From Paramylibacter ulvae (lineage in GTDB: Bacteria > Pseudomonadota > Alphaproteobacteria > Rhodobacterales > Rhodobacteraceae), in NCBI RefSeq assembly GCF_014652655.1, contig NZ_BMZF01000003.1:186001-250000 (forward strand): a stretch of 64,000 bases of DNA. Reading direction: 5' to 3'. The position numbers and the translations under genes are program-made. Positions 1 to 64,000 of the stretch are shown here, in pieces; positions within the stretch are counted from its first letter, which is position 1; each line of letters starts with the position of its first letter. A model generated the notes under the pieces. That model was not told where the DNA came from, made no database searches, and worked only from the letters and a program-made list of their open reading frames with translations.

Positions 1-802
1 AGCCCAACCCATCCATCATTTCACCAGTTTGTAACCAACCTTTTATCGCAACAACGTCTTGCGCCATATAGGCGAGCACCGCATAGGCGCCGCCAAACGT
101 GACCACCGCCAGTTTGGAAAAGAAATAGGCGATTTCGGTGAGGATGGATTGTTCAGTCACCAGTTCAAGCGCCAAGACAGGCAGCCACCAAATTGCCAGC
201 CATATCACCACCGTGCGCAACATTTTTGAAAGCGGTTGGCGGGGTTGAACAGGTTCAGAAATATCACTGTTTTTGAGGAATGCCCAACCTGTGAGTGCTG
301 CGAGTAGGACGATCAACGGATAGGGGATTTGAAGGAAGAAAATGCCGATGAATGCCGCCAATGCAATCGCCCAATGGAGCGGTTGATGCAATGCCTTTTT
401 GGCGACGCGCAACAAGGCCTCAATCACGATAATCACGACCGTTGCTTTGACCCCAAGGAAGAGGTCGCTGACCAAAGGAACGGAACCAAAATAGGCATAG
501 ATCGTGGCAAGGATTGCGATCACAAATGCACCGGGAAGGACGAACATTAACCCTGCAATCAATCCACCAATTGTGCCGTGCAATCGCCACCCCGCATAGG
601 TGGCCAATTGCATTGCCTCTGGCCCAGGTAACAACATGCTAAAATTCAACGCATTCAGGAATTGTCGCTCGGTTAGCCATTGATTTTGTTCGACAATTTC
701 ACGGTGCATCAAGGCGATTTGTGCCGCTGGTCCACCGAATGACAACAGGCCGATTTTTGTCCAAACACGGCTGGCCGTGCGCAAGGTTGGGGTGGATGAC
801 AT
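1..802 (-). CDS. chrA: Chromate transporter ChrA (C-terminus beyond window)
   Basis: Inner-membrane transporter of the CHR family, which expels chromate from the cytoplasm. The visible 267 residues begin MSSTPTLRTASRVWTKIGLL and contain the family hallmark SFGGPAAQ near residue 22, followed by hydrophobic helices. A second, diverged copy (KLAVVTFGGAYAVLAYMAQ) appears near residue 240, so this is the long, internally duplicated type of about 400 residues. The gene runs leftward off the window, so the rest is missing here. It starts 5 bp after the stop of the ChrB-like gene, which points to one transcript. Family assignment is firm; the true substrate (chromate versus another oxyanion) is inferred from the neighbour. 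Confidence 0.9.
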   Translation of the reverse strand, partial: MSSTPTLRTASRVWTKIGLLSFGGPAAQIALMHREIVEQNQWLTERQFLNALNFSMLLPGPEAMQLATYAGWRLHGTIGGLIAGLMFVLPGAFVIAILATIYAYFGSVPLVSDLFLGVKATVVIIVIEALLRVAKKALHQPLHWAIALAAFIGIFFLQIPYPLIVLLAALTGWAFLKNSDISEPVQPRQPLSKMLRTVVIWLAIWWLPVLALELVTEQSILTEIAYFFSKLAVVTFGGAYAVLAYMAQDVVAIKGWLQTGEMMDGLG

Positions 803-807
803 TTGAC

Positions 808-1623
808 TTAAACCTTGTTCTTTGCGTTTGGCCAATCATGCTTTTCACCCGTGGCATCACGCGCCCAGCGATAAAAGCTGTCGTATAATGTCATGCCCGC
901 ATCAAGTTGTTGGTGATCGTTGGAATACATGCGCGACAATCCAAGGGATGCCGCAACAAGACCTGAACATTCAGGGGCAAGATCATGGCGATTTGTATCT
1001 GCGCCACGAATGATGGTGGCAAGGCGATTAAGGGCAGGGGAATGGAGGTTAAAGTCATCGCAAAACGCATCAAAGCTACACCGATCATCGCGATGGGAAA
1101 AGGGCACGTTTTCAATATCAAACGGGGTGGCGTTAAAACGTTCTGCGACGCCTGTAACTTCGGATGGGGACACGAATAAAAATTGCGCGTTTGGATCGAT
1201 GAAACGGCGGATCAACCACGGGCAAGCGATGCGATCAATCTTGGGGCGGTGGCGCGTGACCCAGATGCTATGCCCCTGTGGGCCGCGCGGGATTGCGGCA
1301 TTTTCGATCCGCAGCTCACCCGCATCACGCCATGCGTAATTCCCACCCTCAAGGTTTTCTGCCGCTATGCCATGTCCGCGCAATATTGCCGCCACGCCTT
1401 GGGACAATTTTTTGCCTTTTTGACAGATGACCACCGCGGTTTTACGATGTAGTGCGGGAACCAGCGCGGCGATGTCGTCAAATGGGTGACGGATTGCAGT
1501 GGGGATCAGATAGGGATCGGCGTTGAAATCTTCGTCGATGGAAACATCGATCAAGATCGGGCAATTGGGTGTGCCGATCAGTCGTGACAGTTTTGATATG
1601 CTAATTTCATTTGGCGATGGCAT
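808..1623 (-). CDS. chrB: Rhodanese-ChrB fusion, chromate resistance protein
   Basis: A 271-residue protein with two parts. Residues 1 to about 115 form a rhodanese-like domain with a CQKGKKLS loop carrying the candidate sulfurtransferase cysteine. Residues from about 130 onward match the ChrB C-terminal domain, with the typical IDRIACPWLIRRFIDP segment and a distal C-rich and H-containing stretch. ChrB-type proteins sense or help detoxify chromate, and this one sits directly upstream of chrA. The reading frame stays open to 1734, but I chose the ATG at 1623 because AGGAAGG lies just upstream and the rhodanese fold starts shortly after. Whether it regulates or acts enzymatically cannot be told from the sequence. 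Confidence 0.85.
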   Translation of the reverse strand: MPSPNEISISKLSRLIGTPNCPILIDVSIDEDFNADPYLIPTAIRHPFDDIAALVPALHRKTAVVICQKGKKLSQGVAAILRGHGIAAENLEGGNYAWRDAGELRIENAAIPRGPQGHSIWVTRHRPKIDRIACPWLIRRFIDPNAQFLFVSPSEVTGVAERFNATPFDIENVPFSHRDDRCSFDAFCDDFNLHSPALNRLATIIRGADTNRHDLAPECSGLVAASLGLSRMYSNDHQQLDAGMTLYDSFYRWARDATGEKHDWPNAKNKV

Positions 1624-1802
1624 AGGCGCATCCTTCCTCTTGGATTGGTTGGACACGAAACTTGGGCCAAAGCCTCTTGGGGTGTTCGTAAACCCCATGG
1701 GGTAATTATGGCAAAGTAAAATGCACCACGTCAAGCAATGTTGAAACTATTTCGCACGCAATTGCGTGTCTTCGTCAGAAGACCAACAGAGAGGGAAGGA
1801 AA

Positions 1803-2204
1803 ATGAAAAATTTAATCATTAGCATTGTCATGATGTTTTGCGCCGCATTTCCATTGCACGCCCAAAACAAGGATATCGAAGGCGTGATCAGCAATCAGTT
1901 CAAAGCGTTTCAGATGGATGATTTTGAAGGCGCATATGAATTCGCATCGCCCAATATTCAACGCATGTATGGTGATGTGGAACGGTTCACACAGATGGTC
2001 ACAAACGGTTATCCAATGGTACATCGCCCCAGCCGTATCGAGTTCAAAGAACAACAAGAAAAGGGTGGCGTTACGTATCAATACGTATACATCATTGATC
2101 AACAAGGGCGCGGTTTTATTGCCGAATACGCAATGATTGAGATGGAAAACGGTTGGAAAATCAACGGCGTAGATATTCAGCGCAGCAAAGATATTGGCGC
2201 CTAA
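1803..2204 (+). CDS. Exported DUF4864-type small protein
   Basis: A 133-residue protein with a clear Sec signal peptide (hydrophobic residues 4-16, likely cleavage after LHA at residue 20). The mature part resembles the DUF4864 family: a helical start (ISNQFKAFQMDDFEGAYEFASP), then a region of beta strands ending in WKINGVDI. The pattern is that of an NTF2-like or SnoaL-like fold, a periplasmic domain of unknown role. AGAGAGGGAAGGAAA precedes the ATG. It stands alone, divergent from the chr genes, with no informative partner. Function is unknown. Confidence 0.75.
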   Translation: MKNLIISIVMMFCAAFPLHAQNKDIEGVISNQFKAFQMDDFEGAYEFASPNIQRMYGDVERFTQMVTNGYPMVHRPSRIEFKEQQEKGGVTYQYVYIIDQQGRGFIAEYAMIEMENGWKINGVDIQRSKDIGA

Positions 2205-2309
2205 TCCCAAGCAGCGCACGGTGACATAAGCGGTTATTAAATCCTTAACGATAGATTGCATTCAGTTTTGCATGCACTGGCGTTTGCCAGATTATCAAAG
2301 GATTTTTAG

Positions 2310-4604
2310 ATGAATAAAGCAGTCACAGATGGCATTAATTTCACACCCGCTCCGTTTGGCGACGGGCTGGATATGTGGTCCAGCGTGGATGGCACGCCGG
2401 GGTCGGCAACTTATGACGGAGCGACAAATGCAACCTTGATCGCAGCGGATGCGGATTTTGGTCTGTGTTTGGAAATGCAAAAAACACAAGGCGTTCAGCA
2501 TCTGCGATATATGGGTGAAATTCCGATGTTGCCAGGGTGTTATCTGCGCGTGCGTGTGCGCATCAAAGCGATCAGCGGGCAAATGCCATCAGTGCGCATC
2601 GCTGGCTGGGCAGGGGGTGCGGGTGGTGGCCATGTTTCTGGTGTTGATGAAACGGGGCCGCTGACGGCGCTTAGCGAATATGGCAAAGTTGAAACCATCG
2701 AGGCGATCATTGGTTCGGGGACACGCAAGGGCGTTGATATGGTTTGGGGACGGGACCCGATTTACGGGCATTTTGGCATCGACTTAACGGGTGCGGATGG
2801 TGGCGTGGTGCGTATCGAGGATATTAGCATCGAGGATGTGACATCCGTGTTTCATCGCAATATGATGGATGTTGTTGATGTTGCCGATTACGGCGCGGTT
2901 GGTGACGGCGTGACCGATAATTCAAGCGCGTTCGAGGCCGCCGATGCAGATGCCAATGGGCGCGATATTCTGGTGCCAGCGGGCACATATTACATCGCGC
3001 AAACCATAACCATGAACAATCGCATTCGGTTCGAGGGTCATTTGGTGATGCCCGATGATGCGATTTTGCAATTGGCAAAGAATTTCAATTTCAACATGTA
3101 CGAAGACGCATTTGGCGACGAAGAAATCGCGTTTAAAAAGGCCGTTCAAGCATTGTTCAATTATACCGACCACGAGGCGTTGGATTTGAACGGGCGCATT
3201 GTGCATCTGAGCGGTCCGATTGATGTGCACGGCGTAATCGGCAATCGCGATAGTTTTGGAACGCGAAAGGTTATTCAAAACGGCGAGCTTTATGCATCGA
3301 ACAATGCAAACTGGGATATTGATACGGTTGTCGCATCGGCTAGTTACGATACCGACGCGCCAACAACGCTGACAAATGTGCAAAATATTTCCAGCATTCA
3401 AATCGGATCGCATGTTGCGGGTAACGGTGTTGGGCGCGAAGTTTACGTGCGCGATGTTGATGTCGCCAATAATGAAATCACTCTAAGCCAAGCATTGTAT
3501 CGTGCAAATGCAAACCAGAATTACACGTTCACGCGGTTTAAATATCTGTTGGATTTTTCAGGATTTGATTCCATGCAACGCTTTGTTGTGGATGCGATTG
3601 ATTTTCGCTGCAACCAAAATGCCAGTGCAATTTTATTGCCGCGCGATGGTAAAATTTTTCATGTCAAAGACTGTTTCATCACCAGCCCCAAACACCGCGG
3701 GATTACATCGGCGGGTAATGGGTGTTCTGGCATCATGATTGACCGTTGTCAGTTTTTATCATGGGAACAAAACGAAGCGGTCGCGGATCGTGTCACGATT
3801 GGGTTTAACGTCAATGCCAATGATGCAAAAATTCGCGACAACCGCGCGACACGTTTCATGCATTTCGGTGTTATCAGTGGCACCGGCAACATCATTTCGG
3901 GGAATCACTTTTTCCAAGGTGACAATCAGGGTACATCGGATCGCACCGCCGGCATGGTTTTTGCCACCAAGGGGTTTAAGAGCACATTCACAGGCAATTA
4001 TGTGGATAATTGTTATCTGTCTTGGACGAATGAGCATTCCCCAAAGCCCGATGATGATGGCACATCGTTTGGCCAATTGTCGGTGACGGGAAATGTGTTT
4101 ACGGGCAGCGGTACCGAAACTTGGTTTAGCTATATTCGCGTCAAACCATATGGCACGGGGCAATATATTAGCGGTCTTTCGGTTACGGGGAATACGTTTA
4201 AACAATTTGGCCCCGTGGATATTGACCGTGTTGAACAAGTCACAACCACATTTGCGCAATTGGATGGATCAAAAACAAAGAATTTGATTTTTGCCGATAA
4301 TCAGTTTGCACGGGTAAATTATGTGACGCAAAGCCCAGTGAATATCGAAGTTTCACGCAGCAGCAATGGTGCGGTTTGGTCTGCTGATCTGGGGGATTAT
4401 CTGCCCTTTGGTTTGCCTGCGCGCCATGTTACCGCCGTTGTCCCAGAGGGCCCCGTTTTAGGGTCGTCGGGTGCGGTTTATACCATGCCTTATGCGTTGA
4501 CGGAACTTGGAAGCAATAAATCACAGATCAGTTTGAATTGGTCACAGGCCGTGCACGGCAAGGTGCGATGCGAAGTGCGCTGTGATGATCCGATCCAAGT
4601 TTAA
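2310..4604 (+). CDS. Large right-handed beta-helix protein (pectate lyase 3 / GH28-related)
   Basis: A 764-residue protein. Residues 1 to about 190 look like a carbohydrate-binding beta-sandwich. Residue 195 onward begins the pectate-lyase-3 signature VADYGAVGDGVTDNSSAF, followed by the parallel beta-helix pattern of repeated short strands (examples: GNGCSGIMIDRCQF, SGNHFFQGDN, VTGNVFTGSG, VTGNTFKQFG). This fold is shared by polysaccharide lyases, GH28 enzymes and phage tailspikes. No signal peptide is visible, which is odd for a secreted polysaccharide enzyme; export by a type I system or a cytoplasmic or surface-assembly role is possible. No calcium-binding nonapeptide repeats are seen. Its stop overlaps the convergent next gene by 4 bp. 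Substrate unknown. Confidence 0.75.
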   Translation: MNKAVTDGINFTPAPFGDGLDMWSSVDGTPGSATYDGATNATLIAADADFGLCLEMQKTQGVQHLRYMGEIPMLPGCYLRVRVRIKAISGQMPSVRIAGWAGGAGGGHVSGVDETGPLTALSEYGKVETIEAIIGSGTRKGVDMVWGRDPIYGHFGIDLTGADGGVVRIEDISIEDVTSVFHRNMMDVVDVADYGAVGDGVTDNSSAFEAADADANGRDILVPAGTYYIAQTITMNNRIRFEGHLVMPDDAILQLAKNFNFNMYEDAFGDEEIAFKKAVQALFNYTDHEALDLNGRIVHLSGPIDVHGVIGNRDSFGTRKVIQNGELYASNNANWDIDTVVASASYDTDAPTTLTNVQNISSIQIGSHVAGNGVGREVYVRDVDVANNEITLSQALYRANANQNYTFTRFKYLLDFSGFDSMQRFVVDAIDFRCNQNASAILLPRDGKIFHVKDCFITSPKHRGITSAGNGCSGIMIDRCQFLSWEQNEAVADRVTIGFNVNANDAKIRDNRATRFMHFGVISGTGNIISGNHFFQGDNQGTSDRTAGMVFATKGFKSTFTGNYVDNCYLSWTNEHSPKPDDDGTSFGQLSVTGNVFTGSGTETWFSYIRVKPYGTGQYISGLSVTGNTFKQFGPVDIDRVEQVTTTFAQLDGSKTKNLIFADNQFARVNYVTQSPVNIEVSRSSNGAVWSADLGDYLPFGLPARHVTAVVPEGPVLGSSGAVYTMPYALTELGSNKSQISLNWSQAVHGKVRCEVRCDDPIQV

Positions 4605-5170
4605 CCCGCGATTTCATCGCATCGTAAATCACCTGCTTGATCCGTCCAACCAGACGAAATTTTGCCAGCGGTGGATTTGCTCATCAATGTGATGAATTGC
4701 CAGTCACCCTCATTAAGGTGAAGCCAGCCAAGCGTGTCACCCGTGTCGATGGTCGCCAGCACGGGTGATGTATCTGTTTTATCTTTGTGCAAAACAATGG
4801 GGTTGTTGGGCTGTGCACCAAAGCAAACCTTTACGTTATCTTCGGTTGCAATGGGTTGCGTTAACAGACGTAAACGCGCCGCTTGATTATACACATTGAT
4901 GTTGGTTTGGGATTGATCGACGGCACATTCCAGCGATCTGTCCTGTGTCCAAATCCGTTTGATGCGGTCTTGTAAATCGGGGGGCAAGGTGGGATCGACG
5001 CTGGTACAACCGTTATTGTCAAAAATTGCTTTGCCAAGTTCCGATCCAAAGCAATAGCCATGAGCATCATAGATCACATTTCGCGACAACCACAGATCAT
5101 CACAAACCGATTGGGCCCATGTTGGGGCGGCGAAAAAGACTAGAGAAATAAGCACATAAAATTGTTTCAT
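4601..5170 (-). CDS. Exported YARHG-domain protein (DUF4453-type)
   Basis: A 189-residue protein with a Sec signal peptide (cleavage likely after TWA, residue 19). Residues 22-55 carry a YARHG-type motif (CDDLWLSRNVIYDAHGYCF) with flanking cysteines, and six cysteines in all suggest periplasmic disulfides. The C-terminal half (VLHKDKTDTSPVLATIDTGD) looks like a small SH3-like beta domain. This layout resembles the DUF4453 proteins of Rhodobacterales. It converges on the beta-helix gene, and the two stop codons share the palindrome TTAA. Function unknown. Confidence 0.7.
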   Translation of the reverse strand: MKQFYVLISLVFFAAPTWAQSVCDDLWLSRNVIYDAHGYCFGSELGKAIFDNNGCTSVDPTLPPDLQDRIKRIWTQDRSLECAVDQSQTNINVYNQAARLRLLTQPIATEDNVKVCFGAQPNNPIVLHKDKTDTSPVLATIDTGDTLGWLHLNEGDWQFITLMSKSTAGKISSGWTDQAGDLRCDEIAG

Positions 5171-5204
5171 TATGAAAAGTTTAAATCAAAGAATTAATAT
5201 TGTA

Positions 5205-5224
5205 ACCTAGCTTTTCAGCTAGGT
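5205..5224 (-). terminator. Hairpin downstream of uvrB
   Basis: A perfect 8-bp inverted repeat (ACCTAGCT, four-base loop, AGCTAGGT) lies 7 bp beyond the uvrB stop. Read in the uvrB direction the loop is GAAA and the sequence that follows is only moderately T-rich, so it may be a weak terminator or a 3' stabilising structure. Confidence 0.5.
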
Positions 5225-5231
5225 ATGTCAT

Positions 5232-7412
5232 TTAAAACCGTCGCTGGGTCTTGCCCTTGCGCACGCGCGTCCCGCCCTTACCAGCCGAGCTACGTCCCGA
5301 TTTTTTGATTGCGTCATCAACGGCGGCTTCGATCACGGATTGGCGTGCCATTGGGTTTTCCGCCACGGCTAGTTCCACCGCCTCTAGGCGTTTGACCTCG
5401 TCGCGGATGCGTGCGGCCTCTTCGAATTCCAAATTTTCGGCGGCTTTCAACATATCCTTGCGCAAGCCATCCAGATGCGCTTGTAAATTTGCGCCGATCA
5501 AATTGGCCGATTTGGTTTTTGCGGTGATCCGCGATTCATCTGTGTCACCACCAAACACGCCTTGTAATACATCCTCGACGTTTTTCTTTACCGTCAGCGG
5601 TGTAATGCCATGTTCGATATTATAGGCATGTTGTTTTTCGCGCCGTCGGTTGGTTTCGCCAAGCGCGCGTTCCATGCTGCCCGTGATGCGATCCGCATAC
5701 ATGATCACACGTCCATCGGCGTTACGCGCCGCACGTCCAATGGTTTGCACCAAAGATGTTTCAGAGCGTAAAAAACCCTCTTTATCCGCATCCAGAATGG
5801 CGACCAATCCACATTCAGGAATGTCCAATCCTTCGCGCAGCAAGTTGATTCCGATCAGCACATCAAATGCACCCAACCGCAAATCGCGCAGGATTTCGAT
5901 ACGCTCAATCGTGTCGATATCGCTGTGCATATAACGCACGCGAATACCCTGTTCGTGCAAATATTCAGTGAGGTCTTCGGCCATGCGTTTGGTCAGGGTT
6001 GTCACCAAAACGCGATTGCCTGCATCCGCCACGATGCGAATTTCATCCAGCAAATCATCGACCTGCGTTTCAACGGGGCGAATTTCAACGGGCGGATCTA
6101 ACAACCCCGTGGGGCGAATAACCTGTTCGGCAAAAATCCCCCCCGATTGTTCCAATTCCCATTTTTGCGGGGTGGCGGACACGAACACCGATTGTGGACG
6201 CATCGCATCCCATTCTTCGAATTTTAACGGGCGGTTATCGGTGCAAGACGGCAATCGAAATCCGTGTTCGGACAGGGTGATTTTACGGCTAAAGTCACCT
6301 TTGTACATGCCGCCGATTTGGGGAATGGACACATGGCTTTCGTCTGCGAAAACAATGGCATGATCGGGGATATATTCAAACAGGGTGGGGGGCGGTTCAC
6401 CCGGTGCACGCCCCGTTAAATAGCGTGAATAGTTTTCAATTCCATTGCAAACACCCGTCGCCCCCAACATTTCCAAATCAAATTTGGTGCGCTGTTCCAA
6501 ACGCTGTGCCTCTAACAATTTTCCTTCGGCTTCGAATTGTTTTAGGCGGGTTTCCAATTCGGCCTTGATGCCGACCATTGCTTGGCTCATTGCGGGACCT
6601 GGGGTGACATAGTGTGAATTGGCGTACACCCGAACCTTTTCCAAACGATCAGTTTTTTCACCTGTTAGCGTGTCAAATTCGGTGATGCTTTCCAACTCTT
6701 CGCCAAAAAACGACAAACGCCAGCCGCGATCATCAAGGTGGGCGGGCCAGAGTTCCAAGCTATCGCCGCGCACACGAAATGTGCCGCGTGCAAACCCTTG
6801 GTCATTGCGTTTATATTGCTGTGCTACCAGATCAGCCATGATTTGGCGCTGATCGTAACTTTCGCCAACCAACAAATCCTGTGTCATGGCGGTATAGGTT
6901 TCAACCGAACCGATGCCGTAAATACATGAAACGGATGCCACGATAATCACATCATCGCGTTCCAACAATGCGCGGGTTGCGGAATGGCGCATTCGGTCAA
7001 TCTGTTCGTTAATTTGGGATTCTTTTTCAATGTAAGTGTCGGACCGTGGGACATAGGCTTCTGGTTGATAATAATCATAGAAGCTCACGAAATATTCGAC
7101 GGCGTTTTCTGGGAAAAAGCTTTTGAATTCACCATAAAGCTGTGCTGCAAGTGTCTTGTTTGGGGCCAGGATAATCGCGGGGCGCTGTGTGGCCTCGATT
7201 ATTTTGGCAACGGTGAATGTTTTACCAGTACCCGTTGCCCCCAATAAAACCTGATTTTGTGATCCCGCTTCCAGCCCACCAACCAATTCGGCAATGGCCG
7301 TTGGTTGATCGCCTGCGGGGGAAAATTCGGAATGCAGGATGAATTTTTTCCCACCTTCCATTTTATTTTTCTGAGCGCGTGGATTTTGCGTGATGACTTC
7401 GGCTTGCGACAT
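5232..7412 (-). CDS. uvrB: UvrABC excision nuclease subunit B
   Basis: UvrB is the damage-verifying helicase-like subunit of nucleotide excision repair. The 726-residue product has the Walker A motif GATGTGKT near residue 45, the damage-probing beta-hairpin region [19 protein letters not shown], the DESH helicase motif II ([19 protein letters not shown]), the motif VI region TIGRAARN, and a C-terminal UVR motif ([19 protein letters not shown]) that contacts UvrC. The tail is basic. I chose the ATG at 7412 (MSQAEVITQ) over the open frame to 7475 because GGGA sits upstream and typical UvrB proteins start close to the [14 protein letters not shown] segment. No GTTC-N7-GTTC type SOS box is visible upstream; a CtrA-like box is. 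Confidence 0.97.
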
Positions 7413-7809
7413 GAAAAACGATTCCCAGATGGATGATGAATGGACAGGTTGCAACACCGAGGTCCCAAAACACAAGTGTCCTAAAAATAATGTGAATATT
7501 TAACGCGTTGTTAACCAAGTCATTGCAAACCAGATGTACAGAAAGCGTAGACGAATACTGCATTGATTAATTGGGTTAAATTTACTTGGTATTGCAATTT
7601 AATTGGTTTGTTCTGTTGCTCGGCTTGCTGAACCAGCGTGTTCGGTGATGATAGCCGCGAAAAGTTACTGGTCAATTGTTTGACCCACCCCACCCCTCAC
7701 CTTAAATGATTGGCCAGTAACGCCCTTGACGAAAACACCAAGGAATACTTGATCAATTGCAAAGATTTGGCGATAAGCAGTGGAATCGTAACACAAAGGG
7801 TTTTGTTCA
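7413..7809. other. Gene-free interval between uvrB and the complex I subunit gene
   Basis: About 400 bp hold the divergent upstream regions of uvrB and the NDUFS4-like gene. The only features I can point to are the TTAA-N7-TTAA box at 7500-7514 and a GATTC (GANTC methylation-type site) at 7420. Short open frames here have no ribosome-binding site or recognisable product and extend into the next gene in another frame. Confidence 0.6.
7500..7514 (-). promoter_or_regulatory. Candidate CtrA-binding box upstream of uvrB
   Basis: The sequence TTAA, seven bases, TTAA (followed by CC) matches the known alphaproteobacterial CtrA consensus TTAA-N7-TTAA, with the right half reading TTAACC. It lies 87 bp upstream of the chosen uvrB start. 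Binding is inferred from the pattern only. Confidence 0.4.
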
Positions 7810-8121
7810 ATGACCGCGCGTATTTATCAACCTGCCCGCAATGCAATGCAATCAGGTCAGGCGAAAACAAAAAATTGGATTTTGGAATATGCACCAGAAG
7901 AACCACGCGCCGTTGACCCGTTGATGGGATGGACAAGTTCGGGCGATATGGACAGCCAGATCAAATTGACATTTGAAAGCAAAGAGGCCGCAATCGCCTA
8001 TGCGCAATCCAAAGGCATTGCATATAGCGTCCAAGAACCAAAACCACGCAAACACAATGTGCGCGCGGGTGGATATGGTGAAAATTTTGCCACCAACCGC
8101 CGCGGTGTTTGGACACATTAA
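7810..8121 (+). CDS. NDUFS4-like complex I accessory subunit (ETC complex I subunit conserved region)
   Basis: A 103-residue soluble protein matching the ETC_C1_NDUFA4/NDUFS4 family found in alphaproteobacteria and mitochondria, an accessory subunit of NADH:ubiquinone oxidoreductase. Diagnostic stretches are ARIYQPARNAMQSG at the start, NWILEYAPEEPRAVDPLMGW in the middle, and the late FATNRRGVWTH ending. The full family length is present. It is remote from any nuo operon here, as is usual for this gene. AAAGGG lies upstream of the ATG at 7810, and tRNA-Arg follows about 90 bp downstream. Confidence 0.9.
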   Translation: MTARIYQPARNAMQSGQAKTKNWILEYAPEEPRAVDPLMGWTSSGDMDSQIKLTFESKEAAIAYAQSKGIAYSVQEPKPRKHNVRAGGYGENFATNRRGVWTH

Positions 8122-8208
8122 CGAAATAGCACAGGTTATACGAAAGGCGGGTTTTGGCTGCCTTTAACCTTGAAAACAAACCCCAGCTATAGCAAAACTT
8201 CATCACAA

Positions 8209-8285
<77 letters not shown>

Positions 8286-8308
8286 CATTTTGTTGTACTG
8301 GGCTGGGA

Positions 8309-9994
8309 ATGTCATCGCGAAAATCTTCAAATTCTGGTGCGTCTGATGTGGCCATCTATTTTCATAATGATGGATTTGACCCCAAGAAAAATACGCTAAA
8401 CGGGCGGCGCATCGCGGGTGAATCGTTTTTGCGTGGATTTATCCAACACGCCGGCACGGATCGATTGTGCGGTGCGGTGGATAACAAAATCCAAGGCGAC
8501 GGATTTCGTGAATTTGTAAAATCCATCGGTTACGATGGCGAGGTCGTCACGCGCATGTTATCGCGCCAAGGGCTGGCAGGGGATGCCAGTGTTTTAAACA
8601 TGCCAGGGCCAAACCTGTCAGAACAGGCTTGGCGGCGGCATCATTTGGGTGGGCGTGCCTTTTCAATCTGTGGAATTACGCACACCACCGCAACCAAACG
8701 CGTGATGCAGGGAATTTTTGATATGCGCTCGGCACCCGTGTTGGAATGGGACGGGATTATTTGCACATCAAACGCGGTGAAAGCATCGGTTGATTATCAA
8801 TTTGATCAAGCGGATCAATTTTTGGAACAACGATTTGGAAAACTGCCCGCACGCCCACAAACCCCTGTGATCCCATTGGGCATTCACAGCAAAGATTTTG
8901 CTCGCGATGAAAATGCACGAAAATCATGGCGTGAACGGTTGAACGTGGGACCCGATGAAATTGTGGTGCTGACGATGTCGCGGCTTAACAGTTTTGGCAA
9001 ATTTGATCCGCTGCCGTTATTTCAGGCACTCGAAATCGCTGCGGGAAATGCCGCGCATAAAGTACATTTTCTGGCCGTTGGTCCATATAGCGATAATGTC
9101 ACCCGCCGTGTGTTTGAAAACGGCGCACAAAAATTGGCTCCAAGCGTGAAGTACCACCATGTTGATGGCACCAAGGAGCCAATGGCCTTGGGGTTATGGT
9201 CCGCCGCGGATATATTCACCCATCCCGTGGATAATATCCAAGAAACATTTGGCCTTGCCCCGGTTGAGGCGATGGCAGCTGGTTTGCCAGTGGTGGTATC
9301 CGATTGGGATGGGTTCAAGGATACGATCACATCAGATGTCGGTGCACGTATCGGCACCTTTGGCCCAAAATCAGGGGCGATGCGCGCCGAAGCATTGCGC
9401 CATTATTTGGGCACAGACAGTTACGCCCAATATATGGGGCAGGTGAGTTTCCAAACCTATATCGACGTTGCCCAGATGGCGGGCGTGTTCACTCAGTTGA
9501 TTAATGATCCCGAATTGCGCAAGAAAATGGGCGCGGCGGGGCGCAAGCGAGCGCAAAATATCTATGACTGGAAAAACGTGATCCCACAGTATCAAGAATT
9601 CTGGGCGGAACTGGATGCACACCGTTTGCACCATCTCAACGAAAATTTTATCTATAAATCCCAATCCGCGCCCGTTGCACTTGATCCCAGTGAGTTATTC
9701 GCCAGCTATCCCACAGATGCGGCGGAATTTGTGGGGCGCGGATTTTGTGCGATTGCAACGGGTGACCCAAAACAATCGGTTTTGGATATGGTGCGATTGC
9801 GTGAAATTCCCGCGTTGAAACGCGCATCGACCAAGGCGGATAATTACGCGGCTGTTTTGGAATATATCCAGAACCAAAAGCGCACATCGTATGAATCCTT
9901 GCAACGCGGTGTTTTTGATATGGATGATACGGTGCTGGATAAATGTTTGATCTGGCTGTTGAAATACAACCTTATTTCTATCGGCAAGGATTAG
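8309..9994 (+). CDS. GT4-type glycosyltransferase with C-terminal extension
   Basis: A 561-residue protein with a GT-B fold glycosyltransferase (group 1, GT4) core. The second Rossmann half is clear: VVLTMSRLNSFGKFDPLP (about residues 210-230), and the nucleotide-sugar motif region APVEAMAAGLPVVVSDWDGF near residues 318-335, with E-x7-E type acid residues. The core ends near residue 440. The last 120 residues are extra; they end in a helical segment (YESLQRGVFDMDDTVLDKC) that I do not recognise. The start lies only 23 bp after the tRNA. GGGCTGGGA stands upstream of the ATG. No neighbouring polysaccharide genes indicate the acceptor. Confidence 0.8.
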   Translation: MSSRKSSNSGASDVAIYFHNDGFDPKKNTLNGRRIAGESFLRGFIQHAGTDRLCGAVDNKIQGDGFREFVKSIGYDGEVVTRMLSRQGLAGDASVLNMPGPNLSEQAWRRHHLGGRAFSICGITHTTATKRVMQGIFDMRSAPVLEWDGIICTSNAVKASVDYQFDQADQFLEQRFGKLPARPQTPVIPLGIHSKDFARDENARKSWRERLNVGPDEIVVLTMSRLNSFGKFDPLPLFQALEIAAGNAAHKVHFLAVGPYSDNVTRRVFENGAQKLAPSVKYHHVDGTKEPMALGLWSAADIFTHPVDNIQETFGLAPVEAMAAGLPVVVSDWDGFKDTITSDVGARIGTFGPKSGAMRAEALRHYLGTDSYAQYMGQVSFQTYIDVAQMAGVFTQLINDPELRKKMGAAGRKRAQNIYDWKNVIPQYQEFWAELDAHRLHHLNENFIYKSQSAPVALDPSELFASYPTDAAEFVGRGFCAIATGDPKQSVLDMVRLREIPALKRASTKADNYAAVLEYIQNQKRTSYESLQRGVFDMDDTVLDKCLIWLLKYNLISIGKD

Positions 9995-10077
9995 ACGAAA
10001 TCGGCCATCTGTGCATAAACTTGTATCTGTAACATCAGTCCCTAGATATAAGGGGATAAATCATTAGCGATGAGGGT

Positions 10078-10545
10078 ATGATGCTATTTAATCTGATATT
10101 GGGTGTGGTTGCGGGGATCGCGTCACGTTATGTGGAAAAACCGCTTGGGGGCGTGATAGAGGAACATTTGGAATTGCCAGAGCCAGATTTGCGTGTCTTG
10201 GCATTTGTCGCCAGCATGCTGATCGCTTCATTGTTGATCGCGATAGCAGGGGCAAACGGGATGCCAATTGTTCTGTTGATCGGCGGTGCATTGGGTATTT
10301 TTGGCAGCCATGTGATGAAATTTGGCCGCGCACAAAAAGATGTGTTTCAGCAAAAACTGGATGAACGCAAAGCAAACGCGGGCAATGCAACACCATATCG
10401 CGCCGAAGATGTGAACCAAGACGTTGCCGATGCGGTTGACGAAGCTGTTGAGGCCGCGAAAGAGGCATCAACCAAATCCAGCCGTGCGGTGAAAAAAACG
10501 GCAGCCAAGAAAACAACGCCGAAAAAGCCAGCAGCGAAAAAATAA
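10078..10545 (+). CDS. Small membrane protein with histone-like Lys/Ala tail
   Basis: A 155-residue protein of unknown function. It has two hydrophobic segments (residues about 3-20 and 39-82, the latter likely forming two helices around LAFVASMLIASLLIAIAG and MPIVLLIGGALGIFGS), then a helical linker, and from about residue 125 a tail rich in lysine, alanine, threonine and proline (KKTAAKKTTPKKPAAKK), similar in composition to bacterial histone H1-like proteins. A membrane-anchored nucleic-acid or polyanion binder is conceivable but unproven. The gene is single, followed by a strong terminator. Confidence 0.7.
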   Translation: MMLFNLILGVVAGIASRYVEKPLGGVIEEHLELPEPDLRVLAFVASMLIASLLIAIAGANGMPIVLLIGGALGIFGSHVMKFGRAQKDVFQQKLDERKANAGNATPYRAEDVNQDVADAVDEAVEAAKEASTKSSRAVKKTAAKKTTPKKPAAKK

Positions 10546-10570
10546 GTCGTTTTCAAACTGACTAATTTTT

Positions 10571-10603
10571 AAAAAGGGTAGCAATTGCTGCCCTTTTATT
10601 TTG
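10571..10603 (+). terminator. Rho-independent terminator
   Basis: Hairpin 10576-10593 (GGGTAGC, loop AATT, GCTGCCC; one G-T pair), preceded by an A-run and followed by TTTTATTTT. It closes the transcript of the Lys/Ala-tail membrane protein. Confidence 0.9.
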
Positions 10604-10731
10604 CATAGATGTTACGTTAAGTTATGCGTTCAGCGCATATCGACTTTGCGATTTGAATTGTTGTGCATCGCACCATCAAGGCCCATATTCAAGGTAACAA
10701 AACACACGACAACCAAGAAAGGAATGTCACA

Positions 10732-10947
10732 ATGGCACAAGTAGCAACAACAACCGCATCAGTTCGCGACATCGCAGTATCAGTATTATCTTCTATCGGT
10801 AACTGGTTTATCAAAGTTGGCGAAGCACATTCACGTTCTTCTAAATTCGAAGAAATGAACAACCTGACAGACGTCGAATTGGCAACAAAATACGGTATTA
10901 ACCGCGATCAAATCGCTGCTTATATCTTTCGTGACCGCATGATCTAA
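10732..10947 (+). CDS. DUF1127 small protein
   Basis: A 71-residue protein. The C-terminal half carries the DUF1127 pattern (MNNLTDVELATKYGINRDQI, residues 41-60, then AAYIFRDRM), an arginine/aspartate-bearing helical motif. DUF1127 proteins in alphaproteobacteria take part in stress and phosphate responses; in Rhodobacter a 71-residue member (CcaF1) binds RNA. Start chosen at 10732, where AGAAAGGA precedes the ATG, although the frame is open from 10663. It is monocistronic and followed by two terminator-like hairpins in series. Confidence 0.85.
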   Translation: MAQVATTTASVRDIAVSVLSSIGNWFIKVGEAHSRSSKFEEMNNLTDVELATKYGINRDQIAAYIFRDRMI

Positions 10948-10965
10948 TCCGATCATTCGTTCATG

Positions 10966-10999
10966 AAAAAGGCGGGCAAATTGCCCGCCTTTTCTATTT
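10966..10999. terminator. Bidirectional terminator
   Basis: Nine-base arms GGCGGGCAA and TTGCCCGCC (10971-10989) with A-run on the left and T-rich sequence on the right. It can stop the DUF1127 transcript on the plus strand and the convergent beta-oxidation operon on the minus strand. Confidence 0.9.
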
Positions 11000-11005
11000 T
11001 ATGAT

Positions 11006-11026
11006 GGGGCTTTCGCCCCTTTTTTT
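11006..11026 (+). terminator. Second terminator after DUF1127 gene
   Basis: GGGGC, loop TTTC, GCCCC followed by seven Ts. It overlaps the stop codon of the convergent FadB-like gene, so it acts as a backstop for rightward transcription. Confidence 0.8.
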
Positions 11027-13232
11027 ATGCGGCTTTTTCAACCTTTGGGCCGTATTTTCCGTAAAATGTTTCACCTGATGCAGCCAGATCGCGCAACATT
11101 TGCGGTGTCGTGAAACGCTCGCCATATGTTTTGGTCAAACCATCACAGATTTCCACAGCCTTTTCTGCCCCGATCATATCCAACCAGCTGAACGGGCCAC
11201 CAGACCATGGCATAAAGCCCCAGCCAAGGATCGCGGCAACGTCGCCTTCGCGGATATCCATCAACACACCATCTTCAAAGCTACGCACTGCTTCCAAAAC
11301 CTGTGCCATCGCCAAACGGTGTTGAACGGTGGTCAGATCAAGCGCATCTTCGGTCACAGGCCATTCGCGGCGCAGACCTTCCCAGATGCCGATACGTTTG
11401 CCTTTTTCGTCATAGGCATAGAAACCAGCGTTGTTTTTACGCCCCATGCGTTCTTCTTCGAACAATTTGAACAAGATGCCTTCGGCCTCTGTCGCTTTGT
11501 AATCATCGCCAAGTGCGGCTTGTGTTGCCTTGATGATTTTCACTGACAGGTCGATGGAAACCTCGTCCGCCAATTGCAATGGGCCAAGCGGCATACCAAG
11601 CAATTTTGCAGCGTTTTCGATCAATGCCGGTTCCACACCCTCGGCCAACATTGTGATACCTTCGTTCACATATGGCAGGATACAACGGTTGGCATAGAAG
11701 AAACGCTCGTCATTCACAACGATCGGTGTTTTCTTGATTTGCGCCACGAAATCCAACGCTTTGGCCACTGCTTCATCGCCAGTGTTTTTACCTTTGATGA
11801 TTTCGACCAAATTCATTTTGTGAACAGGGCTGAAAAAGTGGATGCCGATGTAACGGTTATCATCGCGGCTGGCCTTGGCCAATTCGGTGATTGGCAATGT
11901 GGATGTGTTGGTTGCAAAAATTGCATCCGCTTCCAATTGCGCCTCTGCGTCTTTGGTGACACCTGCTTTGACTGTTGGGTCTTCGAACACGGCCTCGACG
12001 ATCAAATCACAACCCTTAAGCGCTGCGTAATCTGGTGTTGCTGTCAAACGGCCAAGGATTTCTGCTTTCTTCTCTGGTGTTACCTTTTTGCGTTTCACAC
12101 CTTCATCAAGCAAACCTTCCACTGTGGCATAACCACGATCCGCCGCTTCTTGGTCGCGGTCCAGCAATACAACTTCGATCCCGACTTTGGCGGATACGAA
12201 TGCAATGCCTGCACCCATCATGCCCGCACCCAGAACACCCAATTTTTTGACTTTCATGTCAGGCACGCCAGCAGGGCGCACGGCACCTTTTTCAAGCGCT
12301 TGTTTGGATGTGAACAACGTGTTGATCATCGCGGATGATGATGGGTTCATCAAAACCTTGGTGAACCAACGTGTTTCGATTTTGATCGCGGTATCGAAAG
12401 GTACTTGCGCACCTTCGTAAATTGCAGACAACAATGCTTTGGCCGCTGGATAAACGCCTTGGGTATTGTAATGCACCATTGCGGATGCGCCAACATAGTT
12501 CATGAAACCAGCAGGGTGATACGGTGCACCACCTGGCATTTTGAAACCTTTTTGATCCCAAGGTTTCACGATATCCGCATCCGTTGCGTTCAAAACCCAT
12601 TCTTTGGCTTTGGCCAGCAATTCATCGGCAGGCACTACTTCGTCAACCAAACCAATTTTTTGTGCTTTGATTGGGTCATGCAATTTGCCCTGCAACAGGA
12701 TTGGTGACACGGTCATCATATCCATTTTGCGTGACAGGCGCGTAGTACCACCTGCGCCTGGGAAAATGCCGACCATGATTTCTGGCAGACCTATTTTTGC
12801 CTTTGGGTTATCCGCGGCGAAAATGCGATGACATGCCAATGGAATTTCATAACCAATACCAAGTGCAGTACCCGGCAGAGCCGCTGCGATTGGTTTACCA
12901 CCCTTGTTGGTTTTTGGGTCCATGCCCGCCCGCTCGATTTTACGTGTGATGCGGTGAAAATTCATGATCCCGTCAAACAGACCTTGAGCGGGGTTATCAC
13001 CCGCCATTTCGGCCATTTTCTTGATCACGTTCAAATCCATGCCGCCAGCGAAATCTTTCTTGGCGGATGTGATAACCACACCTTTGACTGCATCATCGGC
13101 CAATGCTTTGTCAACCAATGCGTCCAATTCGGCCGTGCCTTCAAGGTTCAGCACGTTCATGGATTTGTTGGGCAAATCCCATGTGATTGTGGCAACGCCG
13201 TCGCCGTCTACGTCATAATGAAAATCTGTCAT
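11025..13232 (-). CDS. FadB/FadJ-like fatty acid oxidation multienzyme
   Basis: A 735-residue protein that joins enoyl-CoA hydratase and L-3-hydroxyacyl-CoA dehydrogenase, two successive steps of beta-oxidation. Residues 1 to about 190 are crotonase-like, with LPGTALGIGYEIPLACHRI for the oxyanion hole and acidic residues further on (LPEIMVGIFPGAGG). From about residue 330 a Rossmann domain (KKLGVLGAGMMGAGIAFVSA) binds NAD, with IGIHFFSPVHKMNLVEIIKG carrying the catalytic histidine. C-terminal 3HCDH helices follow. AGGGAAGAG precedes the ATG. It is the last gene of an operon after thiolase and cupin genes and ends at a bidirectional terminator. Family call is secure; FadB versus FadJ naming is not. 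Confidence 0.93.
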   Translation of the reverse strand: MTDFHYDVDGDGVATITWDLPNKSMNVLNLEGTAELDALVDKALADDAVKGVVITSAKKDFAGGMDLNVIKKMAEMAGDNPAQGLFDGIMNFHRITRKIERAGMDPKTNKGGKPIAAALPGTALGIGYEIPLACHRIFAADNPKAKIGLPEIMVGIFPGAGGTTRLSRKMDMMTVSPILLQGKLHDPIKAQKIGLVDEVVPADELLAKAKEWVLNATDADIVKPWDQKGFKMPGGAPYHPAGFMNYVGASAMVHYNTQGVYPAAKALLSAIYEGAQVPFDTAIKIETRWFTKVLMNPSSSAMINTLFTSKQALEKGAVRPAGVPDMKVKKLGVLGAGMMGAGIAFVSAKVGIEVVLLDRDQEAADRGYATVEGLLDEGVKRKKVTPEKKAEILGRLTATPDYAALKGCDLIVEAVFEDPTVKAGVTKDAEAQLEADAIFATNTSTLPITELAKASRDDNRYIGIHFFSPVHKMNLVEIIKGKNTGDEAVAKALDFVAQIKKTPIVVNDERFFYANRCILPYVNEGITMLAEGVEPALIENAAKLLGMPLGPLQLADEVSIDLSVKIIKATQAALGDDYKATEAEGILFKLFEEERMGRKNNAGFYAYDEKGKRIGIWEGLRREWPVTEDALDLTTVQHRLAMAQVLEAVRSFEDGVLMDIREGDVAAILGWGFMPWSGGPFSWLDMIGAEKAVEICDGLTKTYGERFTTPQMLRDLAASGETFYGKYGPKVEKAA

Positions 13233-13256
13233 ATTCTCTTCCCTTTCGATGGGTGC

Positions 13257-13715
13257 TCACAAAGGTGAGCCATCCTTGCGCATAAAGTTATAGGAACCGT
13301 CCTTTACCTCTAACTTCATGTCGATGTCTGAATAGGTTGCTGTTTCTGTCGGGGCCTTGGTGCCAACCACCAGAAAACGCGCCTCGCTATCCGTTTTGTT
13401 GATAAAATGGTGACCATTCGCATCGCCCGCAGGAAATGCTGCACAGTCGCCAACGTTCATTTTGGTTTCGCCGTGATCGTCGATCAACGTCACAATACCA
13501 TCCGTGACCATGACAAATTCGTCTTCCTTCAAATGCCAATGGCGCAATGATGATTTCGCCCCTGGTTCAAGGATGACAAGATTGGCGCCAAATTGGGTCA
13601 ACCCACCCGCATCCCCCAAACGCAACGATGTGCGCCCCACCATTTCAGCGGCCAGAGGATCGGGATAGATCGAACCCGTTTTCACAGGCACCGTATCAAG
13701 GTCAAGTTTTGGCAT
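13257..13715 (-). CDS. Cupin-domain protein inside the beta-oxidation operon
   Basis: A 152-residue protein with a single cupin barrel. The first motif is [16 protein letters not shown] (two histidines plus glutamate, a likely metal site), the second is [15 protein letters not shown]. Start at 13715 is fixed by a TAATG overlap with the thiolase stop, meaning translational coupling. It lies between thiolase and the FadB-like gene on the same transcript. Cupins vary too much in function to name a reaction; a small-molecule enzyme, thioester-related protein or sensor are all possible. Confidence 0.85.
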
Positions 13716-14926
13716 TATACGCGTTCGATAATGGTTGCTGCACCCATGCCAGAACCGATGCACAATGTTGCAAGACCGGTTTCTTTGTCGCTGCGCTCCA
13801 TTTCATCGAGCAACGTGCCAAGGATCATCGCACCCGTCGCACCCAATGGATGACCCATCGCGATTGCGCCGCCGTTAACGTTCAGCTTGCCATGATCAAC
13901 ATTGAAATGCGTCATGAAACGCAGAACAACAGATGCGAATGCTTCGTTCACCTCGAACAAATCAATGTCGCCAATGTTCATGCCTGAATCGCGCAGGATT
14001 TTTTCCGTTACGGGAACGGGGCCTGTCAACATGATGGTTGGGTCAGTGCCGATTTTTGCGGTTGAACGAAAACGTGCACGTGGTTTCAAACCATTTGCTT
14101 CGCCAAACTCTTTGTTACCGATCAAAACAGCCGCCGCACCATCAGAAATCGCAGATGAATTGCCCGCGTGGTGAACGTGATTGATGCGTTCCAGTTCTGG
14201 GTATTTCATCAATGCGACTTTATCAAAACCAGGCATGGTTTCGCCCATGTCTTTGAATGATGGGCGCAATGAACCCAAACCTTGCATATCTGTTGGACGA
14301 ATTTGTTCATCCACACCCAAAATGTCCAAACCGTTTTGGTCTTTCAACATGATGCGTGATTTATCGAAATGCCCTGCTTTGGTCGCAGCCGCTGCACGTT
14401 TTTGGCTTTCAACTGCGTATGCATCACAATCGTCACGGGTGAACCCGTATTTGGTTGCGATGATGTCTGAACTGATACCCTGTGGTACGAAATATGCTTT
14501 CATAGCCAAATATGGGTCAACGGCGATTGCACCACCGTCCATGCCCATTGGCACGCGGCTCATGCTTTCAACACCACCAGCGATATATGCGTTACCCGCA
14601 CCGCCGCGCACTTGGTTTGCGGCCATGTTCACTGCTTCCAAACCGGATGCACAGAAACGGTTTACGGAAACGCCTGGAACGCTTTCGTCCAGATCGGAAT
14701 ATAAAACCGCAGAACGCGCCAGACATGCACCTTGTTCGCCAACTTGGGTCACATTGCCCCAAATTACGTCTTCGATTTGCGATGTATCTGTCAGGTTATT
14801 GCGCTTTGCTGTTTCGTTCAGCACTTCCGCAGATAGGCGCACAGCAGTCACTTCGTGCAAGCTGCCGTCTTTTCTGCCTTTGCCCCGTGGGGTTCGAATT
14901 GCATCATAGATATAGGCGTCTGTCAT
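13715..14926 (-). CDS. Acetyl-CoA C-acyltransferase (thiolase, FadA-like)
   Basis: A 403-residue thiolase that cleaves 3-ketoacyl-CoA to acetyl-CoA and a shortened acyl-CoA. Seen in the sequence: [15 protein letters not shown] at the N-terminus, the acylated cysteine in [13 protein letters not shown] near residue 92, the active-site histidine motif [15 protein letters not shown], and the C-terminal cysteine loop CIGSGMGAA. Start at 14926 is chosen because AGAGGG lies upstream; a longer open frame to 15037 has no such site. First gene of the thiolase - cupin - FadB-like operon. Confidence 0.93.
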
Positions 14927-15044
14927 AATAGCCCTCTTTAGTGTGAATTGAGCCGCGTCAGAAACGCGAGATTGCTGGCGACATAAAACAGTGTGAACCC
15001 TGCAAGGCGCAAGGTGTAATTTGGCAGAATCGCTCAATTAGACG

Positions 15045-15060
15045 TTACGTTCTTACGTTC
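15045..15060. repeat. Tandem 8-bp repeat in the divergent beta-oxidation / monooxygenase promoter region
   Basis: TTACGTTC occurs twice back to back, within a stretch bounded by GACGT (15041) and ACGTC (15061). It lies 118 bp upstream of the thiolase start and about 75 bp upstream of the monooxygenase start, a place where a repressor of fatty-acid genes would be expected to bind. Confidence 0.45.
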
Positions 15061-15133
15061 ACGTCATCGTTTGCGCAATAAATTGACCTTTTCCGCTGGT
15101 TGGTGAATGTGGTGCGACAAAGGAAAGAATCTT

Positions 15134-16318
15134 ATGAAAGCAGTGATCGTTGGGGCGGGAATTGGCGGCATAGCTTCGGCGTTGGCCTTGGCAATGCGTG
15201 GCTGGGATATAACGGTGCTGGAACGCGCGGCCAATATCGGCGAGGTTGGCGCGGGGCTTCAGATCAGTCCAAATGGGCTAAAGGTTTTGCATGCGCTCGG
15301 CGTGACACCGTTTATTGAAAACAAATGGTTTGAACCCGAACGTATCGAATTGCGCGTGGGGCGCACAGGGCGACGTATTTTTCAAATTCCAATAAAGAAT
15401 CAGGCGCAAAAACGGTGGGGTGCCAAATATGTGCAAATTCACCGCGTTGATCTGTTGGATGGTTTGCTGGCGGCGTTAATCGCGCGCGCGGGTGATGTGG
15501 TGCAAACCGATTGCCATGTCACGGGGTATACAAATGCGCATGGAACGCCATCCGCGATCTGTGCCGATGGTCGCATGTTTGATGCTGACCTTATTATTGG
15601 GGCGGATGGAATACGTTCAGAAATTCGCGCCCAAATGATCGGCCCTGATAAACCGCGTTTCACTGGAAACACTGCATGGCGCAGCGTTGTGCCCATGGAT
15701 CAACTGGGCGAAAATGTACCACCTTCTGCGGGGTGTATTTGGGCGGGATCTTCGCGCCACGCTGTCACCACGCGCATTCGCGCGGGCAGGGTGGCCAATT
15801 TTGTAGGCATCGTTGAAACCGATGATTGGACCCGTGAAGGTTGGTCTGTTCAGGGTGAAAAATCACACGCCTTGGCCGATTTTGATGGTTGGGACCCAAT
15901 TATTCAAACGATCATCGAAAAATCGCCCAATATGTTTCGCTGGGCGCTGTTTGATCGTGCGCCGCTAAAACAATGGTCGGATGGTAATGTGGTGTTGCTG
16001 GGTGATGCGGCGCACCCGATGCTACCATCAATGGCACAAGGTGCCGTGCAAGCCATCGAAGATGCCTATATCTTGGCGGATACCGTATCAAGCGCACCAA
16101 GTATCGCAAACGGGTGTTCGCATTATTTTGAAAAACGCATCAAACGCACGGCCAACATTCAATCGATCTCGGCACGCAATTTGCGCATGTTCCATCGACG
16201 TGGCAAGCTGACACAATGTTTAACATATGCCCCACTTTGGGCAGTGGGGCAGGTGGCACCAAGAATGTTGCTTGCGAAAAATGATTGGATTTACGGGCTT
16301 GATCCCACTCAGACTTGA
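15134..16318 (+). CDS. FAD-dependent monooxygenase (salicylate hydroxylase-like)
   Basis: A 394-residue class A flavoprotein monooxygenase. It has the FAD GxGxxG motif at the extreme N-terminus (AVIVGAGIGGIASALALAMR), the DG motif (LIIGADGIRSEIR) near residue 155, and the GD motif (NVVLLGDAAHPMLPSMAQG) near residue 285. This is the layout of salicylate 1-hydroxylase and 3-hydroxybenzoate 6-hydroxylase relatives, which hydroxylate aromatic acids using NAD(P)H. AAAGGAAAG precedes ATG 15134. It faces away from the thiolase operon and its stop abuts the stop of a convergent SDR gene. Substrate not determinable. Confidence 0.85.
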   Translation: MKAVIVGAGIGGIASALALAMRGWDITVLERAANIGEVGAGLQISPNGLKVLHALGVTPFIENKWFEPERIELRVGRTGRRIFQIPIKNQAQKRWGAKYVQIHRVDLLDGLLAALIARAGDVVQTDCHVTGYTNAHGTPSAICADGRMFDADLIIGADGIRSEIRAQMIGPDKPRFTGNTAWRSVVPMDQLGENVPPSAGCIWAGSSRHAVTTRIRAGRVANFVGIVETDDWTREGWSVQGEKSHALADFDGWDPIIQTIIEKSPNMFRWALFDRAPLKQWSDGNVVLLGDAAHPMLPSMAQGAVQAIEDAYILADTVSSAPSIANGCSHYFEKRIKRTANIQSISARNLRMFHRRGKLTQCLTYAPLWAVGQVAPRMLLAKNDWIYGLDPTQT

Positions 16319-17083
16319 TTAATCTGCGGTCCAGCCACCATCAATTAACAATGACGTACCCGTCACCATCGCGCTGGCGTCACTTGCCAAAAACACCGCG
16401 GCACCCATGATATCCGAAACCTCGCCCACGCGACCGAGTTTGATTTTCGACATCACCCATGCTTCTTTTTCGGGATCATCAAATGTGGCTTTGGTCAATG
16501 GTGTGCGAATGAATGTCGGGCAAATGGTGTTCACACGAATGCCCAGCTTACCCCATTCAATCGCCATGGATTTTGTGAACCCTTCGACCGCGTGTTTCGT
16601 GCTGCAATAAATAGCGCGATCAATGCCGCCCACATGTGCCATCTGTGATGAAATGTTGATCAGGCTGCCAGACTTGCCCGCCGCAATCAAACCCTTGGCC
16701 ACGGCTTGGGTCAAAAAATACGCGCCCTTGATATTCAGATCACTGACCGCGTCAAAATCATCGGGGGTGGTTTTTGTGGCCTCGCTATGACGGGCCAAAC
16801 CAGCGGAGTTGATTAATATGTCAAACGGGCCGTGATCCGCGACTTGTTTGGCCGTGTTTTCAACATCGCCAATATCCATGACCAATGCTTCAATTTCCCA
16901 ACCTTCGGCGCGCATTTGTGTTGCGATATCTTGCAATCGATCCGCACCTCGTGCGGCAATGGTCACATTTGCGCCAGCCTCGGCAAGTGCTACAGCACAG
17001 CCAAGCCCGATGCCCGAACTTGCCCCCGTCACCAAGGCGCGTTTGCCGTCTAGACGAAATGATGGGGTTTTGGGCAATGTCAT
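16319..17083 (-). CDS. SDR-family oxidoreductase
   Basis: A 254-residue classical short-chain dehydrogenase. NAD(P)-binding GASSGIG at residues about 20-26, NSAG near residue 90, catalytic serine in INISSQ, and YCSTK (Y-x3-K) near residue 160 are all intact; the C-terminus ends in LLIDGGWTAD. It resembles gluconate 5-dehydrogenase and related sugar or polyol dehydrogenases, but the same pattern covers many substrates. An arginine follows the second strand (AARGADR), favouring NADP(H). AAAGGA precedes the start. Probably a single gene. Confidence 0.85.
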   Translation of the reverse strand: MTLPKTPSFRLDGKRALVTGASSGIGLGCAVALAEAGANVTIAARGADRLQDIATQMRAEGWEIEALVMDIGDVENTAKQVADHGPFDILINSAGLARHSEATKTTPDDFDAVSDLNIKGAYFLTQAVAKGLIAAGKSGSLINISSQMAHVGGIDRAIYCSTKHAVEGFTKSMAIEWGKLGIRVNTICPTFIRTPLTKATFDDPEKEAWVMSKIKLGRVGEVSDIMGAAVFLASDASAMVTGTSLLIDGGWTAD

Positions 17084-17187
17084 ATCGCAATCCTTTTTGG
17101 TGGAAACTTGCGCAGAATGAACATCGGGTCAAGCATGGACTTGGCGCATCAATTGCGGTTTAAACCGTCAACGGCAAAGGAAAATCC

Positions 17188-18243
17188 ATGGCACCACATT
17201 TTTGGCTTCGTGCAGAAGATCACAATAACGAACATCGTAGCCCCATCACCCCAACAGAGGCATCCGCATTAATGAAAGCGGGCGCAAAACTCACGGTGGA
17301 ACGCAGCGATGATCGCGCGCATAACGATGCAGATTTCGCCGCATTGGGCTGTGATATGGTTGATCGCGGTACATGGATGGATGCACCGCGCGATACGGTG
17401 ATCCTAGGGTTAAAGGAATTGCCAATTTTGGATTTTCCGCTGATCCATCGCCACATCCAATTCGCCCATGTGTTCAAGGGGCAAGATGCCGCGCCCCAAA
17501 ACCTAGATCGGTTTAAACGCGGTGGTGGCACACTTTATGATCTGGAATTTTTGGTTGATGACACGGGGCGTCGGGTGGCGGCATTTGGATATTGGGCGGG
17601 GTTTGCCGGTGCGGCCATCGGGTTGATGGCGTGGATTGCACAACAACGCGGTGAAATGCTTGGCGCTGTGCCAAGTTATCCAAACCAAGCGGCCCTTGTT
17701 GATGAATTGAAAACGGCGCTTGGTGCGATTGAACCGCGCCCCAATGCGATTGTGATCGGCGCACTTGGGCGTGTTGGCACAGGCGCGGGTGATCTGTTTT
17801 CGGCGTTGAATATGGATGTCACCAAATGGGACATGGATGAAACCGCAAGCGGGGGGCCGTTTCCGGAAATCGCGCAGCATAACATTTTTCTCAACTGCAT
17901 TTTGGCATCTCCCAACACACCGTTGTTTTTTGGCGCCGATGATGTTGCCAAATCACGAAACCTGAGCGTGATTGCCGATATCGCCTGTGATCCAAACAGC
18001 CCCTATAACCCGATCCCAATTTATGGCGATAACACGCGGTTTGATGCGCCCATCATTCGCGTGGCGGACATGCCGGTGTTGGATGTGATGGCGATTGATA
18101 ATCTACCATCCATGTTACCACTGGAGAGCAGTGCGGATTACGCCGCGCAACTCTTGCCCGTTTTATTGGACTTTAGCGAAGATAAACTTGGCACTTGGGC
18201 GCGCGCAAAATCCGTATTTGATGAAAAAATCGCAGCGCTTTAG
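17188..18243 (+). CDS. Saccharopine dehydrogenase (NAD+, L-lysine-forming) type
   Basis: A 351-residue protein of the alanine dehydrogenase/saccharopine dehydrogenase family. Typical parts are WLRAEDHNNEHRSPITP at the N-terminus, the FKGQD loop (HVFKGQDAAPQNLDRF) near residue 95, LYDLEFLVDDTGRRVAAFGY, and the Rossmann segment AIVIGALGRVGTGAGDLFSA near residue 190. In bacteria of this group it is annotated as the lysine-forming enzyme that interconverts saccharopine with lysine and 2-oxoglutarate; direction in vivo is unclear. AAGGAAA lies before the ATG. It converges with fghA, overlapping by 4 bp. Confidence 0.9.
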   Translation: MAPHFWLRAEDHNNEHRSPITPTEASALMKAGAKLTVERSDDRAHNDADFAALGCDMVDRGTWMDAPRDTVILGLKELPILDFPLIHRHIQFAHVFKGQDAAPQNLDRFKRGGGTLYDLEFLVDDTGRRVAAFGYWAGFAGAAIGLMAWIAQQRGEMLGAVPSYPNQAALVDELKTALGAIEPRPNAIVIGALGRVGTGAGDLFSALNMDVTKWDMDETASGGPFPEIAQHNIFLNCILASPNTPLFFGADDVAKSRNLSVIADIACDPNSPYNPIPIYGDNTRFDAPIIRVADMPVLDVMAIDNLPSMLPLESSADYAAQLLPVLLDFSEDKLGTWARAKSVFDEKIAAL

Positions 18244-19067
18244 CTCAACAATGCCGCGTGATGTTTAATGTGATCTTCCATAAAGCTTTGTACAAAATAG
18301 TAGCTGTGATCATACCCATCCTGCATACGATATTCACCCGCTTGCCCACGCGCGGCCATGGCATCGTTCAGGGATTGTGGTTTCAATAAATCCAGAAAAT
18401 TATCGCCTAAACCTTGGTCGATTAAAACGGGGGAATGAAAGCCGTGGTCACGCATTAAAATGCTGGCATCATGCGCGACCCAAGTGGTTTCGTCATCGCC
18501 CAAATATGCGCTAAACTGTTTGCGTCCCCAATCGGATGTAGTGGGGTTGGCGATGGGTGCAAATGCCGAAACTGATTGATAACGATCGGGCAGGGTCATC
18601 GCGATGGTTAATGCGCCATGTCCCCCCATCGAATGCCCCGTGATCCCGTTTGCATCACCGCGCACGTTAAATTCATTGGCAACCAACGCGGGTAATTCAT
18701 CCGTTACATAATCCCACATTTGAAAATGCGGTGCCCACGGTTTTTGCGTGGCATTCACATAAAAACCAGCGCCCTGACCCAAATCATATTCATCATGATT
18801 TGCAATATCATCCCCGCGTGGGGACGTGTCGGGAAATACAAGTGCCAGCCCATGTTCAGCGGCGAAACCTTGGGCGAATGCCTTGGTCATGGCGTTTTCG
18901 TGGGTGCAGGTCAGCCCAGATAAATACCACAATACGGGTACGGGGGTTTGTTTTGCCTGCGCTGGCATAAACACTGCGAATGTCATGTCGCATTGGGTGG
19001 CGTTTGATGCGTGTTTGTAAACGCCTTGAGCGCCACCAAAACACTTGTTTTCTGAAATGATTTCCAT
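18240..19067 (-). CDS. fghA: S-formylglutathione hydrolase
   Basis: A 275-residue esterase-D-type alpha/beta hydrolase that releases formate and glutathione from S-formylglutathione, the last step of glutathione-dependent formaldehyde oxidation. The nucleophile elbow GHSMGGHGAL sits near residue 147; the N-terminal SENKCFGGAQGVYKHAS and VLWYLSGLTCTHENAM, and the late GYDHSYYFVQSFMEDHI with the catalytic histidine, are all family hallmarks. It begins only 7 bp after the response regulator stop, so it likely belongs to the kinase-regulator transcript. The partner glutathione-dependent formaldehyde dehydrogenase is not in the window. Confidence 0.95.
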   Translation of the reverse strand: MEIISENKCFGGAQGVYKHASNATQCDMTFAVFMPAQAKQTPVPVLWYLSGLTCTHENAMTKAFAQGFAAEHGLALVFPDTSPRGDDIANHDEYDLGQGAGFYVNATQKPWAPHFQMWDYVTDELPALVANEFNVRGDANGITGHSMGGHGALTIAMTLPDRYQSVSAFAPIANPTTSDWGRKQFSAYLGDDETTWVAHDASILMRDHGFHSPVLIDQGLGDNFLDLLKPQSLNDAMAARGQAGEYRMQDGYDHSYYFVQSFMEDHIKHHAALLS

Positions 19068-19074
19068 GATTTTG

Positions 19075-19785
19075 CTAGCCTTCTACATTGCCAATAAAAA
19101 TATAACCTGCACCATAAATCGTTTTGATGATTTGCGGGTTTTGCGGATCGTCGCGCAGTTTTGTGCGCAATCGGGATACGCGAACATCAATCGCGCGATC
19201 AAAATTTTCACCCGCCGTTTGATCCAATGCGGTGAAAATTTGATCGCGGGTTATCAAACGATTGGGTGCATCTAAAAATATGCGCAAAACCTTGCTTTCT
19301 GCGTGGGATAAATCTTGGGTTTCGCCGTTTTCATCCGTCAGACGATATTGTTCAAAATCCGCGATCCAGCCTGAAAAGCGCACCACTTTTGATGTGGTTT
19401 CAACCGTTTTTTGCGTGTTGCGGCGCAATAATGCGCGCACGCGTGCAACAACCTCGGCGGTTTCAAAGGGTTTGGTGATATAATCATCCGCGCCCAGTTC
19501 CAGCCCGATGATTTTATCCTGCACCAAATTGCGCCCCGATATGATAATCACGGCGGCACCGCTTTCCAGTGCCAAACGGTTGACCAACGCCAAACCATCC
19601 TTGTCGGGCAACCCTAAATCGACCAAGCATACATCGGGGGACAATGTGCGAATTGCACGTTCAAAATCGCCAGATCTGCCAAAGCTTTTGGTGTCATACC
19701 CCGCGTCTTGGAGCGCGGTAGATAACATTTCACGAATTTCGGGGCTGTCGTCCAGAATAGTTATCAGCGATTTTTGCGGGTTCAT
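19075..19785 (-). CDS. OmpR/PhoB-family response regulator
   Basis: A 236-residue two-component regulator. The receiver domain covers residues 1 to about 120, with acidic pocket near LITILDDSPE and the phospho-acceptor aspartate in VCLVDLGLPDKDG, plus the conserved lysine in YITKPFE. A winged-helix DNA-binding domain follows, ending RVSRLRTKLRDDPQNPQIIK-TIYGAGYIF, typical of OmpR members. It overlaps the histidine kinase by 4 bp (ATGA) and is followed at 7 bp by fghA. Confidence 0.93.
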   Translation of the reverse strand: MNPQKSLITILDDSPEIREMLSTALQDAGYDTKSFGRSGDFERAIRTLSPDVCLVDLGLPDKDGLALVNRLALESGAAVIIISGRNLVQDKIIGLELGADDYITKPFETAEVVARVRALLRRNTQKTVETTSKVVRFSGWIADFEQYRLTDENGETQDLSHAESKVLRIFLDAPNRLITRDQIFTALDQTAGENFDRAIDVRVSRLRTKLRDDPQNPQIIKTIYGAGYIFIGNVEG

Positions 19786-21704
19786 TTTGAAATACTTTGG
19801 AACATGTGTTGCAGTTCCTCTTGGCTAAACGGTTTGCCAAGCAAAGGAAATGTCTCGCGTGCCTTTTGATGGATTTTATTGCTTTGGGGTAATCCTGTAA
19901 CGATCAAAACGGGCGTGTCTTGGTCGCTCTCGCGCAGCTTTTGTGCCAGATCCAGCCCCGTCATATCACCCGCCAGCATCAAATCTGTCACGATGTGGGT
20001 GATGTTTGGAATTTTACGCAATTCCATCGCCTCTTCGCCGCTGGTGGCCTCAATCACGGAATGCCCCATGGCGCGTAAATATCCACGCACTGTTTTGCGA
20101 ATTTCATCCGTATCTTCGACCAATAAAACCAGCCCATCGGGCACAATTTCCGCCTCGCGGTAGGGAATTTGAATTTTAACAAAACCACCGTTTTCATGAT
20201 TGCCGATATGCGCATGACCATCGCACAGTTTGGCATAATCAAACACCGTCGATAAACCCAGACCGCGCCCGGTGTTGTTTTTCTTGGTTGTGAAGAATGG
20301 TGCAAACCCGTTTTCCAAGGCTGGCGCGCTAAACCCTGGGCCCGTGTCGGATACGTTAAACTCCAACCAGTCACCATGGACGTGGTGAATAGTTATCGTG
20401 ATAACGCCCGCACCATTCATCGCCTCGGCGGCATTCAATACCAGATTTAACAATGCATCTTGGGTGAACCCTTGATCCAGCAAAAGCGTTTTGCCATCGG
20501 TTAGGTTACGAATATCGAGCGTGATATTTTCGGGCACTGCGGCATGTGCCAATTGTGAAAAACCTTTGGCGAATTTCGCCATTTCAACCGTGCCTAGGCG
20601 CAAGTTGCGCTGTGCCGATAAATTCGCAAGACCATCCAACAATGCACCGCCACGCAACGCGGCGGCCTTGGTTGTTTCAACGATTTCTTTGGCAGGGGCG
20701 GGTAAATCGGCAAGCGATTCCAGTTTGTTTTGTTGCCCCAATATGATCGTCAACAGATTGGCAAAATCATGTGCCATGCCACTGGTTAATTGCGCGGTCA
20801 ATTCACGCCGCCGCGCGTGGGTCAATGCTTCGCGGGCTTGGGATTCCGCTGTGATGTCCATCGAGAGCAAATAAACACCCACAACCTCGCCATCTGTATC
20901 AACTTCGGGGGTAAAGGCGACGCGCACCTTGCGGTTTTCGTCGCGCAGGGCAAATTCAAACACGTTGGATTGACCCGACAGTGCATCCTCAAATTGAGGT
21001 CTGATATGATGATATGCCTCGGTACCAAGGGCCTGTTCAAAATGCAGGCCGATAATGTCATGCGGGCGGTTTGGCACCACCGTGTCCAATTTGTGATTGG
21101 TATAGGTATAACACCCATTTACATCCACATGCGCCAAATGGGCGGGCATCATTTCCGCAGTCATTTGGGTGCGTGCTTGGGTTTCAGTCAGCTCGCGTTT
21201 AGCCTCTTCCAATGCAGTAATGCTGGCTTGTAATGCGCGGTTGGTATGTTCCAATTCTTGGCTGCGCCGTATCAGTTTGGCGTTCAATTCATCAGACCGG
21301 CTGCGCAGCATGTCTTCTTGGCGGTGGATTTCGGTGATGTCGGTATAAACCGTCACCCACCCGCCTTGGCGAAGCGGGCTGCCTTCAACGGATATATGCA
21401 TACCATTGTCGCGCACACGTTCAACATAATGGGGTTGAAAATCGCGCGCCTGTTCCACACGTTCACGCACGAATTGTTCTACATCATCCACAACGCCATA
21501 ATCGCCGCTTGTTGCCAAATATCGAATTGTATCGGAAAAATCAGCACCCCGTTCCAACAGGTTTTGGGGCAGGCCAAACATGTCTTTGAACCGTTGATTG
21601 GATACCACCAAACGCAGATCGCTATCATAAATCGAAATGGCTTGTTTAATCAGGTTCAAACCTGATTGGGTCATTTCGGCGATATCTTGTCTGCTGCGTT
21701 TCAT
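19782..21704 (-). CDS. Hybrid sensor histidine kinase (PAS-PAS-HisKA-HATPase-REC)
   Basis: A 640-residue cytosolic hybrid kinase with no membrane segment. Residues 15-120 form a PAS_7-type domain, 125-175 a coiled coil, and 180-285 a second PAS domain. The H box lies near residue 310 (SGMAHDFANLL), followed by N box LLNLVLNAAEAMNG, G1 DTGPGFSAP and G2 GRGLGLSTVF. Residues about 520-635 are a receiver domain (VLLVEDTDEI; phospho-acceptor in IVTDLMLAGD; KPFSQEEL). A soluble PAS kinase suggests an intracellular signal. First gene of the kinase - regulator - fghA set. Confidence 0.92.
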   Translation of the reverse strand: MKRSRQDIAEMTQSGLNLIKQAISIYDSDLRLVVSNQRFKDMFGLPQNLLERGADFSDTIRYLATSGDYGVVDDVEQFVRERVEQARDFQPHYVERVRDNGMHISVEGSPLRQGGWVTVYTDITEIHRQEDMLRSRSDELNAKLIRRSQELEHTNRALQASITALEEAKRELTETQARTQMTAEMMPAHLAHVDVNGCYTYTNHKLDTVVPNRPHDIIGLHFEQALGTEAYHHIRPQFEDALSGQSNVFEFALRDENRKVRVAFTPEVDTDGEVVGVYLLSMDITAESQAREALTHARRRELTAQLTSGMAHDFANLLTIILGQQNKLESLADLPAPAKEIVETTKAAALRGGALLDGLANLSAQRNLRLGTVEMAKFAKGFSQLAHAAVPENITLDIRNLTDGKTLLLDQGFTQDALLNLVLNAAEAMNGAGVITITIHHVHGDWLEFNVSDTGPGFSAPALENGFAPFFTTKKNNTGRGLGLSTVFDYAKLCDGHAHIGNHENGGFVKIQIPYREAEIVPDGLVLLVEDTDEIRKTVRGYLRAMGHSVIEATSGEEAMELRKIPNITHIVTDLMLAGDMTGLDLAQKLRESDQDTPVLIVTGLPQSNKIHQKARETFPLLGKPFSQEELQHMFQSISK

Positions 21705-21744
21705 GGCCTATCGCTAGCATTGCGATGGCTGGATTGACCAGTGA

Positions 21745-21802
21745 TTTTGCAAAAAAATTGCCGTGATACAATTCGTTACATTTGCGAAAAATTTTTGCAA
21801 AA
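21745..21802 (+). promoter_or_regulatory. Promoter with twin TTTTGCAAAA palindromes upstream of ligase/liv operon
   Basis: The 10-bp palindrome TTTTGCAAAA occurs at 21745-21754 and again, identical, at 21793-21802, 48 bp apart. Between them lies an extended -10-like element, TG (21764-21765) then TACAAT (21767-21772). The palindromes would bracket the transcription start, a typical position for a repressor or acyl-CoA-responsive regulator. Confidence 0.5.
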
Positions 21803-21831
21803 CTGAAATGTCAGCGTAGGTTCGAGGAATA

Positions 21832-21869
21832 GCACAGGGATTCGGCTCCTGTGCACGTCTGACAAGACG
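21832..21869 (+). promoter_or_regulatory. Two hairpins in the leader of the ligase/liv operon
   Basis: Hairpin 1: GCACAGG (21832-21838) pairs with CCTGTGC (21848-21854), loop of nine bases. Hairpin 2: CGTCT (21856-21860), loop GACA, AGACG (21865-21869). The Shine-Dalgarno GGGAGGAAA follows at once. They may tune translation or mRNA stability; no ligand-binding riboswitch family is recognised. Confidence 0.4.
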
Positions 21870-21881
21870 CTGGGAGGAAAT

Positions 21882-23843
21882 ATGTCCGAGATTATGGGTA
21901 ATCCACAATTGGATACCGTGCCTAAGCTATTGGCGCGCAATGCGAAAACGTATGGGGATTCCCCAGCGTATCGCGAAAAAGAATTTGGAATCTGGCAAAG
22001 CTGGACCTGGGCGCAAACCGCGCAAGAGGTTCACGCGCTTGCACTTGGGTTTTTAACCCTTGGGGTTAAACAGGGCGATCACATCGCCATTGTCGGGCGC
22101 AATCGTCCGCATTTTTATTGGTCAATGTTGGCGGCACAATCGGTGGGTGCAATACCCGTTCCATTGTACAAAGACGCGGTTGCCGATGAAATGGCATTTG
22201 TTCTGGATCACTGTTCTGCACGGCTTGTCGTGGCAGAGGATCAAGAACAAGTGGACAAAATGATCGATGTGAAAGATCAGCTGCCCAATCTGGCCAATAT
22301 CGTCTTTTTGGATCCGCGCGGTATGCGCAAATATGAACGCGAAGCATTGTTCGATTTCACCGATGTTCAGGCCGCAGGGTTGGCGAAGGCGGGCGAATTG
22401 CAGGGCGAATTGGATGCACGACTGGCCGCGCCAAATTACGACGATACCTGTGTGATGCTTTATACATCTGGTACAACTGGCCGCCCCAAGGGCGTGGTTT
22501 TATCCAACCGCAATATCATCGAAACGGGTAAAAACACATCTGAATTCGATAATTTGAAACACACAGATTCCGTTCTGGCCTATTTGCCGATGGCATGGGT
22601 TGGTGATTTCATCTTTTCCATTGCTCAGGCATACTGGTCTGGGTTTTGCGTCGCTTGCCCCGAAAGCGAGAGCACGATGCAGGATGATTTGCGTGAACTT
22701 GGCCCTAGCTATTTCTTTGCCCCACCACGCTATTTCGAAGGCGTGTTAACAACCGTGCAAATTCGCATGGAAGATGCGGGGAAATTCAAACAACGCATGT
22801 TTAAATGGGGCATGAATGTTGCCAAGAATGTAGGGCCAAACCTGTTGGATGGGAAATCCGTTGGGTTTGGTGATCGCATTAAATACCAATTGGCAAAACT
22901 GTTTGTCACGGGCCCGTTGAAAAACACGCTTGGGCTGTCATGTGTGCGCCTTGGCTACACCGCGGGCGAGGCCATCGGGCCAGAGATTTTCGATTTCTAC
23001 CGCTCGCTCGGCATTAACCTGAAACAGCTTTACGGCCAAACCGAAGCCTCCGTTTTCATCACCCAACAACCCGATGGACAGGTGCGCGCCGATACGGTGG
23101 GCATTCCATCCCCCGGCGTTGAATTGAAAATTTCCGACACTGGCGAGGTGTTTTACCGATCTTCTGGTACGTTTGTGAAATATCACAAAAACCCAGAAAG
23201 CACGGCAGACACCAAAGATGCCCAAGGTTGGGTTGCCACAGGTGACGCTGGTTTTATCGAAAAAGATTCTGGTCACCTGCGGATCATTGATCGCGCAAAG
23301 GATGTTGGCAAAATGAAAGACGGGTCTATGTTTGCCCCCAAATTCGTTGAAAACAAGCTCAAGTTTTTTGCAAATATTCTGGAATGTGTGGTGTTTGGCA
23401 ATGGGCGCGAAATATGCACGGCGTTCATCAATATTGATCTAACAGCCGTTGGTAACTGGGCAGAGCGGAACAACATCGCCTATTCATCGTACCAAGAATT
23501 GGCAGCACATCCCGAAGTGTACAAAATGATCCAATCCCACGTGGAAGAGGTGAACGCATCGGTGGCGCAGGACGAAATGTTATCGGGCTGTCAAATTCAT
23601 CGGTTCTTGATTTTGCACAAAGAATTGGATGCAGATGATGGCGAATTGACCCGCACACAAAAGGTACGGCGCAATATCATCGCGGAAAAATACGACGATC
23701 TGTTGATCGCACTGTTTGACGGCAGCAGCGAAATTTCCACCAAAACCGAGGTCACATACGAAGACGGGCGCAAAGGATCCATTTCCGCCACGCTTGAAAT
23801 TCGTGACGCCAAAATTTTTGAACGCGCAAAGGTGGCAGCATGA
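21882..23843 (+). CDS. Long-chain-type acyl-CoA synthetase (AMP-binding)
   Basis: A 653-residue adenylate-forming ligase that activates a carboxylic acid to its CoA thioester with ATP. The P-loop MLYTSGTTGRPKGVVLSNRN lies near residue 193, the adenine motif YGQTEASVFITQQ near residue 385, and the hinge region TGDAGFIEKDSGHLRIIDRA near residue 460. The length and sequence style match FadD15/long-chain synthetases. It heads a tight operon: the stop overlaps the livG-like start by 4 bp. Such ligases often accompany HAAT transporters for aromatic or fatty acids, so it probably activates the imported substrate. Confidence 0.9.
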   Translation: MSEIMGNPQLDTVPKLLARNAKTYGDSPAYREKEFGIWQSWTWAQTAQEVHALALGFLTLGVKQGDHIAIVGRNRPHFYWSMLAAQSVGAIPVPLYKDAVADEMAFVLDHCSARLVVAEDQEQVDKMIDVKDQLPNLANIVFLDPRGMRKYEREALFDFTDVQAAGLAKAGELQGELDARLAAPNYDDTCVMLYTSGTTGRPKGVVLSNRNIIETGKNTSEFDNLKHTDSVLAYLPMAWVGDFIFSIAQAYWSGFCVACPESESTMQDDLRELGPSYFFAPPRYFEGVLTTVQIRMEDAGKFKQRMFKWGMNVAKNVGPNLLDGKSVGFGDRIKYQLAKLFVTGPLKNTLGLSCVRLGYTAGEAIGPEIFDFYRSLGINLKQLYGQTEASVFITQQPDGQVRADTVGIPSPGVELKISDTGEVFYRSSGTFVKYHKNPESTADTKDAQGWVATGDAGFIEKDSGHLRIIDRAKDVGKMKDGSMFAPKFVENKLKFFANILECVVFGNGREICTAFINIDLTAVGNWAERNNIAYSSYQELAAHPEVYKMIQSHVEEVNASVAQDEMLSGCQIHRFLILHKELDADDGELTRTQKVRRNIIAEKYDDLLIALFDGSSEISTKTEVTYEDGRKGSISATLEIRDAKIFERAKVAA

Positions 23844-24655
23844 ACGCGATAGACAGCTATCTCACACCAGATGGGCGCACCATTGGTGCCCCTGTGATGG
23901 AAATGAAAAATATCACGCTGCGTTTTGGCGGTGTGGTGGCGATCAAGGATATTTCCTTTGATATCCGCGAAGGCGAAATTCGCGCGATCATCGGGCCAAA
24001 TGGCGCGGGCAAATCATCCATGTTAAATGTGATGAACGGGTTTTATCACCCCCAAGAAGGCGAAGTCCATTTTCGCGGTGAAAAACGCGGCCCCATGCGC
24101 CCGCATCAAATCGCGCACCAAGGCATCGCACGCACATTCCAAAACATCGCGCTGTTCAAAGGCATGTCGACCCTTGATAACATCATGACAGGTCGATTGA
24201 CCCATATGAAAACGGGCATGTTATCTCAGATCAAATGGTGGGGTGCGGCGCAACGCGAAGAAACCGCAAACCGCGAACTGGTCGAAAAGATCATCGACTT
24301 TTTGGAAATTCAAACGATCCGCAAAACACCTGTTGGTCGTTTGCCCTACGGTTTGCAAAAACGCGTGGAATTGGGGCGTGCATTGGCAGCAGAACCAAAA
24401 TTATTGCTGCTTGATGAACCCATGGCGGGCATGAATGTCGAAGAAAAAGAAGACATGTCGCGCTTTATTCTGGATGTGAATGATGAATTTGGTACCACGA
24501 TTGCCCTGATCGAACATGACATGGGCGTGGTGATGGATATCGCAGATCGTGTCGTGGTTATGGATTACGGCAAGAAAATTGGCGATGGCACACCCGAAGA
24601 GGTGCGCACAAACCAAGACGTGATCGACGCCTATCTGGGGGTTGCACATGATTAA
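23840..24655 (+). CDS. Liv-type ABC transporter ATPase (LivG-like)
   Basis: A 271-residue ATP-binding subunit of a branched-chain amino acid type (HAAT) importer. Walker A GPNGAGKSS near residue 53, LivG-typical ARTFQNIALFKGMSTLDN after it, signature LPYGLQKRVELGRALA, Walker B LLLLDEPMAGM, and the H-loop in ALIEHDMGVVMDIADRV. Works with the second ATPase 28185-29009 and the two permeases. Coupled to the ligase gene by ATGA. Confidence 0.93.
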   Translation: MNAIDSYLTPDGRTIGAPVMEMKNITLRFGGVVAIKDISFDIREGEIRAIIGPNGAGKSSMLNVMNGFYHPQEGEVHFRGEKRGPMRPHQIAHQGIARTFQNIALFKGMSTLDNIMTGRLTHMKTGMLSQIKWWGAAQREETANRELVEKIIDFLEIQTIRKTPVGRLPYGLQKRVELGRALAAEPKLLLLDEPMAGMNVEEKEDMSRFILDVNDEFGTTIALIEHDMGVVMDIADRVVVMDYGKKIGDGTPEEVRTNQDVIDAYLGVAHD

Positions 24656-24691
24656 TACTCCCCAACGCAATCCCAAGACGAGGGTAAATCA

Positions 24692-25690
24692 ATGAGCGCT
24701 AATTTCTATTTCGGGGTCGAGGTTTTCCTTAACGGCCTGATGGCGGGGGTTATGTATTCCCTTGTTGCACTTGGCTTTGTTCTGATTTTCAAGGCTTCTG
24801 GTATTTTCAACTATGCCCAAGGTGTGATGGCGCTGTTTGCAGCCCTTACATTGGTCGGGTTTCAAAATGGACAAATCCCGTTTGCACATCTGATCAATGC
24901 GATTTTTGGCACGGATTTACACCATTTTGGCTGGCATATGCCCGCATTTCTGGCAATTCTATGTGCGCTTGGTGTGATGATATTATTCGCCTTCCTTGTG
25001 GAGCGATACATTCTCAAACATCTGGTGAATCAAGAACCGATTATCCTGTTTATGGCGACCATTGGGTTAGCCTATTTCATGGAAGGTTTTGGCGATCTGA
25101 TGTGGGGCTCTGACATCAAAAAATTGGATGTCGGCATTCCGCAGGGCGGCAATATCTGGCTTGAGGAAAACACAGCCTTTTTGGGCGGCGAAGATTTCTA
25201 TGGTTTCTATCTTGATAACCTAGATATCTGGGCCACAGTTCTGGCGGCGATCCTTGTGACCAGCCTTGTTTTATTCAGCCAATACACCAAAACGGGTCGC
25301 GCATTGCGTGCGGTGGCCGATGACCATCAGGCGGCATTGTCGGTTGGTATATCATTGCGATCCATCTGGGTGATCGTTTGGTCAATTGCAGGTTTTGTCG
25401 CATTGGTTGCGGGGATCATGTGGGGTTCCAAATCAGGCGTGCAATTCTCCCTGTCCTTGATCGCGCTTAAGGCATTACCAGTGTTAATGCTGGGTGGATT
25501 TACATCCATCCCGGGTGCGATCATCGGCGGGTTGATTATCGGCGTCGGTGAAAAGATGTTTGAATTCCTGATCGGTGCGCCTTTCTTGGGCGGCGCCACG
25601 GAAAACTGGTTCGCCTATATGCTGGCATTACTGTTCCTTGTCTTCAGACCCCAAGGTCTGTTCGGCGAAAAAATTATCGAGAGGGTGTAA
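24692..25690 (+). CDS. Liv-type ABC transporter permease (LivH-like)
   Basis: A 332-residue inner-membrane permease with about eight hydrophobic helices. The N-terminal GLMAGVMYSLVALGFVLIFK and the later GRALRAVADDHQAALSVGIS cytoplasmic loop are family hallmarks, as is the GGFTSIPGAIIGGLIIGVGE segment near residue 270. Forms the translocation channel with the LivM-like subunit that starts 2 bp downstream. Confidence 0.93.
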   Translation: MSANFYFGVEVFLNGLMAGVMYSLVALGFVLIFKASGIFNYAQGVMALFAALTLVGFQNGQIPFAHLINAIFGTDLHHFGWHMPAFLAILCALGVMILFAFLVERYILKHLVNQEPIILFMATIGLAYFMEGFGDLMWGSDIKKLDVGIPQGGNIWLEENTAFLGGEDFYGFYLDNLDIWATVLAAILVTSLVLFSQYTKTGRALRAVADDHQAALSVGISLRSIWVIVWSIAGFVALVAGIMWGSKSGVQFSLSLIALKALPVLMLGGFTSIPGAIIGGLIIGVGEKMFEFLIGAPFLGGATENWFAYMLALLFLVFRPQGLFGEKIIERV

Positions 25691-25692
25691 TC

Positions 25693-26769
25693 ATGATTTA
25701 TCGCGAAGCAGGTGATTTCAAAACATCCTATGCCAAGGATCAACAAACATTCCCGATTGCGTTTGATCGCTGGGGCTATTTCATCACACTGGCGTTTGCC
25801 TTTTTGGTGGTGCCATTCATCATCAATGATTATTGGATCAACGCGGTTGTTCTGCCATTCCTGATCTATGCCATTGCCGCGATCGGGTTGAATATCTTGA
25901 CGGGATATTGTGGACAGGTCAGCCTTGGATCGGGTGGGTTTATGGCCGTTGGTGCCTATGCTGCATATAAATTGATGACGGGTTTTCCTGATCTGAATAT
26001 CGTTTTTGTGATTTTCTTATCGGGTGGTGTCACCGCGTTGGTGGGGATGCTGTTTGGTTTGCCATCGTTGCGGATCAAAGGGTTCTATTTGGCGGTGGCC
26101 ACGCTGGCCGCGCAATTTTTCCTTGTCTGGTTGTTCAACAAGGTGCCGTGGTTTTATAACTACTCTGCATCTGGGCAAATTTCTGCACCAGAACGCTCGA
26201 TATTTGGCTATGCCGTGACGGGTGCGAATGCATTACCTGCGGTCAGCTATCTGTTTTGTCTGTGCTTTGTTGTGATCCTTGCATGGGCTGCGCGTAACCT
26301 TACACGGGGTGCCAATGGGCGCAAATGGATGGCCATTCGTGATATGGATATCGCCGCGGAAATCATCGGGGTAAATCCGTTGAAAACCAAACTGACTGCA
26401 TTTGGCGTATCCAGCTTTTATATCGGGATTGCGGGTGCAATGTTATTCGCGGTTTACCTTGGTGCGGCAGAGGTCGGCGAAGCGTTTGGTATCTCCAAAT
26501 CATTCCTGATCTTGTTCATGGTGATTATCGGTGGCTTGGGGTCCATATTTGGATCATTCGCAGGTGCGGCATTCATGGTTTTGATGCCCGTATTGTTGAA
26601 AAACGTCATGGTTGGCCAATTGGGGTGGCCCACGGACATGGCGGCACATTTTGAATTTGTAATCGTAGGTGGCTTGATCGTTCTATTCTTGATCGTTGAA
26701 CCACATGGGCTGGCGCAATTGTGGCGCTTGGCCAAGGAAAAACTACGTCTTTGGCCCTTCCCACATTAG
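25693..26769 (+). CDS. Liv-type ABC transporter permease (LivM-like)
   Basis: A 358-residue permease with multiple membrane helices. LivM hallmarks: IGLNILTGYCGQVSLGSGGF near residue 65, the GRKWMAIRDMDIAAEIIGVN loop near residue 215, and GGLGSIFGSFAGAAFM near residue 280. The N-terminal 30 residues are cytoplasmic. It ends 58 bp before the binding-protein gene; that gap holds a small GC hairpin (TGCGC, GTTC, GCGCA) and a GGGAGGAAA ribosome-binding site. Confidence 0.93.
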   Translation: MIYREAGDFKTSYAKDQQTFPIAFDRWGYFITLAFAFLVVPFIINDYWINAVVLPFLIYAIAAIGLNILTGYCGQVSLGSGGFMAVGAYAAYKLMTGFPDLNIVFVIFLSGGVTALVGMLFGLPSLRIKGFYLAVATLAAQFFLVWLFNKVPWFYNYSASGQISAPERSIFGYAVTGANALPAVSYLFCLCFVVILAWAARNLTRGANGRKWMAIRDMDIAAEIIGVNPLKTKLTAFGVSSFYIGIAGAMLFAVYLGAAEVGEAFGISKSFLILFMVIIGGLGSIFGSFAGAAFMVLMPVLLKNVMVGQLGWPTDMAAHFEFVIVGGLIVLFLIVEPHGLAQLWRLAKEKLRLWPFPH

Positions 26770-26827
26770 GGCCAAACAATTTGCGCGTTCGCGCAGAACT
26801 TATGTCAACCTTAGGGAGGAAAACGAC

Positions 26828-28114
26828 ATGAAAATGACTAAACTGGCCGCCTTTGCAGCGACCGCAATTACAATGGCAAGCCCTGTGCTGGCGGACCTTG
26901 TGTTCCCATCACTGAGCTATCGCACAGGCCCATATGCGGCGGGTGGTATTCCGTTTGCTGATGGTTACGCGGATTATTTCACTATGGTGAATGCGCGTGA
27001 TGGTGGCATCGGTGGCGTGCCGATCAAAATGATCGAATGCGAAACGGGTTATAACACCGAAAAAGGTGTGGAATGTTATGAGTCAACCAAGGGCGAAGGC
27101 GCACTTGTTTATCAACCATTGTCCACAGGTATCACATATCAGTTGATCCCAAAGGTGACGGCAGACGGCATTCCAATGCACACAATGGGTTACGGTCGTA
27201 CGTCCGCTGCCAACGGCAAAGTGTTTTCAAACGTGTTTAACTATCCAGCCAACTACTGGAATGGTGCATCAAACGCGGTGAACCACATTTTGGATATCAA
27301 CGATGGCAACATCGAAGGCAAAACAATTGCGCTGGTCTATCACAACTCTGCCTACGGCAAGGAACCAATCCGCACATTGGAAGAGCTTTCCAAAAAGCAT
27401 GGTTTTAAGCTGAGCCTTCTTGCGGTGGATCACCCAGGCCAAGAGCAAAAATCACAATGGCTACAAATTCGCCGTGAAAAACCGGATTACGTTGTGATGT
27501 ACGGCTGGGGTGTGATGAACCAAGTTGCTGTGCAAGAGGCGGCAAACATCCGTTTCCCAATGGAAAATTTCATCGGCATCTGGTGGTCAGGTGGTGAACA
27601 TGACGTATTGCCAGCGGGCGATGCTGCCAACGGTTACAAGGCATTAACATTCCACGGGGTGGGCAAAGACTATCCTGTATTTGCGGATGTTCAAAAATAC
27701 GTTGTTGAACCGGGCAATGCTGCGGGCGCTGGCGATCAGATCGGTACAGCCGTTTACAACCGTGGTTTTTACGCGGCGATGTTGGCGGTCGAGGCTGCAA
27801 AAACAGCCCAAGAAATCCACGGCGTAAAAGACATCACACCAGCAATGATGCGTGATGGCATGGAAGCATTGGTGATTGACGAGGCGAAAATGACCGCTCT
27901 TGGCATGCCAAACTTTGGCCCATCATTTTCCGTGTCTTGTGAAAACCACGGCGGCCCAGGTTTGGGTGGTGTGGCGCAATGGGATGCTGGTGCAAAAGAA
28001 TGGAAATTGATTTCCGATTATGCGCCATCCGACATGGAAGTGATTGGCGAATTGATCGTTGAAGACAGCATGGCATTCGCCGCTGAAAACAACATCGAAG
28101 AACGCTGTAACTAA
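26828..28114 (+). CDS. Liv-type ABC transporter substrate-binding protein
   Basis: A 428-residue periplasmic binding protein (Peripla_BP_6 type) with a Sec signal peptide (MKMTKLAAFAATAITMASPV, cleavage near residue 22). The mature part has GPYAAGGIPFADGYADYFTM near the start and MIECETGYNTEKGVECYEST, both typical of the larger HAAT binding proteins found beside AMP-ligases, distinct from the LivJ/LivK amino-acid sort. The ligand is therefore more likely an aromatic, fatty or other carboxylic acid than leucine. Start chosen at 26828 at the signal peptide; the frame is open from 26696. Confidence 0.92.
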   Translation: MKMTKLAAFAATAITMASPVLADLVFPSLSYRTGPYAAGGIPFADGYADYFTMVNARDGGIGGVPIKMIECETGYNTEKGVECYESTKGEGALVYQPLSTGITYQLIPKVTADGIPMHTMGYGRTSAANGKVFSNVFNYPANYWNGASNAVNHILDINDGNIEGKTIALVYHNSAYGKEPIRTLEELSKKHGFKLSLLAVDHPGQEQKSQWLQIRREKPDYVVMYGWGVMNQVAVQEAANIRFPMENFIGIWWSGGEHDVLPAGDAANGYKALTFHGVGKDYPVFADVQKYVVEPGNAAGAGDQIGTAVYNRGFYAAMLAVEAAKTAQEIHGVKDITPAMMRDGMEALVIDEAKMTALGMPNFGPSFSVSCENHGGPGLGGVAQWDAGAKEWKLISDYAPSDMEVIGELIVEDSMAFAAENNIEERCN

Positions 28115-28132
28115 GCAAATGAACGAACCAAC

Positions 28133-28157
28133 GCCCTTGGCCCGCGCGGCCAAGGGC
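28133..28157 (+). promoter_or_regulatory. Strong intercistronic hairpin between binding-protein and ATPase genes
   Basis: GCCCTTGGCC (28133-28142) and GGCCAAGGGC (28148-28157) form a perfect 10-bp stem with a five-base loop; no T-run follows directly. Its place after the binding-protein gene fits a 3' stabiliser or partial terminator that raises binding-protein level over the downstream genes. Confidence 0.7.
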
Positions 28158-28184
28158 ACCCATTGAAAAAGGGTTTTGTGAACC

Positions 28185-29009
28185 ATGCTAGACACAACAG
28201 AAAATTCAGAGACACTGCTTGAGGTGAACAATATCGAGGTGATTTATAATCACGTGATCCTTGTGCTCAAGGGTGTGAGCCTCTCTGTGCCAAAGGGCGG
28301 GATTACCGCGCTGTTGGGGGGCAATGGTGCGGGTAAAACCACCACGCTCAAGGCGATATCAAACTTGCTGCATTCCGAACGTGGCGAGGTCACCAAAGGG
28401 TCGATCAAATATCGCGGCAATGCCGTTGCCGATTTGAACCCCGCAGCATTGGTGAAATCTGGTGTTATTCAGGTGATGGAAGGCCGTCATTGTTTCGAAC
28501 ACCTCACCGTCGAAGAAAACTTGATGACAGGTTCATATACACGCCGTGCCAGCCGCGCCGAATTGGCACAAGATCTGGAAATGGTTTACGAATATTTCCC
28601 ACGCCTGCGCGAACGGCGCAAATCACAGGCGGGATATACTTCGGGTGGTGAACAACAAATGGTTGCTATTGGTCGCGCACTCATGTCGCGCCCTGAAACC
28701 GTATTGCTTGATGAACCTTCCATGGGGCTTGCACCGCAATTGGTCGAAGAAATTTTTGGCATTGTCAAAGATTTGAACGAAAAAGAAGGCGTTTCATTTC
28801 TGCTCGCCGAACAAAACACCAATGTGGCGCTGCGCTTTGCGCATTACGGCTATATTTTGGAATCTGGTCGTGTGGTAATGGACGGCCCCGCCGCCGAATT
28901 GCGCGAAAACCCAGATGTAAAAGAATTCTATCTTGGCATGTCGGACGAGGGGCGCAAATCCTTTCGTGATGTGCGTTCTTATCGTCGTCGTAAAAGGTGG
29001 CTCAGCTAA
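28185..29009 (+). CDS. Liv-type ABC transporter ATPase (LivF-like)
   Basis: A 274-residue ATP-binding subunit. Walker A GGNGAGKTT near residue 46, IQVMEGRHCFEHLTVEENL (LivF-type switch region), signature TSGGEQQMVAIGRALM, Walker B VLLDEPSMGLAP, H-loop LLAEQNTNVALRFA. It extends about 25 residues past the usual LivF end, with a basic tail (RSYRRRKRWLS). Stop overlaps the next start by one base (TAATG). Confidence 0.93.
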   Translation: MLDTTENSETLLEVNNIEVIYNHVILVLKGVSLSVPKGGITALLGGNGAGKTTTLKAISNLLHSERGEVTKGSIKYRGNAVADLNPAALVKSGVIQVMEGRHCFEHLTVEENLMTGSYTRRASRAELAQDLEMVYEYFPRLRERRKSQAGYTSGGEQQMVAIGRALMSRPETVLLDEPSMGLAPQLVEEIFGIVKDLNEKEGVSFLLAEQNTNVALRFAHYGYILESGRVVMDGPAAELRENPDVKEFYLGMSDEGRKSFRDVRSYRRRKRWLS

Positions 29010-30223
29010 TGACACAATACTTTGATGCGCTTGAAACCCGCACTGCGGATCAACGCGCAAATGATCTGGCAATTGCCTTGCCAGCACAGATTGCGCGCGC
29101 CCAAAACACCGCCCAATCGGGCGCGTTGTCGGGGGTCGATGCGGCCAAAATTACCACTGTGGATGATTTGGCTGATCTGCCAGTTTTGCGCAAATCCGCA
29201 TTGCTGGATGCACAAAAACATAACGCACCCCTTGGCGGTTATGCCGATGCCTTGGCGGCGCGTCACATTTTTCAATCACCCGGTCCGATTTATGAAATCG
29301 GCCACACATCGCATGATTGGTGGCGTTTTGGGCGGGCGATGAATGCGGCAGGGCTGAACGCTAATGACATCGTGCAAAACACGTTTTCGTACCATTTCAC
29401 CCCTGCGGGGATGATGTTTGAAAATGGCGCGTCGGCGATTGGTGCAACAATTTTCCCCGCGGGAACTGGCCAGACCGAACAACAGGCACGCGTGGCTACC
29501 GATATCGGCGTCACCGCATACGCGGGCACGCCCGATTTTCTTAAGATGATTTTGGAAAAGGGTGATGCGCTTGGCCTTGATCTGTCCAAAATCACCAAAT
29601 CATTGGTAAGCGGCGGACCGTTGTTTCCACAACTGCGCCAATATTACATTGATCGCGGTATTAGCTGTTTGCAATGTTACGGCACGGCTGATTTGGGGCA
29701 TGTGGCCTATGAAACCGATGCGATGGATGGCATGATCGTGGACGAAGGCGTGATCGTTGAAATCGTCACACCGGGCACGGGCAATCCTGTCGCAGCTGGT
29801 GAAATTGGCGAGGTTGTGGTCACAACCCTTAATCCAGATTATCCGCTGATCCGATTTGCAACGGGCGACATGTCGTCAACGCTGTCGGGTGTATCGGCTT
29901 GTGGGCGCACAAATATGCGCATCGCTGGCTGGCAAGGGCGCGCCGATCAAGCAACCAAGGTTAAGGGTATGTTCGTGCGCCCTGAACAGGTTGCGACCCT
30001 GATCGAACGCCACCCCGAAATCCACAAGGCACGCATCGAGGTTACGCATGACGGCAGCACCGATAATATGACGGTGCGTCTTGAAACCGATCATGGGGAT
30101 GAAAAGCATTTCGAAAACGCCGTGCGTGACGTATTAAAATTGCGCGCAGATATCGAAATCGTTGCGAAAGATGCTTTGCCAAAAGATGGGCTTGTCATTC
30201 AAGATAAACGCGACCTAACCTAG
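29009..30223 (+). CDS. PaaK-like CoA ligase with degenerate P-loop
   Basis: A 404-residue protein of the phenylacetate-CoA ligase branch of adenylate-forming enzymes. Recognisable parts: VSGGPLFPQLRQYYIDRGIS, CYGTADLGHVAYE (adenine-binding), GEIGEVVVTTLNPDYPLIRF, GDMSS, and GRADQATKVKGMFVRPEQV (C-terminal lysine loop). The normal serine/threonine/glycine-rich P-loop is absent; the corresponding place reads FQSPGPIYEIGHTS. It may still be active, since other members of this transporter-linked subfamily are similarly altered, or it may have another role such as substrate channelling. Start at 29009 is set by TAATG overlap with the ATPase gene. Confidence 0.8.
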   Translation: MTQYFDALETRTADQRANDLAIALPAQIARAQNTAQSGALSGVDAAKITTVDDLADLPVLRKSALLDAQKHNAPLGGYADALAARHIFQSPGPIYEIGHTSHDWWRFGRAMNAAGLNANDIVQNTFSYHFTPAGMMFENGASAIGATIFPAGTGQTEQQARVATDIGVTAYAGTPDFLKMILEKGDALGLDLSKITKSLVSGGPLFPQLRQYYIDRGISCLQCYGTADLGHVAYETDAMDGMIVDEGVIVEIVTPGTGNPVAAGEIGEVVVTTLNPDYPLIRFATGDMSSTLSGVSACGRTNMRIAGWQGRADQATKVKGMFVRPEQVATLIERHPEIHKARIEVTHDGSTDNMTVRLETDHGDEKHFENAVRDVLKLRADIEIVAKDALPKDGLVIQDKRDLT

Positions 30224-30246
30224 GGTTTCAAAACCAAGGCACTGGT

Positions 30247-31215
30247 ATGATTCACACACGACTTACCCAAATGCTGGGCATTCAGCATCCGATCATTTTG
30301 GCACCAATGGCGATGGCTGCGGGTGGCAAATTGGCGGCGAGTGTTTCAAACGCGGGTGGCTTGGGCTTTGTCGGTGGTGGATATGGCGATGTCGATTGGT
30401 TAACCACGGAATTGGCCAACGCGGGTGATGCGCCCATCGGTGTTGGGTTTATCACATGGGCGTTGGATGAAAATCCAGCGGCGCTTGATATCGCACTTGC
30501 GCGTAAACCACGCGCCGTATTTTTGTCCTTTGGCAACGTTGCCCCTTATGTTGATGCGATTAAGTCATCGGGTGCAGTGATGATCGCACAGGTGCAAACC
30601 ATGGCCGATGCACGCGCTGCAATTGATGCTGGCGCCGATGTCATCGTCGCCCAAGGCAGCGAAGGCGGCGGCCACGGCCAATCACGCGCCACGATGTCAT
30701 TTGTGCCAGAGGTCGCGGATTACATCGCCGCCCATTCCCCCCAAACATTGCTATGTGCCGCGGGTGGTATCGCCGATGGGCGTGGCATTGCGGCGGCGTT
30801 GATGTTGGGTGCAGATGGTGTTGTGATCGGTTCACGTTTTTGGGCAAGCGGTGAATGTTTGGCGCATCAAAATATGCAAAACGCGGCGATGGCGGCGGAT
30901 GGTGATCAAACGCTACGCACCACGGTGATTGATATCACGCGCAACAAAAATTGGCCTGCGCGATATAATATCCGCGTCATGAAAAACGAATTTTCCGATC
31001 AATGGCACGGGGCCGAAGATGCGCTTCGCAAGGATGGTGCTGCAATTGATCAATGGAACGCGGCCCTTGCCGCAGGCAACCCCAAAATCGCCAACCCCAT
31101 CGTGGGCGAGGCCGTGGGGATCATCAACGAAATACGCCCGACCAGCGATATTATGAATGATATCATGGCGGGCGCTGAAACCTTATTGGCGGGAACGCCA
31201 TTTACCCAGAATTAA
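30247..31215 (+). CDS. Nitronate monooxygenase family (2-nitropropane dioxygenase-like)
   Basis: A 322-residue FMN-dependent TIM-barrel enzyme. Typical segments: MLGIQHPIILAPMAMAAGGK at the start, AQGSEGGGHGQSRA near residue 142 with the catalytic-region histidine, LCAAGGIADGRGIAAALMLG, and GADGVVIGSRFWAS for the FMN phosphate. These oxidise alkyl nitronates, but many members have unknown substrates, some close to enoyl reductases. It sits between the ligase and the thiolase with short spacing, so it belongs to the same transcription unit. Confidence 0.85.
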   Translation: MIHTRLTQMLGIQHPIILAPMAMAAGGKLAASVSNAGGLGFVGGGYGDVDWLTTELANAGDAPIGVGFITWALDENPAALDIALARKPRAVFLSFGNVAPYVDAIKSSGAVMIAQVQTMADARAAIDAGADVIVAQGSEGGGHGQSRATMSFVPEVADYIAAHSPQTLLCAAGGIADGRGIAAALMLGADGVVIGSRFWASGECLAHQNMQNAAMAADGDQTLRTTVIDITRNKNWPARYNIRVMKNEFSDQWHGAEDALRKDGAAIDQWNAALAAGNPKIANPIVGEAVGIINEIRPTSDIMNDIMAGAETLLAGTPFTQN

Positions 31216-31237
31216 TCACTGTACGAAAGGTGACATC

Positions 31238-32419
31238 ATGACAAAATCAGTTGTAATCGCAGGGGCCGCACGCACCCCCATCGGGGGATTTCAGGGCGAT
31301 CTGTCCGATGTGGCATCACCCGATTTGGGTGCCGATGCGATCAAGGCGGCGTTAACAAATGCTGGCGCATCTGCCGCTGATATCGACGAATTGCTAATGG
31401 GCTGTGTGTTGCCAGCGGGTGTTGGCCAAGCGCCCGCACGCCAAGCAGGCATTTTTGCTGAACTGGGCGAAAATACACCCGCCACCACGGTGAACAAGGT
31501 CTGCGGATCGGGCATGAAAACCGTATCCATGGCCACCGATCAAATCAAAGCAGGCAGCAACGATATCGTTGTCGCAGGTGGCATGGAAAGCATGACGCGC
31601 GCCCCGTATTTGGCACCCAATGCACGCGGTGGCGCACGCCTTGGTCACACCACCATGTTGGATCATATGTTCCTTGATGGTCTGGAAGATGCATATGACA
31701 AGGGTAAATTGATGGGACATTTTGCCGAAATGTGCGCCCAGAAATACCAGTTCACCCGCGAAGCACAGGATGAATATGCGCTCAAATCATTATCCAATGC
31801 ATTAGAGGCGCAAAAATCTGGCGCATTCGATGGCGAAATTTTTCCCGTCACCGTTAAAACACGCCGTGGTGAAACCACTGTTTCTGCCGATGAACAACCC
31901 GCCAAAGCACGCCCAGAAAAAATTCCACAACTGCGCCCTGCATTTGCAAAGGATGGCACAGTCACGGCAGCGAACGCTTCATCCATTTCTGATGGTGCCG
32001 CCGCAATGGTGATCGCCGCCGAAGATGTGGCCAAGGCCAAGGGGCTAAACATTCGCGCCCGTATCGTGGGGTCTGCGGGTCATGCACATGCGCCTGAATG
32101 GTTCACAACCGCACCCGTACCAGCGGCGCAAAAGCTGTTGGAAAAACTGGGCTGGTCTGTTGATGATGTTGATCTGTGGGAGGTCAACGAAGCATTCGCC
32201 GTTGTACCAATGGCATTCATGCATGAATTGAACATTCCACGCGAAAAAATCAATGTGAATGGCGGTGCATGTGCGCTGGGTCATCCCATTGGCGCATCTG
32301 GTACGCGTATTATCGTGACCTTGCTGAACGCGCTTGAAAAACGTGACCTGAAACGCGGTATCGCCGCAATTTGTATCGGAGGCGGCGAAGGTTTGGCCAT
32401 CGCCATTGAACGCGTATGA
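31238..32419 (+). CDS. Acetyl-CoA C-acyltransferase (thiolase)
   Basis: A 393-residue thiolase. AARTPIGGFQGDL at the N-terminus, nucleophilic cysteine in VNKVCGSGMKTV near residue 89, VNGGACALGHPIGASGTRI with the active histidine, and CIGGGEGLAIAIE at the C-terminus. GAAAGG precedes ATG 31238; the frame is open further upstream (31157) but inside the previous gene. Next to an HSD10-like dehydrogenase it could cleave 2-methylacetoacetyl-CoA in isoleucine breakdown or acetoacetyl-CoA. Confidence 0.92.
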   Translation: MTKSVVIAGAARTPIGGFQGDLSDVASPDLGADAIKAALTNAGASAADIDELLMGCVLPAGVGQAPARQAGIFAELGENTPATTVNKVCGSGMKTVSMATDQIKAGSNDIVVAGGMESMTRAPYLAPNARGGARLGHTTMLDHMFLDGLEDAYDKGKLMGHFAEMCAQKYQFTREAQDEYALKSLSNALEAQKSGAFDGEIFPVTVKTRRGETTVSADEQPAKARPEKIPQLRPAFAKDGTVTAANASSISDGAAAMVIAAEDVAKAKGLNIRARIVGSAGHAHAPEWFTTAPVPAAQKLLEKLGWSVDDVDLWEVNEAFAVVPMAFMHELNIPREKINVNGGACALGHPIGASGTRIIVTLLNALEKRDLKRGIAAICIGGGEGLAIAIERV

Positions 32420-33183
32420 TTATTGATAAAAATACCCCCGTTGTCGTCACTGGTGGTGCATCTGGTCTGGGCCATGCCTGTGCGGTTATGTTCGCCAAAC
32501 TGGGCGCAAAGGTTGCGATTTTTGACCTGAACGATGAAATGGGAAATGCGGTCGCCGCTGAAATTGGTGGGATCTATGTGCATGTGGATGTGTCCGATCC
32601 GGCGTCTGTCGCGGATGGGTTCAAAACGGCACGTGCGGCACATGGCCAAGAACGCATTTTGATCAATTGCGCGGGCATCGCACCGGCGCGTAAAACCGTA
32701 TCACGCGGTGCGGCGCACGATCCCGCATTATTCGCCAAAACCATTGGTGTGAACCTGATCGGATCATTCAACACCGCCAGCCAAGCGGCAGAGGGAATGG
32801 CTGCAAGCGATGCGTTGAACGCCGATGGTGAACGCGGCATCATCATCAACACCGCATCGGTTGCGGCATATGATGGGCAAATCGGGCAAATCGCCTATTC
32901 CGCATCCAAGGGTGGCATCGTTGGCATGACATTGCCCATGGCGCGTGATCTGTCGGACAAAGGTGTACGTGTAAACGCCATCGCACCGGGAATTTTTGGA
33001 ACACCCATGGTCAAGGCATTTCCACAAGAGGTGCAGGATGCGTTGGCGGCCGATATTCCATTCCCATCGCGTTTGGGTGCGCCAGACGAATATGCATCAC
33101 TTGCCCGCCATATGGTGGAAAATGCGATGCTCAATGCCGAAGTGATCCGCCTTGACGGTGCGATCCGTATGGCGCCTAGATAA
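32416..33183 (+). CDS. HSD10-like short-chain 3-hydroxyacyl-CoA dehydrogenase
   Basis: A 255-residue SDR. GGASGLG cofactor motif near residue 13, an aspartate after strand two (AIFDLNDEM) favouring NAD, NCAGIAPA near residue 87, catalytic serine in INTASVAAYDG, YSASK, and the ending VIRLDGAIRMAPR, which is characteristic of the type-2 3-hydroxyacyl-CoA dehydrogenase (HSD17B10) group. That group oxidises 2-methyl-3-hydroxybutyryl-CoA in isoleucine degradation and short 3-hydroxyacyl-CoAs. ATGA overlap with the thiolase couples the two steps. Confidence 0.88.
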   Translation: MIIDKNTPVVVTGGASGLGHACAVMFAKLGAKVAIFDLNDEMGNAVAAEIGGIYVHVDVSDPASVADGFKTARAAHGQERILINCAGIAPARKTVSRGAAHDPALFAKTIGVNLIGSFNTASQAAEGMAASDALNADGERGIIINTASVAAYDGQIGQIAYSASKGGIVGMTLPMARDLSDKGVRVNAIAPGIFGTPMVKAFPQEVQDALAADIPFPSRLGAPDEYASLARHMVENAMLNAEVIRLDGAIRMAPR

Positions 33184-33197
33184 CCCAAGGATCGATC

Positions 33198-34346
33198 ATG
33201 GATTTTGGAATTTCAGAAGAACAACAAATGTTTTTTGACACGGCCTATGCCTTTGGTCAGGAACATATCGCCCCGTTCGCCTATGACTGGGAAGCGGCGG
33301 GCGCGATCCCGCGTAGCGTTTTGGAAGGTGCGGCCGAACTCGGCTTTGCCGCACTTTATGTGCCAGAGGATCAAGGCGGGACAGGGTTATCACGCCTTGA
33401 TGCGACCCTGATTTTTGAAGCATTAAGCGCGGCGTGCCCATCCGTTGCGGCATTCCTGTCGATCCATAATATGTGCACCAATATGGTGGCAAAGTATGGC
33501 ACCGATCAGGCCAAGGATGAATGGCTGCCTAAACTGATTTCCATGGAAAAAATCGCAGCTTATTGTTTGACCGAGCCGGGGTCTGGTTCCGATGCAGCCG
33601 CATTGCGCACCAAAGCGGAAAAAACCGATGCGGGCTATGCGCTGACGGGAAACAAGGCGTTTATTTCAGGTGGCGGTTTTGCTGATCTGTACGTTGTGAT
33701 GTGTCGCACGGGCGAGGCAGGGCCAAAGGGTATTTCAACCGCTCTGGTTCCCGATGGTGCAACGGGTCTATCGTTTGGCGCGCTAGAGAAAAAGATGGGA
33801 TGGAAAGCACAACCAACCGCACAGGTGCAAATGGATAATTGCGAAATCCCTGCGCATAATTTGCTGGGTGACGAGGGCAAAGGTTTCAAATACGCAATGG
33901 AAGGCCTTGATGGCGGGCGATTGAACATTGCGGCCTGTGCATTGGGGGCGGCGCAATCGGCACTTGATATGGCGCTTGCCTATGTGGGCGAGCGCAAGGC
34001 ATTCGGCAAAACGCTTGATCAATTCCAAGCGCTGCAATTCAAACTGGCCGAAATGGAAATTGAATTACAGGCGTCGCGTGTATTTTTACGCCAAGCAGCG
34101 TGGAAATTGGACAATGCACAACATGACGCCAGCAAACATTGCGCCATGGCCAAGAAATTCGTAACCGAGGCGGCAAGCCGCGTTGCCAACGAAGCATTAC
34201 AATTGCATGGCGGTTATGGATATCTTGAAGACTACAAAGTTGAAAAAATCGTGCGTGATCTGCGTGTGCACCAAATCCTAGAGGGCACATCGGAGGTGAT
34301 GAATTTAATCACCGCACGCACATTGCTGGCTGAACGAGGCAATTAA
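33198..34346 (+). CDS. Acyl-CoA dehydrogenase (isobutyryl / short-branched-chain type)
   Basis: A 382-residue FAD enzyme that introduces the 2,3 double bond into acyl-CoA. YCLTEPGSGSDAAAL (FAD-binding) near residue 118, FISGGG near residue 153, YVGERKAFGKTLDQFQALQF, LQLHGGYGYLEDY, and the catalytic glutamate in HQILEGTSEVMN near residue 362. The glutamate is in the usual MCAD/IBD position, in contrast with the isovaleryl enzyme at 36849. With HIBCH and an enoyl-CoA hydratase following, isobutyryl-CoA or 2-methylbutyryl-CoA is the likely substrate. Confidence 0.9.
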   Translation: MDFGISEEQQMFFDTAYAFGQEHIAPFAYDWEAAGAIPRSVLEGAAELGFAALYVPEDQGGTGLSRLDATLIFEALSAACPSVAAFLSIHNMCTNMVAKYGTDQAKDEWLPKLISMEKIAAYCLTEPGSGSDAAALRTKAEKTDAGYALTGNKAFISGGGFADLYVVMCRTGEAGPKGISTALVPDGATGLSFGALEKKMGWKAQPTAQVQMDNCEIPAHNLLGDEGKGFKYAMEGLDGGRLNIAACALGAAQSALDMALAYVGERKAFGKTLDQFQALQFKLAEMEIELQASRVFLRQAAWKLDNAQHDASKHCAMAKKFVTEAASRVANEALQLHGGYGYLEDYKVEKIVRDLRVHQILEGTSEVMNLITARTLLAERGN

Positions 34347-35378
34347 ATGGATGACGAAATCCTGATCCGTCAAAACGGACATATTGGCCATATCACATTG
34401 AATCGCCCAAAGGCGCTGAATGCCTTAACCCAAGGCATGGTCGATGCAATGGAACCCGCGCTTGTTGCTTGGGCCATGGATGATACGATCAAGGCTGTTG
34501 TGATTGATGCGACAGGGGACAAGGCATTTTGTGCCGGTGGTGACGTGACCCAACTTTATCATGAAAGCCGCGCTGGAAATATCGGTTTTGGTCATAAATT
34601 CTGGCGCGATGAATATCGTGTGAATGCGATGATCGCAGAATTTCCCAAACCCTATGTTGCATTGATGGATGGCATTGTGATGGGCGGTGGTGTTGGTGTC
34701 TCTGCACATGGATCGCATCGCATTGTCACCGATCGCACCATGTTTGCCATGCCCGAATGCGCCATCGGTTTGATCCCCGATGTTGGTGGCACATATTTGC
34801 TGGCAAATGCACGCGGGAGCCTTGGTGAATATCTGGGTATCACCGGTGCACGTATGAACGGTGCTGATTGCATTTATGCAGGGCAGGCCGATTTTTATGT
34901 GCCACATGAACAATTGCCCGCGTTGCTGGATGAGTTGGTGAAAACGGGCGATGTGGGCGTGATCGCAAATTTTGCCCAGTCCCCACCAAACAGTGCGCTT
35001 GCCGATCAACAATCCACAATTGATGCGGTGTTTGGTCTGCCCGATATGGCGCAAATCAATGCGGCCCTTGACGGTGATGACACCGAATGGGGCGCAAAAA
35101 CGCGCAAACAAATTTCCCACGGCGCACCATTGTCGGCGGTGATGACATTGGAATTAATCCGCGCTGCACGTGGTGGCGATATCAAATTGGCGCTTCGCAA
35201 TGAATATCGGTTTGTGTCACGCTGTGCCGAGCAAAGCGATTTCGTCGAAGGAGTGCGTGCCATGTTGATCGACAAAGACCGCAATCCAAATTGGCGTTTC
35301 AAATCCATCGCCGACATTCCCCAATCATTGATTGACGAATTGATGCAACCCGCGCCAGATGGCGACTTGAACCTATAA
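34347..35378 (+). CDS. 3-hydroxyisobutyryl-CoA hydrolase-like crotonase
   Basis: A 343-residue crotonase-superfamily protein, longer than plain hydratases. [33 protein letters not shown] near residue 60, GIVMGGGVGVSAHGSHRIVT near residue 108, and PECAIGLIPDVGGTYLLA with the catalytic glutamate-type positions of HIBCH. The long C-terminal half (from about residue 230) is also HIBCH-like. The enzyme frees 3-hydroxyisobutyrate from its CoA ester in valine breakdown. Starts immediately after the dehydrogenase stop. 3-hydroxyisobutyrate dehydrogenase, the next step, is not in the window. Confidence 0.88.
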   Translation: MDDEILIRQNGHIGHITLNRPKALNALTQGMVDAMEPALVAWAMDDTIKAVVIDATGDKAFCAGGDVTQLYHESRAGNIGFGHKFWRDEYRVNAMIAEFPKPYVALMDGIVMGGGVGVSAHGSHRIVTDRTMFAMPECAIGLIPDVGGTYLLANARGSLGEYLGITGARMNGADCIYAGQADFYVPHEQLPALLDELVKTGDVGVIANFAQSPPNSALADQQSTIDAVFGLPDMAQINAALDGDDTEWGAKTRKQISHGAPLSAVMTLELIRAARGGDIKLALRNEYRFVSRCAEQSDFVEGVRAMLIDKDRNPNWRFKSIADIPQSLIDELMQPAPDGDLNL

Positions 35379-35390
35379 GGAATCCCCCCG

Positions 35391-36161
35391 ATGCCAAATT
35401 CTATCAAAGTAACCCAAACCGGCGGCGTTGTTCTGGTTGAACTGAACCGTCCAAAGGCGCTTAATGCTTTGAACCAAGAAATCATGGAAGAGATCGTTGA
35501 AACGCTCGTCCCGCTTGATCGCGATCCATCCGTTGGCTGTTTCGTGCTCACGGGCAACGAAAAGGCATTCGCCGCAGGGGCGGATATCAAGGAAATGGGC
35601 AGCAAAACATATATGGATGTTTTCACCAATGATCTGTTTGCAGATTGGGATAAATTTGCAGCGATGCGCACGCCAAAAATCGCCGCTGTTGCGGGTTACG
35701 CGCTGGGCGGTGGCTGTGAATTGGCGATGATGTGTGACATGATTTTTGCCGCTGAATCCGCGCAATTTGGACAGCCTGAAATCAAGCTGGGCGTGATGCC
35801 GGGCATGGGTGGTTCACAACGCCTGACCAAACTGGTCGGCAAAAGCAAAGCCATGGATATGATCCTGACAGGTCGCATGATGGACGCAGTAGAGGCCGAA
35901 CGTTCAGGTCTGGCCGCACGTGTGATTGCCAATGATGAACTGATGGCCGAAACCATGAAGGCGGCCGAAACAATCGCATCCTTTGGTAAGCCAAGTGTGA
36001 TGATGGCACGCGAAACCGTGGAACGTGCATTGGAATCCAGCCTGCGCGAAGGCTTGATGTTTGAACGCCGCGTATTCCAATCCATGTTTGCCACCGAAGA
36101 TCAAAAAGAAGGCATGGCGGCATTCGCAGAGAAACGAAAAGCCGAATTCAAAGGCAAATAA
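35391..36161 (+). CDS. Enoyl-CoA hydratase
   Basis: A 256-residue crotonase. [28 protein letters not shown] near residue 62, [16 protein letters not shown] for the oxyanion hole near residue 103, and [20 protein letters not shown] carrying the catalytic glutamates. Full-length and canonical. It closes the isoleucine/valine-type set; 82 bp later the tetR-led leucine operon begins. Confidence 0.92.
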
Positions 36162-36211
36162 GCACGATCATTACCAACAGAATCCTTGATTTGCGTGCCT
36201 ATGTCTGATTA

Positions 36212-36229
36212 AATGAACGAACGTTCATT
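36212..36229 (+). promoter_or_regulatory. Perfect inverted repeat, candidate TetR operator
   Basis: AATGAACG-AA-CGTTCATT, eight-base arms with a two-base spacer, ends 14 bp before the tetR start. Such a site immediately ahead of a TetR gene usually gives autoregulation and control of the downstream operon. Confidence 0.7.
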
Positions 36230-36243
36230 AATTAAGGTTTCAC

Positions 36244-36849
36244 ATGGCACGCCCCAAGGCATCAACAGGTGTAAAAACCGCCGATCGTATTCTGGATGAA
36301 AGTCTGGCATTGATCGCACGCCTCGGTTATGCGGCCGTATCAATGCGCATGATTGCCGATGCGGTGGGGGTGAACGCATCCGCAATTTACAACCATTTTC
36401 CCACCAAACAGGCGATTTTGCATCGCCTTATGGCGGATCACATGACGGGTCTGTTGGATGCGTGGCAGGGCGAAATCACCACGGGGATGACCCCAGCAGC
36501 TACACTTGCCCATTTTGCGCGGTTTCACATTCGATACAATATCGCCCGCCCCGATCAGGTGTTCATTTCCTATATGGAACTGCGGGCATTGGAACCTGAT
36601 AATTTTGAGACCATCGAAACCCTGCGCCGCGAATATGAACAAATTCCGCGATCCATTATCGATGCGGGACAGGCCAGTGGCCAATTTGAAATTGATGATG
36701 CCCATGTCGCAACGATGGCCGTTTTGGCCAGCCTGACGGGCGTGAATACTTGGTTTAAAACAACGGGTCGCTTGTCGGCCAAAGACATTGAAAATACCTA
36801 TGCCGCATTCATTTTGCGCGCCGTGGGATGCAAGCTGGAGGAGCTGTAA
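36244..36849 (+). CDS. TetR-family regulator heading the leucine degradation operon
   Basis: A 201-residue repressor-type protein. The N-terminal helix-turn-helix is plain: MRMIADAVGVNASAIYNHFP (residues about 34-53) followed by TKQAILHRLM. The C-terminal ligand domain is all-helical. The gene is the first of the liu operon: its stop overlaps the isovaleryl-CoA dehydrogenase start by one base (TAATG). It plausibly senses a leucine-pathway acyl-CoA and controls the operon and itself through the palindrome at 36212. LiuR (MerR) and LiuQ (TetR) are the known regulators of such operons; whether this is LiuQ is not decidable here. Confidence 0.85.
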   Translation: MARPKASTGVKTADRILDESLALIARLGYAAVSMRMIADAVGVNASAIYNHFPTKQAILHRLMADHMTGLLDAWQGEITTGMTPAATLAHFARFHIRYNIARPDQVFISYMELRALEPDNFETIETLRREYEQIPRSIIDAGQASGQFEIDDAHVATMAVLASLTGVNTWFKTTGRLSAKDIENTYAAFILRAVGCKLEEL

Positions 36850-38012
36850 TGTTTAACGCATCTATGAAATTCGACCTTGGTGAAGACGTCAACGCATTGC
36901 GCGAAACGATGCATCGTTTCGCACAGGATCGCATCAAGCCATTGGCGGAAAAAACCGATGTGGCCAATGAATTTCCAGCCGAGCTTTGGGCGGAAATGGG
37001 TGAAATGGGGATGCATGGCATTACCGTTCCCGTCGAATTTGGTGGCGTTGAAATGGGATACCTTGCCCATGTTGTCGCGGTGGAAGAGGTCGCACGTGCA
37101 TCCGCATCTGTGTCGCTTTCATATGGTGCTCATTCCAACCTTTGCGTTAATCAAATCAATCTGAACGGCACTCCAGAGCAGAAACAAAAATACCTGCCAG
37201 ATTTGATTGCAGGCACTCGCGTTGGCGCACTTGCAATGTCAGAGGCCGGTGCGGGTTCCGATGTTGTTGGTATGCAGCTTAAGGCGGAAAAAAAGAATGG
37301 GTATTACACATTAAACGGCACGAAATTTTGGATCACAAACGGGGGCGAGGCGAACACATTGGTAGTTTACGCCAAAACCGACCCCGAAGCTGGTTCCAAA
37401 GGCATGACCGCATTTTTGATCGAACAAGACATGCATGGTTTCAGCCAATCCAAACATTTTGATAAATTGGGTATGCGCGGATCAAACACCGTGGAATTGG
37501 TCTTTGAAAACGTCGAAGTACCGTTTGAAAATATCCTTGGCGAAGAAGGCAAGGGCGTGAACGTTTTGATGTCTGGCCTTGATTACGAACGCGTTGTTCT
37601 TTCTGGCATTGGCCTTGGCATTATGGCGGCCTGTCTGGATGAGGTCATGCCATATATGGTGGAACGCAAACAGTTTGGAAAACCAATTGGTTCGTTCCAA
37701 CTGATGCAGGGTAAAATTGCGGATATGTATACCAAAATGAATTCCGCGCGCGCCTATGTCTACGAGGTCGCCAAGGCCTGTGATCGTGGCGAAGTTACCC
37801 GCCAAGACGCCGCCGCATGTGTGCTTTACGCGTCAGAAGAGGCAATGACAGTCGCCCATCAGGCCGTACAGGCAATGGGTGGCACTGGGTTTATGAACGA
37901 AAGCGTGGTATCACGCCTGTTCCGCGATGCTAAACTAATGGAAATCGGTGCGGGCACATCGGAAATTCGCCGTATGTTGATCGGGCGCGAATTGATGGCG
38001 GCGATGGCATAA
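36849..38012 (+). CDS. Isovaleryl-CoA dehydrogenase
   Basis: A 387-residue acyl-CoA dehydrogenase that oxidises isovaleryl-CoA to 3-methylcrotonyl-CoA. The subfamily is diagnosed by the catalytic base: glutamate lies in [17 protein letters not shown] near residue 246, while the usual C-terminal position reads [11 protein letters not shown], with glycine in place of glutamate, as in known isovaleryl enzymes. FAD motifs [15 protein letters not shown] and FWITNGG are intact. Overlaps tetR by TAATG and the next gene likewise. Confidence 0.95.
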
Positions 38013-39619
38013 TGGCCGTTCTTCGCTCGCAAATTTCACCAAATTCCGAAAGCTTTGCCGCCAACACGGCCGCACATTTATCGGCGATGGGTGGCATTGA
38101 AACCGCGGCCAACACCGCAATGGCAGGGGGCGGCGATGGCCCACGCGAACGCCATTTATCGCGTGGCAAAATGTTGCCCCGTGACCGCGTACAAGGCTTG
38201 CTTGATCCAGGTTCCCCGTTTCTTGAGGTGGGGATGTTTGCCGCCAACGGTTTGTACGATGGCGCATGTCCATCGGCGGGAATGATTGCGGGTATTGGGC
38301 GTGTGTCTGGGCGCGATGTGATGGTGATTTGCAATGATGCCACCGTGAAAGGTGGCACATATTTCCCCATGTCGGTGAAAAAACACCTCCGCGCCCAAGA
38401 AATCGCACAGCAAAACAATCTTCCTTGCGTTTATCTGGTCGATAGTGGCGGTGCAAACCTGCCAAACCAAGACGAAGTTTTCGCCGATCGCGATCATTTT
38501 GGCCGTATCTTTTTCAATCAGGCGAATATGTCCGCAATGGGTATTCCCCAAATCGCGGTGGTGATGGGGTCATGCACGGCAGGGGGCGCATATGTGCCCG
38601 CCATGTCTGATGTTACGATCATTGTGCGCGAACAGGGCACGATTTTCCTTGCAGGCCCGCCATTGGTCAAGGCCGCGACGGGCGAGGTTGTTTCGGCGGA
38701 AAACCTTGGCGGTGGTGATGTCCACACCCGCCTGTCGGGTGTTGCGGATTATTTGGCCGATGATGATGCACATGCGCTTGCATTGGCACGCCAAGCGGTT
38801 GGAAACCTTAACCGTCCCAAAAATTCAAATATCGAATTTCAAACACCAGAAGACCCGCTTTATGATCCATCCGAAATCCTTGGTGTGGTGCCAGCGGATC
38901 TTAAAACCCCCTATGATATCCGCGAGGTGATCGCACGTCTGGTGGACGGAAGCCGCTTTGATGAATTCAAGGCGCGATATGGCACAACGCTTGTCTGTGG
39001 TTTTGCCCATGTCAAAGGCATGCCCGTTGGCATTATCGCCAATAACGGTGTTTTATTTTCTGAATCCGCGCTTAAGGGCGCGCATTTTGTGCAATTGTGC
39101 AGCCAGCGCAAAATCCCATTGGTGTTTTTGCAAAATATCACGGGGTTTATGGTTGGTGAAAAATACGAAACAGGTGGCATTGCCAAGGATGGTGCGAAAC
39201 TTGTCACAGCCGTTGCCACAACCAATGTGCCTAAAATCACCATGCTGGTGGGCGGATCATTTGGTGCGGGAAATTATGGCATGTGTGGTCGCGCCTATTC
39301 TCCGCGATTTTTGTGGACATGGCCAAATTCACGGATTTCCGTGATGGGTGGCGAACAGGCGGCAGGGGTGCTTGGCACCGTGCGCCGCGATGCGATTGAA
39401 CGCAAAGGTGGCACATGGTCAGCGGAAGAAGAAGCCGCATTCAAACAGCCCACCATTGATATGTTCGAAGAACAATCGCACCCGCTCTATGCCTCTGCAC
39501 GGCTCTGGGATGATGGGATCATTGATCCGCGCCATTCGCGTGATGTGCTTGCGTTGTCGCTATCTGCGGCATTGAACCAACCAATCGAGGACACGCAGTT
39601 TGGCGTGTTCCGCATGTAA
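38012..39619 (+). CDS. Methylcrotonyl-CoA carboxylase, carboxyltransferase (beta) subunit
   Basis: A 535-residue subunit with the acetyl-CoA carboxylase carboxyltransferase fold. [20 protein letters not shown] near residue 54, [20 protein letters not shown] near residue 145, [19 protein letters not shown], the C-terminal oxyanion segment [15 protein letters not shown] near residue 375, and [20 protein letters not shown] are all typical of the MCC beta chain rather than the propionyl enzyme. Transfers CO2 from biotin to 3-methylcrotonyl-CoA. TAATG overlap with the dehydrogenase. Confidence 0.95.
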
Positions 39620-39629
39620 GGGGATCGCG

Positions 39630-41633
39630 ATGTTTGATAAAATTCTGATTGCAAACCGCGGCGAAATTGCATGCCGCGTGATTGAAACCGCACGTCGTTT
39701 GGGTGTGCAAACCGTGGCCGTTTATTCCGATGCGGATGCGCATTCCAAACATGTGGCGCTGGCCGATCAGGCGGTGCACATCGGCCCACCTGCGGTGAAT
39801 GAAAGCTATCTTTTGGGTGATCGCATTATAGCGGCGGCCTTAAAAACCGGCGCACAGGCCATTCATCCGGGATATGGGTTTTTATCCGAAAATCCCGATT
39901 TTGTTGATGCGGTTGTTGCAGCAGGGCTTAAATTTATCGGGCCATCTGCGGATGCGATTCGTGCGATGGGGCTGAAAGATGCGGCGAAAAACCTGATGCA
40001 AAAATCGGGCGTTCCTGTTGTGCCCGGTTATCACGGGGAAAGCCAAGATTTGGAATTACTGCAATCCGAGGCCGAGAAAATCGGATACCCCGTGTTGATC
40101 AAAGCGCGCGCAGGGGGCGGTGGCAAAGGCATGCGTTTGGTTGAAAACGCCGCTGATTTTTCCGCCGCACTTGATTCCGCACAGCGCGAAGCGTCAGCAA
40201 GCTTTGGCGATCCGATCTGTATGGTTGAAAAATACATCACATCACCGCGCCACATCGAAATTCAGGTGTTTGGCGATGAACATGGCAATGTGATCCACCT
40301 GTTTGAACGCGATTGTTCGCTGCAACGTCGCCATCAAAAGGTAATCGAAGAAGCCCCCGCACCCGACATGCCCGCCGATGTGCGCGCCGCCATGGGACAG
40401 GCGGCAATCGATGCGGCCAAGGCGGTGAACTATGTTGGCGCTGGCACAGTAGAGTTTATCGTTGATGGTGGCGATGGTTTGCGCACCGATGGGTTCTGGT
40501 TCATGGAAATGAACACCCGATTACAAGTGGAACACCCCGTATCCGAAGCGATCACAGGGCTTGATTTTGTTGAACTCCAACTGCGCGTCGCCGCTGGCGA
40601 AGAATTGCCCGTGAAACAGGATGATCTGCGCATCAACGGTTGGTCGTTCGAGGCACGCGTCTACGCCGAAGACGTGCCAAAGGGTTTCTTGCCATCAACA
40701 GGCACATTGCATCATTTGCAATTCCCAACAGGATCACAATTCGCACTTGGGTCAACACGCATTGACAGCGGTGTACGCATGGGCGATGCCATCAGCCCCT
40801 ATTACGACCCGATGATCGCAAAGGTTATCGTACACGGCCCAACCCGCGCCGCCGCACTTGGACAATTGCGCGCAGCCCTTGCCGATACGCATATCGCAGG
40901 GTCTGTGACCAATATCGGTTTCCTATCGGCCCTTGCCGCCCATGATGGGGTTGGCGCAGGACAAGTGGACACAGGATTGATCGCACGCGATATTGATGCG
41001 CTGACCGATATGGGAACCGCGCCCGCTGAATTGATCGGTTTTGCCGCTGTGGCATCTTTGGGGCTACTGGACGGCGCACAATCACATGATCCATTCGCCG
41101 CAAAATCAGGATTTCGCGCATGGGGTGTTGCCAATCCCGTGGCGATATTGCTGATGGGTGATGACACATTGCAATGCCATGTGGAAATTTTGGGGCATGA
41201 TCAGTTTAAAATCACCCAAGGTGATGTTGAATCAAGGCTGCACATTCAAGCAGGGCAAAACGGTGATTTCACCCTGTTACATGACGGTGTGACCAGCATC
41301 GTATCGCTCTATCAAGGTGACAACGCGATCAGCGTTTTTGCTAATGCGCAAACGCTCCATTTCACACGCCCAGACCCATTACTCGGCAGCAGTGACGCCG
41401 CCGATGGTGGTGATGGGATCATCGCCCCCATGCCCGGATTGGTGAAATTGTTGAACGCGCATGCGGGGCAATCCGTGTCCAAGGGCGATGTTTTGATCAT
41501 GCTGGAAGCAATGAAAATGGAACACAGCCTAACCGCGCCGCGTGATGGTATCATTGCAGAGGTTTTGACAGATGTCGGTGATCAGGTGTTGGATGGCGCG
41601 ATGTTATTGCAACTTGAACCCGTCGATATCTAA
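39630..41633 (+). CDS. Methylcrotonyl-CoA carboxylase, biotin (alpha) subunit
   Basis: A 667-residue protein: biotin carboxylase part (FDKILIANRGEIACRVI, GYGFLSENPDF, KARAGGGGKGMRLV ATP-binding loop, EMNTRLQVEHPVSEAITGLD) in residues 1-450, a linker region, and a biotinyl domain at the end with the target lysine in MLEAMKMEHSL near residue 628. Start chosen at 39630 (GGGGATCGCG upstream); the open frame from 39600 lies inside the beta gene. Its stop overlaps the next start by TAATG. Confidence 0.95.
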   Translation: MFDKILIANRGEIACRVIETARRLGVQTVAVYSDADAHSKHVALADQAVHIGPPAVNESYLLGDRIIAAALKTGAQAIHPGYGFLSENPDFVDAVVAAGLKFIGPSADAIRAMGLKDAAKNLMQKSGVPVVPGYHGESQDLELLQSEAEKIGYPVLIKARAGGGGKGMRLVENAADFSAALDSAQREASASFGDPICMVEKYITSPRHIEIQVFGDEHGNVIHLFERDCSLQRRHQKVIEEAPAPDMPADVRAAMGQAAIDAAKAVNYVGAGTVEFIVDGGDGLRTDGFWFMEMNTRLQVEHPVSEAITGLDFVELQLRVAAGEELPVKQDDLRINGWSFEARVYAEDVPKGFLPSTGTLHHLQFPTGSQFALGSTRIDSGVRMGDAISPYYDPMIAKVIVHGPTRAAALGQLRAALADTHIAGSVTNIGFLSALAAHDGVGAGQVDTGLIARDIDALTDMGTAPAELIGFAAVASLGLLDGAQSHDPFAAKSGFRAWGVANPVAILLMGDDTLQCHVEILGHDQFKITQGDVESRLHIQAGQNGDFTLLHDGVTSIVSLYQGDNAISVFANAQTLHFTRPDPLLGSSDAADGGDGIIAPMPGLVKLLNAHAGQSVSKGDVLIMLEAMKMEHSLTAPRDGIIAEVLTDVGDQVLDGAMLLQLEPVDI

Positions 41634-43306
41634 TGCTGCCCATCGTCAACAGCTTTGATGCGCTGAATGCGGAATTCGCATGGGATATCCCCGAATTTTA
41701 TAATATCGGCGTTGATATCTGTGATCGCTGGGCGGATCGCGACCCTGATCGTATTGCCATTATCGATGTGAAATCATCGGGCAAGGGGGTGCGACACAGC
41801 TTTGCCAATTTGCGCGATCAATCCAATCGGCTGGCCCATGCGCTGTCCCGTTTGGGGATCGGCAAATCGGGCGCATTTGGTGATCGCGTTGGGGTGTTAT
41901 TGCCCCAATGCGTTGAAACCGCATTATCCCATATCGCATTGTCAAAAATGGGTTGTATCAGCATTCCATTGTTCACATTGTTTGAACGGCTTGCATTGCT
42001 GCATCGCCTGCGCGATGCAGGTGCGGTTGCAGTTATCACGGATGCAACAGGGGCTGCAAAAATCGCCAGCCTGCGCAATGAATTACCGGAACTGCGCCAT
42101 GTGATTTGCATTGATAATGGTGTGGATGACACGCATCATTTCGATACGCTCATCGCGGATGAAAGCATTGATTTCACGCCCAACAAAACCCGCGCTGATG
42201 ATCCGGCATTGTTGATCTACACCTCTGGCACCACGGGCAATCCCAAGGGTGCGTTGCATGCACACCGCGTGTTGCTGGGCCATTTGCCAGGGGTCGAGAC
42301 CAGCCATAATTTCATTGGTGATCAGGGCGATGTGTTCTGGACACCCGCTGATTGGGCGTGGATTGGTGGATTGCTTGATGTGATGATGCCAGCATTGCAT
42401 CATGGTGCGAGCGTGATCGCCCATCGATTTGAAAAATTCGACGGGATCGGGGCGTTTGAATTGATGCGCAAACACGGTGTTACCAATTCTTTCCTACCGC
42501 CAACCGCGTTGAAAATGATGCGAAAACTCGAAAACCCAGAACGATACGCATTGAATTTACGCGCGGTGGCCAGCGGGGGTGAATCGCTAGGCGCGGATTT
42601 GCTTGAATGGGGCAATCGCGCGTTTGGCGTGGCGATCAACGAATTTTACGGCCAGACCGAATGCAATATGATTGTGTCATCCTGTGCGGGGCTGGAACCC
42701 GTTGCGGCGGGGATCATGGGGCGCGGTGTTGTTGGGCATAATGTTGCGATCATTAATGAAACCACGGGCGCAAAGTTACCAGCCGATACCGAGGGCGCAA
42801 TTGGCGTGAAATCCCCCGATCCTGTGATGTTTCTGGGGTATTGGAACAATGAAACCGCAACAGCGGAAAAATTTGTAAGCGGCGCGGATGGCAAATGGTT
42901 ATTGACGGGGGACCGTGGATTGCAAACCCCATCGGGGCATTTCCAATTCATCGGGCGCGATGATGATGTGATCAGCTCGGCTGGATATCGCATTGGCCCC
43001 GCTGAAATCGAGGATTGCATCACAACGCATAAGGCCGTTCAATTCGCAGGCGTCGTTGGCAAACCTGATGCAACGCGGGGCAGCGTGATCGCCGCCTATG
43101 TGACTTTAATCGCGGGTTTCGAACCCAACGATGAATTGGCAGGTGACATTGCCGGTCATGTGAAATCACAGCTTGCCGCATATGAATACCCGCGCGTGGT
43201 AAGGTTTTTGGATGAAATGCCAATGACGACCACAGGCAAAATCATTCGCCACGAATTACGCGCATTGGCCAAGGCAGAGGCCGCATCGGAGGAACAAAAT
43301 GGCTGA
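41633..43306 (+). CDS. Acyl-CoA synthetase within the leucine operon
   Basis: A 557-residue adenylate-forming ligase. P-loop LLIYTSGTTGNPKGALHAHR near residue 195, FYGQTECNMIVSSCAG, LTGDRGLQTPSGHFQFIGRDDDVI hinge, and C-terminal lysine TTTGKIIRHELR. The sequence style is that of medium-chain (ACSM-like) acyl-CoA synthetases. Its place between MCC and HMG-CoA lyase suggests activation of a pathway acid such as isovalerate, 3-methylcrotonate or acetoacetate. Overlaps both neighbours (TAATG upstream, 8 bp downstream). Confidence 0.88.
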   Translation: MLPIVNSFDALNAEFAWDIPEFYNIGVDICDRWADRDPDRIAIIDVKSSGKGVRHSFANLRDQSNRLAHALSRLGIGKSGAFGDRVGVLLPQCVETALSHIALSKMGCISIPLFTLFERLALLHRLRDAGAVAVITDATGAAKIASLRNELPELRHVICIDNGVDDTHHFDTLIADESIDFTPNKTRADDPALLIYTSGTTGNPKGALHAHRVLLGHLPGVETSHNFIGDQGDVFWTPADWAWIGGLLDVMMPALHHGASVIAHRFEKFDGIGAFELMRKHGVTNSFLPPTALKMMRKLENPERYALNLRAVASGGESLGADLLEWGNRAFGVAINEFYGQTECNMIVSSCAGLEPVAAGIMGRGVVGHNVAIINETTGAKLPADTEGAIGVKSPDPVMFLGYWNNETATAEKFVSGADGKWLLTGDRGLQTPSGHFQFIGRDDDVISSAGYRIGPAEIEDCITTHKAVQFAGVVGKPDATRGSVIAAYVTLIAGFEPNDELAGDIAGHVKSQLAAYEYPRVVRFLDEMPMTTTGKIIRHELRALAKAEAASEEQNG

Positions 43307-44153
43307 ACATGTGACATTATTTGAAATGGGGCCACGCGATGGGTTGCAAAATGAATCCGTGCAAATCCCGAAAGCGCAAAAAATCGCACTGGTTGATGGC
43401 CTGTCCGATTGCGGCCTGCAAAAGATAGAGGTCAGCAGCTTTGTCAGCCCCAAATGGGTGCCACAAATGGCCGATGCAGCGGATGTATTCGCGGGGATCA
43501 GGCGGCGCGATGGTGTATCTTACGCAGCACTCACGCCCAATATGCGCGGATATGATGGTGCGATTGCGGCGCGCGCCGATGAAATCGCGATTTTCGCCTC
43601 CGCATCAGAAGGGTTCAGCCAGAAAAACATCAACTGTTCCATTGACGAAAGCTTTGATCGTTTTGCCCCGATTATCGCGGCGGCAAAATCGGCGGGGATA
43701 CCTGTGCGTGGTTATGTGTCTTGTGTGATAAAATGCCCTTATGATGGCGATGTTGCACCATCGGCGGTGGCGGATGTGGCGGCGCGATTGTTCGCCGTTG
43801 GTTGTTATGAAATCAGCCTTGGCGACACCATTGGTGCGGGCACACCCGATACGATTGATGCGATGTTATCGTCCGTGTTGGCGGCGGTTCCTGCGGATAA
43901 ACTGGCTGGGCATTATCACGATACAAACGGGCGGGCGCTGGACAATATTTCAACCAGCCTTGATCGGGGGTTGCGCACATTTGACGCCGCCGTTGGCGGA
44001 TTGGGCGGTTGCCCATATGCACCGGGTGCGGCGGGGAATGTGGCATCTGAATCTGTGGTGCAATTATTGCATGATCGTGGGTTTGAAACGGGCATTGATC
44101 TGGAAAAATTGCGCGCCATGGGCGCATTCGCAAAATCATTAAGGACAGCATGA
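43299..44153 (+). CDS. Hydroxymethylglutaryl-CoA lyase
   Basis: A 284-residue TIM-barrel enzyme that splits HMG-CoA into acetoacetate and acetyl-CoA, the last step of leucine degradation. EMGPRDGLQNESVQIP with the metal-binding aspartate, VSSFVSPKWVPQMADA, YVSCVIKCPYDGDV, GHYHDTNGRALDN with metal histidines, and the signature AVGGLGGCPYAPGAAGN with the catalytic cysteine near residue 233. Family length is normal. Confidence 0.96.
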   Translation: MAEHVTLFEMGPRDGLQNESVQIPKAQKIALVDGLSDCGLQKIEVSSFVSPKWVPQMADAADVFAGIRRRDGVSYAALTPNMRGYDGAIAARADEIAIFASASEGFSQKNINCSIDESFDRFAPIIAAAKSAGIPVRGYVSCVIKCPYDGDVAPSAVADVAARLFAVGCYEISLGDTIGAGTPDTIDAMLSSVLAAVPADKLAGHYHDTNGRALDNISTSLDRGLRTFDAAVGGLGGCPYAPGAAGNVASESVVQLLHDRGFETGIDLEKLRAMGAFAKSLRTA

Positions 44154-44941
44154 TGACAACATATGAAACGCTTGAAATTTCGATGGATGATCGCGGTGTT
44201 GCCACCGTGACCATGAACCGCCCTGATAAACGCAATGCGTTGAATGCACAGATGATGCTGGATCTGACCCATATGGCGCAAAACCTGGGTGCAGCGGATG
44301 AAACGCGGGCAATTGTGATCAAGGGTGCTGGCAAATTGTTCTGTTCGGGTGGCGATTTGCAGTGGATGATGGATCAAATTAACGCGGATCGCCAAACCCG
44401 CATGGCCGAGGCACGCAAACTGGCCACCATGTTGCAGGCATTGAATACCATGCCAACACCCCTTATCGGGCAAATTCATGGCGGCGCATTTGGTGGCGCG
44501 GTTGGTTTGGCCTGTGTCTGTGATGTGGCGATTGCACAGACGGGTACAAAATTTGGTCTGACGGAAACCAAACTGGGTCTTATCCCCGCAACGATTAGCC
44601 CCTATGTGATCGCGCGTATGGGCGAGGGTTTCGCACGGCGCGTTTTCATGTCTGCACGCATTTTTGATGCGACCGAGGCAGCGGCATTAAACATCATCGC
44701 CAAAAGCGTGGATGCATCCGATTTGCCCCTTGCCATCGAAGCAGAAATCGCGCCATATTTGCACGTCGCACCACAAGCGGTGGGCCATGCAAAGGCATTG
44801 GCGCGCAAACTTGGCCCTAAAATTGATGATGCGGTAATCGACGAAACAATCACCCTTTTAGCAGACGTCTGGGAGGGTGCAGAAGCATCCGAAGGTTTGG
44901 ATGCGTTTTTAAACAAAACGACCCCAAGCTGGGCAGATTGA
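44150..44941 (+). CDS. Enoyl-CoA hydratase, probable methylglutaconyl-CoA hydratase
   Basis: A 263-residue crotonase. TMNRPDKRNALNAQMM, LFCSGGDLQWM near residue 64, IHGGAFGGAVGLACVCDV oxyanion region, and GLTETKLGLIPATISPYVI with catalytic glutamate. The ETKLGLIPATISPYV string is typical of the methylglutaconyl-CoA hydratase (LiuC/AUH) group. Start overlaps the lyase stop (ATGATGA). It supplies HMG-CoA to the lyase and ends the leucine set. Confidence 0.92.
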   Translation: MMTTYETLEISMDDRGVATVTMNRPDKRNALNAQMMLDLTHMAQNLGAADETRAIVIKGAGKLFCSGGDLQWMMDQINADRQTRMAEARKLATMLQALNTMPTPLIGQIHGGAFGGAVGLACVCDVAIAQTGTKFGLTETKLGLIPATISPYVIARMGEGFARRVFMSARIFDATEAAALNIIAKSVDASDLPLAIEAEIAPYLHVAPQAVGHAKALARKLGPKIDDAVIDETITLLADVWEGAEASEGLDAFLNKTTPSWAD

Positions 44942-44954
44942 CGAAAGATGCGAC

Positions 44955-45668
44955 ATGAAAATTGGCATTTTGCAAACAGGGCACGCACCTGATGAATTGA
45001 TCGGCAAACATGGCGATTACGATCAGATGTTCGTTCGCCTGTTGGCAGGGCTTGGGTTTGAATTTGAAACATTTCCCGTTTTGCACAATGAATTCCCCGA
45101 ATCGGTCACGTCCAAGGATGGCTGGATTGTGACGGGTTCCAAACATGGCGCCTATGAGGATCACGATTGGATCCCCCCGCTTGAAAATTTCATCCGCGAA
45201 AGCTTTGCAAAAAACGTCCCCATGGCGGGGTTTTGTTTTGGCCATCAAATCATGGCACAGGCCTTGGGCGGCAAGGTTGTGAAATTTGACGGTGGCTGGG
45301 CGGCGGGGCGCACGGATTATCGCATGGGTGATGAAACGCTAACTATGATCGGCTGGCATCAGGACCAAGTGGTTGAAATCCCACCCATGGCAACGCCCAC
45401 AATGGAAACCGATTTTTGCAGATATGCAGGGCTATCATACGGATCAAACGCCATGTCATGGCAACCCCATCCCGAATTCACCACGGAATTCGCCAAAGGG
45501 TTGCTGGCGGCACGCTATTCCGTATTTGACGATGCACAGGCAAAACAAGTCGCCGACAGTTTGACCGACGAACCATTATCAACGCCCAAGTTGGTTGAAA
45601 TGGTGCGCGATTTTTTCATGGCGGCAAAACAGGGCGCCACATCACAGGGCACAAAGGAAGCATCATGA
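44955..45668 (+). CDS. Class I glutamine amidotransferase-like protein
   Basis: A 237-residue stand-alone class I GATase (GMP synthase amidotransferase-like). The nucleophile cysteine is in GFCFGHQIMAQALGG near residue 95 and the catalytic histidine-glutamate pair in SWQPHPEF near residue 176, so the triad looks intact. There is no synthetase partner. Proteins of this type can hydrolyse gamma-glutamyl amides, and here it is coupled (ATGA) to an omega-aminotransferase. Only 13 bp separate it from the leucine operon, so it may be read through from there. Substrate unknown. Confidence 0.82.
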   Translation: MKIGILQTGHAPDELIGKHGDYDQMFVRLLAGLGFEFETFPVLHNEFPESVTSKDGWIVTGSKHGAYEDHDWIPPLENFIRESFAKNVPMAGFCFGHQIMAQALGGKVVKFDGGWAAGRTDYRMGDETLTMIGWHQDQVVEIPPMATPTMETDFCRYAGLSYGSNAMSWQPHPEFTTEFAKGLLAARYSVFDDAQAKQVADSLTDEPLSTPKLVEMVRDFFMAAKQGATSQGTKEAS

Positions 45669-47062
45669 ATAAAATCACCAACCATCTGCCCACCGCCGAA
45701 TTACAAGCACTTGATGCCGCGCACCACATGCACCCGTTTACCGCTGGCGCAGAGCTTGCGAAAAAGGGTGCGCGAGTGATTACCGCCGCAAATGGCGTGA
45801 CATTAACGGATTCTGACGGCAATCAGATGCTGGATGCCATGGCAGGCCTGTGGTGTGTGAATATTGGATATGGGCGTAAAGAATTGGCCAATGTGGCCGC
45901 CGCACAAATGGAACAATTGCCCTATTACAACACGTTTTTTCAAACCACGCATGTGCCCGCAATTGCATTAAGTGCAAAGCTCGCTGAACTGGCACCCGCC
46001 CATATTAACAACGTTTTTTATGCAGGTTCAGGTTCCGAGGCGAATGATACAAACATCCGCATGGTGCGCCATTATTGGGCCGCCAAGGGCAAGCCCACGA
46101 AAACCACAATTATCAGCCGCAAAAATGCCTATCACGGGTCAACAATTGGTGGCGCGTCATTGGGTGGCATGTCAGGGATGCATGCGCAAGGTGGGCTTCC
46201 GATTCCGGGCATTGCCTATATCGATCAGCCAAATTGGTATGCAGAGGGTGGCGATTTATCTCCCGAAGATTTCGGTCTTGAACGTGCGCGCCAATTGGAA
46301 TTGAAAATCGCCGAACTTGGCGAAGATAACGTGGCTGCATTTATCGCCGAACCGGTACAGGGTGCGGGCGGTGTGATCGTTCCCCCCGCAACATATTGGC
46401 CAGAAATTCAGCGCATTTGTGATGCGCATGACATCCTGTTAATCGCGGATGAGGTGATTTGTGGATTTGGGCGCACGGGCAATTGGTTTGGGTCGCAAAC
46501 CTATGACATTCGCCCCGATATTATGACCATCGCCAAGGGGCTATCATCGGGTTACGCCCCGATCGGTGGGTCATTGATCAGCGATGAAATCGCCGATGTG
46601 GTTAATAACGCAGGCGATTTTAACCACGGTTATACCTATAACGGGCATCCTGTGTCCGCCGCTGTGGCCTTGGAAAATCTGCGAATTTTGCAAGAGGAAA
46701 AAATCATCGAAACCGCGTGTGAAACCACCATGCCCTATCTGGCCGAAAAATGGCACGCTTTGGCGGATCACCCGTTGATTGGCGAAACAAATATTGTGGG
46801 CATGATGGGATCAATCGTGATGACCCCAGATAAATCTGCACGCGCGCCGTTCAAATCGGATGCGGGGACGGTTGGGTTTATTTGCCGAGAGTTTTGTTTT
46901 GAAAACGGTCTGGTCATGCGCCATGTCGGTGATCGCATGATTATTTCACCGCCACTTGTTCTGACCACATCGGATGTGGATGTGTTGATTGAACGCGCCG
47001 TCAAATCATTGGATCAAACATTGGCCAAGGCAACAGCGGATGGGTTGATGGTGGCAGGATAG
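45665..47062 (+). CDS. Class III (omega) aminotransferase, putrescine/amine-pyruvate type
   Basis: A 465-residue PLP enzyme. HHMHPFTAGAELAKKGARVI and LDAMAGLWCVNIGYGRKELA at the start, GSGSEANDTNIRMVRHYW near residue 122, LLIADEVICGFGRTGNWFG with the PLP-contacting aspartate near residue 260, and the PLP lysine in MTIAKGLSSGYAPIGG near residue 288. The pattern matches the SpuC-like group that deaminates putrescine, cadaverine or related amines using pyruvate. Overlaps the GATase by 4 bp. It could supply the deaminating step for the polyamine genes further right. Confidence 0.88.
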   Translation: MNKITNHLPTAELQALDAAHHMHPFTAGAELAKKGARVITAANGVTLTDSDGNQMLDAMAGLWCVNIGYGRKELANVAAAQMEQLPYYNTFFQTTHVPAIALSAKLAELAPAHINNVFYAGSGSEANDTNIRMVRHYWAAKGKPTKTTIISRKNAYHGSTIGGASLGGMSGMHAQGGLPIPGIAYIDQPNWYAEGGDLSPEDFGLERARQLELKIAELGEDNVAAFIAEPVQGAGGVIVPPATYWPEIQRICDAHDILLIADEVICGFGRTGNWFGSQTYDIRPDIMTIAKGLSSGYAPIGGSLISDEIADVVNNAGDFNHGYTYNGHPVSAAVALENLRILQEEKIIETACETTMPYLAEKWHALADHPLIGETNIVGMMGSIVMTPDKSARAPFKSDAGTVGFICREFCFENGLVMRHVGDRMIISPPLVLTTSDVDVLIERAVKSLDQTLAKATADGLMVAG

Positions 47063-47100
47063 CGAACGCTATGCTCATCAAATCCTAACGCATTTCACGC

Positions 47101-47106
47101 TATAAC
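47101..47106 (+). promoter_or_regulatory. Candidate -10 element (TATAAC)
   Basis: TATAAC matches five of six bases of the sigma-70 -10 consensus. No good -35 is seen at the right distance. It would start an RNA near 47112, just before the first hairpin of the structured interval. Confidence 0.3.
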
Positions 47107-47109
47107 ATT

Positions 47110-47325
47110 CCCGACGTCAAAGTGGTTTCACTTGTTTGTGGGCTGGCACCCACAGACAGGTTCCAAAATCATCGGTGGATAGGCGAAAGCCTTGGACAAA
47201 CGGATATAAAACCCCCGTTTGATTGAACAACCGCAACGGCGGGCCCGCCCAATTTCAAGACCCATATGCAAATATGCATGAACCCTCGCAACCCAATCAG
47301 GTTGCGGGGTGTTTGTGCTGTTTAT
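47110..47325 (+). ncRNA. Candidate structured RNA or long 5' leader of ppk2
   Basis: The chain of stems listed for 47063-47392 begins just after a TATAAC box and ends with a strong GC-rich hairpin (47284-47309) followed by TGTTTGTGCTGTTTATTT, a loose terminator-like tail. A GAAA tetraloop and an asymmetric internal loop (47167-47180) resemble folded regulatory RNA. I could not match it to tmRNA, SRP RNA, RNase P, 6S or a riboswitch class I know. Strand is assumed from the order of box and terminal hairpin and from ppk2. Confidence 0.3.
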
Positions 47326-47392
47326 TTATCAAACTGTCACAGTGTTTGGGTATACATTGGCGCTGATGAATAGCGCGCAGATGGGAAAGATC

Positions 47393-48310
47393 ATGAGCCT
47401 CGATAAGCCAAACACCAACGACAGTTGGAGCAAAACCGAATTTCAGGATTATCTGGACGAAGAATTAGAACAGGAAATGTATGATTCCCACATTCCCGAT
47501 GAATTGCGCAATCTTGATCGCCCACATAAAACCGACCCGATTGATCGCCACATTTATTTTAACGAACTGTTCCGCCTGCAAGCGGAATTGGTGAAATTGC
47601 AGGAATGGGTGATCGAAACCAAATCCAAGGTTGTGATAATATTCGAGGGTCGCGATGCCGCGGGCAAGGGGGGCGTGATCAAACGCATCACGCAGCGCCT
47701 GAACCCACGCGTGTGCCGCGTGGTGGCATTGCCCGCACCCAATGATCGCGAAACTTCGCAATGGTATTTCCAGCGGTTCGTGCCCCATTTGCCCGCGGGC
47801 GGTGAAATCGTTTTGTTTGACCGATCATGGTATAACCGCGCAGGCGTGGAACGGGTGATGGAATTTGCCGATGACAATCAGGTTGATCAATTTTTCCACG
47901 ACGTTCCTGAATTTGAACGCATGTTGGATCGATCTGGGATCAAGCTGATTAAATATTGGTTTTCGATCACTGACGAAGAACAACAATATCGCTTCCTCAC
48001 CCGCATCCACGACCCAATGAAACAATGGAAGCTGAGCCCAATGGATTTGCAATCGCGTATCCGCTGGGAAGATTACACCGTCGCAAAAGAGGAAATGTTA
48101 CAACGCACCAACATACCAGAGGCACCTTGGTTCATTGTTGAAGGTAACGATAAAAAACGCGCACGCCTCAATTGTATGGATCACCTGTTGGCGCAAATCC
48201 CATATGGTGATGTGCCACATGATACAATCACATTGCCCGAACGTGTTTCAAACCCTGACTATGAACGGGCAGTTCTGCCAACCGACCTGTATGTTCCGAA
48301 AAAATATTAA
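47393..48310 (+). CDS. ppk2: Polyphosphate kinase 2
   Basis: A 305-residue PPK2-family enzyme that moves phosphate between polyphosphate and nucleoside phosphates. Walker A FEGRDAAGKGGVIKRI near residue 83, the lid region LPAPNDRETSQWYFQRFVPH, Walker B IVLFDRSWYNRAGVERVM near residue 140, and WYFSITDEEQ-type downstream motif (YWFSITDEEQQYRF) are present. Single-domain class (about 300 residues). Start chosen at 47393 because GGGAAAG precedes it; the frame is open from 47309. Long structured leader upstream. Confidence 0.93.
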   Translation: MSLDKPNTNDSWSKTEFQDYLDEELEQEMYDSHIPDELRNLDRPHKTDPIDRHIYFNELFRLQAELVKLQEWVIETKSKVVIIFEGRDAAGKGGVIKRITQRLNPRVCRVVALPAPNDRETSQWYFQRFVPHLPAGGEIVLFDRSWYNRAGVERVMEFADDNQVDQFFHDVPEFERMLDRSGIKLIKYWFSITDEEQQYRFLTRIHDPMKQWKLSPMDLQSRIRWEDYTVAKEEMLQRTNIPEAPWFIVEGNDKKRARLNCMDHLLAQIPYGDVPHDTITLPERVSNPDYERAVLPTDLYVPKKY

Positions 48311-48564
48311 CGCAGGCGGCGGTAAATGATTTTATCGCTGTCTGATTTTTCAGGCCGACCATTTGGCAAAATTGCGTGATAGACGATGAAATCCAGCCGA
48401 TTGTCATTGATGTCTTTGATGGATTTAGACACCTCTGTGCCAAATTCCGCCAATGTGCCGCATTCGGGGTGACGCGCGGAAATGTCCTCTAATGTGAAAC
48501 TGGCACCCACATCCAATTTATCGACCTCTGTGCGCAAAATTTCGATGTGATCATTTGTTAGCAT
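48307..48564 (-). CDS. Small protein, possibly DUF1413-like
   Basis: An 85-residue cytosolic protein. The sequence LDVGASFTLEDISARHPE, then GTEVSKSIKDI and a beta-rich end with arginines, is loosely like DUF1413 proteins, but the match is weak and made by eye. It converges on ppk2 with stop codons overlapping by 4 bp. AGGAGG-like sequence (GGGAGGAT) upstream of the ATG supports it as a real gene. Function unknown. Confidence 0.65.
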   Translation of the reverse strand: MLTNDHIEILRTEVDKLDVGASFTLEDISARHPECGTLAEFGTEVSKSIKDINDNRLDFIVYHAILPNGRPEKSDSDKIIYRRLR

Positions 48565-48626
48565 GACTATCCTCCCATAGTGTCGGATTAGCCTAGCGGT
48601 GAATGCCCATGTTTCAAAACAAAAAT

Positions 48627-49904
48627 TTAGCCCAAGATTTCATCGCGCTGTTTCAAAATGAAATCCATATCCACATCCAGCAGCGTTTTTTGTTTTGCGC
48701 TCTCAATCATCAAATCAATATGGGTTTTCAGGATATCACGCGCATCATCATCACCCTGATGATACAGCCGCCCCAAAGCATCCAAAATATGTTTGGTCAT
48801 CAACACATTCCCCGCCGCCGCACGGCGCAATGGATGAAATGCTGTGTTGATCAAATCGCGCAATGTCATGCCCGGTAAATGCAGCCGCGCAATCCCATCG
48901 CCATCACCCCGAATATGTTCGCGTAAGCCACGGCAAACGGGATTGCGCAATGCGGATGAAATCCGATCAATACAGGTGATCGCAGTGAACGTATCATTAA
49001 TCCCGGGCGAAAGGGCGCGCAGGGCAATTTCGATCATCAAACGGATCGAAAAATCTACATCCGACACAGGGGATCGTGACTCGGATAACATCACGGCAGC
49101 TTGCACATATTGCGTCACCTCGTCATCGGATGAAAGGTTGCCTTTCGCATAGACATTTGCGATTTTTGATCCCTTGATCACAAAATCCCCAAACCCGTGG
49201 CAGAGCTGAAAATACAGATCATGTTTTTGCGCAAATGCGATCAAACCCTTGCTGTCGATTTCGTCGATATACCCTGATCCGTCGGCGCAAATGGTCAGCG
49301 CGACATCTTTGTTGGTGTCATGTTTGGATTGAAATTCCTTTGGGTCTTCCGATGCGATCAACGCGTCAATATCGCGACCCAATTGTGATGAAATCGCCGC
49401 CAGTTCTTCGTCAACGGTGACGCTCACCGATGCGGTGCGAACGAAATAAATCAACTGTAATACCGCCAAAACCGCGAGTAACATGGTGATGGTGACGGAT
49501 ATTTTTGGAACAAAATCAGCGGTGGTTTGATATAAAACTGTCAATGAAAACAAAAACGTACCGCCAAATAGCCCTGCGGTGAATTGGTTGACGCGATCGG
49601 ATGTAAACCGTTGCAACAATCGCGGCCCAATATTACCCGCCGCCGTGGTGAACACCACCAGCACAATGGAATACACCAGACCAAGCGTGGTGATCGATGC
49701 CGATGCAACCGTGCCAAGAACGCGCGCGGCCGTGGTTTCATTCACGGCCAGAAACGAAAACCAGCCCGTTTCAAACGCATTTGGGAAATATCGATCCACG
49801 CCTAACCAGACAAAGGCAAAAAACCAAAAGGTCAACGCAATCAGCCCAGGAACCGTGGACAGTCCGCGTAATTGTTTTAGCCGTTTGCGCAATGCGCTGA
49901 TCAT
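48627..49904 (-). CDS. DUF2254 membrane protein
   Basis: A 425-residue protein. Four hydrophobic segments fall in residues 15-165 (for example LIALTFWFFAFVWLGV, LGTVASASITTLGLVYSIV, TAGLFGGTFLFSLTVLY, ISVTITMLLAVLAVLQLIYF), followed by a soluble C-terminal half with SPGINDTFTAITCIDRI, which is a DUF2254 hallmark. Role of the family is unknown; an ion channel or transport-related function has been guessed. It follows the ureohydrolase gene at 12 bp, so it is part of the GS - ureohydrolase transcript. Confidence 0.88.
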   Translation of the reverse strand: MISALRKRLKQLRGLSTVPGLIALTFWFFAFVWLGVDRYFPNAFETGWFSFLAVNETTAARVLGTVASASITTLGLVYSIVLVVFTTAAGNIGPRLLQRFTSDRVNQFTAGLFGGTFLFSLTVLYQTTADFVPKISVTITMLLAVLAVLQLIYFVRTASVSVTVDEELAAISSQLGRDIDALIASEDPKEFQSKHDTNKDVALTICADGSGYIDEIDSKGLIAFAQKHDLYFQLCHGFGDFVIKGSKIANVYAKGNLSSDDEVTQYVQAAVMLSESRSPVSDVDFSIRLMIEIALRALSPGINDTFTAITCIDRISSALRNPVCRGLREHIRGDGDGIARLHLPGMTLRDLINTAFHPLRRAAAGNVLMTKHILDALGRLYHQGDDDARDILKTHIDLMIESAKQKTLLDVDMDFILKQRDEILG

Positions 49905-49916
49905 GAAACCCCCTTG

Positions 49917-50885
49917 TTAAATGCGCCCGATCACGTGGCCCTTGGCGCCTTTTTTCTGTGCCAGCAAACACAACCAATCATGCGCCACCGTGGCCGCGGC
50001 CAATGCGGTGATTTCGCCGTGGTCATAGGCGGGCGCCACCTCGACCACATCCATGCCGATCAAGTTTAGATCACCCATGCCACGGATCAACTCCAATCCT
50101 TGCCAACTGGCCAACCCACCCACCACGGGCGTACCTGTGCCAGGGGCAAATGCGGGGTCGAACCCATCAATGTCGAACGAGATATAAACAGGCGCATCGC
50201 CTGCACGTTTTTTGATAATATCAAGGGCGGCATCAATGCCATTGCGATGCACCCACGGCGCGGTCAGGATTTCAAAACCCGCATCCGTATCATTATATGT
50301 ACGCAGCCCAATTTGTGTGGATTTTGATGTATCAATAATCCCATCCGCCGCAGCGCGCGCAAACATCGTGCCGTGATCCAATTGTTTGCCATCATCGGGC
50401 CATGTGTCGCAATGGGCGTCAAATTGCACCAATGCAATCGGCCCGTGTTTTTCGGCATGTGCTTTTAACAATGGATAGGCGATGAAATGATCGCCCCCAA
50501 GGGTCAACATTTTTGCATCCGATTTTAAAATTTCTCGTGCGTGATTGGTGATCGTATCAGCAATCGTTTCGGGATGATGGGGGTCCATGTAACAATCGCC
50601 ATAATCCGTGACGGCAAGCGTATCAAATGGGAAAAACCCAAATGGAAATGCATCCAATTCCGCCAATTGCGTTGATGCTTCGCGGATTGCGCGTGGCCCA
50701 AAACGACAGCCAGAGCGATTGGTCACAGAACAATCATACGGCACACCGCTGACCACCACATCAACATCGTTCAATTCACGGGTGTAACGGCGGCGCAGAA
50801 AGCTGAGCACACCAGAATAGGTGCGATCATCCGAACGCCCCAAATTTTCATTTGATCGAAATGCAAAATCACCTTTGGTTGTCAT
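49917..50885 (-). CDS. Agmatinase-family ureohydrolase
   Basis: A 322-residue binuclear manganese enzyme of the arginase/agmatinase family. Metal ligands are all visible: LGGDHFIAYPLL near residue 149, VQFDAHCDTWPD near residue 172, and SFDIDGFDPAFAPGTGTPVVGGL near residue 252. It hydrolyses a guanidino compound to urea and an amine; agmatine to putrescine would fit the polyamine genes around it, but guanidinobutyrate or another guanidine is equally possible from sequence. It lies 11 bp after the GS-like gene. Confidence 0.9.
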   Translation of the reverse strand: MTTKGDFAFRSNENLGRSDDRTYSGVLSFLRRRYTRELNDVDVVVSGVPYDCSVTNRSGCRFGPRAIREASTQLAELDAFPFGFFPFDTLAVTDYGDCYMDPHHPETIADTITNHAREILKSDAKMLTLGGDHFIAYPLLKAHAEKHGPIALVQFDAHCDTWPDDGKQLDHGTMFARAAADGIIDTSKSTQIGLRTYNDTDAGFEILTAPWVHRNGIDAALDIIKKRAGDAPVYISFDIDGFDPAFAPGTGTPVVGGLASWQGLELIRGMGDLNLIGMDVVEVAPAYDHGEITALAAATVAHDWLCLLAQKKGAKGHVIGRI

Positions 50886-50896
50886 GGTTGCAATCC

Positions 50897-52243
50897 CTAT
50901 AGTCGGTTGAGGTAGGTGCGATATTCAATCGGTGCGATTTCCGTGGTTAACTGCGCAATTTCATCGCGCCGCACAGTGGCGTAAATATCGCGATATTCCG
51001 CGCCAAAAATTTGTGCGGCAATATCCGATGTTGCGAATTTTTCAACGGCTGTTGACCAATCATGAGTCAGCTTTTCAGGGATCACCGCATCATCGGCATC
51101 AATCGCGGGGGGCACGGGCAATTTGTTATCCAGCCCATGTAACATCCCACCCAAAATGGCGGCAAAGGCAAGGTATGGGTTCACATCTGCACCGCTAATC
51201 CGATGTTCCAGACGTGCGTCGTTGTTATCCGTGTCGGGCAGACGGATCGCAGCGCCGCGATGATCCAATCCCCAATTTGGATGGGTTGGCGCAAAGCTGT
51301 TTGCCTGAAAACGGCGATATGAATTGAGGTGGGGCGCAAAAATCGCCTGTAATTCTGGCATGGTTTCCAAAACACCACCAACAGCGTGGAACAGGCGTTC
51401 GCCCACACCATCATCGCTGGCGAAAATATTATTGCCATCATCATCCAACACAGATGCGTGCAAATGCATACCATTGCCCGGGTGTTCGGCGTATGGTTTG
51501 GCCATAAACGTGGCCTCCATCCCGTGATTTTGCACCACACCGCGCACAAGGCGGCGAAACATCAGCGCGGTATCGGCGGCGTAAAGCACATTATCGGTAT
51601 GCTGAAAATTGATCTCGAACTGGCCGGGGCCAAATTCCGCGATCAATGTATCAATCGGCATGTCCATCGCCAATGCGGCGGCCTGAATATCGCGTAACAA
51701 ATCCTCTGATCGGCTCAGCACATCCAGATCATAGTTTTGCGCATCGGGCGACCAATCGGGCGGGGTTGGGGATTGATCGGGGTCATCGCGCGGATGGAAT
51801 ACGTAAAATTCCAATTCGCAAGCAATCACAGGGTGAAGCCCCTGCGCCTTGAACCGATCCCAGATATTGGCCAGTATTTGGCGAGATGATAGCGTGCTAA
51901 TTTCGCCATTATCATCGGTCATTTCGACCAAAATTTGCGCCACATCGCCATCTGCCCATGGCACATTGCACAGGGTTTCAACAACTGGCACCAAATCGGC
52001 GTCGGGGTCACCGGCAACAATGCCAAGTCCCGTTTCATCCACATCATTGCCCAAAATATTGGGGCAATAGGTGGACATGGGCAAGCGCACGCTGCCTTTG
52101 CCAAGTTTGTCAATTTCGCTGCTCGGGAGCCATTTGCCGCGTAGCACCGCGTTCATGTCACATAACATGATTTCAATGCGTTCGGGCGTGCCATGTGTTT
52201 GGCAATATTCGGTGTAGATGTCTGAAAAATTGGACACGTTCAT
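50897..52243 (-). CDS. Glutamine synthetase-family gamma-glutamylamine ligase (PuuA-like), copy 1
   Basis: A 448-residue GS-fold protein. N-terminal beta-Grasp part: IEIMLCDMNAVLRGKWLP near residues 22-40. Catalytic part: ACELEFYVF, EFGPGQFEINFQHTD near residue 210, GNGMHLHASVLDD near residue 255, NSYRRFQANSFAPTHPNWG, RLEHRISGADVNPYLAFAAI. It lacks the adenylylation tyrosine region of housekeeping GlnA and reads like gamma-glutamylputrescine or gamma-glutamylethanolamide synthetases. The frame extends to a GTG at 52294, but ATG 52243 gives the family's usual start; neither has an ideal ribosome-binding site. Divergent from copy 2. Confidence 0.85.
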   Translation of the reverse strand: MNVSNFSDIYTEYCQTHGTPERIEIMLCDMNAVLRGKWLPSSEIDKLGKGSVRLPMSTYCPNILGNDVDETGLGIVAGDPDADLVPVVETLCNVPWADGDVAQILVEMTDDNGEISTLSSRQILANIWDRFKAQGLHPVIACELEFYVFHPRDDPDQSPTPPDWSPDAQNYDLDVLSRSEDLLRDIQAAALAMDMPIDTLIAEFGPGQFEINFQHTDNVLYAADTALMFRRLVRGVVQNHGMEATFMAKPYAEHPGNGMHLHASVLDDDGNNIFASDDGVGERLFHAVGGVLETMPELQAIFAPHLNSYRRFQANSFAPTHPNWGLDHRGAAIRLPDTDNNDARLEHRISGADVNPYLAFAAILGGMLHGLDNKLPVPPAIDADDAVIPEKLTHDWSTAVEKFATSDIAAQIFGAEYRDIYATVRRDEIAQLTTEIAPIEYRTYLNRL

Positions 52244-52337
52244 CTTCTCATTATAAGGTTGGTTTACACTATCAGGCGGATTGATTTTGTCCACTGTATG
52301 TGCGCCAGATCGGCATAATTTATAACAGGATACTATC

Positions 52338-53705
52338 GTGAGTAACGCATCTGCTAAAGGCTGGCTCGATAACGTGCCAGACGCGTTTAAAGCCTATCGT
52401 AATAATCGCCAATTGGACGAGGTGGAATGTATCATTCCCGATCTTGCAGGCATGTCACGCGGCAAGGCAATGCCCGCGTATAAATTTTCACCAGATGAAA
52501 CATTTTTCCTGCCTATATCATTGTTTTATCAAACAATTTCTGGTGAATATGTGGATATGGACATTGAAAATCAATGGCTTGAAAAAGACATTGTTTTGCG
52601 CCCCGACATGGGTACGGTTACGGCTGTGCCTTGGGCCGAAGACCCCACCATGCAGGTGATCAACGATCTGGAAACACGCGATGGCACGCCATTGCCGATT
52701 GCACCGCGTAATGTCTTAAAACATGTGCTAAAGCTTTACGCAGATCAGGGCTGGCGCCCCGTTGTGGCACCCGAATTGGAATTTTATCTGACCACGCCCA
52801 ATACCGATCCCACCGATGATATTGAACCCATGACAGGGCGCACAGGGCGCAAGGGTGCGGGACGCCAAGCGTTTTCCATGGTTGCGGTGGATGAATATGG
52901 CGAAGTGATCGATAAAATCTATGACTACGCCGATGCGCAAGGCCTGTTGATTGATACCGTGATCCAAGAAGGCGGCGCGGGACAAATTGAAATCAATTTG
53001 ATGCATGGTGATCCATTGGCGCTGGCTGATCAGGTGTTTTATTTCAAACGCACTATCCGCGAGGCTGCGTTAAAATACGGGGTTTTCGCGACATTCATGG
53101 CCAAACCGATGCGCGATGAACCCGGCAGTGCAATGCATATTCACCAAAGCATCGAAGACATCAAAACCGGCGAAAACATATTTTCCGACAAGGATGGCAA
53201 ACCCACCGATGCGTTTTATCATTTCATCGGCGGGTCACAAAAACATATCCAATCGGCGATGCCATTGCTCGCGCCATATGTGAATTCATATCGCCGCATT
53301 TCAGGCCAGATGAGCGCACCAACCAATCTGGAATGGGCCGAGGATAATCGCACCACGGGTATTCGCGTGCCAAATTCAGGGCCCAAGGCACGGCGCGTGG
53401 AAAACCGTGTCACGGGCAGCGATACAAACCCGTATTTGTCCATCGCCGCAAGTCTGGCGGCGGGCTATCTGGGGATGATGAATAAAATCGAACCCCGCCC
53501 AGAGGCCAAGAAAGAAGTTTATAAATCCGAACTTCCCTATAGTTTGAATTCCGCCTTGCGTCAGTTTGATATGGCAACCGAATATCGCGCCGTTTTGGGC
53601 GAAGAGTTCTGCAAACTTTACAGCGATATTAAACATGCCGAACTGGATGAATATCAGCGCGAAATTTCACCATGGGAACGCGAACATCTGTTGTTGCAGG
53701 CCTAA
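52338..53705 (+). CDS. Glutamine synthetase-family gamma-glutamylamine ligase (PuuA-like), copy 2
   Basis: A 455-residue GS-fold protein. ECIIPDLAGMSRGKAMP at the start, VAPELEFYLT near residue 145, QEGGAGQIEINLMHGDPL near residue 215, SAMHIHQSIEDI near residue 258, NSYRRISGQMSAPTNLEWAE, and RRVENRVTGSDTNPYLSIAA. Compared with copy 1 it carries an insertion of about 25 residues after the ELEFYLT strand (DDIEPMTGRTGRKGAGRQAF). The two copies are clearly different paralogues, so different amine acceptors are likely. Its stop is followed at once by the FAD oxidase start. Confidence 0.87.
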   Translation: MSNASAKGWLDNVPDAFKAYRNNRQLDEVECIIPDLAGMSRGKAMPAYKFSPDETFFLPISLFYQTISGEYVDMDIENQWLEKDIVLRPDMGTVTAVPWAEDPTMQVINDLETRDGTPLPIAPRNVLKHVLKLYADQGWRPVVAPELEFYLTTPNTDPTDDIEPMTGRTGRKGAGRQAFSMVAVDEYGEVIDKIYDYADAQGLLIDTVIQEGGAGQIEINLMHGDPLALADQVFYFKRTIREAALKYGVFATFMAKPMRDEPGSAMHIHQSIEDIKTGENIFSDKDGKPTDAFYHFIGGSQKHIQSAMPLLAPYVNSYRRISGQMSAPTNLEWAEDNRTTGIRVPNSGPKARRVENRVTGSDTNPYLSIAASLAAGYLGMMNKIEPRPEAKKEVYKSELPYSLNSALRQFDMATEYRAVLGEEFCKLYSDIKHAELDEYQREISPWEREHLLLQA

Positions 53706-55013
53706 ATGGCGGCGTTGGATCTATTGACGGCGAATGATGTGGCGGGGGAATATCCCGCGTCATATTACGCCGCCACGGCCAAACCATTGCCTGTATTTTC
53801 GCCCGCCAAGGGGCGGATTGATGCAGATATTTGTATCATTGGTGCGGGGTTTACGGGGTTATCATCTGCGCTTCATCTGGCGCGGGCGGGTTATCGCGTG
53901 GTGGTGTTGGATGCACAACGCATCGGGTTTGGTGCATCGGGGCGCAATGGTGGGCAGGTTGGCAAAGGCCAGCGTCTGGAACAGGACGAATTGGAAACCA
54001 TGCTGGGGCGCGAACATGCACGCGCGCTTTGGGATATTTCCCAAGACGCTGTGCAATTGGTCAAAGATTTATGCGCAGATATGCCCGATTGTGCGTTTCA
54101 ACACGGGTTAATCCACGCTGCGCACCGCGAACGATATGTGGCACATGAACATTCATACGTTGATAAAATGGCCGCTGAATATGACTATCCGCATATGCGC
54201 AAACTGGATCGCGATGCGCTGCGCGATTTGGTCAATTCCGATGCCTATTTCGGTGGTTCGTTGGATATGAATGCGGGGCATATTCATCCGCTGCGCTTTG
54301 CGCTTGGGCTTGCGCGGAAATGTGTGGATGCAGGAGTGCAGTTTTTTGAACAATCGCGAGTTACGCGCATTGATCGGGGCACGCCTGCCCACGTTCATAC
54401 AGCGGACGCAGAAATCGATGCGGATTTTGTGATTGTTGCCTGCAACGGGTATCTTGGAAATCTGGAACCAAGCGTGGCCCAACACGTGATGCCCATTGGC
54501 AATTACATCGTGGCAACCGAACCAATGGATGTGGCGAATATGAACGCGGTGGTGAAAAACCATTACGCGGTGGCAGACACAAAATTCGTGGTGAATTATT
54601 TTCGGTTCTCCGATGATAATCGGTTATTGTTTGGCGGCACGGAATCCTATGGTTACAAATTTCCGCGCGATATTGCGGGAAAGGTGCGCAAACCCATGGC
54701 GGCGATTTTTCCACAACTGGCAGATGTGAACTTTGATTATGCGTGGGGTGGTACGCTTGGCATTACCATGAACCGTATGCCCCATTTTCACCGTGTGTCT
54801 GGCAATATCTTATCGCTGTCTGGTTATTCTGGCCATGGAGTTGCCATGGCAACCATGGGCGGGAAATTGGCGGCAGAGGTGATCCAAGGCCAAGCGGAAC
54901 GGTTTGACATCATGGCAAATGTACCAAGCCAAAAATTCCCAGGAGGTGTGGCGCTACGCAACCCGTTGCTGATCGCAGCGATGGTTTGGTATTCGCTGCG
55001 CGATAAATTGTAA
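53706..55013 (+). CDS. FAD-dependent amine oxidase (PuuB-like)
   Basis: A 435-residue DAO-family flavoenzyme. ADICIIGAGFTGLSSALHLA near residue 40 binds FAD, with GASGRNGGQVGKGQR shortly after, FVIVACNGYLGNLEP near residue 240, and the C-terminal GYSGHGVAMATMGGKLAAEV. This is the architecture of gamma-glutamylputrescine oxidase, which forms the aldehyde from gamma-glutamylated amines. It directly follows the GS-like copy 2, giving the PuuA-PuuB pair. No aldehyde dehydrogenase follows. Confidence 0.88.
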   Translation: MAALDLLTANDVAGEYPASYYAATAKPLPVFSPAKGRIDADICIIGAGFTGLSSALHLARAGYRVVVLDAQRIGFGASGRNGGQVGKGQRLEQDELETMLGREHARALWDISQDAVQLVKDLCADMPDCAFQHGLIHAAHRERYVAHEHSYVDKMAAEYDYPHMRKLDRDALRDLVNSDAYFGGSLDMNAGHIHPLRFALGLARKCVDAGVQFFEQSRVTRIDRGTPAHVHTADAEIDADFVIVACNGYLGNLEPSVAQHVMPIGNYIVATEPMDVANMNAVVKNHYAVADTKFVVNYFRFSDDNRLLFGGTESYGYKFPRDIAGKVRKPMAAIFPQLADVNFDYAWGGTLGITMNRMPHFHRVSGNILSLSGYSGHGVAMATMGGKLAAEVIQGQAERFDIMANVPSQKFPGGVALRNPLLIAAMVWYSLRDKL

Positions 55014-55029
55014 CGCCAATCTATGGGCG

Positions 55030-55278
55030 CTAGGTATTAAGCAAAAAATACCGCATCAGTCCGTAAACATACAGGGCTGCAAACATCATATTGATATATT
55101 TCAACTGTGGCTCATTGCGCAGCCAGCCACAATAAATCCAGATCAAACAAAACGGCAGGCTCAGCATCATCGCTGCCAATTGCCAGCCCTGAACCACCGC
55201 AATCGCACTGCCCAGACCCAAGCCAAAGGCCAGCCATTTCAACGGTTGCTCGAAACGCGCAAACATCATCAATGTCAT
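55030..55278 (-). CDS. Small three-helix membrane protein
   Basis: An 82-residue protein with three predicted membrane spans (about residues 13-30, 33-50, 60-80) and a conserved-looking loop CGWLRNEPQLKYIN. It looks like a small family common in this group (possibly DUF6552), but I cannot be sure. It converges on the oxidase gene and lies upstream of the ABC ATPase gene's end; role unknown. Confidence 0.6.
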   Translation of the reverse strand: MTLMMFARFEQPLKWLAFGLGLGSAIAVVQGWQLAAMMLSLPFCLIWIYCGWLRNEPQLKYINMMFAALYVYGLMRYFLLNT

Positions 55279-55381
55279 TCAAATACTTTCGGAATATCAG
55301 CGCCGTGAACCCGGCGTTCTGATCATGTCGAACGTATATCCGTTGAAAGATCGGCGCAATATTTTTCGCACTGAGCGACGG

Positions 55382-57007
55382 TTATTCGCGCCCATCCACC
55401 AGATTGGATAGCCAATCGGGGTCCATTTCGGGAACTGATGACAACAACAATTGGGTGTAGTCGGGATAGGGTGGGGACATGACCACGCTTTTGGGGCCTT
55501 GTTCGACAACGCCGCCTTGGTACATCACCACGATTTCGTCGCTGATGGCTTGAACCACCGCGATGTCGTGGGTGATGAACAGATAGGTGATGTTGAATTC
55601 TTTTTGCAAGCGTAGCAACAGGCGCAAGATGCCCTCTTGGACGATCTGATCAAGGGCGGATGTGACCTCGTCACAGATAATTACCTCTGGTTCTGCGGCC
55701 AATGCACGTGCGATACAGACACGCTGTTTTTGCCCGCCTGACAATTCCGATGGCAGACGGTCGTAAAAAGTTTGATCCAGCTCGATCATGTCCAACAATT
55801 CAAGAATGCGATCTTGTTTTTTGCGCCCGCGCAGCCCGTGGTAAAATTCCAACGGGCGGCCAATGATTTCAGCCACGGTTTGGCGTGGGTTCATGGCGGT
55901 GTCGGCCATTTGGTAAATCATCTGAATGCGCTGCAACTGATCTTTGCTGCGATCCTTTAATGCAGGGGGGAGCGGTTCACCGTTAAACAGGGTTTCACCC
56001 GTTAAGGGGGGTAATAATCCCGTAATCACACGCGCGGTTGTGGATTTACCAGACCCTGATTCACCCACCACGGCCACAGTGGTGCCGCGTGCGATTTTGA
56101 TATTCACATCGTGCAAAACCTTGACCGTGCCCGCATAAGCGGCATCAACATTTTTGACCTCTAGAACCGTATCATCGCTGATGTTTTCGGGTTTTTCCAG
56201 TGCGCGCACAGACCAGAGCGATTTTGTATAATCCTCGGTTGGGGCGGACAGCATTTTGCGTGTTTCAGCCTCTTCCACCTCTTCGCCGTAACGCAGAACC
56301 TTGATGAAATCGGCCATTTGCGCGACCACGGCCAAATCATGGGTGATGTAAATTGCGGCGGTATTGAACCGTTCGACAATATCGCGCATCGCAACCAACA
56401 CTTCGACCTGTGTGGTGACATCAAGCGCGGTTGTTGGTTCGTCGAAAATAATCAAATCTGGGCGTGATGACATCGCCATTGCGGTCATCATGCGTTGCAA
56501 TTGACCACCTGATACCTGATGGGGGTAACGATCACCGATATTATCGGGATCTGGTAATTGCAATGAAGCGTATAATTCACGCGCGTCCGATTGTGCGGCG
56601 TCACTGGTTTGCAATGACGCATCTAATGTGGATTCAACGGTTTGATCCAACAAGCGATGTGCGGGGTTAAATGATGCAGCGGCGGATTGCGCAACATAGG
56701 CAATGCGTGTGCCCCAAAGCGCGCGAAGCTCATCCTCTGTCGCGTTGATCAAATCATGCCCGTCAAAATCAATTGATCCACCGGTGATTTTACATCCCGG
56801 GCGTGCAAACCCCATGGCGGCAAGGCCAAGTGTGGATTTCCCCGCGCCAGATTCACCGATCAAACCCATGACCTCGCCACGTTTCAAGGTCAGATCGACA
56901 CCTTTGATAATCGGGTGCCACTTTTCATCTGAAAACCCATCAATCGTGATGTTTTTCATTTCAAGCAGGACATCGCCTTTTTGGCCTTTGGGGTTATCAG
57001 TGGTCAT
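55382..57007 (-). CDS. Peptide/nickel-type ABC transporter, fused double ATPase
   Basis: A 541-residue protein with two ATP-binding domains in one chain (DppD-DppF or GsiA type). Domain 1: Walker A GESGAGKST near residue 45, signature VSGGQLQRMMTAMAM, Walker B LIIFDEPTTALD. Domain 2: Walker A GESGSGKST near residue 315, signature LSGGQKQRVCIARAL, Walker B VIICDEVTSALD. Start taken at 57007 (11 bp inside the permease gene). It powers the import system with the two permeases and the binding protein at 59152. Confidence 0.92.
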   Translation of the reverse strand: MTTDNPKGQKGDVLLEMKNITIDGFSDEKWHPIIKGVDLTLKRGEVMGLIGESGAGKSTLGLAAMGFARPGCKITGGSIDFDGHDLINATEDELRALWGTRIAYVAQSAAASFNPAHRLLDQTVESTLDASLQTSDAAQSDARELYASLQLPDPDNIGDRYPHQVSGGQLQRMMTAMAMSSRPDLIIFDEPTTALDVTTQVEVLVAMRDIVERFNTAAIYITHDLAVVAQMADFIKVLRYGEEVEEAETRKMLSAPTEDYTKSLWSVRALEKPENISDDTVLEVKNVDAAYAGTVKVLHDVNIKIARGTTVAVVGESGSGKSTTARVITGLLPPLTGETLFNGEPLPPALKDRSKDQLQRIQMIYQMADTAMNPRQTVAEIIGRPLEFYHGLRGRKKQDRILELLDMIELDQTFYDRLPSELSGGQKQRVCIARALAAEPEVIICDEVTSALDQIVQEGILRLLLRLQKEFNITYLFITHDIAVVQAISDEIVVMYQGGVVEQGPKSVVMSPPYPDYTQLLLSSVPEMDPDWLSNLVDGRE

Positions 57008-57917
57008 CTTTAAGTCCGCTTGATTTATGCAAGAACCAGTCAACGACAAAGTTCACAGCAACGGTTAACAGGGCAATCGCACCCGCAGGGATCATCGGCG
57101 TTAAGGCCGCCGTCAGATCATATTTGGCAAATTGGATCATGGATGCATTATCGCGCACCATTGATCCCCAATCGGCGGTGGGTGGTTGAATTCCCAAGCC
57201 CAAGAATGACAATGCAGCGATGGTTAAAAACACGAAACAGAACCGCAGGCCGAATTCGGCGATCAAGGGGGGCATGATATTTGGCAAGATTTCGCGGCGC
57301 ATGATCCAGCCCAGTTTTTCCCCGCGCAATTTTGCCGCTTCGACGTAATCCATCACCACGACGCTGACCGCGACGGAACGGGTTAATCGAAACACGCGTG
57401 TGCTGTCGAGCACGGCGATGATGCAGATCAGGCTAAACACGCTGGACCCAAAAATGGTCAGCAACATCAGGGCGAAAATCAAACTTGGGATTGCCATCAG
57501 GATATCGACCCCGCGTGACAATAACTGATCCAGCCAATTGCCACTGATGGCCGCAACCAGACCCAAACCGCCACCAATCAGGAATGATAATAACGTCGCC
57601 GCCAGCGCGATGCCCATCGTATTACGCGCACCGTAAATCAGGCGTGAAAACACATCGCGGCCAATTTGATCGGTGCCAAAAATATGTTCGCCACCCCAAG
57701 GGGCAAACGGTGCTGGGAATACCTGTGCTTCGCCATATGGCGCGATCAGGGGCGCGAAAATTGCGACGATAAAATAGATCGCAATGACGATCATGCCAAA
57801 CCACGCGGACCATGGTGCCTTGGACAATTCGATCTTTGCCATTTGCCAGCGTGTGCGGCGTTCGCGCAATGCGCCAACTTCGCCAGCGGCGGAATATGTT
57901 TGTTCTGTATCGCTCAT
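56997..57917 (-). CDS. Peptide/nickel-type ABC permease (DppC-like)
   Basis: A 306-residue permease. A cytoplasmic N-terminus is followed by a first helix (AWFGMIVIAIYFIVAIFAPL), the DppC-type loop HIFGTDQIGRDVFSRLIYGA near residue 80, and the EAA-like loop YVEAAKLRGEKLGWIMRREI near residue 195. Start at 57917 is set by the 4-bp ATGA overlap with the DppB-like gene. Confidence 0.92.
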   Translation of the reverse strand: MSDTEQTYSAAGEVGALRERRTRWQMAKIELSKAPWSAWFGMIVIAIYFIVAIFAPLIAPYGEAQVFPAPFAPWGGEHIFGTDQIGRDVFSRLIYGARNTMGIALAATLLSFLIGGGLGLVAAISGNWLDQLLSRGVDILMAIPSLIFALMLLTIFGSSVFSLICIIAVLDSTRVFRLTRSVAVSVVVMDYVEAAKLRGEKLGWIMRREILPNIMPPLIAEFGLRFCFVFLTIAALSFLGLGIQPPTADWGSMVRDNASMIQFAKYDLTAALTPMIPAGAIALLTVAVNFVVDWFLHKSSGLKDDH

Positions 57918-58894
57918 CGTGGGTGCAGCAACCTTGGGTTTGTAACGATGCCAATGATATCGGCGATCAGGTTCAAAATAATATATGTGGCGGCGAAAAT
58001 AAGGGCACATGCCTGTACCACGGGGATATCGCGGGTGGTCACCGCATCAACCATCAACTGGCCAATGCCAGGGTAAACAAACACCACCTCAACCACGACA
58101 ACGCCCACCACCAAATAGGCAAGGTTAAACGCGATCACGGTTGCAATCGGTGCCCATGCGTTTGGCAATGCGTGGCGCAAAATCACGCGGGCGCGCGACA
58201 CGCCCTTCAGCTTGGCCATTTCGATATACGGACTGGCGAGCAGATTGATAATTGCCGCGCGTGTCATGCGCATCATGTGCGCCACAATCACCAAGGTGAG
58301 CGTGAGCGCTGGTAATGCACATTTATAAATACGTTCCATGAATGGCGTATCCACATTCACATTTGCCAGCGATGGAAACACAGGCCAAAGCGATGCAAAG
58401 AACAAGATCAACAAATATGCGACGAAAAATTCGGGAAATGAAATCGTGGTCAATGTCGCCGCGTTCACCGTGCGATCATACATTGTGTTGCGATAAAGTG
58501 CGGCCGTTACTCCAAGGAATAGCGCAAGTGGTACGGCCACAATTCCTGCCATGCCCGCCAAGAACAATGTGTTCCACAAACGTGGCGCAATCAAATCAAT
58601 AACCGCGCGCGATCGATCAACCCCAGATGCGGCGCGCCCTGAAAATGACGTGCCCAAATCACCGGTCATCACCGACCCAACCCAGTTGAAATAGCGAAGA
58701 TATGCAGGTTGATCCAACCCTAATTCACGGCGAAACGCGGCAACGGTTTCTTCGGTGGCGGCCTGTCCAAGCACGGCTTGGGTGAAATCGCCTGGCAAAA
58801 ATTCAATCGCGCTAAAGATGATTAAAGACACAAAAAACAGCGTGATAAGCCCCAACAACAGCCGTTGTAGGATGGTTCCAAGAATTGGATGCAC
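57914..58894 (-). CDS. Peptide/nickel-type ABC permease (DppB-like)
   Basis: A 326-residue permease. First helix LLLGLITLFFVSLIIFSAIE, then FLPGDFTQAVLGQAATEETV and LGLDQPAYLRYFNWVGSVMT-GDLGTS, both typical of DppB, and the EAA-like loop YIEMAKLKGVSRARVILRHAL near residue 220. It starts with GTG at 58894, preceded by AGAGGGAG. First gene of the leftward transporter operon. Confidence 0.92.
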   Translation of the reverse strand: MHPILGTILQRLLLGLITLFFVSLIIFSAIEFLPGDFTQAVLGQAATEETVAAFRRELGLDQPAYLRYFNWVGSVMTGDLGTSFSGRAASGVDRSRAVIDLIAPRLWNTLFLAGMAGIVAVPLALFLGVTAALYRNTMYDRTVNAATLTTISFPEFFVAYLLILFFASLWPVFPSLANVNVDTPFMERIYKCALPALTLTLVIVAHMMRMTRAAIINLLASPYIEMAKLKGVSRARVILRHALPNAWAPIATVIAFNLAYLVVGVVVVEVVFVYPGIGQLMVDAVTTRDIPVVQACALIFAATYIILNLIADIIGIVTNPRLLHPR

Positions 58895-59151
58895 TTAATA
58901 TTCTCCCTCTCGCGCGGGTTTATCCCGCTGCGGTTTTGTTAATTTAACGCAGGGCATGGTGTGTTTGTAAAGCATTTGCTTGTATTTTGTGCGCAATGCG
59001 TATGTTTTATAGGCGTTGGAAACGCTGGGTCACACATAATTTTTACAAAGATACATTGGTAAAGCGCGGGGAATCATGCAACAGTCTGCGCGGCGGAATG
59101 ATCCAACCAATAAAATAATGGATCACCTACTATCCAACTGGAGGACTAAAA

Positions 59152-60753
59152 ATGAAAAAATTATTTCTTGCCAAGCAAGCCACAAAATTGACAGCAGGTC
59201 AGATTGATCGCCGTCAATTTGTGATGTCTGCGCTGGCCGCGGGCGTTGTGTTGCCAAGCGCGTTAAGCATGGCAGACAAAGCCATTGCCGCGACACCCAA
59301 AAAGGGCGGATTGCTGCGCCAAGGTATGGCACACGGTGGCACCACGGATTCGCTTGATCCTGCAACATATGAAAATTCCATGATGACGGGCATCGGTTTT
59401 GCCTATGGTAACTGTCTGACAGAAGTGGGCCCAGATGGTGCGCTGCGCCCTGAACTGGCCGAAAGCTATGAATCATCAGATGCAAAAACATGGGTGTTTA
59501 ACCTGCGCCAAGGTGTGGAATTTCACAACGGCAAAACCCTGACAGCGGATGATGTGATCGCATCCTTGAACCATCACCGCGGCGAAGACAGCAAATCAGC
59601 AGCCAAAGGATTGCTGGCCCCAATCGTATCCATGAAAGCGGATGGCGCAAATCGCGTTGTGGTCGAATTGGATGCGCCAAATGCTGGTTTCCCATTCATC
59701 GTATCCGATTATCACCTTGTGATTATGCCATCGGTTGATGGTGCGGTGGATGCGCAGGCAGGCGTTGGCACCGGTGGCTATGTTTTGGAAAACTTCGAAG
59801 CAGGCGTGCGTTCAACATTTAAGCGTTTCGGAAATTATTGGAAAGAGGGCACCGCGCATTTCGACGAATTGGAAATGCTCAGCTTGCTTGACACAACCGC
59901 ACGTCAAAACGCGATTATGAATGGCGATGTTGATGTGATTGACCGCGTCGATCCAAAAACTGTTGCCCTGTTGGCGCGTGTTCCAACGCTGAGCATTTTG
60001 GAAGCAGCGGGTACATTGCATTACACAATGCCAATGCGTGTGGATGCAGCACCGTTTGATAATTACGATCTGCGCATGGCATTGAAATATTCAATCAAAC
60101 GCCAAGAGTTGGTTGATAAAATTCTGTTGGGCCATGGTCAAATCGGTAACGATCACCCGATTTCAACTGCCAACCAATATCACGCCGCCGATCTGGCGCA
60201 GCGTGAATTCGACCCTGAAAAGGCAATGGAGCATTACAAAAAATCGGGTCATTCTGGCACAATCCAATTGTCTGCATCCGATGCGGCATTTGCGGGCGCG
60301 GTTGACGCGGCGCAATTGGTTGCAGCATCCGCCAAAGAGGTTGGTATCGATGTGGAAGTGGTACGCGAACCATCCGATGGGTATTGGTCAAACGTGTGGA
60401 ACAAGAAACCTTGGTGCACATGTTACTGGGGTGGTCGCCCGACAGAGGATTGGATGTATTCATCCGCCTATACGGCCGACACCGAGTGGAACGACACTGC
60501 ATGGCGCGATACGCCAGATGCGAAACGTTTCAACGAAATCGTTATTGCCGCACGCGCGGAATTGGACGAAGCAAAACGCCGTTCCATGTATTTCGAAACT
60601 CAACAGTTGATCCATAACGACGGTGGCGCAATCGTGCCAATGTTTGCAAATCACATTCATGCCTTGTCCAAGAATTTGGTGCACGATGAACAGGTTGCTG
60701 GTAACTGGGAACTGGATGGTGGTAAAAACACCGAACGCTGGTGGTTTGCATAA
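59152..60753 (+). CDS. Tat-exported ABC substrate-binding protein (SBP_bac_5)
   Basis: A 533-residue periplasmic binding protein of the oligopeptide/dipeptide family. Its leader contains a twin-arginine motif (DRRQFVMSALAAGVVLPSAL) at residues 19-38, so it is exported folded by the Tat system. Core motifs: LRQGVEFHNGKTLTADDVIA near residue 118, NAIMNGDVDVIDRVDP near residue 255. It is divergent from the permease operon, with GGAGGA before the ATG, and ends in a terminator. Ligand unknown; neighbours suggest an amine or gamma-glutamyl compound. Confidence 0.92.
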   Translation: MKKLFLAKQATKLTAGQIDRRQFVMSALAAGVVLPSALSMADKAIAATPKKGGLLRQGMAHGGTTDSLDPATYENSMMTGIGFAYGNCLTEVGPDGALRPELAESYESSDAKTWVFNLRQGVEFHNGKTLTADDVIASLNHHRGEDSKSAAKGLLAPIVSMKADGANRVVVELDAPNAGFPFIVSDYHLVIMPSVDGAVDAQAGVGTGGYVLENFEAGVRSTFKRFGNYWKEGTAHFDELEMLSLLDTTARQNAIMNGDVDVIDRVDPKTVALLARVPTLSILEAAGTLHYTMPMRVDAAPFDNYDLRMALKYSIKRQELVDKILLGHGQIGNDHPISTANQYHAADLAQREFDPEKAMEHYKKSGHSGTIQLSASDAAFAGAVDAAQLVAASAKEVGIDVEVVREPSDGYWSNVWNKKPWCTCYWGGRPTEDWMYSSAYTADTEWNDTAWRDTPDAKRFNEIVIAARAELDEAKRRSMYFETQQLIHNDGGAIVPMFANHIHALSKNLVHDEQVAGNWELDGGKNTERWWFA

Positions 60754-60772
60754 TTACCAATTGAATGATGGG

Positions 60773-60804
60773 AAAGGGCGGTCAGCAATGATCGCCCTTT
60801 TTCG
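60773..60804 (+). terminator. Rho-independent terminator after the binding-protein gene
   Basis: Twelve-base arms AAAGGGCGGTCA (60773-60784) and TGATCGCCCTTT (60789-60800), loop GCAA, one G-T pair, followed by further Ts. Confidence 0.92.
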
Positions 60805-60945
60805 TTTGAGCAAATAAAATGACCTGATCATCACCAGTAATTTTTGCATTGTGCAATTCTTGATCAAAACCAAGTCGAAAACCCCATTTTCATTCCCCAA
60901 GATATGGGTATGATTAAGATATTAATTTCAAATGCGAGTCTTGTT

Positions 60946-61689
60946 ATGGCCAAACCAGTTGTTGGTATTATCGGAAATTCATACATCATCGACGATAGCT
61001 ATCCCGTGCAATCCACAGGGGTGAGCAATGTCGAGGCAATCGCGCGGGTGTCGGGCGCATTGCCCGTGGTGATCCCTGCCATTCCCGATTTAGTGAATAT
61101 TGATGATCTGTGTGGCCGCTTTGATGGGTTTTTGTTCACAGGTGGGCGCCCCAATGTGCACCCCGAAGAATACGGAGAGGCTGAAACGCCAGCGCATGGA
61201 CAGTTTGATCGCGATCGTGATCGCGTCGCCTTGCCTTTGATCCGCGCTGCTGTGGACAAGGGCATACCGATCCTTGGTATTTGTCGCGGGTTTCAGGAAT
61301 TTAACGTCGCCTTTGGCGGATCGCTTTATCCCGAAATTCGCGATCTGCCCGGACGCATGAACCACCGTATGCCCCCTGATGGCACGCTCGAGGAAAAATT
61401 CGCGCTTCGCCATGATGTCAGCCTGATCGAAGGCAGTGAATTTTCAAAAATGTTTGGCGCAACCGTGGTGAAAACCAATTCGCTGCATGGGCAGGGGATC
61501 AAGGAAAAGGGTGCGCGTATCATTATCGAAGGTCACGCCCCCGATGGCACACCAGAGGCAATCCGCATCGCCGATGCGCCCAGCTTTGCCATGGCGGTGC
61601 AATGGCATCCTGAATGGCGCGCGCATGAATGCGGTGTTTCACGCCCCTTGTTCGAAGCATTCGGCCAAAGCATGCGCGAACACGTTTAA
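60946..61689 (+). CDS. puuD: Gamma-glutamyl-GABA hydrolase-like peptidase C26 (PuuD-like)
   Basis: A 247-residue class I GATase-like hydrolase that cleaves gamma-glutamyl amides such as gamma-glutamyl-GABA. FTGGRPNVHPEEYGE near residue 61, nucleophile cysteine in ILGICRGFQEFNVAFGG near residue 110, NSLHGQGI, and AMAVQWHPEW with catalytic histidine near residue 222. Start at 60946 fits the family N-terminus (KPVVGIIGNSYII); the frame is open from 60844. It completes the gamma-glutamylation route begun by the GS-like ligases. Confidence 0.9.
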   Translation: MAKPVVGIIGNSYIIDDSYPVQSTGVSNVEAIARVSGALPVVIPAIPDLVNIDDLCGRFDGFLFTGGRPNVHPEEYGEAETPAHGQFDRDRDRVALPLIRAAVDKGIPILGICRGFQEFNVAFGGSLYPEIRDLPGRMNHRMPPDGTLEEKFALRHDVSLIEGSEFSKMFGATVVKTNSLHGQGIKEKGARIIIEGHAPDGTPEAIRIADAPSFAMAVQWHPEWRAHECGVSRPLFEAFGQSMREHV

Positions 61690-61788
61690 TCAAAAACCGT
61701 TACGCCACGACATTCACAGGCACTTGCGTTGCTTGGTGCATGCCCTTGCGCTAGCATCAGGTAAATCCATCTGTGCAAAGGGGCGAAG

Positions 61789-62247
61789 ATGAAGCTGAAC
61801 GTCAACGGAAATGAACATGAAGTGGATGTCGAACCCGACATGCCGTTGTTGTGGGTTTTGCGCGATGAATTGAATATCACGGGGCCAAAATACGGCTGTG
61901 GCGTTGCGCAATGTGGCGCGTGTACGGTGCATATTGATGGTATGGCTGTGCGTTCCTGTCAGATGGCGGCGGGTGATGTGGATGGTGACATCACCACGAT
62001 CGAAGGATTGGGAACACCCGATGCCATGCATGCGGTTCAGGCCGCTTGGGTCGAACATCAGGTGGCGCAATGTGGATATTGCCAATCGGGGCAAATCATG
62101 GCCGCCGCATCATTTTTGGATGTGAACCCAGAACCAACAGATGATCAAATTGATCACGCCATGTCGGCCAATCTGTGTCGCTGTGGAACCTATCCACGCA
62201 TCCGTGCCGCCATTAAAACCGCCGCCAAAAATTTAAGCGGGACGTGA
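61789..62247 (+). CDS. iorA: Iron-sulfur subunit of isoquinoline 1-oxidoreductase-type enzyme
   Basis: A 152-residue two-[2Fe-2S] subunit of the xanthine oxidase family. Plant-type cluster: [17 protein letters not shown] near residue 38; second cluster: [12 protein letters not shown] near residue 97 and [15 protein letters not shown] near residue 130. Passes electrons from the molybdenum subunit encoded next. No export signal of its own. The next start lies 2 bp after its stop. Confidence 0.92.
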
Positions 62248-62249
62248 AT

Positions 62250-64000
62250 ATGGGACGTATTGGAAATATCGCAAGACGTACATTTTTAATCGGGTCCGCC
62301 GCTGTTGCGGGGGGTGTTGCCTTTGGCACCTATGCCTATAAAAAACCAACGGATAATCCGCTGTTGGATCATCTGGGGGAGGGTGAATCCGCGATCACGC
62401 CATATGTGCGCATTGATGGCCAAGGGATCACATTAATCACGCCGCGTGCCGATTTTGGCCAAGGCGGATATTCCACACAAGCGATGTTAATCGCCGAAGA
62501 ATTGGATGTTGATCCCAACGCCGTGCGCCTTGACCCCGGCCCGCCAAGTGCGGCCTATTACAACGGTGCCGTGATGGAAGAGGCATCGCCATTCCCCGCC
62601 TATAATACCGATCCAATCGCCGAACGTGCCCGCAGTTTCATGCATGTCCCCGCTAAATTATTGGGGCTGCAAATTACGGGTGGGTCATCCACCGTTCCTG
62701 ATACATTTGTAAAATTGCGCAGCGCTGGATGTGTGGCGCGTGAAACGTTGAAACAGGCAGCGGCGCAAATGGCGGGTGTGGAACGCAGCGCGTTGAAAAC
62801 CCAAAACGGACAGGTGATTTTGCCAGATGGCAAAACGCTGTCATATGTGGAACTGGCACCGCTTGCCGCAACACTTGATCCTGTGATGGATGTGCCATTG
62901 CGCGATGAATCCACGTGGAAATATATCGGCAAGGATACCACCAAACGCGTTGATATGATCGCACGTTGCACGGGCACATTTGATTACGGCATTGATTTGG
63001 CGTTTGACGATATGGTTTACGCATCCGTGCGCGCAAATCCGGGTATTGGCGGTGGTGTGAAATCATACGATGCGAACGCGGCGCAATCCATGCGCGGCGT
63101 GCAAAAAATCGTGCCCATTACATCGGGTGTTGGGGTGATTGCCGATAATACTTGGCGTGCAATGCAGGCGGTCAATGCGATTGATATCACATGGGATGCA
63201 CCCGATTACCCCGCCAGTTCCGATGAAATCTGGCAGGTGTTGGAAAATGCCATATCGGATGAATATCAAGACACCCGTAACCGCGATGATGGCGATATTG
63301 ACGCCGCGCTTGGCGATGGTGATGTGCTAGAGGCGACATACCGCATTCCGTTTTTGGCGCATGCACCGCTGGAACCGATGAATGCCATTGTCAAAGTCAG
63401 CGATGATAAATGCGAAATTTGGACAGGCACACAGATCCCGGGCTTTGTCAAAGCACATGCCGCCACGATGACAGGTTTGGATGCAGATCAGGTGTTCGTT
63501 TACACGCAACCGATGGGGGGCAGTTTTGGTCGGCGGTTAGAGGACACATATGTTCTGCAAACCATCGAATTGGCGATGGCGGTCAAGGGCACACCTGTGA
63601 AAATGACATGGTCACGTGAAGAAGATTTCGCCCATGATTACCCGCGTTGTGCACAGGTCAGCCGCGCACGGGGCAAGGTTGCCAATGGTCAGGTGGACAG
63701 CTTGGATTTATCCATCGCAGCACCATCAACGGCGGCGTCTTGGTTCGGGCGGATCGCGATGGCGCCCCCAGGCCCCGATGCATCATTGGTGGCGGGTGCG
63801 TGGGATCAACCCTTTGCCATTCCCAATTATCGCGTCACGGGATACCGCGCACCTGAAACCGTTCCGGTCAGTTCATGGCGATCTGTTGGCGCATCAGGAA
63901 ACGGGTTTTTACACGATTGTTTCTTGGATGAATTGATCCACCGCGCGGGGGCAGACCCATTGATGGAACGCATTCGTTTGTGCCATCACGATGTATCGCG
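62250..64000 (+). CDS. iorB: Molybdopterin-binding subunit of isoquinoline 1-oxidoreductase-type enzyme (cut by window end)
   Basis: At least 583 residues before the window edge. The N-terminus has a twin-arginine leader (ARRTFLIGSAAVAGG), so the enzyme probably acts in the periplasm. Molybdopterin-domain segments typical of IorB-like proteins include TPRADFGQGGYSTQAMLIAE near residue 70, IPFLAHAPLEPMNA near residue 365, and MGGSFGRRLEDTYVLQ near residue 420. These enzymes hydroxylate N-heterocycles or oxidise aldehydes. Starts 2 bp after the iron-sulfur subunit. The C-terminal part is missing here. Confidence 0.9.
   Translation, partial: MGRIGNIARRTFLIGSAAVAGGVAFGTYAYKKPTDNPLLDHLGEGESAITPYVRIDGQGITLITPRADFGQGGYSTQAMLIAEELDVDPNAVRLDPGPPSAAYYNGAVMEEASPFPAYNTDPIAERARSFMHVPAKLLGLQITGGSSTVPDTFVKLRSAGCVARETLKQAAAQMAGVERSALKTQNGQVILPDGKTLSYVELAPLAATLDPVMDVPLRDESTWKYIGKDTTKRVDMIARCTGTFDYGIDLAFDDMVYASVRANPGIGGGVKSYDANAAQSMRGVQKIVPITSGVGVIADNTWRAMQAVNAIDITWDAPDYPASSDEIWQVLENAISDEYQDTRNRDDGDIDAALGDGDVLEATYRIPFLAHAPLEPMNAIVKVSDDKCEIWTGTQIPGFVKAHAATMTGLDADQVFVYTQPMGGSFGRRLEDTYVLQTIELAMAVKGTPVKMTWSREEDFAHDYPRCAQVSRARGKVANGQVDSLDLSIAAPSTAASWFGRIAMAPPGPDASLVAGAWDQPFAIPNYRVTGYRAPETVPVSSWRSVGASGNGFLHDCFLDELIHRAGADPLMERIRLCHHDVS

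Follow-up and report, generated by a model that had tools for sequence, protein, structure and literature searches.

A multi-copy family of structured small RNA genes in Amylibacter and relatives whose palindromic ends may pair between molecules

The stretch of DNA analysed here (the window, 64,000 nucleotides from Paramylibacter ulvae) carries, at 47061-47321, what comparison of related copies indicates is a self-contained unit, separate from the adjacent ppk2 gene, that represents one copy of a multi-copy RNA gene family. The family almost certainly specifies an independent small RNA, structured and some 140-200 nt in length. By the same comparisons this RNA is real, multi-copy and structured, and it is apparently undescribed. 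Amylibacter and its relatives harbour an apparently unannotated RNA gene family that reaches up to 17 copies per genome. Covariation within its self-complementary segments provides good support for pairing between RNA molecules and, taken as a whole, a family of RNA genes whose products pair with one another is the reading that appears fairly probable.

An earlier, sequence-only reading had singled out 47063-47392 as a gene-free, densely folded interval that might hold an unrecognised RNA. The gap is indeed devoid of genes, lying between the stop codon of an aminotransferase open reading frame (ending at 47062) and the ppk2 ATG at 47393, and its predicted fold (47063-47393) reaches -107.8 kcal/mol, compared with -91.6 (sd 4.8) in shuffled sequences (z -3.37, 0 of 100 as good); for the reverse strand z is -2.77, with 2 of 100 shuffles as good. 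The TATAAC box at 47101-47106 and all of the hairpins described, including a GAAA tetraloop under an asymmetric internal loop and a ten-pair hairpin, could be located (Table 1), with the AGGC-GAAA-GCCT element at 47181-47192 appearing also in the predicted fold. The interval is structured as claimed but was drawn slightly too wide: column conservation falls to the background level beyond about -54 on the 5′ side (80 copies) and, in the 56 of the 80 profiled on the 3′ side, some 12 nt after the hairpin's GGGG, so that the conserved unit stops near 47321, and the last ~70 nt of the interval are ppk2's own upstream region. An unrecognised RNA is now supported by a covarying fold, by nine copies in the organism's own genome beside unrelated genes and by the lack of an Rfam match at the cut-off; the conservation and the compensatory changes looked for among relatives were both found.

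Table 1. Parts of the copy in the window
Feature	Position	Strand	Basis
Whole conserved unit (RNA gene, promoter region and 3′ hairpin)	47061..47321	+	Column conservation, copies aligned
Upstream motif AGCGAACGC	47061..47069	+	Family form CGNNCG, mostly at -50
TATAAC, -10-like box	47101..47106	+	Conserved columns -12..-7; 6 nt before putative first RNA base
5′ palindromic hexamer GACGTC, putative RNA 5′ end	47113..47118	+	Palindrome kept across copies
P1 5′ strand GTGGTT	47122..47127	+	Pairs with 47229-47234
Hairpin, loop CTGGCA	47130..47161	+	Inverted repeat I2; 13-nt arms, 85% complementary
TCCA/TGGA stem, asymmetric internal loop, AGGC-GAAA-GCCT	47162..47196	+	Read from sequence
Hairpin CAAACGG / CCGTTTG	47197..47221	+	Inverted repeat I6
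P1 3′ strand AACCGC	47229..47234	+	Covariation counts on aligned copies
3′ palindromic dodecamer GGCGGGCCCGCC	47238..47249	+	Palindrome in most copies
3′ hairpin CCTCGCAACC..GGTTGCGGGG, likely terminator of window copy	47284..47309	+	10 pairs, T-rich tail
Likely transcript of window copy (presumed)	47113..47320	+	Box spacing, hairpin end

A search of the window's own genome with the interval recovered a second, diverged copy, and a search of the genus gave partial matches in several genomes. Fifteen aligned copies share a CGNNCG some 50 nt upstream of the start, then TATAAC, the 5′ hexamer and GTGGTT, followed by variable hairpins; their 3′ part consists of AACCRC, a GC-rich palindromic dodecamer and usually the 3′ hairpin. 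Searched for in 121 genomes, the core pattern gave 24 hits, spread over eight of them, and a reversed-pattern control gave 0. R1, a covariance model built from 23 copies, yielded 144 matches with E values up to 0.1, distributed over 17 of the 33 genomes searched from the same genus, with nine copies in the window's own genome, nine in the sister genome G020 (whose version of the window locus is 91% identical), 15 in G017 and a maximum of 17 in G032. The counts below cover 140 of these matches (80 plus 60), the other four being partial or cut by a contig end. In G010, contigs C74, C75, C86 and C90 start or stop inside copies, which suggests that assemblies may break at the repeat and that copy numbers in draft genomes may be undercounted.

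At wider range, a second model, R2, built from 65 copies, detected members in 9 of the 394 genomes sampled from the bacterial family (8 of 393 genera), in 7 of 292 genomes of a sample of the order (2 of 112 genera) and, among 289 genomes of a class sample, in the window's own genome alone; these counts are lower bounds, because the filters were stricter and few candidates were scored per genome. On the window copy, which belonged to its building set, R2 matches 47116-47254 with 50.6 bits. A scan of contigs with the core pattern returned at least 80 loci, most of the listed records being unrelated bacteria; R1 applied to 19 of the 80 listed loci gave 14 matches below 1e-9, mostly on contigs belonging to genomes covered above. 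Isolated weak matches in other genera (e.g. G279, G299) are doubtful. Among the genomes sampled, the family thus appears to be patchily distributed within one bacterial family, Rhodobacteraceae.

Four orthologous pairs between G024, G009 and G006 show 85-90% identity; for seven of these eight RNAs the fetched copies include a paralogue from the same genome at 93-98%, and for the eighth one at 87%. The orthologues L253 and L262, for instance, are 85% identical to each other, compared with 96% and 95% to their paralogues. G017 and G032 are closer to each other, and between them a copy's nearest counterpart is mostly its orthologue. Copies are thus partly homogenised within some genomes, where several hexamer types nevertheless persist.

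Sixty-five of the 80 copies were aligned for analysis of the fold, 12 long copies with inserts and three truncated or degenerate ones being dropped. In the resulting five-helix structure 88.4% of cells are paired, as against 39.2-47.3% when the partner is slid by one to three columns, and 116 cells are changed on both sides, a value reached by none of 500 shuffles, which give 33.7. Counted by pair rather than by cell, 18 of the 25 show some change on both sides; shuffles give 13.2 (5 of 500 reach 18), but the structure slid by one column gives 19. In P1, for which the covariation counts refer to the version GUGGUU:AACCRC and some rows stand one column off, 87.3% of cells are paired, and the third pair changes from GC to AU in 11 rows (GUGG:CCAC to GUAG:CUAC). 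An alternative P1, in which GUGG pairs with CCGC of the dodecamer and which is the choice of RNAalifold, competes with this version, and both are possible. A local hairpin CCRC:GYGG, which by eye suits many copies but not the GUAG type, was not used. The copies are related, so that these covariation counts, like those of palindromes below, represent non-independent events. With that reading of the numbers, the aligned sequences demonstrate a covarying fold in which P1 closes a multi-branch arrangement of predicted hairpins. The loop type TnnCA of the 47130-47161 hairpin recurs across the family: its RNA form, UnnCA, is present in 81 of 290 predicted hairpin loops, compared with 19 expected when letters are shuffled within loops.

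Nine copies (L191, L223, L226, L239, L259, L260, L262, L275 and L276) contain an extra short hairpin of the type GTGTTTC..GAAACAC. It does not always occupy the same site: it can lie in the P6 loop or in the segment separating P1 from the dodecamer, as though small hairpins were being inserted into the RNA.

Start of the RNA at the 5′ hexamer is inferred from the spacing of TATAAC, which by eye is longer in G300, from another genus. When the region 35-65 nt upstream of +1 was examined in 80 copies, 76 proved to have CGNNCG, always at -46 to -52 and in 55 of them at -50. The window locus has no canonical -35 box, no + strand sigma-70 match being found there. An upstream repeat like TAAC-N7-TAAC resembles CtrA sites, but the first base of its TTAA half-site is often C, as judged by eye. 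A six-codon open frame seen in one subtype was dropped, as by eye it is absent from other subtypes.

Downstream, a simple pattern finds a GGGG-bearing hairpin end in 57 of 80 copies. Since no U-tract follows the dodecamer in the window copy, the 3′ end there is probably the hairpin with its T-rich tail; where copies do have such a U-tract, the RNA may end at it. Many copies are A-rich on the 5′ side of the 3′ hairpin, which makes it resemble a terminator of the opposite strand, and perhaps in this orientation it shields the RNA gene from convergent transcription.

The hexamer itself forms a perfect palindrome in 121 of the 140 copies read. Among the first 80 copies, 73 are perfect, two have one G.U pair, four carry the palindromic octamer GTTGCAAC and one is degenerate, and the 73 comprise GTCGAC (25), GCTAGC (23), GACGTC (22) and one each of GAGCTC, GATATC and GTGCAC. 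At other offsets between -12 and +12, perfect palindromes occur in at most 4 of the 80. The 60 further copies include 48 perfect hexamers, three with one G.U pair and nine without a hexamer palindrome at the model start; in two of the nine a perfect one lies 1 or 3 nt away, and among the others are copies that are truncated, weak or mismatched. As 16 of the 60, all perfect, had been in the R1 alignment, the proportion among copies new to the analysis is 32 of 44. Of the 18 matches in other genera, three lack a palindrome of 6 nt or longer at the 5′ end; the 15 that carry one compare with 18% of 681 background windows. Neither R1 nor R2 encodes base pairs in the hexamer columns. Because G....C served as the anchor of the alignments, the outer G-C pair does not count as independent evidence; the two inner pairs, which were left free, do. 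The central bases are CG in 47, UA in 24, GC in 2 and UG in 2 of 75 copies.

The changes in the hexamer are most apparent between close relatives. Copies from one genome that are 92-97% identical after the first 8 nt can differ at four of the six hexamer bases with both versions perfect palindromes; at least 12 such pairs at 92% identity or more are found among the best 20 pairs listed. Of 15 pairs of copies at orthologous sites, not all of them independent, four have different hexamers that are nonetheless self-complementary, in one case via G.U. Adjacent bases of the hexamer covary, yet they cannot pair within one chain, which is best explained if two RNA molecules pair with each other. Covariation of adjacent bases in a self-complementary segment, by which homo-oligomeric RNAs can be recognised, is found in both the hexamer and the dodecamer. 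On this pattern of substitutions, self-pairing between molecules of the family RNA is judged to be probable; transcription and dimerisation of the RNA are both inferred.

Alternatively, the family might be a monomeric, trans-acting antisense sRNA present in multiple copies, with loops that pair with mRNAs and palindromes that serve only as part of a terminator or to stabilise the 5′ end. The length of the RNA and its own promoter-like region fit such a role, as do the U-tract that follows the dodecamer in many copies and the several dispersed copies, a feature also known in some alphaproteobacterial sRNAs. The account leaves unexplained, however, both a hexamer that changes its letters yet remains self-complementary and the covariation of adjacent bases, and is considered unlikely.

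Intermolecular pairing may also involve the other self-complementary stretches. The dodecamer (versions GGTGGCGCCACC, GGCAGGCCTGCC, GGCGGGCCCGCC and GGTGGGCCCACC) is a perfect palindrome in 63 of 80 copies; its central adjacent pair is GC in 49, CG in 28 and CA in 1 of 78, and its single mismatches comprise 12 G.U and three others. This richness in G.U fits RNA better than DNA, although related copies are not independent. The P6 loops of 67 of the 80 copies amount to 51 distinct loops, of which 26 have palindrome arms of 4 or longer separated by a gap of 2 or less, compared with 9.6% in letter shuffles, and 25 do not.

That the palindromes act in DNA, as parts of a REP- or MITE-like repeat or a recombination site that spreads between genes, is improbable. 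Such an element would suit the dispersal of the copies (many of the 80 have no orthologous-site partner in another genome), their sharp edges, their frequent position after a stop codon and the nested hairpin inserts in some of them. On the other hand, TATAAC is conserved at a near-fixed spacing, the intramolecular stems carry 116 double-change cells and many + strand G.U pairs, and the G.U bias of the exceptions, together with the existence of several different sequences, favours a palindrome that acts at the level of RNA rather than DNA. Nor did searches with the element give a convincing match among mobile DNA: those of phages and viral contigs returned nothing and that of plasmids a single 22-nt chance match, one plasmid matching the aminotransferase end only and not the RNA. 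Two sites were compared (L239 in G017 and L230 in G032); each held different DNA, and neither was a clean empty site.

A cis-regulatory leader of ppk2, or a 3′-UTR or bidirectional terminator module of the neighbouring genes, is highly improbable. The unit does sit between the aminotransferase stop and ppk2. When frames were assigned crudely, by taking the longest, the upstream one was co-directional in 53 of 80 copies, opposite in 19 and absent in 8; the stop of the co-directional frame fell 35-73 nt before +1 in 41 cases, and a convergent frame lay downstream of 50 of the 80 copies. The 3′ hairpin is also terminator-like for the opposite strand in many copies. By eye, however, the nine copies of the window's own genome have unrelated neighbours, and a terminator requires neither a covarying multi-branch fold nor a variable palindrome. 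The sequence-only reading had offered a small RNA or a regulatory leader; the first is upheld by the copies, the covariation and the promoter-like region, and the second was rejected since the ppk2 of G017, which at 79% identity is the closest outside G020, lacks the RNA and has a different upstream gene. A promoter-like region and a covarying structure that stand apart from the neighbours, as expected of an independent trans-acting sRNA, are both present. One copy, L258 (G024:C28:137849-137991), lies just upstream of another ppk2-family gene, 49% identical to that of the window; it provides the family with a second ppk2 neighbour, possibly by chance.

If the RNA does pair with itself, it would begin at the palindromic hexamer, left single-stranded 5′ of P1, and this hexamer would pair with the identical hexamer of a second molecule, with the 3′ dodecamer and the palindromic loop supplying additional contacts. 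Copies that share a hexamer would then pair with each other, whereas between copies of one cell that differ in the hexamer it would mediate no more than weak cross-pairing. Computed duplexes of the common hexamer types range from -7.5 to -8.3 kcal/mol, a 6-bp duplex on its own being weak; the best of four mixed duplexes reaches -3.9 (GUCGAC with GACGUC), so that the types are not perfectly separate. It is conceivable, though put forward tentatively, that the hexamers act as exchangeable self-recognition tags: the bodies of the RNAs from up to 17 copies per genome would be homogenised, the 5′ ends would be mutually incompatible palindromes, and dimers or larger particles would assemble by tag class only. 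The many gene copies would provide a dosage of trans-acting RNA, and the repeated UnnCA hairpin loops would titrate or scaffold an RNA-binding protein. Repeated loops in a many-copy RNA suggest such a role, and protein titration is the leading guess as to function; it is also the weakest step of the scheme, and doubtful.

The element did not correspond to a known RNA class in Rfam 15. At the gathering score, the window and 13 loci with other copies gave no hit on the element; in E-value mode, the interval and five further loci gave only sub-threshold overlaps that did not reach the cut-offs (Bacteroides-1, 20 of 43 bits; sR41, 11.4 of 54; mir-876, 27.4 of 88), two matches on the window interval itself lying far below theirs. 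Elsewhere in the window, 1621-1701 on the - strand matches the chrB-a cis-regulatory RNA (58.6 bits, cut-off 43.9). Membership of the OLE, GOLLD or ROOL families proper, which are included in Rfam, was rejected, there being no match at the cut-off.

Multi-copy sRNAs such as AbcR and CcsR are known from alphaproteobacteria. The family resembles these in being small, intergenic and present in more than one similar copy, and differs in its many more copies, covarying multi-branch fold and palindromic ends, motifs having been compared via the Rfam scans only. The protein-titrating RNAs CsrB and RsmZ carry repeated hairpin loops with a common GGA motif; the present RNA likewise repeats a shared loop motif, but this is UnnCA, and no Rfam match reached the cut-off. 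A literature search, mostly outside subscription papers, found no description of the family RNA. sRNAs have been reported in Ruegeria pomeroyi, and a term search of the available passages of that paper found no mention of multiple sRNA copies (PMC4809877).

Natural RNA homo-oligomers are called rare in two accounts and, outside viruses, their relevance has been shown only recently (PMC7357161, PMC12286853). According to one of these, OLE, GOLLD and ROOL are homo-oligomeric bacterial RNAs with several candidate contacts per chain, as here, and for OLE and GOLLD covariation of adjacent bases was likewise used to argue for intermolecular pairing (PMC12286853). They are large, ornate RNAs solved by cryo-EM, whereas the family described here is ~140-200 nt and known from sequence alone. 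It differs from them also in its up to 17 gene copies per genome, in having the main palindrome at the putative 5′ end and in the presence of several versions per genome. The retroviral dimer initiation site, which forms kissing-loop dimers, also has a 6-nt palindrome beside purines (PMC7357161); here A residues follow the hexamer. Unlike that site, the palindrome would be a free 5′ end rather than a hairpin loop, in a bacterial chromosomal RNA family. Sequence alone points to a homo-oligomer in a small bacterial RNA, with well over 100 natural variants, and these, together with the several versions of the contact within one genome, make a direct test easy.

Some copies are irregular in their arrangement. 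In G032, two copies lie about 800 bp apart (G032:C1:76211 and 77008; L244, L238), one of them degenerate at its 5′ end. L333 (G017:C8:116700-118400) is rearranged: an 87-nt stretch comprising the promoter end and 5′ part is identical to L239 of G032, the interior is foreign-looking and the dodecamer end is normal.
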